DNA of 27,247 nucleotides from a virus. The stretch lies in the IMG/VR virus record IMGVR_UViG_3300034198_007761, positions 1 to 27,247 of that record; one strand, given 5' to 3'. Positions 1 through 27,247 of this stretch are shown in pieces. The notes beneath the pieces were generated by a model. The model did no database searches. It was not told the origin of the DNA and saw only the letters and a program-made list of their open reading frames with translations. How positions within the stretch are numbered: the stretch's first letter is position 1; every line of letters starts with the position of its first letter. The position numbers and the translations under genes were made by a program.

Positions 1-692
1 CTAACACCGGTGGCGGTGGTGGCGGTGGAGGTTCTAACCTTGCTGCATCATCAGGCCCACTTACAGGTGTTTCACACTATCTTGCAGCTCGTGCAGTTAA
101 CGCGGATAACGCGGGTGCCGACGCTACAAAGTGGACAGCACTTTACAACGCAGCGATTCAGACATCGTCCTCCGCAGCGCTATACGGATCTAACGGTGTT
201 CGTGTAACTATTCAAGATGTTGGTAATGCTCGCATTCAGACAACTCCTCCAAGCTTCGCAATCCTTCCTCGTACTCCACTTATCTTTACAGGTGTGGCAG
301 CACGTCTAACTGGTCCATCTACTACAACAGTAACTAGCTCACAGTTCCCAGGATTTGCAAAGCGTGCACGTCCAGTGATTCGTTGGAGAGCTTGGAACGG
401 TACAATTATCCGTGAAGATCGTCCTGCATATGACATCATCTTTGCAGCAGTTAATACAACTGTATACCTAGGACCTAACTCAGCTACAAACGTAGGTGGT
501 ACATGGGAGACTGGAAATGCTCCAGCTAACGCGTACTACTTCGATGTAATCTGGGAGTTCCTATACATGGACGGTTCTGACCAGGTTGATATCGATATCG
601 CAGATCTACAGTTCCTACCTTACCTAGCAACAGGTGGTAATGGAGCAGATGGTCTTGCAATCGTACGCTGGTTCGATAAGACCAGCGCATAA
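1..692 (+). CDS. Virion-associated protein with poly-glycine linker (5' partial)
   Basis: This is the 3' part of a gene that begins before the window. The frame read from base 3 is open from the left edge to the TAA at 690-692. It starts with a run of eight glycines and continues into a roughly 215-residue domain rich in Thr, Ala, Asn and aromatic residues, the usual composition of beta-structured phage surface proteins. A GTG at 294 could be taken as a start, but the same frame is plausibly coding all the way upstream, so a 5'-truncated gene is the better reading. The glycine run looks like a flexible linker between an upstream domain and this one. The small beta-rich genes that follow suggest a capsid fibre or decoration protein. 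I do not recognise the family, and the function is inferred from position only. Confidence 0.7.
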   Translation, partial: NTGGGGGGGGSNLAASSGPLTGVSHYLAARAVNADNAGADATKWTALYNAAIQTSSSAALYGSNGVRVTIQDVGNARIQTTPPSFAILPRTPLIFTGVAARLTGPSTTTVTSSQFPGFAKRARPVIRWRAWNGTIIREDRPAYDIIFAAVNTTVYLGPNSATNVGGTWETGNAPANAYYFDVIWEFLYMDGSDQVDIDIADLQFLPYLATGGNGADGLAIVRWFDKTSA

Positions 693-710
693 AAGTAAGG
701 GATTCAAAAT

Positions 711-1022
711 ATGGCAGTATATGCTCTCCTATCTGGTTCTAAGGTAGTTAATACCGTAGTAGCAGATACAGCTAGCAACATCGGTCCACTAGCAGATCTT
801 TATGAAGTAGTAGATGTCACGAACTTCCGGATCCAGCCAAACAATGGCTGGGGCCGGGAGGACGGCATCTGGTATCCACCAGGCCTAAGTGACGAAGCTA
901 AAGCTCTTTGGACAAATGATGGTTTTCCAGCAGCAGCTGTTGAAGAAATCATTGAAGCCGAAGTTGTTGAAAAACCTAAAGCAATTTCAAATACCAAAAC
1001 AGACAGTAAGAAAGGTAAGTAA
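711..1022 (+). CDS. Small virion protein, tail-fibre-assembly-like style
   Basis: This gene encodes 103 aa. The start is an ATG preceded by an AAGGGA Shine-Dalgarno-like sequence about nine bases upstream. The N-terminus (MAVYALLSG, then VVNTVVAD) and the central GREDGIWYPP motif resemble a short module often found in phage tail-fibre or fibre-assembly proteins, where a YALI...VVN strand pair is followed by a W..DG..Y.PP turn. The last 35 residues are charged, Lys-rich and probably disordered. The next gene starts two bases after the stop, so the two are likely co-translated. A minor structural or fibre-associated role is inferred from neighbours and composition; no enzymatic motif is visible. 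Confidence 0.7.
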   Translation: MAVYALLSGSKVVNTVVADTASNIGPLADLYEVVDVTNFRIQPNNGWGREDGIWYPPGLSDEAKALWTNDGFPAAAVEEIIEAEVVEKPKAISNTKTDSKKGK

Positions 1023-1024
1023 GA

Positions 1025-1408
1025 ATGGCAATTACCTCAGTACCTCAAGTACTATCACAGGCGACTGACGCTTACATCAATGCCGGTAATACAAGCCGTC
1101 TACAAACCCCAGCTGTTCAGACAGGCTCAGTAACCGTTGCCGTAACTAACGGTGCATTTACTAAGTTTGCTAGCATCACAGGTAACCTGACTATTGCGTT
1201 CAGCAACGTCCCATCAGGTTATGCAAACCAGTGGTATGTAGAGATCGCAGGTCGTGGATCTAACACAGTGGCTTTTACAGGTGTAACATGGGATGGTGGA
1301 TCAGCTCCATCAATCGCATCTGGCACAGGAAAGACCGTTATACTGTTCTACTCAACAGATGGTGGAACAACAATTTACGGTAAGTCATACTTTGCAAGCA
1401 TTGCTTAA
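1025..1408 (+). CDS. Beta-rich virion protein, unknown family
   Basis: This gene encodes 127 aa, starting at an ATG two bases after the previous stop, with AAGAAAGGTAAG as a weak purine-rich leader. The sequence is dominated by Thr, Ser, Gly, Val and Ala with alternating hydrophobic positions, and it has no charged helical segments. The pattern of strands such as SVTVAVTNG and NLTIAFSNVPSG resembles the C-terminal beta domains of tail or head fibre proteins, where short modules recur with a T.F.G..WDGG segment. It is the last gene before a rho-independent terminator, so it closes the first transcription unit. It is probably a small surface-exposed structural protein; function is not established. 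Confidence 0.68.
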   Translation: MAITSVPQVLSQATDAYINAGNTSRLQTPAVQTGSVTVAVTNGAFTKFASITGNLTIAFSNVPSGYANQWYVEIAGRGSNTVAFTGVTWDGGSAPSIASGTGKTVILFYSTDGGTTIYGKSYFASIA

Positions 1409-1421
1409 TTAAGCTCAAGAT

Positions 1422-1466
1422 TAGCTCCCCGTCGTCCTCAGGGACTGGCGGGGCTTTTCTTTTTAG
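1422..1466 (+). terminator. Rho-independent terminator after the first virion gene block
   Basis: CCCCG at 1427-1431 pairs with CGGGG at 1449-1453. An inner GTCC/GGAC helix (1434-1437 with 1442-1445) lies between the arms, and TTTTCTTTTT follows. It lies between the stop at 1408 and the glycosyltransferase start at 1482, so it separates two transcription units. Confidence 0.75.
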
Positions 1467-1469
1467 GGG

Positions 1470-1475
1470 TATAAT
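1470..1475 (+). promoter_or_regulatory. Candidate leaderless promoter (-10 TATAAT)
   Basis: A perfect TATAAT sits exactly six bases before the ATG at 1482, so transcription would begin at or near the A of the start codon. No convincing -35 box is visible 16-18 bases upstream; that region is GC-rich because it forms the terminator arm. A GGGG at 1466-1469 is too far from the ATG to be a good ribosome binding site. The same -10-to-ATG spacing recurs at 25540-25552. Confidence 0.5.
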
Positions 1476-1481
1476 AAAACC

Positions 1482-2531
1482 ATGAAAATAGCCGTATACA
1501 CTATCGCCCTCAATGAGGAAAAGTTTGTAGAAAGATGGTATGAATCCTGTAAGGATGCGGACTATCTTTTAATAGCAGATACTGGTTCAACAGACGGTAC
1601 TGTGGAGTTAGCCCGTTCATTAGGTATTAATGTAGTAGAGGTCTCTGTAAAGCCGTGGAGATTTGATGATGCTAGAAATGCATCACTAGCTGTAATACCA
1701 GCTGATATTGACTACTGCATATCATTAGACGTGGATGAAGTATTAGCTCCTGGTTGGAAAAAAGCGATGGAAGAAGCTTATGAGAATAAGTGGACACGCC
1801 CCCGCTATACCTACATCTGGAGTTGGTCTGATGATGGAACTCCTGGCCACGTATTTGGTGGGGATAAGATCCACACTCGCCACGGATATCGTTGGAAACA
1901 CCCAGTACATGAGATTATTACCCCGGATCGTATAAAAGAAACTACAGGATTTATAGGTCTTCAACTTGAGCACCACCCCGATAATGCAAAGTCTAGGGGA
2001 CAGTATCTGAGCCTTCTAGAGCTCTCAGTAACTGAAGATCCAGAGAACGATAGGAATGCCTATTATTATGCTAGAGAGCTATTTTTCTACCAACAGTTTG
2101 AAAAAGCTGCTGCTGAGTTTAAGAGGCATTTAAAATTACGCTCTGCGGTGTGGGAACCAGAACGTGCATCATCATATCGTTACTTAGCAAAATGTGAACC
2201 AAACCTTAAAGAGCAGTGGCTACTAAAAGCTAAAGCCGAATCCCCCGGTAGACGTGAAGCTTTAGTTGAACTTGCAGACCACTATTACTCTATTGAAGAC
2301 TGGAAAAAGTGCTTAGCATTTGCAGAAGAGGCTATTTCTATAGAAACAAAGCCGTTAGACTTCCTATGTGAGCCTTTTGCATGGGGGTCTCGTCCCTGGG
2401 ACTATGCAGCAATTTCAGCATTTAAGCTAGGAAAGCAAGAGAAAGCCATTCAATACGGCACGAAAGCTGTAGAATTAAACCCAACTGATCAGCGTCTAGC
2501 TACAAATTTAACTTATTACTTGAAGGAGTAA
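1482..2531 (+). CDS. Family 2 glycosyltransferase with C-terminal helical repeats
   Basis: This gene encodes 349 aa. The N-terminal ~130 residues carry GT-A/GT2 hallmarks: an opening strand with ALNEE, the nucleotide-binding ADTGSTDGT motif, a DDARN segment, and the metal-binding D-x-D at residues 83-85 within LDVDE. From about residue 185 the protein is alpha-helical with TPR-like repeats, ending in a segment with LGKQEKAIQYGTKAVELNP spacing. This layout is like the SunS/WcaA-type enzymes that transfer sugars to proteins. The nucleotide sugar and acceptor cannot be read from sequence. The gene stands between virion protein genes, behind its own terminator and candidate promoter, so glycosylation of a virion surface protein is the likeliest role. 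Modification of host wall polymers remains an alternative. The enzyme is cytoplasmic, with no signal peptide. Confidence 0.85.
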   Translation: MKIAVYTIALNEEKFVERWYESCKDADYLLIADTGSTDGTVELARSLGINVVEVSVKPWRFDDARNASLAVIPADIDYCISLDVDEVLAPGWKKAMEEAYENKWTRPRYTYIWSWSDDGTPGHVFGGDKIHTRHGYRWKHPVHEIITPDRIKETTGFIGLQLEHHPDNAKSRGQYLSLLELSVTEDPENDRNAYYYARELFFYQQFEKAAAEFKRHLKLRSAVWEPERASSYRYLAKCEPNLKEQWLLKAKAESPGRREALVELADHYYSIEDWKKCLAFAEEAISIETKPLDFLCEPFAWGSRPWDYAAISAFKLGKQEKAIQYGTKAVELNPTDQRLATNLTYYLKE

Positions 2532-2534
2532 CCC

Positions 2535-2879
2535 TTGGCCACTAACTATCTTATTCTAGGCCAGTCACAGCCGGCCGCATCTGCTGTTGATCTATGCTCT
2601 AGCCCCGCCGCTACACAGACTATTGTGTCTACAATTGCGGTAGCAAACACCACAGCATCCTCATCTACAGCGACAATCTATGTACGTAAGGCTACAGGCT
2701 CAACCCCAGCTGCTGTAAGCGCTAGTAATGCCCTAGTCTACAACGCGCCTATTGCTGCTAACACAACACAAACATTTACCTTAGGTATTACTTTAGGTGC
2801 TTACGACACCATTACTGTAGGTAGTGGTACTGCGAGTGCACTTACATTTCATGCTTTTGGAAGTCAGGTAACTGCATAA
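2535..2879 (+). CDS. Small virion protein with LGQS N-terminus
   Basis: This gene encodes 114 aa from a TTG start. The choice is supported by AAGGAG at 2523-2528 about six bases upstream and by the lack of any nearby ATG in frame. The sequence begins with a Y.ILGQS.PAA..V.L pattern, continues with VSTIAVANTTA and a YVRKA strand, and ends with a TFTLGITLGAYDTITV segment. To my recollection this arrangement is widespread in uncharacterised structural proteins of aquatic phages and fits a compact beta-sandwich. A decoration or fibre-base role is plausible because the neighbours are virion proteins. Its stop overlaps the next start in TAATG, implying translational coupling. No catalytic motif is present. 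Confidence 0.72.
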   Translation: MATNYLILGQSQPAASAVDLCSSPAATQTIVSTIAVANTTASSSTATIYVRKATGSTPAAVSASNALVYNAPIAANTTQTFTLGITLGAYDTITVGSGTASALTFHAFGSQVTA

Positions 2880-3073
2880 TGAGTCGCCGCGAATTTCCCG
2901 AAAAGTTTAATGCTCCATCTTCTCAAACTAACTTAATTGTCGACGCTACAGCTACTAAGGTAGTGTCGCCTACTACACCTACTGTTGGTGCAATCCGTAA
3001 TATATACGCCTCAACCGCAGCCCCAACATCTGGTGATGGAGCTGACGGAGACATCTGGTTTAAGTACGCGTAG
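2879..3073 (+). CDS. Short virion protein ending in a DGDIWFKY motif
   Basis: This gene encodes 64 aa. Its ATG overlaps the TAA of the preceding gene, so it is probably translated by re-initiation. The first 20 residues are polar and charged. The C-terminal third holds APTSGDGADGDIWFKYA, a motif frequently seen at the junction of phage tail or head-fibre proteins, where a short G-D-x-W-F strand ends a module. The TAG stop is followed six bases later by the start of the large fibre gene, so the two may act together, for example as fibre anchor and fibre. The function is unknown and assigned by context only. Confidence 0.62.
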   Translation: MSRREFPEKFNAPSSQTNLIVDATATKVVSPTTPTVGAIRNIYASTAAPTSGDGADGDIWFKYA

Positions 3074-3079
3074 TTAACC

Positions 3080-4921
3080 ATGGCCCAATACATTAAAGTA
3101 GGCGGCGCATGGAAGACAGTATCTATAGATGCTGACTCTGTCCAAAACGCGTTCGTAAAAGTTGGTGGCACCTGGAAAGGTGTTACTGCTGCCTACGTAA
3201 AAGTTGCGGGAACTTGGAAACAATATTTTACTTATAGTGCATATGTTGTACCAAATGTAGTAGGACAAGTATGGGCTACAGGTAAAACAAATATTACTAA
3301 CTCTGGAAACATTGTTGGAACATCTACTACTGTAAATAATGCTGGTGGTGCCACACCAACTAATGACGGAAAAATTGCTACTCAAAGTGTTACAGCAGGT
3401 GTATATTTAACCCCACAAACCGTAAATCTTACTTATTATGTATTTACATATATCAACGTACCTAGTGTTGTTGGACAGACAGTATCAAACGCCCAAACTT
3501 TAGTTCAAAACTCTGGAAATACATGGGGTACAGGATCTTATTATATAAATGCACAGGGCGCTACTGCAGGAAATAATAATACAGTCTTATCTCAAAGTCC
3601 AGCTGCAGGACAGTACGTAACTGCTCAAACTGTTAACTATGGTTATTATCTATACACAGTTCCTACACCAAGTCAGCCTTCTGTAAGTTTAGTATCTAAA
3701 GGCACAATTTCATTTACTTTTTCAGTATCCTTTAGCTCAAATACAACTTCTGCTCTTATGTATTGGGGCCCTAATGGAAGTCCTGCAAGCACGCTATTAG
3801 GTACAGCAACATATAGCGGACAGCAGTTTACGGTATCTTCATTAAACCCATCTACTACATACCAATTTACAGCTTATCCAGTTAATACTGAAAACGTAAA
3901 TACTATCGGAAATCAGTCTGTAACTGGTTCTCCTGCCTCCGCTGGATCTGTAACAACGGATGCTCAGCCAGTACCAGCGGGGGGATCTGTAAGTCTTAGT
4001 GGAACGGGTCAAGCAGGAACTACAGTAAGTGCAAGCGCTTCTGGGTTTACAAATAACCCAACAAGTTATGATGTATTTATTACTACAACCACCTCGGGAA
4101 CCCCTACAGCATCTGATACTAGAGTGGCGTCTAGCAGCGGTGGCGGGTCTACAGCATCATTTACAGTAACCACTGGGCACGCTGCCGCCCCTGCAAACAT
4201 ATTTAAGGCTTTTGCAACAGCAACTAACAATGGGGGAACAAGCAGCCCACCAGTCGCCTCTTCAAATACAATTACGGCTTATAGTGTAACTCCCCCTAGC
4301 AATGGATCTGTAACACTTAACTGGTTATCTGGATCTGGTGCTGCGGGATCTCAGATGTTTACTTCTGCATCTGGCTGGACTGGAACAACCCCACTTTCTT
4401 ACTACACCATTATTACTACCACTACTTCAGGTGGAACACCTGGGCCTAATGACACTATTGTTGCGTCTGGCGCGTCTAACTTTGTTACTTATACCGTTAG
4501 CGCATCGGACGCAGTATCACCGGTAAATAGATTTGCGGCATATAACACAGCTACTAACAGTGGTGGAAGCCTACAAGTTGGTCCATCTAATGTGCTCTCT
4601 GCTGTTTCTGCACCGCCACCGCCTTCAAATCCAAATATTTCCGTAAGTAATGCATACAGCTCTCCTGGAGGAACGTCTACTTGGACCCTAACAATTAGTA
4701 ACAGCGGAGGGGCTGCTAGCTCTTATAGTTGGGGAATTCAGTTTTCAAACGCAAATGGCGGAACAGTATTGGCCTCTGCAACTGGGTCAGGTGGCACTAT
4801 TCCTGCAGGAGGTACAGTAACCGTAGTTAGAAATAGCAGCACATATTCATGGGCTCGCTGGGTAAGCATTGTTACCAACCCAGCCTCAGACTCTGGAACA
4901 CAATCTACTGGTTGGGCATAG
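3080..4921 (+). CDS. Large fibre protein with PASTA-like and Ig/FN3-like repeats
   Basis: This gene encodes 613 aa. Domains visible in order: three N-terminal copies of a Y(I/V)KVGG(A/T)WK element near residues 4-12, 25-33 and 39-47; two PASTA-like repeats starting VPNVVGQ (about 58) and VPSVVGQ (about 127), each ending with a Q-S-x-x-A-G-x-Y turn; an FN3-like domain at about 195-300 with NPSTTYQFTAYPV; two homologous Ser/Thr/Gly-rich Ig-like repeats at about 300-405 and 405-515, each with a Y..(F/I)ITTTTSG strand and a later (F)xAxxTATN(N/S)GG strand; and a last beta domain after a proline stretch. PASTA domains in bacterial kinases and penicillin-binding proteins bind peptidoglycan fragments, so cell-wall recognition is a reasonable inference. 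The upstream position relative to neck genes would also suit a head fibre. There is no strong ribosome binding site, so coupling to the previous gene is likely. Confidence 0.82.
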   Translation: MAQYIKVGGAWKTVSIDADSVQNAFVKVGGTWKGVTAAYVKVAGTWKQYFTYSAYVVPNVVGQVWATGKTNITNSGNIVGTSTTVNNAGGATPTNDGKIATQSVTAGVYLTPQTVNLTYYVFTYINVPSVVGQTVSNAQTLVQNSGNTWGTGSYYINAQGATAGNNNTVLSQSPAAGQYVTAQTVNYGYYLYTVPTPSQPSVSLVSKGTISFTFSVSFSSNTTSALMYWGPNGSPASTLLGTATYSGQQFTVSSLNPSTTYQFTAYPVNTENVNTIGNQSVTGSPASAGSVTTDAQPVPAGGSVSLSGTGQAGTTVSASASGFTNNPTSYDVFITTTTSGTPTASDTRVASSSGGGSTASFTVTTGHAAAPANIFKAFATATNNGGTSSPPVASSNTITAYSVTPPSNGSVTLNWLSGSGAAGSQMFTSASGWTGTTPLSYYTIITTTTSGGTPGPNDTIVASGASNFVTYTVSASDAVSPVNRFAAYNTATNSGGSLQVGPSNVLSAVSAPPPPSNPNISVSNAYSSPGGTSTWTLTISNSGGAASSYSWGIQFSNANGGTVLASATGSGGTIPAGGTVTVVRNSSTYSWARWVSIVTNPASDSGTQSTGWA

Positions 4922-4929
4922 GAGAGAAC

Positions 4930-5520
4930 ATGCGTGGTCAAAGACGTCAAGGACGATTTTCTATTAATAATGAACGCAAGTCTATTATTGCTGGAACCAC
5001 GACTGAAATTGTTCAAACTGTAGGTAATTATGTTGAGTGGTGGGTCTACGATAAAGATCATACTCAAGTAGACGACCTATACGACGTGGGTTCTTCCGGT
5101 GAGTATGGCGGCCGTCGTTGGATTGGTCCTATTGAAGTTCCTACAATTAACTCTGTAATTTTCCAAGGTGTAACCATGCAAAATGACCGAGGTTTCTATA
5201 ACACCGACGTTTTGCGTGTAACCATTAATATGGATGTAATTGAGCGTGGAGAAGATCTAGTGGGATCTAACTCATCTAATCGCCCATGGTTATGTGACCT
5301 ACCAACAAATGTAGACAAGTATTTGCGTGATCGTATTGTCTTTAGAGGTGAAGTTTTTACTCCTACCCGTATATATCCAAAGGGCATTATTACTGACAAA
5401 TACACAGTATTTAGCATGGATTGTAATCAGGTTAACTCTGAAGAAATGGTCAATGACCCACAGTTCCAGTGCTACGCAAACTATAGTGCGTTTAGTACTA
5501 CTCCAGAAGAGGAAGTCTAA
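4930..5520 (+). CDS. Putative head-tail connector (neck) protein
   Basis: This gene encodes 196 aa. The ATG at 4930 is preferred over an in-frame upstream ATG at 4849 because AGGAGA at 4920-4925 lies just before it and the longer version would run deep into the fibre gene. The protein has mixed alpha/beta character with conserved-looking blocks: WWVYDKDHTQVDDLYDVG, GGRRWIGPIEVP, and VLRVTINMDVIE. It resembles short head-closure or adaptor proteins that sit between the portal and tail genes, but I cannot name a family with certainty. The order supports this: a tail-terminator-like gene and the sheath lie downstream. It ends two bases before the next start, with GAGGAAG just upstream serving that gene. 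Confidence 0.6.
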   Translation: MRGQRRQGRFSINNERKSIIAGTTTEIVQTVGNYVEWWVYDKDHTQVDDLYDVGSSGEYGGRRWIGPIEVPTINSVIFQGVTMQNDRGFYNTDVLRVTINMDVIERGEDLVGSNSSNRPWLCDLPTNVDKYLRDRIVFRGEVFTPTRIYPKGIITDKYTVFSMDCNQVNSEEMVNDPQFQCYANYSAFSTTPEEEV

Positions 5521-5522
5521 TT

Positions 5523-5774
5523 ATGCCGAGCAAAACTCCCAAAGCTATAGGGCCTAAAAAGAAGTCGACTGCAAAGAAGGTTAAAAGCTTTAAGTCCGTA
5601 GAGAGCTGGGAAAAGAAATCTTCAGGAAACTGGACCTCTGGACAATCCAGAACCTTGTCTCCAGGGAGTGCCGCTGCAGTAACCAAGAGAAATAGTGGCC
5701 GTAAATACAAGGCTCTTGGTAAAAAAGTAATCCGTCCCCGGGTCCGTAAACAACATACTACTAAGGAGAAATAA
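5523..5774 (+). CDS. Small highly basic protein, possibly DNA-binding virion component
   Basis: This gene encodes 83 aa, very rich in Lys, Arg and Ser, with KKK clusters at residues 12-20 and near the C-terminus. There is no hydrophobic core pattern, so it is probably largely disordered. It starts at an ATG with GAGGAAG upstream and overlaps the next gene by one base (TAATG). Together with its Lys-rich neighbour it forms a pair of basic small proteins between neck genes and a terminator. Such proteins in phages may neutralise packaged DNA or act as scaffolding, but neither is shown here. No family is recognised. Confidence 0.68.
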   Translation: MPSKTPKAIGPKKKSTAKKVKSFKSVESWEKKSSGNWTSGQSRTLSPGSAAAVTKRNSGRKYKALGKKVIRPRVRKQHTTKEK

Positions 5775-6022
5775 TGTGTAAATCATGCGGCTGTGGCTGC
5801 TCTAAGCCAAACTGTAAGGGTGCTTGTAAGAAAGCCGATAAGAAGCAAGATGCCAAAGTAAAGAGGGGCATGACCCCAGCTCAGAAGAAGAAGTTTGATG
5901 CTGCTGATAAGAAGATGGATGCTAAGAACCCACCTCGTGGTAAAGATAAAGAGATGGATGAAGCTCTAGCAGATAAGATTACGGGCAAGAAAAAGAAAGC
6001 CCCAGCTAAGAAAAAGAAGTAA
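5774..6022 (+). CDS. Small protein with Cys-rich N-terminus and Lys-rich tail
   Basis: This gene encodes 82 aa. Six cysteines lie within the first 18 residues (C2, C5, C7, C9, C14 and C18), arranged as CxxCxCxC then C and C. The spacing could bind zinc or another metal, or form disulfides. The remaining 60 residues are alternately Lys and Asp/Glu/Ala rich, with a GMTPAQKKKFDAADKKMDAK helix and a terminal KKKKAPAKKKK tail. The ATG overlaps the previous TAA and AAGGAG is present at 5763-5768. A strong terminator follows immediately. Short Cys- and Lys-rich proteins of this type are known in actinobacterial phages as hypothetical proteins. I do not know the function; a nucleic-acid-binding role is suggested only by charge. 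Confidence 0.72.
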   Translation: MCKSCGCGCSKPNCKGACKKADKKQDAKVKRGMTPAQKKKFDAADKKMDAKNPPRGKDKEMDEALADKITGKKKKAPAKKKK

Positions 6023-6027
6023 GCTTT

Positions 6028-6050
6028 AGAGCCCCGAAAGGGGCTCTTTT
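6028..6050 (+). terminator. Strong rho-independent terminator
   Basis: A perfect 8-bp stem (AGAGCCCC at 6028-6035 with GGGGCTCT at 6040-6047) closes a GAAA tetraloop and runs into TTTT. It starts only six bases after the stop of the Cys-rich gene and divides the surface/connector block from the tail genes. Confidence 0.9.
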
Positions 6051-6121
6051 GCTTTATGATTACCTTGACGCCAGAGCAATCTGGAACCCTGCTGCATTAA
6101 CCGCGCCTCTATGGAGGATTT

Positions 6122-6283
6122 ATGATCTTTTTAGTCAATCGGCTAAACCGTGCTGAAACGGACGCCGACAAAGAAGAGTTTGTTCGAGGAGTCGTTGGCC
6201 TGAAAAAAGGTGGCGAAAAGAAAGCTGCAGTCGGATTTATTGCGGGTTATCTTGTCTCGAAAGCTCTTCGTAAAAATGGCTGA
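6122..6283 (+). CDS. 53-aa protein with one hydrophobic helix
   Basis: This short gene encodes 53 aa starting MIFLVNRLNRAETDADKEEF and ending in a helix AAVGFIAGYLVSKALRKNG. The ATG at 6122 has GGAGG at 6113-6117 just upstream, the best ribosome binding site in this gap. Its TGA overlaps the ATG of the next gene by eight bases, a typical translational-coupling arrangement and a further argument that it is translated. The central half is charged and the C-terminal 20 residues could form a short membrane-spanning or amphipathic helix. The function is not recognised. It is the first gene after the terminator at 6028-6050. Confidence 0.6.
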   Translation: MIFLVNRLNRAETDADKEEFVRGVVGLKKGGEKKAAVGFIAGYLVSKALRKNG

Positions 6284-6560
6284 TTTATTTTTTAAGCGGT
6301 TAAATAAGCAGGTCATTAAAGAAGTAGCTGACGTTTTAGATCGTCATTCGCTGCACCTACAATATGAAGCTTTAAATTCGGGTTGGCCTAGTGAGTTAGC
6401 AACAGCCCTAGAGTTACAGCTTCAACCAGACGGTACCGCTAAAGTGGTTTACCCGCCTGAACTTCAAGACCGTATCCTAGATAAAGAATACGGCAATCCA
6501 GATACTCCACCCCATCCGGTAATTCGTAATTACCTAACCAAGATTGGGGTAGCTAAGTAA
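6276..6560 (+). CDS. Putative neck / minor tail protein, HK97-gp10-like
   Basis: This gene encodes 95 aa from the ATG at 6276. A GTG at 6210 in the same frame was rejected because it would extend far into the 53-aa gene, whereas the ATG gives a short overlap. The N-terminal half is helical (FFKRLNKQVIKEVADVLDRH). The second half holds DRILDKEYGNPDTPPHPVIR followed by NYLTKIG, resembling the HK97-gp10/tail-completion pattern in which an E-Y/F-G...PP.P.(L/I)R...  segment ends a small neck protein. Its place between the connector-like gene and the terminator-like gene supports a head-tail joining role. It has no ribosome binding site of its own and probably relies on coupling to the upstream gene. 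Confidence 0.62.
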   Translation: MADLFFKRLNKQVIKEVADVLDRHSLHLQYEALNSGWPSELATALELQLQPDGTAKVVYPPELQDRILDKEYGNPDTPPHPVIRNYLTKIGVAK

Positions 6561-7195
6561 TGCCATTTATTTTAAATGAAGAGACGGCTTTGAAGGCACT
6601 CCTTGGGGGAATAATAGTTTCAGATTCCGGCAATGCCTCTCGTCCTGTACACGTATTTTATGGCCAGCCAGATAAAGAAATACGTCAGCAGTCCTATCCG
6701 TATATTACTATTGATTTGATTAATATCTCAGAAGCTACTGAAAGAGTTCAATCCGGTATTATTCACTTGCCGTATCACCCAGAAGATTGGGACGGAGTCT
6801 CTAGCTTGGATACATGGTATCCTATGCCTATTAATTTAGATTACCAGATTACGACCTACTCTCGTCAACCTCGACATGACAGGGCAATTTTAGGGCAGCT
6901 ATTTTCAATAAGTAGATTGCCCGTTAGATTTGGATCCATCTATATACCACAAGACAACACATGGCGTCGACTGGATATGCTTGGGTTTTCCAAAAGAGAC
7001 ACAACTGAAGCAGACAAACGTCTCTTCATGAATGTCTATTCAATCCGGATTAGCTCTGAACTTCTCAGAGTTAATCTTTCAGGTCCAGATGCACCGATTG
7101 TTACCAAACGAAATATTGGTATCAATGGTGTGGCTGAATTTGATACCCCAATATACAAACTGTTACAACTACAGCAGGAAGCACAACCAAACTAA
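6560..7195 (+). CDS. Putative tail terminator / tail completion protein
   Basis: This gene encodes 211 aa and starts in a TAATG overlap with the previous gene. The protein has an N-terminal helix (NEETALKALLGGII), then a segment with VHVFYGQPDKEIRQQSYPYI, where a conserved-looking P-Y-I strand follows, then a central YQITTYSRQPRHDRAILGQL block typical of small alpha/beta tail-terminator folds in which a strand pairs with a helix bearing D.A..L. The size and the position directly before the sheath match T4 gp15-like or gpU-like terminators in other contractile phages. Such proteins cap the last ring of tube and sheath and join the head. The family assignment is inferred from context and general pattern rather than a diagnostic motif. 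Confidence 0.6.
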   Translation: MPFILNEETALKALLGGIIVSDSGNASRPVHVFYGQPDKEIRQQSYPYITIDLINISEATERVQSGIIHLPYHPEDWDGVSSLDTWYPMPINLDYQITTYSRQPRHDRAILGQLFSISRLPVRFGSIYIPQDNTWRRLDMLGFSKRDTTEADKRLFMNVYSIRISSELLRVNLSGPDAPIVTKRNIGINGVAEFDTPIYKLLQLQQEAQPN

Positions 7196-7242
7196 AATTC
7201 GGACCCCAAAGAAAACAACCTACTAATTAAGGAGAAAATCGG

Positions 7243-8820
7243 ATGGCTACATTCAGTAGACCAGGCGTCTTTATCCAGGAAGTGGAACTTCCCCAGACCA
7301 TTGAGCTTGCCGACACCGGTAATGCTATTGGTGCGTTCATTGGCGCACTAGCCAAGGGTCCTACAAGTGTTCCCGTCCTACTTAACTCTTGGACACAGTT
7401 TGTCAAGACTTTTGGAAACCTCGAAGACGCATACCCTACAACATGGGCTGCATACAACTTCTTTGCTAACGGAGGACGTCAGCTTTACGTAAAGCGCGTC
7501 GTTGGCTCAGGATCTGCGGCAGCTTCAGTAACACTTACAGATAGATCACAAGCTCAGCTTAATACAATCCTAGTATCAGCAGCAAATGCTGGTTCTTGGG
7601 GAAATCACTTAGCTGTACAGGTTCGTTCTGCAGGATCATCTAATCGTTTTGGTCTTGCCATTTTTGGTGCACCAATTATTACTGGTAATGCATCATCTAA
7701 CCTTCTAGAACAGTTTACTGATCTAAGCATGGTCACTACAGATCCACGTTACTTTGTTGATGTTATCAACTCAAGCTCTGCATACATAACCGTTGCAGAC
7801 CTTAACTCAGCATCAACAACACCAGACGATATGCCAGTAGCAGGCTCTACACTTTACACTCTAGGCTCAACAACTGCCGGAGCTGACGGTAGTGCACCTA
7901 CTCGCACAATCTACTCAAATGCTTTAACAGCTTTTGATCCAATTCAGAACCCGCTAGTAATAAATATCCCTGCAGCAGCATATATTTATACTACTTCAGG
8001 TTCAGGAACAGAACGCACTCTTGCTATTAACGTAATGGCAGACCTTGTTGCTTATTGCGAAGGTCGCGGAGATTCATTTGCTGTTCTTGATACTCCTGCA
8101 GGCCTTACAGCTGCAGAAGCTCAAACATTTGCTACAGATACTGTTGCTGGCTTTGCAGCTAGCTCAAATGGTGCCTGTGCAGCAATCTACTACCCATGGG
8201 TATTGATTCCTAATACTCTTCGTTCAATTCCAGGAGCAACACGTCTTCAGGCACCGGGTGCAGCAGTTGTAGGTCAATACCTAGCAACAGATGCTTCACG
8301 TGGCGTATTTAAGACGCCTGCTGGTTTAGGCAATAAGATCGCACTTGCAGTAGCTACAGAACATCAGTTTACAAATACTGAGCTTGATTCACTCAATACC
8401 TCAGCAGATCCTGTAAACGCTATTCGCCAAGTCCCAGGAGCTGGAATTGTAATCATGGGTGGACGTACCCTAGATAACACACCAGGTAAGCGTTACATTA
8501 ACGTTCGTCGTTCCCTCAATTACATTGAGAAAGAACTCAAGGATCTTACTGCATTTGCAGTCTTTGAGAACAACGATGGTCGTCTATGGAACCGACTCTC
8601 AACAGTTTGCGAAAACTTCTTGGGTTCATACTGGCAGCAGGGTGGACTACGTGGAACTTCACCAGCTGATGCTTACTACGTAAAGTGTGATGCTACAACA
8701 ACTCTTGAAGCGGACATCTCAAATGGCCGTGTCAATATTGAAGTAGGCGTTGCTCTTGAATACCCAGCCGAGTTTGTAGTTATTAAACTCGGTCAAATTA
8801 CCGGAAATGCTACGGCTTAA
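7243..8820 (+). CDS. Tail sheath protein
   Basis: This gene encodes 525 aa, starting at an ATG with AAGGAG at 7228-7233 upstream. The N-terminus (FSRPGVFIQEVELP) and the following GAFIGALAKGPTSVPVLL and WTQFVKTFG segments are characteristic of contractile tail sheath subunits. The C-terminal third shows the conserved sheath domain: INVRRSLNYIEKELKDLTAF, then FENNDGRLWNRL, a WQQGGLRG element, and a final strand with VEVALEYPAEFVV-like spacing (here VGVALEYPAEFVVIKLGQ). The middle (about 100-340) is a more variable surface-exposed insertion. Subunits stack around the tube and contract during infection. The tail tube follows 13 bases downstream with its own ribosome binding site. This identification is firm. 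Confidence 0.95.
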   Translation: MATFSRPGVFIQEVELPQTIELADTGNAIGAFIGALAKGPTSVPVLLNSWTQFVKTFGNLEDAYPTTWAAYNFFANGGRQLYVKRVVGSGSAAASVTLTDRSQAQLNTILVSAANAGSWGNHLAVQVRSAGSSNRFGLAIFGAPIITGNASSNLLEQFTDLSMVTTDPRYFVDVINSSSAYITVADLNSASTTPDDMPVAGSTLYTLGSTTAGADGSAPTRTIYSNALTAFDPIQNPLVINIPAAAYIYTTSGSGTERTLAINVMADLVAYCEGRGDSFAVLDTPAGLTAAEAQTFATDTVAGFAASSNGACAAIYYPWVLIPNTLRSIPGATRLQAPGAAVVGQYLATDASRGVFKTPAGLGNKIALAVATEHQFTNTELDSLNTSADPVNAIRQVPGAGIVIMGGRTLDNTPGKRYINVRRSLNYIEKELKDLTAFAVFENNDGRLWNRLSTVCENFLGSYWQQGGLRGTSPADAYYVKCDATTTLEADISNGRVNIEVGVALEYPAEFVVIKLGQITGNATA

Positions 8821-8833
8821 GGAGATATAAAAC

Positions 8834-9454
8834 ATGCCCGCAACATCATTAAATAACATCCTAGCAAATCGCATGGCTTCGGATCCAATCCGTACGTTTA
8901 AGTTCTTGGTAACTTTTACACCTAATACGGAAGATACGAAGTTTGATACTTCAAATTGGAACAAGATGGGCTTCGTATCCGTATCGGGACTTAGCGTATC
9001 TACAGAGCCAATTGCGTACCGCGAAGGTGGATACAACACAAACGTTCACCAGATTCCAGGACAGTCTTCATTTACACCAATTACTTTATCTCATGGTTTG
9101 CTTTTGGGTCAGACTCAAAACCAAGCATGGATGAAGCGTTTGTTTGCAATGTTGACTCCTAAGGCAACTTCAGGCGTTGGCGCGGACTTCCGTTGCACAC
9201 TTGACATTGCAGTACTTAGCCATCCAAACCCAGCAGGTTTTGATGTTGCTAACGGTCAGACAGCTGACACCGATGGTGGCCAGCACGTCTCTATGCGCTT
9301 CAAGGTATATAATGCTTGGATCGCAAACCTTGGTTACAGCAACCTTGATGCAGGACAAAGCACATTGATGGTAGAAGAAATGACTATCGTACATGAAGGC
9401 TTTGACGTATCAGTTGCATCAGGCTATAGCGCAACAGCACCACTAATCAGCTAA
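8834..9454 (+). CDS. Tail tube protein (T4 gp19-like)
   Basis: This gene encodes 206 aa, starting at an ATG with AAGGAG at 8819-8824 upstream. It shows the layout of myovirus tube subunits: MASDPIRTFKFLVTF near the N-terminus, then FVSVSGLSVSTEPIAYREGG with the typical G-L plus E-x-I-x-Y-R-E-G-G segment, then PITLSHGLLLGQ, and a C-terminal strand with LGYSNLDAGQSTLMVEEMTIVHEG. Subunits form hexameric rings that stack into the inner DNA-conducting tube. Its place directly after the sheath and before the assembly chaperone follows the usual gene order. The long segment at about 110-150 is probably a loop specific to this group. The identification is firm. Confidence 0.94.
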   Translation: MPATSLNNILANRMASDPIRTFKFLVTFTPNTEDTKFDTSNWNKMGFVSVSGLSVSTEPIAYREGGYNTNVHQIPGQSSFTPITLSHGLLLGQTQNQAWMKRLFAMLTPKATSGVGADFRCTLDIAVLSHPNPAGFDVANGQTADTDGGQHVSMRFKVYNAWIANLGYSNLDAGQSTLMVEEMTIVHEGFDVSVASGYSATAPLIS

Positions 9455-9475
9455 TAAAGAAATTAGGTATATAAC

Positions 9476-10297
9476 ATGGCAAACGAAACCGTCATTAATG
9501 CGGCAGATAATCCAGCTATTGCAAATAAGCTTGTAGAAGAAGCTTTATCTGATAGGGGAGTAGAACAGCAGCAGGAACGAATCCCTGTTGTTCTACCCCC
9601 TAGCGGAGAAGTTATTCTTCCAGGCGGAATCAATGACCCTTTTGAGGGACACATTGGTACTGCTGAAGTACGTGAATTAAATGGTGGAGACGAAGAAGTA
9701 ATAGCTAGGATCATTGATCCGGGTAAATCTCTTCTAGCCATCCTAGATCGAGCAGTAGTATCAGTTGGTGGAAAACCAGCAGATAAAGACACCCTAGATA
9801 TGCTTCTTGCTGGTGATCGTGAAATGCTTCTTCTAGAAATTCGTAAAGCTACTTTTGGAGATGAAATTGTAGTAGGCCCAGGCCTATGCCCATCTTGTCA
9901 ACATGAGCAAACCTTTACAGTTCATTTAACAAATGATATTGAAGTTAAACACCTTAGTGAAGAAGATAGACACTTCTCATTAAAATGCAAGGTAGGCACT
10001 GTAGAGGTCTCCTTGCCGAATGGACAGGTCCAAAAGACCATAGTTAACTCTACAAATAAAAACTCGGCAGAATTGGATACCTTACTTCTCAAGGGTTGTA
10101 TCAATGAGATTAACGGGCTTCCAGTTACAGATATTCAGGTAATTAAAGACCTTAGTATCAAGGATCGCCGAGATATACTAAAGGCTATAACAGACCGTAA
10201 CCCTGGTCCACAACTCGGTTCACTTAAGAAAGCATGTCAGTCCTGTGGCTCGGAGGTACCACTTCCGCTAACCCTAGCGGAGTTGTTTCAGGAGTGA
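9476..10297 (+). CDS. Tail assembly chaperone, short form (T4 baseplate/gp26-like, two CxxC)
   Basis: This gene encodes 273 aa when read to the in-frame TGA. The central part carries ELNGGDEEVIARI, a LLAILDRAVVSVGG segment and DREMLLLEIRKATFGDEI, the hallmark of the family usually labelled T4 base plate/tail assembly chaperone protein. Two CxxC pairs (C138-C141 and C254-C257) could form one zinc site, as in related proteins where CP.C..E motifs flank a beta domain. Such proteins coat the tape measure before tube polymerisation. The spacing to the tape measure gene and the presence of a second open frame straight after the stop are typical for chaperone pairs expressed with a ribosomal frameshift. 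The ribosome binding site before the ATG is weak (TTAGGT). Confidence 0.85.
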   Translation: MANETVINAADNPAIANKLVEEALSDRGVEQQQERIPVVLPPSGEVILPGGINDPFEGHIGTAEVRELNGGDEEVIARIIDPGKSLLAILDRAVVSVGGKPADKDTLDMLLAGDREMLLLEIRKATFGDEIVVGPGLCPSCQHEQTFTVHLTNDIEVKHLSEEDRHFSLKCKVGTVEVSLPNGQVQKTIVNSTNKNSAELDTLLLKGCINEINGLPVTDIQVIKDLSIKDRRDILKAITDRNPGPQLGSLKKACQSCGSEVPLPLTLAELFQE

Positions 10298-10424
10298 AGT
10301 TAACTACGAACTTCTTATCGAAAGCTATGAAGTTCTAAGTAAAGCTTACCCAGGATGGACACTAAACGATATTAAAAACTTATCGTTTAGAGAACGAACC
10401 ATGTGGATTCTACGTATTAGGTGA
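9476..10424 (+). CDS. Tail assembly chaperone, predicted +1 frameshift product
   Basis: This is the long form, predicted to be 315 aa. After codon 271 (TTT at 10286-10288) a +1 slip would move tRNA-Phe from TTT to TTC and continue with AGG at 10290, adding 44 residues before the TGA at 10422-10424. The added frame reads cleanly as protein: YELLIESYEVLSKAYPGW, then a short helix with LNDIKNLSFRERTMWILRIR. It has no ATG, GTG or TTG between its opening at 10278 and the ATG at 10401, so independent initiation is unlikely. Tail assembly chaperones of many long-tailed phages are made as short and long forms through a frameshift of -1, -2 or +1. The slip position is inferred; an alternative -2 slip in the same few codons cannot be excluded. 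Confidence 0.68.
10279..10297 (+). promoter_or_regulatory. Candidate programmed +1 frameshift site
   Basis: The 0-frame codons are GAG TTG TTT CAG GAG TGA. GGAG (10279-10282) could pair with the 16S anti-Shine-Dalgarno, and it lies three bases before the TTT codon. This is the spacing of the AGGGGG element before CTT in the bacterial prfB +1 site. TTT followed by C allows tRNA-Phe to re-pair as TTC. The 0-frame stop is only two sense codons further. Confidence 0.55.
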
Positions 10425-10436
10425 GGCGGTGATTAA

Positions 10437-13385
10437 ATGAGTACCCAAAATATGGTCCCTACGGACGATTCTGGAGATGGCGTACCTGGAGCATTTATCC
10501 GGGAATACGAAAAGATCCTAAAGGTCATGAAAGATGTGACCAAAGAAACCGCAGAACAAAAGAAGAATGCTAAAGAAGCTTCTTCAGCATATAACGGTGA
10601 CAAAGTAGGCGGAGGAAAACTCGGCCTAGGCACCATGCCTTTACGCAGTGCGCTAAGTAACTTTAGCGGCGGTGAAAAGATGGCTATGGGCGCGGTTGCT
10701 GCGGGTGCAACATTTATGAGCATGGCACCTAATACCATGTCTGCTGTAGCTCAAAGAATGTACGCCGACTCAATAGCCGGCTTAAGCGGAATGAAGGCTC
10801 AACCCCTAATCCGTCAAGCTAATAGAATGGTCAATGGCGCAACTAGTGCTATGGGACCTACAGCCGCAGCTGCTAACCTTTACTATCAGGGTGGATATAG
10901 CGCCAACTCTTTAAGCTCTAAAAATATTATGCAGAGCCTTGGTGGAATGAGTGCCATCACAGGCGGAACAAATGAACAGACTGCATCCAGCTTAGCTGGA
11001 ATGAACGGAATGCTTTTCTTACGTGCCGGTATTCGTATTCGTGATAATAACGGTCAACTTTTGCCTATGGAGCAAATTGTTAACTCTGTTTATCGTGTTC
11101 TATACGGTGGGCGAAAAGTTACCTTACAACAAGCTGCATTATTATTAAACCCCTCTTCTAAGGGTTATCAAACACTTACTATTATTTGCGGTGGAGATCA
11201 AAATCTTCAATCAGCTATTTCTATGGCTGTTATTACCCGCGCTCGCAAAGGAACTGACTTAACTAAAAAAGATCTTGGTTCTGCACAAAACGCATTAACT
11301 GCAATGGGTGTTGGTGGAGAAAGCCCATTACGTGCTAACTTCCGCTATCAAGCAGGACAAAATGCCGCCCTTCAAGCAACAGAGGGTGGACTTGTTGGCG
11401 GATATAACACGTCATTAAACGTTGTTGGAGCACTCAATCAAGGATTTGCAGATCTTGCTTCAGCTTTAGGACCAGTTACTTCTGGGCTTATGGGTCTTAA
11501 AGGAATACTTCAAACATTTCCTAATGCAGGAAACATGGGCGGAACAATATCTGCTGCAGGAAGTACTGCAATGGGTTTTGCAAGTCAAGCAATGAATGCC
11601 GCAATTATGGGTAGAGTACTGGGCGTAGGTCGTTTTGCTGCAGGCGGTGGGGGAACTGCATCCCTACTTGCTGGTGGATTACGCGGTGGCGGAAGCATAC
11701 TATCTGGAATGAAAATGGGATTACGTGGTGGAGGAAGATTCTTAGGAAAAGCTATCCCAGGTCTTGGTGCGCTGTTAAGTGCCATGTCTGGTTATGGGGA
11801 CTCTAAAGCAAATAAAGGAATTTGGGGAGGACTTCTAGCCTCTGCAGGTACTGGTGCTTTAGTAGGTGCAGGTACTGGCGCTATGGCCGGCGGTGTTGGA
11901 GCAATTCCAGGGGCGTTACTTGGGGCATTAATTTCTGGTGGCGGTTATCTTGGAGGAAGACTTTTAGGAAGCGGCGGACCAGATGACGAACATCATCATG
12001 GATTCGGTACTGGTGGCGGAAACGATGCTGGTGGACAAGCCACATTTAATCTTCCCGTTCCTAAAGGAACACCCGTAACTTCCCCTTATGGCCCACGTAA
12101 GGGTGGAAAAGGCGTTAGTAAAAACCACCATGGTATTGACTTTGGTGTACGTGAAAATACAAATGTAACTGCAGCAGCAGATGGCGTTGTTACTGAAGTC
12201 GGTAACGGTGGTGGATACGGAAACTACGTAATTATTAAACACGGTTCTAAGTCAACTCTTTATGCCCACTTAAATAGCTCAAGCGTTAAAGTGGGGCAGG
12301 CAGTAAAGGGGGGTCAAATAATTGCTAAATCTGGAGGTCGTAAAGGAGCTCCTGGGGCCGGCGCATCTACTGGACCGCACCTTCACTTTGAAGTACGAGA
12401 TAATGGCGGGCGCGGTGCACAGGGTCGTGTAAATCCTGCAGGTTTCTTTGGTAAGGCTGCTAACTTTATTTCAAACGCATTTAAAGCTGGAATTAATATG
12501 GCTAAAAGTGTAGGAACTTTCTTAACCGCACCCTTTAGAGCTGGGTCACAAGCAATATCAAATATGCTTGGTGGAAATAAGCGTGCTCCAGAATTAAGCC
12601 CTACAGATCTTTCGGGATTAAACAGCCCTGAATTACGAGCACTACTACACGACTCTATTGTTGCAGGAAGACCTTTGGGCAGCGAAGATCTTAAAAAGTA
12701 TATGACTGGAATGAACAACCGTAAGTTAAAGCTTAGTGGTGGGTCTAAAGTCCTTCTTGATAATAAAGACGATCCAATGGCTCCAGATGGACAGATGGCC
12801 GGAGGAAGTCGTGCTGGTCTTATAAAGCTTCTAGCAAGGCATGGTTTCTCAGGAAAGAATCTAGAGACTGCATTTGCAGTTGCTGCTGCCGAATCTAGAG
12901 GTCGTGCTGTTGATTATAATGGCAAAGGAAGAGATAAGTCTTACGGGCTATTTCAAATCAACATGAATAATGATGATCCTAAGAGCCCTAATATGGGCCG
13001 CAATAGATTAAAGCAATTTGGCATTAAGAATTATAACGACCTAATGAATCCAGAAATAAACGCTAAGGCTGCCTATATGGTATCTACCAAAGGTACGTCT
13101 TGGAAAGCTTGGTCTACATATAATGACGGCACATTCCTTAGATATTTAGATGATGCTCAAAGAGCTAAAGAAACCGCCGGAATTGGTGGGCCTACAGGTA
13201 CCGATGGAATGGCTTCTGTTGCTACTCAAACTAAAGAACCTGTAACTCCCCACAATGTTGAGGTAAAGGTAACCATGCATGTAAATATAGCCCAGTCTGG
13301 AGTACGTGAAGCTGAACAAATGTTTAGAACCTTTAGCAAGCGTGTAGAAGAGGCTATTCAAAAGAAGCAGTTGGGAGTCTACTAA
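10437..13385 (+). CDS. Tape measure protein with M23 endopeptidase and lysozyme-like domains
   Basis: This gene encodes 982 aa. The N-terminal ~380 residues are helical and Ala/Met/Gly-rich, followed by a Gly-rich hydrophobic stretch (about 380-515), as in tape measure proteins whose hydrophobic segments contact the host membrane. An M23 zinc metallopeptidase domain (about 540-665) shows its ligands and catalytic residues: H564 and D568 in HHGIDFG, H611 in YAHL, and H648/H650 in HLHFEV. A lysozyme/transglycosylase-like domain follows at about 795-900, with the likely catalytic Glu at residue 819 in AAAESRG and YGLFQIN at 836-842. The C-terminus is a charged helix. The protein sets tail length and probably cuts wall peptide and glycan during DNA entry. 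It starts after GAGG at 10423-10426 and overlaps the next gene by one base. Confidence 0.92.
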   Translation: MSTQNMVPTDDSGDGVPGAFIREYEKILKVMKDVTKETAEQKKNAKEASSAYNGDKVGGGKLGLGTMPLRSALSNFSGGEKMAMGAVAAGATFMSMAPNTMSAVAQRMYADSIAGLSGMKAQPLIRQANRMVNGATSAMGPTAAAANLYYQGGYSANSLSSKNIMQSLGGMSAITGGTNEQTASSLAGMNGMLFLRAGIRIRDNNGQLLPMEQIVNSVYRVLYGGRKVTLQQAALLLNPSSKGYQTLTIICGGDQNLQSAISMAVITRARKGTDLTKKDLGSAQNALTAMGVGGESPLRANFRYQAGQNAALQATEGGLVGGYNTSLNVVGALNQGFADLASALGPVTSGLMGLKGILQTFPNAGNMGGTISAAGSTAMGFASQAMNAAIMGRVLGVGRFAAGGGGTASLLAGGLRGGGSILSGMKMGLRGGGRFLGKAIPGLGALLSAMSGYGDSKANKGIWGGLLASAGTGALVGAGTGAMAGGVGAIPGALLGALISGGGYLGGRLLGSGGPDDEHHHGFGTGGGNDAGGQATFNLPVPKGTPVTSPYGPRKGGKGVSKNHHGIDFGVRENTNVTAAADGVVTEVGNGGGYGNYVIIKHGSKSTLYAHLNSSSVKVGQAVKGGQIIAKSGGRKGAPGAGASTGPHLHFEVRDNGGRGAQGRVNPAGFFGKAANFISNAFKAGINMAKSVGTFLTAPFRAGSQAISNMLGGNKRAPELSPTDLSGLNSPELRALLHDSIVAGRPLGSEDLKKYMTGMNNRKLKLSGGSKVLLDNKDDPMAPDGQMAGGSRAGLIKLLARHGFSGKNLETAFAVAAAESRGRAVDYNGKGRDKSYGLFQINMNNDDPKSPNMGRNRLKQFGIKNYNDLMNPEINAKAAYMVSTKGTSWKAWSTYNDGTFLRYLDDAQRAKETAGIGGPTGTDGMASVATQTKEPVTPHNVEVKVTMHVNIAQSGVREAEQMFRTFSKRVEEAIQKKQLGVY

Positions 13386-15064
13386 TGGCTACAACTTACT
13401 ACTACACCGTAAATCTCCAACAATATTTAAATAATGTGTGGATTAATATCACCGTACCTGAAATTAAAATTAATTTTAATGATTTTAGAAAAAACCCTGC
13501 TGGAGTTTCTTATACAAATCAAGCTGGAAACGTTGAGGGTAGTGAAAACGAATTGCAATGGGTTGTTAAAGCCTATAAAGTTGTAAACGGTGGGTCTCCT
13601 GTCCAATTAAACAAAGATGAGGTTAAAGTTCAGCTTACAGGCGGGGGAAATCAAGAAGTATTTGATCAAATTGTAAAAACAGTAAGTACTAGTACTCAAG
13701 ATTACTTTAGAGTAACTATTAATAAAACCTTACTAAATGCTTTAGCTATTAAGTTTCCTTTTTATGTATACCCAGGATTTACGGTTACAACAAAGCCAGA
13801 CGTAATTGCAGTACCACACAAAACAGGCGATCCTACTGAAGTTGTTGTTTTTACACAAGCTGCAACTTTTCCTCAAGTTCCTACAGGCCTTATTGCTGCT
13901 GTAAACCTTCCAGGAAATACAACTACAGCTAATATTCACTACGATAAAAGTATTGATAGATTTGTAGGAATTAAAGCAACCACTAACTCTAACGGAACCA
14001 TTACTTATACTGCCTATTATTATTTCAAGGGCGCTGATGGAACTCAAGATAAAGTGGTGACTATCGGCACAGATGCCAAAGGACTAGGTACTAAAGGATC
14101 TGCTTATAAGACTGGTCAAGCTCTTTTAATTAATGCTATTGATAGTGCTAAGGTTACTAATGAAAAAGTAGAAAACCCTACAGGAAGTGGTACAGGTCAG
14201 TATACAACTAACTCAAGACTTGAGCCTGTTGGTGGAGATCGTTGGAATCCGCCCCCACATCCAAAGACCAAAGGCATGCACCGGGAGTGGCAGTTTTCTA
14301 AATCCACGGTTACAAACAACGTTGTCCAAGCAAAGGACATTATTTATAATAAGGTTCCTCAGGGAGTCATGGGACGTATATTCCAAGATGCAGACAGCGC
14401 TGCCTCTGTAAATCTTACAGACCCTAAAAAACTTTGGGGTTTTAGGTTTATGTATAACCCAACTACTGTTCAGTATCAAACCCAAGCCAACACAAACGTT
14501 GACTTTACCTTTGGTGCAGCAGACCCCGCACAACTTTTAGCCGGAAATATTTCTTTTCAGTTTCAACTATATTTAAATAGAATTTTAGATATGACTCATC
14601 TACAAGGTGATAGAAAAACAGGTCAAGATTATATTCCATCCTTAGGTACCGAAGCTATTGACGGGCTTATTAATAGGGGAACTGAATATGACCTTGAGTT
14701 TTTATACCGTGTATGTAATGGGGACCCCGACACCAGTCAAGGATTAAACCCACTTCTTACATATGCTGGAGGTATGACTTCAGATATTGGGTTATTAAAA
14801 GCCCTTCCAGTATGGATTGTCATTAATGAAAACATGCGTATATTTGGATCCATTTCAAATATCAATGTAAATCACGTAATGTTTGACAGAAGAATGGTTC
14901 CTATTCTAAGTACCGTAGATCTGACTATTACACGTTACCCAGCCATTATGAAGTACTCATCAAATAGTAAAACTGATGATGCAAATAAGTATGATATTTC
15001 AGCACTTAAGAAAGTTATTGGTACAGATACAGCATCAGCTACAGGAACAATTGGAAATAACTAA
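13385..15064 (+). CDS. Baseplate protein with CIS-tube-like C-terminal domain
   Basis: This gene encodes 559 aa, starting in a TAATG overlap with the tape measure gene. The N-terminal ~330 residues are beta-rich, polar and not recognised. The C-terminal ~200 residues (from about 348) begin WGFRFMYNPTTVQYQTQ and continue with an ISFQFQLYLNR strand and a late PVWIVINENMRIFGSISNIN segment followed by TVDLTITRYP. The F.(F/Y)NP opening and the later pair of strands resemble the CIS-tube/Afp7-like or XkdP-like proteins that sit between the tape measure and hub in contractile systems. The next gene is LysM-like, the usual neighbour or fused partner of this domain. A role at the tube-baseplate junction is inferred. 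Ribosome binding site strength is poor, so translational coupling is likely. Confidence 0.68.
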   Translation: MATTYYYTVNLQQYLNNVWINITVPEIKINFNDFRKNPAGVSYTNQAGNVEGSENELQWVVKAYKVVNGGSPVQLNKDEVKVQLTGGGNQEVFDQIVKTVSTSTQDYFRVTINKTLLNALAIKFPFYVYPGFTVTTKPDVIAVPHKTGDPTEVVVFTQAATFPQVPTGLIAAVNLPGNTTTANIHYDKSIDRFVGIKATTNSNGTITYTAYYYFKGADGTQDKVVTIGTDAKGLGTKGSAYKTGQALLINAIDSAKVTNEKVENPTGSGTGQYTTNSRLEPVGGDRWNPPPHPKTKGMHREWQFSKSTVTNNVVQAKDIIYNKVPQGVMGRIFQDADSAASVNLTDPKKLWGFRFMYNPTTVQYQTQANTNVDFTFGAADPAQLLAGNISFQFQLYLNRILDMTHLQGDRKTGQDYIPSLGTEAIDGLINRGTEYDLEFLYRVCNGDPDTSQGLNPLLTYAGGMTSDIGLLKALPVWIVINENMRIFGSISNINVNHVMFDRRMVPILSTVDLTITRYPAIMKYSSNSKTDDANKYDISALKKVIGTDTASATGTIGNN

Positions 15065-15345
15065 TGGCTATAGAACGAGTATCTAGATATAATGATGGGC
15101 CTCTTGCCCAAACCAAGTATGAAAATACTGGTGGGTACGCCATATCTGTGTACAGAAAATGGCCTGAAAATAAGGTAGTTAACTTCTTTAATTACACTTG
15201 GGTCGACGGGGATAGCCTGGGGCGTCTTGCATATGACCACTGTGGGGGCTCTAAGTACTGGTGGGAAATTATGGACATCAACCCAGAGATTACTGACCCA
15301 ATGGAGATTGAACCAGGAATGGTTATAAGGATTCCAAATGAATAA
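15064..15345 (+). CDS. LysM-like / gp53-like baseplate protein
   Basis: This gene encodes 93 aa and starts in a TAATG overlap. The second half matches the LysM-like pattern of small baseplate proteins: a TWVDGDSLGRLAYDHCGGSK segment, then YWWEIMDINPEI, then IEPGMVIRIPNE. In phages this G-D-x-L...A...G....WW.I...N.I.DP..I.PG..IRIP sequence is found in gpX and T4 gp53-type proteins, which help bind wedges to the hub rather than necessarily binding peptidoglycan. The preceding CIS-tube-like gene and the following hub genes support this. The end overlaps the next start by eight bases. Confidence 0.82.
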   Translation: MAIERVSRYNDGPLAQTKYENTGGYAISVYRKWPENKVVNFFNYTWVDGDSLGRLAYDHCGGSKYWWEIMDINPEITDPMEIEPGMVIRIPNE

Positions 15346-16177
15346 TACGGTACATAGAAGCTATCAATGGAGATCTGAAGTCTTCAATGCTTATTTTGAA
15401 GTTCAGTTTCCTAATACACCTAAGCTAGAGCTTTTGGCTGTTAGTGCTGACCTTGAGCAAAATATAGAAGAGCACGACATTCTTACTATTACTTTTAAAG
15501 GTAAGCCATTTAAAAAAGATACTCAACTAGCCTATGGCGACCCAGTAAAATTTATATACAAGTCTGGCAAAGAGGTTTACAACTTTGTAGGTAAAGTCAA
15601 TAGAATTGTTCAAAAAGCATCCTTACATGGTGTAGGAGAGACTGTAGTTCAATGTATCTCTGCAAGTTCTGTTTTAAAAGAAACCTCTCAAAAGATTTAT
15701 ACAAACGTCACCGCGGATCAGTGTGTTGCTAGAGTGGCTGCCGCTGTTGGGTGTCGAGCCGTGACTCAGCGCCACCCACGAGTACGTCAAACTATTGCTC
15801 ATACAGGAGAAACATACTGGCAATTTTTACGTAGTCAAGCTAAGCAGACAGGGTTTGCTCTTAGGGCTGAAAATACAACAATTACTTTTGTTTCTAAAGA
15901 AAAAATTACAGCGGCTAAAAAAAGTCAAGCCCCATATTTCTTGTATTTTGATAGCCCAACAGATGGGGCTACCACCGCTTCTTTTAGAGCTCTTGGAACA
16001 ATAGTTTATTTCCACCCGCTTATTTCAGATGCCTCTCCTGAAACTGGGGTAAAGGTAGACCGAGTAGTAACTGGCCAAGACTTAAAGGGTAATAAAGCAA
16101 TTAAAGCTATCCATAAAAATTCTGCCCCAACATCTAGCCCAAGCGCTGTGCGCCCTAGTGAGGACTATTTCCTATGA
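15338..16177 (+). CDS. Baseplate hub protein, N-terminal part (gpD/gp27-like)
   Basis: This gene encodes 279 aa, overlapping the previous gene by eight bases. The first ~100 residues form a beta-barrel-like domain with ILTITFKGKPF and KVNRIVQKASLHGVGETVVQ. Then ADQCVARVAAAVGCRAV leads into a YWQFLRSQAKQTGFALRAEN block, typical of late control gpD, gp27 and VgrG hub domains, where a helix precedes W.FL...A...GF. The rest of the hub fold appears to be supplied by the next gene, which begins in an ATGA overlap. The last ~60 residues are low-complexity and Ser/Pro rich, suggesting a flexible end. The hub forms a trimer that adapts the hexameric tube to the spike. Confidence 0.78.
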   Translation: MNNTVHRSYQWRSEVFNAYFEVQFPNTPKLELLAVSADLEQNIEEHDILTITFKGKPFKKDTQLAYGDPVKFIYKSGKEVYNFVGKVNRIVQKASLHGVGETVVQCISASSVLKETSQKIYTNVTADQCVARVAAAVGCRAVTQRHPRVRQTIAHTGETYWQFLRSQAKQTGFALRAENTTITFVSKEKITAAKKSQAPYFLYFDSPTDGATTASFRALGTIVYFHPLISDASPETGVKVDRVVTGQDLKGNKAIKAIHKNSAPTSSPSAVRPSEDYFL

Positions 16178-16767
16178 CAGCCAGTATTTCAAAAAAGAAT
16201 GCCAAGATTGGGTATAAAAAACATTACCCTTATGAGGTTGTAAGTAATGTAAATGACTCTAAATTACTAGCTGACTCCTTAAGCCAAACCCACAAGTATC
16301 AGTATCTTATGGAAATACACACTGTGGGTGACGCCAGTATTCGCCCATATGATCCCGTGTATTTTGACGGCTTACCTAATGGTCTTTCAGGATATTGGAC
16401 TGTATTATCTGTAAAGCACAGGTTTGGCGGATCTCACGGTTACTACATGCTTGAAATGATTGTAGGAACAAATACTTTGGGTGAGGTAAACCCTGAAGCC
16501 GCTAAAGCAGTTGCCGTAAGAGATATTGAGGGAGAACTAGGAAATCAATCTCTTACAGTTTCAGACTCCATATTGCAGCAAATACCGCTCTCACCAAATG
16601 AGACAGACTTTCCAGAACCAAGACCGTTACCAGGGCCAGCTGTTTCTGCATCAGACTTAGACTTTCCAAACAATACTGATGATCTGTATGCAATTGCACC
16701 CCCATCTTTTTCTAATGTAAAAAATAGCGTGTCGTGGGTTGCGTCTTTAGAGAGTAAAATAATCTAA
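16174..16767 (+). CDS. Baseplate hub protein, C-terminal part (gpD/gp27-like)
   Basis: This gene encodes 197 aa, starting in an ATGA overlap with the preceding hub gene. The first ~110 residues contain a helix (SKLLADSLSQTHKYQYLMEI) followed by a beta-domain with GDASIRPYDPVYFDGLPNGL and SGYWTVLSVKHRF, then GYYMLEMIVG. This matches the end of gpD/VgrG-type hubs, where a dilated barrel carries a (I/V)RP.D.V...G......G.W.V..V.H pattern. The remainder (about 115-197) is acidic and Pro-rich with no clear fold. In most phages this and the previous domain are one polypeptide; here they are two adjacent genes with coupled translation. It probably binds the spike protein encoded next. Confidence 0.75.
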   Translation: MTASISKKNAKIGYKKHYPYEVVSNVNDSKLLADSLSQTHKYQYLMEIHTVGDASIRPYDPVYFDGLPNGLSGYWTVLSVKHRFGGSHGYYMLEMIVGTNTLGEVNPEAAKAVAVRDIEGELGNQSLTVSDSILQQIPLSPNETDFPEPRPLPGPAVSASDLDFPNNTDDLYAIAPPSFSNVKNSVSWVASLESKII

Positions 16768-17309
16768 TGGTAACTACTGCAAATATTGATTATGGTATGG
16801 ACCCTCAGGGTAGATTTAGGTTTTATGGAATCTATGCTGGAAAAGTTCGTGATAATAAAGACCCCCTTAAAAAATCACGTTTAAAAATAAGCGTAGATCA
16901 ACCTACTGGTGGAGAAATAACAGCTTGGGCAGAAGCCTGCCTTCCAGTTACTAGCAATAGTAACCACCCCGATCACCAAGAACATACTGCTGCTCAAATT
17001 GCTACTCTTCTTACTACACAATCCACCTCAGCTTCAGGAGCAGACCCTCAGGGAGGCTCTGTAGGTATAACGATCCCTGCGTTAACCGTGGTAGCTAAGA
17101 GTGGAGCTGGTACCCTTAAACATCCTCATAAAACGAGTGTAGATAAAACAAATAAGTGGAATGGCTCTTCAGGTACCGTCTTTAATGACGCAACAAGTAC
17201 AAATGAGCATACCCCACATAGACTTGTTCCAGATATTGGGCAACAAGTGTGGGTTATGTTTATAGCTGGAGATCCTGGACACCCTGTATGGATTGGAGTG
17301 CGGCTATGA
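16767..17309 (+). CDS. Baseplate spike / gpV-gp5-like OB-fold protein
   Basis: This gene encodes 180 aa. The N-terminal segment (FYGIYAGKVRDNKDPLKKSR, then LKISVD and AWAEACLPV around residue 54) and the C-terminal segment (VPDIGQQVWVMFIAGDPGHP, then VWIGVRL, from residue 154) together make the OB-fold of gpV and T4 gp5 N-terminal domains, which sit under the hub. Between them lies an unusual insertion of about 90 residues (about 62-152) that is rich in His, Ser and Thr. No triple-stranded beta-helix follows and no PAAR-like tip is encoded next to it, so the protein is shorter than classical spikes. The start overlaps the previous stop (TAATG) and the stop overlaps the next start (ATGA). Confidence 0.83.
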   Translation: MVTTANIDYGMDPQGRFRFYGIYAGKVRDNKDPLKKSRLKISVDQPTGGEITAWAEACLPVTSNSNHPDHQEHTAAQIATLLTTQSTSASGADPQGGSVGITIPALTVVAKSGAGTLKHPHKTSVDKTNKWNGSSGTVFNDATSTNEHTPHRLVPDIGQQVWVMFIAGDPGHPVWIGVRL

Positions 17310-17722
17310 AGGCTATTTCCTACCCATTTACTCTAGACACTCGTGGTGCCGTACTATCGACATCCTTTAGCCCTAAAATTTATCTGGATAGGGTGCTCAC
17401 ACTATTGAGTACAAATATAGGTCAAAGACCGACGCGCCCAGACTATGGAGTAGACCTTTCCGCTGCTTTCTTTGAAAATGAGTACATTTACAATGGGGGA
17501 GATATAACTACTTACAAAAAAGCGGTAGAACAAGCAATTAGAGTTGCGGTTGCAAATTGGTTGCCTGATATTACTATAGACGAGATTACTATTACAAATC
17601 CAGATATTGAAGGGTTTGCAAGTATTACTATCTTGATCGGTGTTCCTGGAAACCTTCAACTAACACTTAATACTACTACAGCGATCTTTGGCGCTGACGG
17701 AACGATAACGAGGACATCATGA
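17306..17722 (+). CDS. gp25-like baseplate wedge protein
   Basis: This gene encodes 138 aa from the ATG at 17306, chosen because it makes an ATGA overlap with the spike gene. An in-frame ATG at 17249 would duplicate coding sequence already used by the OB-fold. The protein has the gp25/gpW pattern: YLDRVLTLLSTNIGQRPTRP at the start of the domain, then DYGVDLSAAFFEN, a helix KKAVEQAIRVAVANWLPDIT, and a C-terminal strand ASITILIGVPGN. In T4 gp25 binds gp6 and starts sheath assembly on the baseplate, so its place before the J-like gene is as expected. The ATGA overlap at 17719 couples it to that gene. Confidence 0.9.
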   Translation: MKAISYPFTLDTRGAVLSTSFSPKIYLDRVLTLLSTNIGQRPTRPDYGVDLSAAFFENEYIYNGGDITTYKKAVEQAIRVAVANWLPDITIDEITITNPDIEGFASITILIGVPGNLQLTLNTTTAIFGADGTITRTS

Positions 17723-19263
17723 GTGAAATATCGATTAATTATACAGCTAGAGATTATGAATCTTTAAAACAAGAGCTCATTAACCTAGTAAGTTTAAATA
17801 CAGGTAAGGCGTGGACTCCCTCTGATAACTCCGATTTAGGTGCTGTGTTGGTTGAAGCCTTTGCATATATGGGCGACATAATGTCTTATTATATTGATCG
17901 CGTTGCTAATGAAACTTTGGTAGAGACCGCTGTAAAAACAGAAACCCTTTTAAATTTTGCATCATTGTATGGAATTAAGCCTTCAGGCCCTACCCCAGCA
18001 CAAGTTTCTATTGACTTTGTAAATGTTAGTGATAAAGTTGTAGACCTACCTATTGGAACTCAAGTAATGGCCCCCTTAAATTATGGCCCATTTTCTCAGG
18101 CATACTTTGAAACAATTGAGGGCTATACAGCTATCCAACCAGATCAAACTATTACTATTAATGCAATTGAAGGAAAAACCGTAAATACTGATCGAGAAGA
18201 TTATATCGACCCAACTTACCATAAACCTTTGCCTTTAAATTTGGGGACATCTAATGGGTTAGCTAATCAAGAGATTCAGATATTAGATACTGGTGTTCTT
18301 GATGCCTCCCTTATTGTTTATGTTGGGCAAGGTGTTGCTTTTGCACCCTGGGCTTATGTAAATACCTTAGTTGAATATGGCCCAGAAAGCTTGGTATTTA
18401 CTACCTCACAAAATTCAGACGGAACATTAAATGTTATTTTTGGTGATGGTGTTAATGGCACTATACCACCTTCTGGACAGTTAATTAGCGCTTTGTATAA
18501 AACAAGCGTAGGAAGATATGGAAACGTCATATCTGGAGCAATTACAGAGCTTTCTTTTATTCCGGGAAATATTGATCCGGAGTCTTTGACATACTTTAGC
18601 GTTAATAATGGCTCCGCCGCTATTGGCGGCGCAGATGCGGATGATTTCTCTCAATTACGTAAACGTATTAAAGCATCGATTATATCTAGACGTCGTGCTG
18701 TAACTCTTTTAGATTATGAATATCTTGCATATCAGGTTACTACATTGGGTAGAGCAAAAGCCTCATCTGCAGTATATAGCTTAGTTAATCTGTATATTCA
18801 ATCTCAAAATGATGGAACATCTACTCCTGGAATTGTTTCTGGAAGTCCAACAACATCTTGGGGTAAATTAAAGATTGCAGTTGAAACTTACTTATCAGAT
18901 AAGATTCCTGTAGGCGTAACCCTAAACGTTCAGCAACCCACATATGTTCCTATCTATTTAGATGTAGCCGTATCTATTGGCGGAGCATATAAACGCAGTA
19001 CTGTAAGACTCGCTATCTATAAAGCTTTGCTTGGAGCTGGTGGGTTATTTGAATATGATAAGAATGAATTTGGCAGAACAATTCCTTTATCTACAGTTAT
19101 TGCAGCCTTAGCTGGTGTAGATGGTGTGGTATCAGCAAACGTTACTAAGTTAAATATTGACAATACCTCAACTGCTACAACTGTCGTATTAAGTAATAAC
19201 CAAATCCCATATCTACTTCCAGCTAACCTAACTATTACGGTTACTGGCGGAATCAACCTCTAA
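17719..19263 (+). CDS. Baseplate J / T4 gp6-like wedge protein
   Basis: This gene encodes 514 aa. The N-terminus shows the baseplate-J pattern: a YTARDYESLKQELINLV helix, then the PSDNSDLGAVLVEAFAYMGD segment and YYIDRVANETLVETA. The middle has a beta-domain with IPPSGQLISALYKTSVGRYG and a later ARRAV-like helix (RRRAVTLLDYEYLAYQVT), common to J proteins. C-terminal strands include YVPIYLDVAVSIGG and end NLTITVTGG. Wedge proteins of this family form the iris around the hub that opens when the baseplate switches state. The preceding gp25-like and following fibre genes fit. The stop is followed by AAGGAG and the next gene nine bases later. Confidence 0.93.
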   Translation: MSEISINYTARDYESLKQELINLVSLNTGKAWTPSDNSDLGAVLVEAFAYMGDIMSYYIDRVANETLVETAVKTETLLNFASLYGIKPSGPTPAQVSIDFVNVSDKVVDLPIGTQVMAPLNYGPFSQAYFETIEGYTAIQPDQTITINAIEGKTVNTDREDYIDPTYHKPLPLNLGTSNGLANQEIQILDTGVLDASLIVYVGQGVAFAPWAYVNTLVEYGPESLVFTTSQNSDGTLNVIFGDGVNGTIPPSGQLISALYKTSVGRYGNVISGAITELSFIPGNIDPESLTYFSVNNGSAAIGGADADDFSQLRKRIKASIISRRRAVTLLDYEYLAYQVTTLGRAKASSAVYSLVNLYIQSQNDGTSTPGIVSGSPTTSWGKLKIAVETYLSDKIPVGVTLNVQQPTYVPIYLDVAVSIGGAYKRSTVRLAIYKALLGAGGLFEYDKNEFGRTIPLSTVIAALAGVDGVVSANVTKLNIDNTSTATTVVLSNNQIPYLLPANLTITVTGGINL

Positions 19264-19272
19264 AGGAGAAAC

Positions 19273-19836
19273 ATGACAGCCACCTATCCCTCATCGGTAA
19301 GACAACTTACTCCTAAGATTGATATCCAAGATACAGTCTTAGCAGATCACGTAAACGTTCTTCAAGAAGAAATTCGTGCTATTGAAACAGCTCTTGGTGC
19401 AGCCTCAACGAGTAATAGTATTCTGGTATCTAGCTACTCTGGAAGTTTTAGCCAATCTACAAACTGGTCTACGCTGGGTGATCGTCTTTTAAACATTGAA
19501 GCCGGTCTTATTAGCGGTACAGGTACTTCAAGTAGTTATGTTTCAAAGACTGGCGACTCTATTATCCCTGCAGTAGGAAAAGCGGGCTTAGCAATCAATG
19601 CTCGCAGCGGAAATTTATTAAATCTTTTTGAAACAAAAGATAGCGCATCAGCACTAGGATTTAACGTAGACTATACAGGCAAGCCTAAATACGGAACCTA
19701 TGCGGTATTATATGTGGGCAGTTCTGAATACACTTCACTACAAAATGCAACATCAGCTGCGGCTACGGCTGCTGCTACTGCTCAGGCAACTGCCTCAGCT
19801 GCAAATATTAGCCCATTTTTATTGGCGGGGATGTAA
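19273..19836 (+). CDS. Baseplate-proximal fibre or fibre-anchor protein
   Basis: This gene encodes 187 aa with AAGGAG at 19263-19268 just before the ATG. The N-terminal part (DIQDTVLADHVNVLQEEIRA, then IETALG) matches the opening common to short tail fibres, where a D.V.A..VN.L..E...IE..LG helix is followed by LGDRLLNIEAGL. A beta-rich central section (about 90-150) includes LFETKDSASALGFNVDYTGK, like fibre shaft repeats. The C-terminal ~35 residues are an Ala/Thr-rich helix. It lies between the wedge gene and the giant gpI-like fibre gene, so it probably forms an anchor or small fibre at the baseplate rim. No enzymatic site is visible. Confidence 0.68.
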   Translation: MTATYPSSVRQLTPKIDIQDTVLADHVNVLQEEIRAIETALGAASTSNSILVSSYSGSFSQSTNWSTLGDRLLNIEAGLISGTGTSSSYVSKTGDSIIPAVGKAGLAINARSGNLLNLFETKDSASALGFNVDYTGKPKYGTYAVLYVGSSEYTSLQNATSAAATAAATAQATASAANISPFLLAGM

Positions 19837-19844
19837 TTTAACAA

Positions 19845-22800
19845 ATGGCAACAGTCAGCTCTAAATATGGCGCAGGTATATACGGTATATCTAAATACGG
19901 CGAGAAAGAAGTCAGCCGTACTTATTATGCTGCAAACCTAAACGGATGGTGTTATACCTTTAATACGGTATCACTAATCTGGACGTCTATTGCAACTGAC
20001 CCAACAGATCCTGCACCAACCCATTGGAAGCTAGTAAGAAGCTTTACTGGTCTACCTGATAATCCTTTTGAGGCTACAGGCCTTACTGGAGACGAGTGGT
20101 CATCTTTTAGAACCACCTATATTGATCAAAATATTGCTAATGATAACCTCCAGGTTAACTATTCAATTTGGCTCTTTAATGGAGAAGATTGGATTCTTTG
20201 TGGACAAAAAGATATTGTAATTGTTCAAGAAACAAATACCCTAACTAAAGTACTTAAATGGCTTCCTAGAGCATGGCTAAACCCTATAGATGCTACCGGA
20301 GAAGTTCTTGGTGAACCAGAACAAGACAATGATTTAGTAAATACTCTACGTGCCTATACATTTATGTATGATAAGTTTGATGCAGAAATTGACATTCTTC
20401 AAAGTGTATCCGCTCAAAATTCTCACAGTGCTTTACTGCCTAATCAGATGTCAGAGCTTGGATTTACGTATGAACCTGCACTAGGAGATAGCTATCACCG
20501 AGCCCTGTATAAAGCCGGAAACGTTATTAATGGATCTAAAGGTACCGCTGGAGCTATTGATGCATATGTTACGGGCCTTACTCATTTAGGTAACTATATT
20601 GAAATTGGCCATAATTTAATGCTTGATTATAACGATTCCTCGTTTGAGGAGTCTATAGGTCGTTGGTATACAAGTAAAGGAACTTTTGTTTCTTGCACCT
20701 ATGCAAATTCTTTAAGCGTATTGGGCACAGCGATAACCCCCCCAGACCTGCCATTAGCAGATGCTTTATTTCCACCTCGTGGAGCAGGCTTTGGAGTATT
20801 AACAATTCCAGAAGATTTTGTACCTACATTAAGTATGCGTTTACCGTCTGTAACTGTAAGTCCTCTTCTTTATGGAACACCTGTAAAAGAAAAAACAAGA
20901 TATTTATTTTCAGGATGGGTTCGACACCTTACATCTAGTGCAACTGTTTCAGTAACAATTTACTGGTATAACTCTATTGGTGAGGGTATTGGAAATAACA
21001 CCTCCTCAACCCCAATCACTACAACAACTACCTGGAAAGAGTTTACTTCAAAGTCTGATGCTGGACGAAATGGTCAACTGTCTCCAGCTAATGCTGCCTA
21101 CGCGGTTATATCCTTTTCAGTAACAAGTTCAGTAACTACTACTTCTAAACTTTTATTTGATATGTTCCAGTTAGCTCAAGCAGACGTAAGTCTAGAGTTT
21201 GAAGATGCTCGCCGAGTTAGAGTCTATTTACAAGGTGAAACAGAAAATTTTCTTCCTAACCCAAGTTTTGAACAAGGTATCGGTGGATGGACCGTATCTC
21301 CAAACGCATCATATGCTCAAGATCCAACTGTTTACAATAATGCTTTAATCTCAGGAACCTGTCTTGGTGAAATTACAATACAAACTCCTGGACCTGCTTG
21401 GGTTGCCTCAGATTGGTTTGTTGTTCAACCTGGATTAAACTATACTTTTAGTGCACACCTTGGAACTCACTATCCTAATTTTGGTAGGGTTCAGCTTCGT
21501 ATTGAGTTTTCTAATCGTGAATCAGTAGAACTTCAAGTTAAAACATTTGAAGATGAAAATGGGTCATACTATAGCAATGATTATTACTATGTTGAGTCAG
21601 ACATTGTTACTTTAAGTGCTCATTACGTTTTGGATGAAAATGGGAATCCAATTGTAGACGCCTTTGAACCCGGTCAACCTATTCAATATATCCCGGACAT
21701 TGCAAGACTACACGTAACTGGAATTGCGCCGCAATACACCAGAGACTCTGGAGAACCTATGGCAAAGGTATCTATCCATTGGCTGGATACAAATCAAAGA
21801 TCAGAAACTTGTTATATGGATGCACTTTTATTCCAACCTTCAAATTCTTTAACCCCGTATTTTGACGGCAGCGGAGCACCAACTCCAGAAAATCCGGTGA
21901 CAGATTACTTCTTTAAAGATGCTGATTGTTTTTGGGAATACAAAAATATAGCAAACTTTATTACTAACCCATCATTTTCTAGTACAACAGGGTGGGCTAC
22001 CGAATCCGGATCTACACTAACTTCAGATACTGCTGGTATGGCAGCTACTAGAGCTGTAGAACCAAATGGAACTCTAAGTAATACAACAATTCTTCCTGAA
22101 CCATATGGTCCATACGTAGGCACTACTATGGGAAAAGTTTCTTATAACATAAACGTAGGTGGCGGAATTAGTACTACTGTGTATTTGCCTTCTCCGGCTG
22201 TGGGTGGTGAAGATTTTGTAGTATCTGCGTTTGTTAGGGCTGCCGAAGCTTTATACACAATCTCTACTTCTGGTGGCGGCGTTACAACCTCTACGACTAT
22301 GGAAGTTTACCAACACGATCAATATCAGTGGATTAGAATTGTAGCAGTCAGACAACTATTGCCGGGTGAAACCTCATTTACTATGAGTGTTCATGCAACC
22401 CCTCCCCCACCATTTTTTCCAGGTGGTCCTGCAGGATATACAATTGGTCCTACTAACTTTTTTCATATTGATGCTGCTCAAGCTGAATATGGACGCATTC
22501 CTACAGGATATGTTGGTCCAGACTCTGTTGGGTCTCATACAATTCCAAATACCGGAAACCTAGCTACCAACATGCACGTTGCTCAGACTCAAAGTATTGG
22601 TGGAGGAAAAAGTTCTTATATTCCAAACTATGGGGTAAAACTTTCCCGCCTAACAAATTCTCTAGGTTTAGTTATGCCGCATGGAAGTACTTGGTGTGTA
22701 AAACCTGGGTTCCCTACAGAAAACTATCCAGATTTAACTGAGTCGTTAATTTCAAACGCTTCATTTGAAAAAAGCCTTGGTGGTTGGACCGGAAATAATT

Positions 22801-23330
22801 CGATATTAAATCGAGTTGTTTCTAGAGGATCTTTATTTGGAGATTTTGTAACGCATGGGGCTGCTTATTGCAAAGTAATTAGTAGTGGAACAAATAGCTC
22901 TACCAAAGCCTTTGGTATTCATACTGATCAATTTAAGGTCTATGCTGGAAGAGGATATTACTCTTCTATAGCTTTACGTCCAGATAATAGTAACTCCACA
23001 AGTGGTACTTATAAACTAAGAGTTGACTACTACACTGAAGGTGATAGTCAAATTAAGGTCTACTATGGAATTACAGACGTAGCGACTAGTACTTACGCTT
23101 TTTCTGTGTCTACTTCCTCATTTGAGGGGGCCTATTCTGAGGTTACAGATACTTATCGTCAAAAAGTAGTTTCAATTACTAGGACTGATCGGTGGGCATT
23201 CGTAAACCTCATCATGCCCGCCTTCTCAACAGTGGGGGCTAGCTACGCCGTTTTGACAGTAACCTATACACCTGCTACCTTCGTAGCTGGACAGGCCTTC
23301 CATATTGACAGGGCTATTTTTAGAGAGTAG
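19845..23330 (+). CDS. Giant receptor-binding fibre: gpI-like N-terminus, four CBM-like repeats
   Basis: This gene encodes 1161 aa. The N-terminal 120 residues are a small domain starting with YGAGIYGISKYG. At about 128-255 there is a phage-tail-protein-I-like domain: LTKVLKWLPRAWL, LPNQMSELGF and KGTAGAIDAYVTGL. The rest is beta-rich and contains four diverged repeats, each opening with an N/D-x-SF-(E)...GW element near residues 263, 472, 708 and 971. This opening is typical of CBM4/9-like, galactose-binding-fold carbohydrate modules, and each repeat later has a (F/Y)...(A/G)W or D..Q..-type strand. The protein probably attaches to the wedge and recognises surface glycans. The ribosome binding site is weak, and the start lies eight bases after the previous stop. 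Confidence 0.82.
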   Translation: MATVSSKYGAGIYGISKYGEKEVSRTYYAANLNGWCYTFNTVSLIWTSIATDPTDPAPTHWKLVRSFTGLPDNPFEATGLTGDEWSSFRTTYIDQNIANDNLQVNYSIWLFNGEDWILCGQKDIVIVQETNTLTKVLKWLPRAWLNPIDATGEVLGEPEQDNDLVNTLRAYTFMYDKFDAEIDILQSVSAQNSHSALLPNQMSELGFTYEPALGDSYHRALYKAGNVINGSKGTAGAIDAYVTGLTHLGNYIEIGHNLMLDYNDSSFEESIGRWYTSKGTFVSCTYANSLSVLGTAITPPDLPLADALFPPRGAGFGVLTIPEDFVPTLSMRLPSVTVSPLLYGTPVKEKTRYLFSGWVRHLTSSATVSVTIYWYNSIGEGIGNNTSSTPITTTTTWKEFTSKSDAGRNGQLSPANAAYAVISFSVTSSVTTTSKLLFDMFQLAQADVSLEFEDARRVRVYLQGETENFLPNPSFEQGIGGWTVSPNASYAQDPTVYNNALISGTCLGEITIQTPGPAWVASDWFVVQPGLNYTFSAHLGTHYPNFGRVQLRIEFSNRESVELQVKTFEDENGSYYSNDYYYVESDIVTLSAHYVLDENGNPIVDAFEPGQPIQYIPDIARLHVTGIAPQYTRDSGEPMAKVSIHWLDTNQRSETCYMDALLFQPSNSLTPYFDGSGAPTPENPVTDYFFKDADCFWEYKNIANFITNPSFSSTTGWATESGSTLTSDTAGMAATRAVEPNGTLSNTTILPEPYGPYVGTTMGKVSYNINVGGGISTTVYLPSPAVGGEDFVVSAFVRAAEALYTISTSGGGVTTSTTMEVYQHDQYQWIRIVAVRQLLPGETSFTMSVHATPPPPFFPGGPAGYTIGPTNFFHIDAAQAEYGRIPTGYVGPDSVGSHTIPNTGNLATNMHVAQTQSIGGGKSSYIPNYGVKLSRLTNSLGLVMPHGSTWCVKPGFPTENYPDLTESLISNASFEKSLGGWTGNNSILNRVVSRGSLFGDFVTHGAAYCKVISSGTNSSTKAFGIHTDQFKVYAGRGYYSSIALRPDNSNSTSGTYKLRVDYYTEGDSQIKVYYGITDVATSTYAFSVSTSSFEGAYSEVTDTYRQKVVSITRTDRWAFVNLIMPAFSTVGASYAVLTVTYTPATFVAGQAFHIDRAIFRE

Positions 23331-23339
23331 GTTAGCCGC

Positions 23340-23615
23340 ATGACTCTTGTAGTAATATCCGCTTTAGCTACGGCTTGTCTTTTAACCGCTGTAGAAAGCT
23401 TAATTATACCTTTAGGTAAGTGGCGAGGCTTATTAGCGCTGGTTATATCTATCCCGGCGTGTCTTTTACTGGGAATTGCTTTAAAGCCATTAGCAGTATA
23501 TTCTCTGGCTTCAACGTTCCTCGGTTTGACATTATCGCTAGTCGTGGAGCAAACTTTCACCGGAATTTCTGTAAGGGAATTTCGCGGTCTACCCAAAAAG
23601 GTGGATCACATTTAG
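23340..23615 (+). CDS. Three-helix membrane protein, possible holin
   Basis: This gene encodes 91 aa. Three hydrophobic stretches are visible: residues 2-19, 29-49 and 52-70, separated by short loops with E19 and K27/R29. The final ~20 residues are soluble and basic. The size and three-helix layout resemble class I holins, and holins often follow tail fibre genes. However, no endolysin gene is adjacent and the downstream genes are for replication, so another membrane role is equally possible. The ATG at 23340 lies nine bases after the previous stop and has no strong ribosome binding site. Confidence 0.62.
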   Translation: MTLVVISALATACLLTAVESLIIPLGKWRGLLALVISIPACLLLGIALKPLAVYSLASTFLGLTLSLVVEQTFTGISVREFRGLPKKVDHI

Positions 23616-23636
23616 TACATAGAAAAGAGAGGGCAA

Positions 23637-24569
23637 ATGCACGCACCAAATCTAAACCCGTATCTTTCGGGTAATGCACGCGCACTATGGATGGTGTTTG
23701 CCACTGTAGGTCGAGTGATGTCGGCTGCCGAAGTTATGGAAAGCAACTATATGACTGAGGGCAGAGACGCTATTCGTAATGCAATGACAGAACTAAAACG
23801 CACGGGCTATATCAAGGCCGTAAAAGAACAAACTGCCGGCGGTCGCTGGGTAACTTCCCTAAAATTTACAGAAGTCGGACAAAAATATGTCGACTTATTC
23901 AACTGGAATTACCAGCCAGTACCGACGCCTGAATTTCCGTACGTCGGTGAACCAGGCACTACTAGTAATATAACTACTAATGACTATCAAAGCCTAGAAG
24001 TACTACGTACTTCTAGTCTTTCGGCGGAGCCGAAGGGAGAACTGCCAATGAGTTGGCCAATGCTGGACGAAGAGAACGAACCAAAAAAGAAAAAGCCCGC
24101 TATCGATGAATCTGATACTGGGGCAATTGGAAAAGTCGTTGACAAGCAAGCTAAGCGCAACGCCAAATATAAAACTACTTCGTTTGAGGCTGTCCCCGCC
24201 TCCATGCGTCGATACGAGCGTTCTGAAGAGGAGTGGGGCACCGATGACTTGATTGCGGAGTTCTATGATCAGATTCGTGAACACTGTCCCGGTATTCCTT
24301 CACAGGTCAACGGTAAATCTTTAATCACGTGGATCAATAGCCAAGTTGGTCAAGGTGTGGCGCGAACTTCAATCTTAAAAGCAATCCGTATGTTCTTTGT
24401 TGATCCACGCAACTTGATGGATCTTGGCGTAGGTCAACCTGTGTGGCGTAGATTCATTGCGTATTATCCAACAGTCCACGGTTTGACTACCAAGACCGAG
24501 ACCGAGTACGTTGATGATGAGTTCCTGGCTCATCAGGAAAAAATGTTAAAACTTCTCGGAGGTAACTAA
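23637..24569 (+). CDS. Putative replication initiator with N-terminal winged helix
   Basis: This gene encodes 310 aa with AGAGAGGG shortly before the ATG. Residues about 9-85 look like a winged-helix DNA-binding domain: LSGNARALWMVFATVGRVMS, then EGRDAIRNAMTELKRTGYIK and a beta wing GGRWVTSLKFTEVGQ. A polar linker follows (about 105-200), and its DNA carries two palindromes (23994-24034). The C-terminal region (about 205-300) is a helical domain with IAEFYDQIREHCPGIPSQVN and RTSILKAIRMFF. The next genes are a DnaC-like loader, then a DnaB-like helicase, so an initiator or DnaD/lambda-O-type role is likely: binding the origin and recruiting the loader. The exact family is not assigned. The stop overlaps the next ATG (TAATG). 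Confidence 0.68.
   Translation: MHAPNLNPYLSGNARALWMVFATVGRVMSAAEVMESNYMTEGRDAIRNAMTELKRTGYIKAVKEQTAGGRWVTSLKFTEVGQKYVDLFNWNYQPVPTPEFPYVGEPGTTSNITTNDYQSLEVLRTSSLSAEPKGELPMSWPMLDEENEPKKKKPAIDESDTGAIGKVVDKQAKRNAKYKTTSFEAVPASMRRYERSEEEWGTDDLIAEFYDQIREHCPGIPSQVNGKSLITWINSQVGQGVARTSILKAIRMFFVDPRNLMDLGVGQPVWRRFIAYYPTVHGLTTKTETEYVDDEFLAHQEKMLKLLGGN
23957..24036. other. Candidate replication origin inside the initiator gene
   Basis: An AT-rich stretch with ACTACTA repeated 15 bases apart (23958-23964 and 23973-23979) is followed by a perfect 10-bp inverted repeat around three bases (arms 23994-24003 and 24007-24016). A second palindrome follows (TTCGGC at 24020-24025, GCCGAA at 24029-24034). All of it lies in the part of the gene that encodes a flexible linker, as the lambda origin lies in gene O. 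The origin role is inferred. Confidence 0.4.
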
Positions 24570-25264
24570 TGTACGACCTATCGAAGGAACGTCCGGGAGT
24601 TCGTATGCGTATTCGGCATGCTGGTCTTCCAGCAAAGTCAATCGGCATGGAGTTCTCAGATATCGACGATTCTCCGGAAAAAACTCAGGTCATGCAATGG
24701 GTGGGGCTGGTCAAAGCTGGGAAGGTCATTAGAGCCCTTGGAGAGCCTACCTGCGGCCTTGGACTCCTATTGGCGGGTAAACCGGGTCACGGCAAGACTA
24801 CGATGGCCTCTATAGCCCTCCAAAGCCTTATTAGGACCATTACGCCTGACCTATTTGGCTCAGACGGATCGATGCCCGCCAACTTAGCGGGCTTCAGAGA
24901 CTATCCTAAGCTCCTTCGACTTCAGAAGATGCAGTTCGAAGACCCTAACGAAAACACTCAACGCGAGATAGATTCTATCTTTGGGGATTTAGCTCCCCAC
25001 GAAAACTATCAAACGTTTGTGTTGGACGACCTTGGCAAGGAATATAGAACCGCAACTGGTTGGGCTGAGAATCAATTTGACGCCCTCCTTCGTTCCCGGT
25101 TCAATGCGGGTCTGCCAACAATTGTTACGACGAATACCGCCCTCAAAGACTGGGGTACGGTGTACGGTGAGGCAATGGGCAGCTTCGCGCACGAGGCGTT
25201 TATTCCATTAGTAGTTCGTTCACAAAAAGGGGATCATAGAAAAAATGAAAAAGAAAATGAGTAA
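24569..25264 (+). CDS. DnaC-like AAA+ helicase loader
   Basis: This gene encodes 231 aa, starting in a TAATG overlap with the initiator gene. A Walker A motif is clear at residues 70-78 (GKPGHGKTT) and a Walker B at about 150-155 (FVLDDLG, with D153 and D154). A sensor-1-like TIVTTNT strand follows about 25 residues later. The length and layout match DnaC/IstB-type ATPases that load a hexameric helicase on single-stranded DNA. The N-terminal ~60 residues lack zinc motifs and would contact the helicase. Its position between the initiator and a DnaB-like helicase gene fits. The last ~20 bases overlap the next gene, whose start lies in a run of A. Confidence 0.88.
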   Translation: MYDLSKERPGVRMRIRHAGLPAKSIGMEFSDIDDSPEKTQVMQWVGLVKAGKVIRALGEPTCGLGLLLAGKPGHGKTTMASIALQSLIRTITPDLFGSDGSMPANLAGFRDYPKLLRLQKMQFEDPNENTQREIDSIFGDLAPHENYQTFVLDDLGKEYRTATGWAENQFDALLRSRFNAGLPTIVTTNTALKDWGTVYGEAMGSFAHEAFIPLVVRSQKGDHRKNEKENE

Positions 25265-25547
25265 TGCTGTGATGTATGGTTGGAAAACAGTTCAGTTCTT
25301 CCTCTCCGCTGAAGGAGTTTGTGAAGTTCAGATTTCTCATGACTGCGAACTACGTTGCACTTGTGATGGATACGGTAACCGTAGAAAGTGCCGCCATATA
25401 AATCTTTGTTCTGCAAAATTAAAGAACGGTCAATATCCAATTGAGATTACTGGAGATATTCCAGAGGATCTACTTACAGAGGCTCGTACATCCCCGACAG
25501 CCTTTAGGACCATAATTTTGAAATACGGAAAACCTCTGGTATTCTAA
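25245..25547 (+). CDS. Small SWIM zinc-finger protein
   Basis: This gene encodes 100 aa. Cysteines 38, 40 and 49 and His 51 make a C-x-C-x8-C-x-H pattern, the signature of SWIM zinc-binding domains, preceded by beta strands (YGWKTVQFFL, VCEVQIS). SWIM domains bind DNA or proteins, often in recombination or transposase contexts. Here the gene sits between the helicase loader and helicase, so a DNA-binding accessory role in replication is a fair guess. The ATG at 25245 overlaps the loader gene; AAGGGGA at 25227-25233 is 11 bases upstream. An in-frame ATG at 25257 would be further away and is less likely. The end of the gene contains the -35/-10 elements of the next promoter. Confidence 0.74.
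   Translation: MKKKMSNAVMYGWKTVQFFLSAEGVCEVQISHDCELRCTCDGYGNRRKCRHINLCSAKLKNGQYPIEITGDIPEDLLTEARTSPTAFRTIILKYGKPLVF
25518..25545 (+). promoter_or_regulatory. Candidate leaderless promoter (TTGAAA-16-TATTCT)
   Basis: TTGAAA at 25518-25523 is separated by 16 bases from TATTCT at 25540-25545, and the ATG of the next gene begins six bases later at 25552. Transcription would start at or next to that ATG. No Shine-Dalgarno sequence is visible before it. The same -10-to-ATG distance is seen at 1470-1482. The -10 box overlaps the stop codon of the SWIM protein gene. Confidence 0.55.
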
Positions 25548-25551
25548 AATT

Positions 25552-25971
25552 ATGCAAGGGGGCGATATTTCAAATGAGGTTCCTCAGCGAGTAGCTGTTA
25601 CCCTAGATTGTATTTTAGTAAAGACGCCAAGTATTAAAAAGTCTTTACTAGGTCTAGTAAGTATTCCTACCGAAGAGGTTACCTACAATAGGCAGGCGTT
25701 ATCTTTATTTTGGCGCTATGCACAAAAAAATAATGTTGTTATGGAATTAGTTGGGTTTGGATATACCAAGAGAGAAATGAAATCCATAATGGATGATCTT
25801 GACAACTTGGGTACTAATCCGTTTAACTATGTCAACTGCTATAAAGTTGTTGCTGATCTTGTTGGTGAACTACCATATAGGCCTGAGCTTCGATTTGTGG
25901 TAGACATACCTTCTCGAGGTCTTCGATATGGTGCACGATTTATAGATATGAGGGAACTCAGTGGCAGCTGA
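25552..25971 (+). CDS. HAD-like protein, degenerate active site
   Basis: This gene encodes 139 aa. The N-terminal strand and loop RVAVTLDCILVK resembles HAD motif I (hhhhDxDGTL), but only one Asp (in LDCILV) is kept and the second acidic position is Cys-Ile. Next come SLFWRYAQKNNVVMELVGFG, where a helix leads to a strand with no clear motif II Ser/Thr, and a C-terminal VVDIPSRGLRYGARFIDMRE segment that could be motif IV. The protein may therefore be an inactive HAD relative used for binding, but another Rossmann-type fold is possible. The gene has no ribosome binding site and probably starts leaderless from the promoter directly upstream. Its end overlaps the helicase start by 11 bases. Confidence 0.5.
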   Translation: MQGGDISNEVPQRVAVTLDCILVKTPSIKKSLLGLVSIPTEEVTYNRQALSLFWRYAQKNNVVMELVGFGYTKREMKSIMDDLDNLGTNPFNYVNCYKVVADLVGELPYRPELRFVVDIPSRGLRYGARFIDMRELSGS

Positions 25972-27190
25972 TAATGAAGTGCGGCTTTTATCTAGGGCTA
26001 TCCGTACTAGAGATATTTCTACCTTACTAGAACGTGGTGTAGAGGGTGGTTGGTTCTTTAATGATGACAACCGTGCAGTCTGGGAGTTTCTACGCAATCA
26101 CTGGACTAAGTATCAGGAAGTACCTACAGCAACAACCGTCTTAGATAATTTTCCAACCTACAAGCTTTTAGCTGTAGATGATGCATTAGATTATCTTTTA
26201 GATCAGCTAATAGAATTTAGAAAGCGTCAAAAATCTATTGAGGTAGTTCAACAGGCTGCGGATGCTATTGCTGCTGGCGATCATACTTCCGCCATTAAAA
26301 TTATGGGACATGGGTTTGCAACGCTCATTGATGAAGGGTCCGCAGCACCTACAGAGATTGATCTGACCAAAGATGCAATAGATCGTTTTGATGAGTATTT
26401 GGATATCAAGACTCGTCCCAATGGTTTACTAGGAATTGCTACCGGATTTCAAGTTATGGATATGGCTACTGCTGGTTTACAGCCAGGACAATTGGTAACT
26501 ATTATTGCTCCACCTAAAACTGGTAAATCTGTACTTGCAATGCAAATGGCTGTAAATGTACACAATGACGGGCAAGTACCTATGTTCCAATCTTTTGAGA
26601 TGAGCAATCTAGAACAGCAACATCGACACGATGCTATGCGAGCGCACATATCTCATGGTCGATTGATTCGTGGAGCACTCACTACAGATGAAGAAGCACG
26701 TTATCGCGACATGCTTTTAAGGATGGGTGGAATGCATAAGTTTTATTTAACAGAATCTATCTCAGGAGCTACTGTTTCTCAACTAGCCTTAAAACTGGAA
26801 AAACTTCGTCCACAGATCTTATTTGTTGACGGTGTCTACCTCATGTTTGATGAGATCAGCCAGGAGCGAGGAACACCTTTAGCATTAAAAAACATTACTC
26901 AATCAATGAAACGCTTAGCACAGAAGTACGATATCCCCATCGTTCAGAGTACTCAGGTATTGACTTATAAGATGAAAAAAGGACAGGTAACTGCAGACTC
27001 TATTGGTTACTCATCTTCTTTCCATCAAGATTCAGATGTAATTTTTGCTTTACAGCGTCAAGATGAGGATGACGATAGTTCTCGTTTGCTTCGTGTTGTG
27101 GCTAGTCGTAACGGTGGGCTTAGCGAAGTATCTTTGATGTGGGATTGGAACACAGGCCACTTCCGCGAGATAAGCGACGAAGACCTATGA
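25961..27190 (+). CDS. DnaB-like replicative helicase
   Basis: This gene encodes 409 aa from a GTG start at 25961, with GAGGGAA about eight bases upstream. The N-terminal ~150 residues are helical, with FLRNHWTKYQEVPTATTVLD resembling the DnaB N-domain. The C-terminal RecA-like helicase core has Walker A at residues 183-190 (APPKTGKS) and a Walker B strand ending in D290 (PQILFVDG). Later come an IVQSTQV sensor-type segment and a C-terminal segment with VASRNGGLSEVSLMWD, as in DnaB/T4 gp41-type helicases. It would form a hexamer loaded by the DnaC-like protein and unwind the replication fork. Its stop overlaps the next ATG (ATGA). The family is firm; lineage within it is not. Confidence 0.92.
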   Translation: MAADNEVRLLSRAIRTRDISTLLERGVEGGWFFNDDNRAVWEFLRNHWTKYQEVPTATTVLDNFPTYKLLAVDDALDYLLDQLIEFRKRQKSIEVVQQAADAIAAGDHTSAIKIMGHGFATLIDEGSAAPTEIDLTKDAIDRFDEYLDIKTRPNGLLGIATGFQVMDMATAGLQPGQLVTIIAPPKTGKSVLAMQMAVNVHNDGQVPMFQSFEMSNLEQQHRHDAMRAHISHGRLIRGALTTDEEARYRDMLLRMGGMHKFYLTESISGATVSQLALKLEKLRPQILFVDGVYLMFDEISQERGTPLALKNITQSMKRLAQKYDIPIVQSTQVLTYKMKKGQVTADSIGYSSSFHQDSDVIFALQRQDEDDDSSRLLRVVASRNGGLSEVSLMWDWNTGHFREISDEDL

Positions 27191-27247
27191 CCATAGAAGA
27201 AATGACGGATACGTTAGCTCGTCTTGGTATTGAGGTAATAGATACAC
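27187..27247 (+). CDS. Start of a further replication-module gene (3' truncated)
   Basis: Only the first 20 codons are in the window, beginning MTIEEMTDTLARLGIEVIDT. The ATG lies in an ATGA overlap with the helicase stop, and the frame is open to the right edge. A gene coupled to a DnaB-like helicase is often a DnaG-type primase, and the L..LGIEV opening is compatible with a primase N-terminus before its zinc-binding domain, but twenty residues cannot decide this. No function is assigned. Confidence 0.5.
   Translation, partial: MTIEEMTDTLARLGIEVIDT

Follow-up and report, generated by a model that had tools for sequence, protein, structure and literature searches.

Closest described systems

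To our knowledge, few natural +1 frameshifting signals are known, and stimulation by a 5' hairpin has been shown mainly in constructs. The tail assembly chaperone genes of phages lambda (gpG/gpGT), P2 (E/E'), HK97 and Mu lie beside the tail tube and tape measure genes and encode a short product, to which frameshifting adds an extension containing a small C-terminal domain; slippage is -1 in lambda, P2 and HK97 and -2 in Mu. Frameshifted tail chaperones are already known, and a +1 shift has been suspected for that of HSTV-2, which is described only as very likely +1 and with no mention of a 5' hairpin (PMC5009743). +1 shifts in structural or assembly genes are also described for Listeria phage PSA and SPP1 (PMC5009743, PMC3498833); PSA uses CCC_U with a stop codon or a 3' pseudoknot, unlike the gene described here.

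Several other systems bear on the mechanism. In prfB (RF2), a P-site YUU re-pairs with UUU/UUC while a 5' element acts on the ribosome. UUU_C is a +1 slippery site, and predicted viral sites prefer CGN in the A site (PMC3498833); influenza PA-X uses UUU_CGU. Huang, Cho and Chang (2018), working with an E. coli extract, found that +1 frameshifting at CUUUGA is stimulated by a hairpin placed 5' of the site and next to the E site, reaching about 60% of the effect of an SD, and that this required the absence of RF2 (PMC6321510). T4 genes 38 and 25 are initiated from an SD bridged by a hairpin (PMC3014915).

A T4 gp26/gp51-family gene in the position of a tail assembly chaperone

The window, meaning the whole stretch of DNA analyzed, is a 27-kb virus contig (27,247 nt; IMG/VR record IMGVR_UViG_3300034198_007761). 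It carries a contractile-tail module in which the sheath, tube, PF12322 gene and tape-measure-position gene follow one another in this order:

7243-8820, + strand: tail sheath protein of a contractile tail (PF17482, PHROG 23)
8834-9454, + strand: tail tube protein (gp19-like), the upstream neighbor (PF06841, E 1.8e-21)
9476-10297, + strand: zero-frame product of 273 aa, T4 gp26/gp51-family protein and probable tail assembly chaperone, the "G-like" short form
10437-13385, + strand: tape-measure-position protein, the downstream neighbor (PF01551 and PF18896; PHROG tape measure matches)

The gene at 9476 matches PF12322 (T4_baseplate) with 43.1 bits against a cut-off of 24.5 (E 5e-11) and belongs to PHROG 150; T4 gp26 and gp51 match the same model. 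It stands between the tube (PF06841) and the tape measure, the position that lambda G/GT-type chaperones occupy. Its N-terminal protein differs from those of lambda, P2, HK97 and Mu in belonging to the PF12322 family, with zinc-ribbon-like cysteine pairs. According to Pfam, the tape-measure-position protein combines an M23 peptidase domain with a lysozyme-like one (SLT_3). An Rfam search of the window returned no RNA families.

The zero-frame protein and the domain encoded in the +1 frame were modeled separately with AF2. For the zero-frame product (pLDDT 87), the clear top match in the PDB was the HK97 tail assembly chaperone 2ob9, with a Foldseek probability of 0.99 and a borderline E of 0.038; structural comparison of the two gave a borderline Z of 7.1 over 79 residues with an rmsd of 3.1 (VIA). 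The fold of the HK97 chaperone appears recognizable in the model. The 45-aa +1 domain was modeled as three helices (pLDDT 92), and a fold search with it gave no significant match. It is weakly similar to the P2 E' domain: PF06528 (P2 GpE) matched the +1 domains of 11 of 34 relatives below the cut-off (best E 3.9e-4), two individually scanned relatives scoring 13.9 and 15.2 bits against a cut-off of 23, compared with 78.5 bits for P2 E' itself, and the window domain had no match to this model. We infer the G and GT roles of the two products from the gene position, the fold match to HK97 and the PF06528 matches, which together support a G/GT-type chaperone pair.

A conserved UUU_Y site where the zero frame overlaps a startless +1 frame

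The zero frame ends in GAG TTG TTT CAG GAG TGA, and the overlapping frame runs on past its stop:

10275-10277, + strand: TAG closing the +1 frame upstream, which limits the position of a slip
10286-10289, + strand: shift site UUU_C (TTT_C), with TTT in 48 of 48 dereplicated relatives
10287-10424, + strand: +1-frame extension, a "T-like" helical domain (FRSEVNYELLIESYEVLSKAYPGWTLNDIKNLSFRERTMWILRIR), with a homologous +1 frame in 84 of 84 sequences analyzed
10289-10297, + strand: A-site codon CAG, then GAG and, two codons on, the zero-frame stop TGA (10295-10297)

No stop interrupts the +1 frame between 10278 and its TGA at 10422-10424, and the extension comprises 45 codons counting the shared Phe, plus the stop. 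Its first ATG, GTG or TTG comes only at about the 38th codon, as expected from the first-pass annotation, which had described a startless open frame behind the chaperone stop and whose coordinates for it proved right. By itself, a 42-codon open frame past a stop is unsurprising, and several other coding sequences of the window have such overlaps; what raises this one above chance is the conservation of the site across relatives.

Scans of IMG/VR found at least 568 relatives of the window gene, of which the best 80 were kept; a dereplicated set contained 48 relatives below 90% identity, with Streptomyces phages among them. Streptomyces phages BRock, pSt2308, GiJojo, LuckySocke and Alone3 came from the phage collection (31-35% identity), and a scan of genome contigs returned no relatives. 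Every sequence analyzed has a zero frame that ends shortly past an in-frame TTT, followed by the same +1 domain. Among the 48 dereplicated relatives, the base after this TTT is C in 40 and T in 8, whereas 9 of the 197 other TTT codons in these genes have C or T as their next base; the relatives share ancestry, so these counts are not independent trials, though the contrast is large. Within 71 distinct relatives, the string is TTTC in 61 and TTTT in the rest, so that the P-site UUU followed by C of the PA-X class prevails. Their A-site codon is CGN in 44, CAR in 17 and a stop in 10, that of the window being CAG; the zero-frame stop lies 1, 2, 3 or 4 codons past the TTT in 10, 17, 40 and 4 of them, respectively. 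Since the stop drifts while TTT_Y stays, TTT_Y rather than the stop is the fixed element. In most relatives, a stop shuts the +1 frame 3-5 codons before the site; together with the zero-frame stop, this confines the slip to a few codons, at TTT_Y.

The +1 domain is under purifying selection, judging from substitutions: pN lies well below pS, for example 0.12 against 0.75 between the window and one relative (L017). No conserved start for the +1 ORF was found in the 48 relatives, in which the first ATG, GTG or TTG is scattered from codon 7 to codon 50. The gene thus shows the overlapping, startless, shifted ORF with a conserved slippery site at the junction that characterizes lambda G/GT-type genes. 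From these comparisons, +1 frameshifting almost certainly occurs in the chaperone gene. The first-pass annotation had placed it at TTTC, and its proposal of a shift at UUU_C is strongly supported by the invariant TTT_Y, the conserved +1 domain and the lack of an alternative start in relatives. A -2 shift would lead into the same frame and was set aside only on account of its poor re-pairing; a +1 move lets tRNA-Phe exchange UUU for UUC or UUU with good pairing.

In the five Streptomyces phages, the +1 extension is missed or is annotated as a separate downstream gene, the latter in BRock, GiJojo and LuckySocke; the gene and its extension are likely to be one frameshifted gene.

A hairpin and an SD-like element precede the shift site

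Two further elements lie upstream of the slip codon:

10252-10257, + strand: SD-like GGAGGU in the Glu260-Val261 codons, 5 nt 5' of the hairpin
10263-10282, + strand: RNA hairpin UUCCGCUA-ACCC-UAGCGGAG, its 3' end 3 nt before the shift codon

Every relative of the window clade has this hairpin, in two registers plus a Streptomyces form, and its 3' end is always 3-7 nt before the TTT. It is far stabler than expected from a synonymous-codon null (mean z -3.9), and in a scan of 27-nt segments at offsets between 600 nt 5' and 60 nt 3' of the TTT, the stablest one ended exactly at the TTT. The other register is that of a subclade with CUGCCA-7nt-UGGCAG, which has no good SD at 3 nt; the Streptomyces phages have CCCRC-UGAAC-GUGGG, and the huge-phage relative LR756508 has an unrelated stem of the GCGCAUC/GAUGC type. 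A column-wise covariation test detected in-register compensatory changes in one pair only; covariation is hardly seen because the subclades use different registers, and the case for the hairpin therefore rests on the synonymous-codon null and on its recurrence in alternative registers.

The SD-like element is constant in the window clade. GAGGT, usually as GGAGGT, stands 5' of the hairpin in 48 of 48 relatives, and Glu260 is encoded by GAG in 45 of 45, though GAA is commoner in these genes (GAA:GAG 746:450); none of the other Glu columns is fixed for one codon. The distance from this SD to the shift codon is 28 nt, falling to about 8 nt with the hairpin closed. The region marked by the first-pass annotation (10278-10424) was correct in its coordinates, but the signal reaches farther upstream, to about 10252.

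A second, distant clade

Searches with LR756508 and its allies led to a second clade, for which IMG/VR holds at least 600 relatives. Its shift string, taken from 57 sites, is TTT TTT TGG CCT, with TTT CTT, TTC TTT and TAC variants, and nearly all of the 57 have the +1 domain. This clade appears, from its sequences, to shift +1 at YTT_T, CUU_U included.

The distance from the SD to the slip codon is 20-46 nt in the second clade, and it clusters at 6-10 nt once the hairpin is excised. A stable hairpin with an effective spacing of 6-10 nt was present in 28 of the 46 SD-bearing sequences, compared with 6.0 ± 2.1 expected under synonymous recoding, in a test (hairpin folded from the SD onward) that was refined after the data had been seen. 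The raw correlation between SD distance and hairpin span is in part trivial, since a longer stretch forms a longer hairpin, and hairpin strength and SD strength did not correlate significantly in this clade in a simple test (rho 0.24, p 0.07). About half of the clade falls outside the SD-hairpin pattern, and some members have no hairpin at all, so the pattern is not obligatory. Downstream of the second-clade sites, comparison with shuffles gave no clear signal for a 3' structural stimulator (mean z -0.9).

Two probable chaperone products from a proposed forward slip

Taken together, the gene probably makes two chaperone products through a slip at UUU_C that would be favored by the upstream hairpin and SD. 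Most ribosomes would stop at the TGA at 10295 and release the 273-aa short form, equivalent to lambda gpG. A minority, with UUU in the P site, would slip forward by one base during a slow A-site step: the P-site tRNA-Phe would re-pair from UUU to UUC while a Gln or Arg codon or a stop waits in the A site. Reading on in the +1 frame would yield a form of 315 aa that ends in a small helical domain and is the counterpart of lambda gpGT. The sequences show the ORFs and that the site, the domain, the hairpin and the SD are conserved; the slippage, its efficiency and an action of the hairpin and SD on it are what we infer.

The hairpin at 10263-10282 is expected to refold at the mRNA exit of the ribosome, 3 nt before the shift codon, and the GGAGGU 5' of it may act together with the hairpin from behind. 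A composite stimulator of this kind, an SD bridged by a hairpin and favoring forward slippage, is the reading toward which the conservation patterns lean, if only somewhat. By analogy, it would combine two actions: that of a hairpin at the exit and that of an SD reaching across a hairpin. For the former, the 5' hairpins of Huang, Cho and Chang were in an artificial reporter, whereas the sites here are natural, and the effect in their extract depended on the absence of RF2, whereas the A-site codon here is usually a sense codon (PMC6321510). For the latter, the split ribosome binding site of T4 genes 26-25 (and 38) likewise uses an intervening hairpin that brings the SD to working distance; its role in T4 is to start translation of gene 25 at an AUG, whereas in the present gene the arrangement stands before a slip codon that elongating ribosomes read.

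It is possible, though we consider it unlikely, that the shift needs nothing beyond UUU_Y and the A-site codon, the hairpin and SD being incidental or serving other ends, for instance stabilizing the mRNA or coupling translation to the start of the tape measure gene. UUU_C alone gives low-level +1 shifting in PA-X (PMC3498833), and the hairpin is absent from some members of the second clade. The gene does share the UUU_C string with PA-X (UUU_CGU/UUU_CGN), and CGN is frequent among the relatives (44 of 71), although the window has CAG; it differs in the bacterial ribosome, the upstream hairpin and SD, and the UUU_U-stop and CAR variants. Such a minimal site would leave unaccounted for a hairpin that is universal in the window clade in varied registers, exceeds the synonymous expectation and ends 3-7 nt before the TTT; nor would it account for SD position and hairpin size going together in the second clade.

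The first-pass annotation had instead taken the GGAG at 10279-10282, which does lie three bases before the TTT, for a prfB-like stimulator. Under this reading, GGAG or GGA in the 3' arm would lie at 3-nt spacing and pair with the anti-SD. In the window, GGAG occupies -7 to -4, GGA stands in this place in 33 of 48 relatives, and anti-SD pairing directly upstream of the TTT exceeds the synonymous null. Only 10 of 48 relatives, however, have GGAG at 3-nt spacing; in one subclade the place is taken by GCAGAN, which offers no good SD, and both this subclade and the Streptomyces phages lack GGAG yet have the hairpin. The same bases are accounted for by the stem, which would occlude them: what had been read as a prfB-like GGAG is the 3' arm of a hairpin common to all relatives. 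Compared with prfB, the 3-nt SD is not conserved, the A-site codon is mostly sense, the conserved SD lies 28 nt upstream with a hairpin between, and there is no autoregulation. A prfB-like element is thus improbable. The alignment of relatives divided the proposal: TTT_Y and the +1 frame were kept and the GGAG was not, a loss that tells against the SD part and leaves the frameshift standing.

Independent initiation or reinitiation of the second ORF, with the SD and bridging hairpin as a split ribosome binding site, is very improbable. Such a site has been demonstrated for T4 gene 25 at its junction with gene 26, the latter a member of the family described here (PMC3014915), and three Streptomyces phages are annotated with a separate downstream gene; yet no relative has an ATG, GTG or TTG in the +1 frame at the bridged distance, the first start ranging from codon 7 to 50, and conservation crosses the junction and the constant TTT_Y would go unexplained. 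That there is no shift, the downstream frame having arisen through sequencing error, gene decay or chance, is hardly conceivable: a single such overlap is not statistically striking, but the same overlap in more than 100 contigs of many samples and in isolated phages, under purifying selection, refutes it short of a systematic artifact.

The signal within the gp26 family

Among the papers covered, which were mostly open access, we found no report of a natural case in which an SD bridged by a hairpin stimulates frameshifting, nor one of +1 frameshifting in the gp26 family. Compared with lambda, P2, HK97 and Mu, the +1 direction on UUU_Y and the upstream hairpin-plus-SD signal look new. The family offers many natural variants of an exit-side upstream stimulator of +1 frameshifting. 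Whether the hairpin-bridged SD amounts to a new class of stimulator at UUU_Y/CUU_U, widespread in gp26-family genes of actinophages and T4-like phages, with T4 26 and 51 as the short and long products, seems to us evenly balanced.

T4 itself has two genes of the family, which together occupy 5803-7229 of its record: the short gp26 and the longer paralogue gp51 with a C-terminal extension. These may correspond to the short and frameshifted products of the relatives; the profile similarity between the gp51 extension and the +1 domain is only weak, so homology of these two is left as a suggestion.

Other members differ in direction. Bacillus SP-15, Listeria LIS04 and Streptococcus GXN1 phages have a +1 continuation near the same place, and Agrobacterium Atu_ph07, Pseudomonas PA5oct and Stenotrophomonas RAS14 have the domain in the -1 frame behind TTTTTTC or TTTTTTT, with stable stems downstream of the -1 strings in Atu_ph07 and PA5oct. 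With +1 and -1 members in one family, the frameshift seems older than its direction, which appears to have switched during the evolution of the gene family. A single member of the second clade (L163, at about 3230) has TTC TTT TGG CCC TCC with the domain in the -1 and not the +1 frame, through an indel, an error or a real switch.
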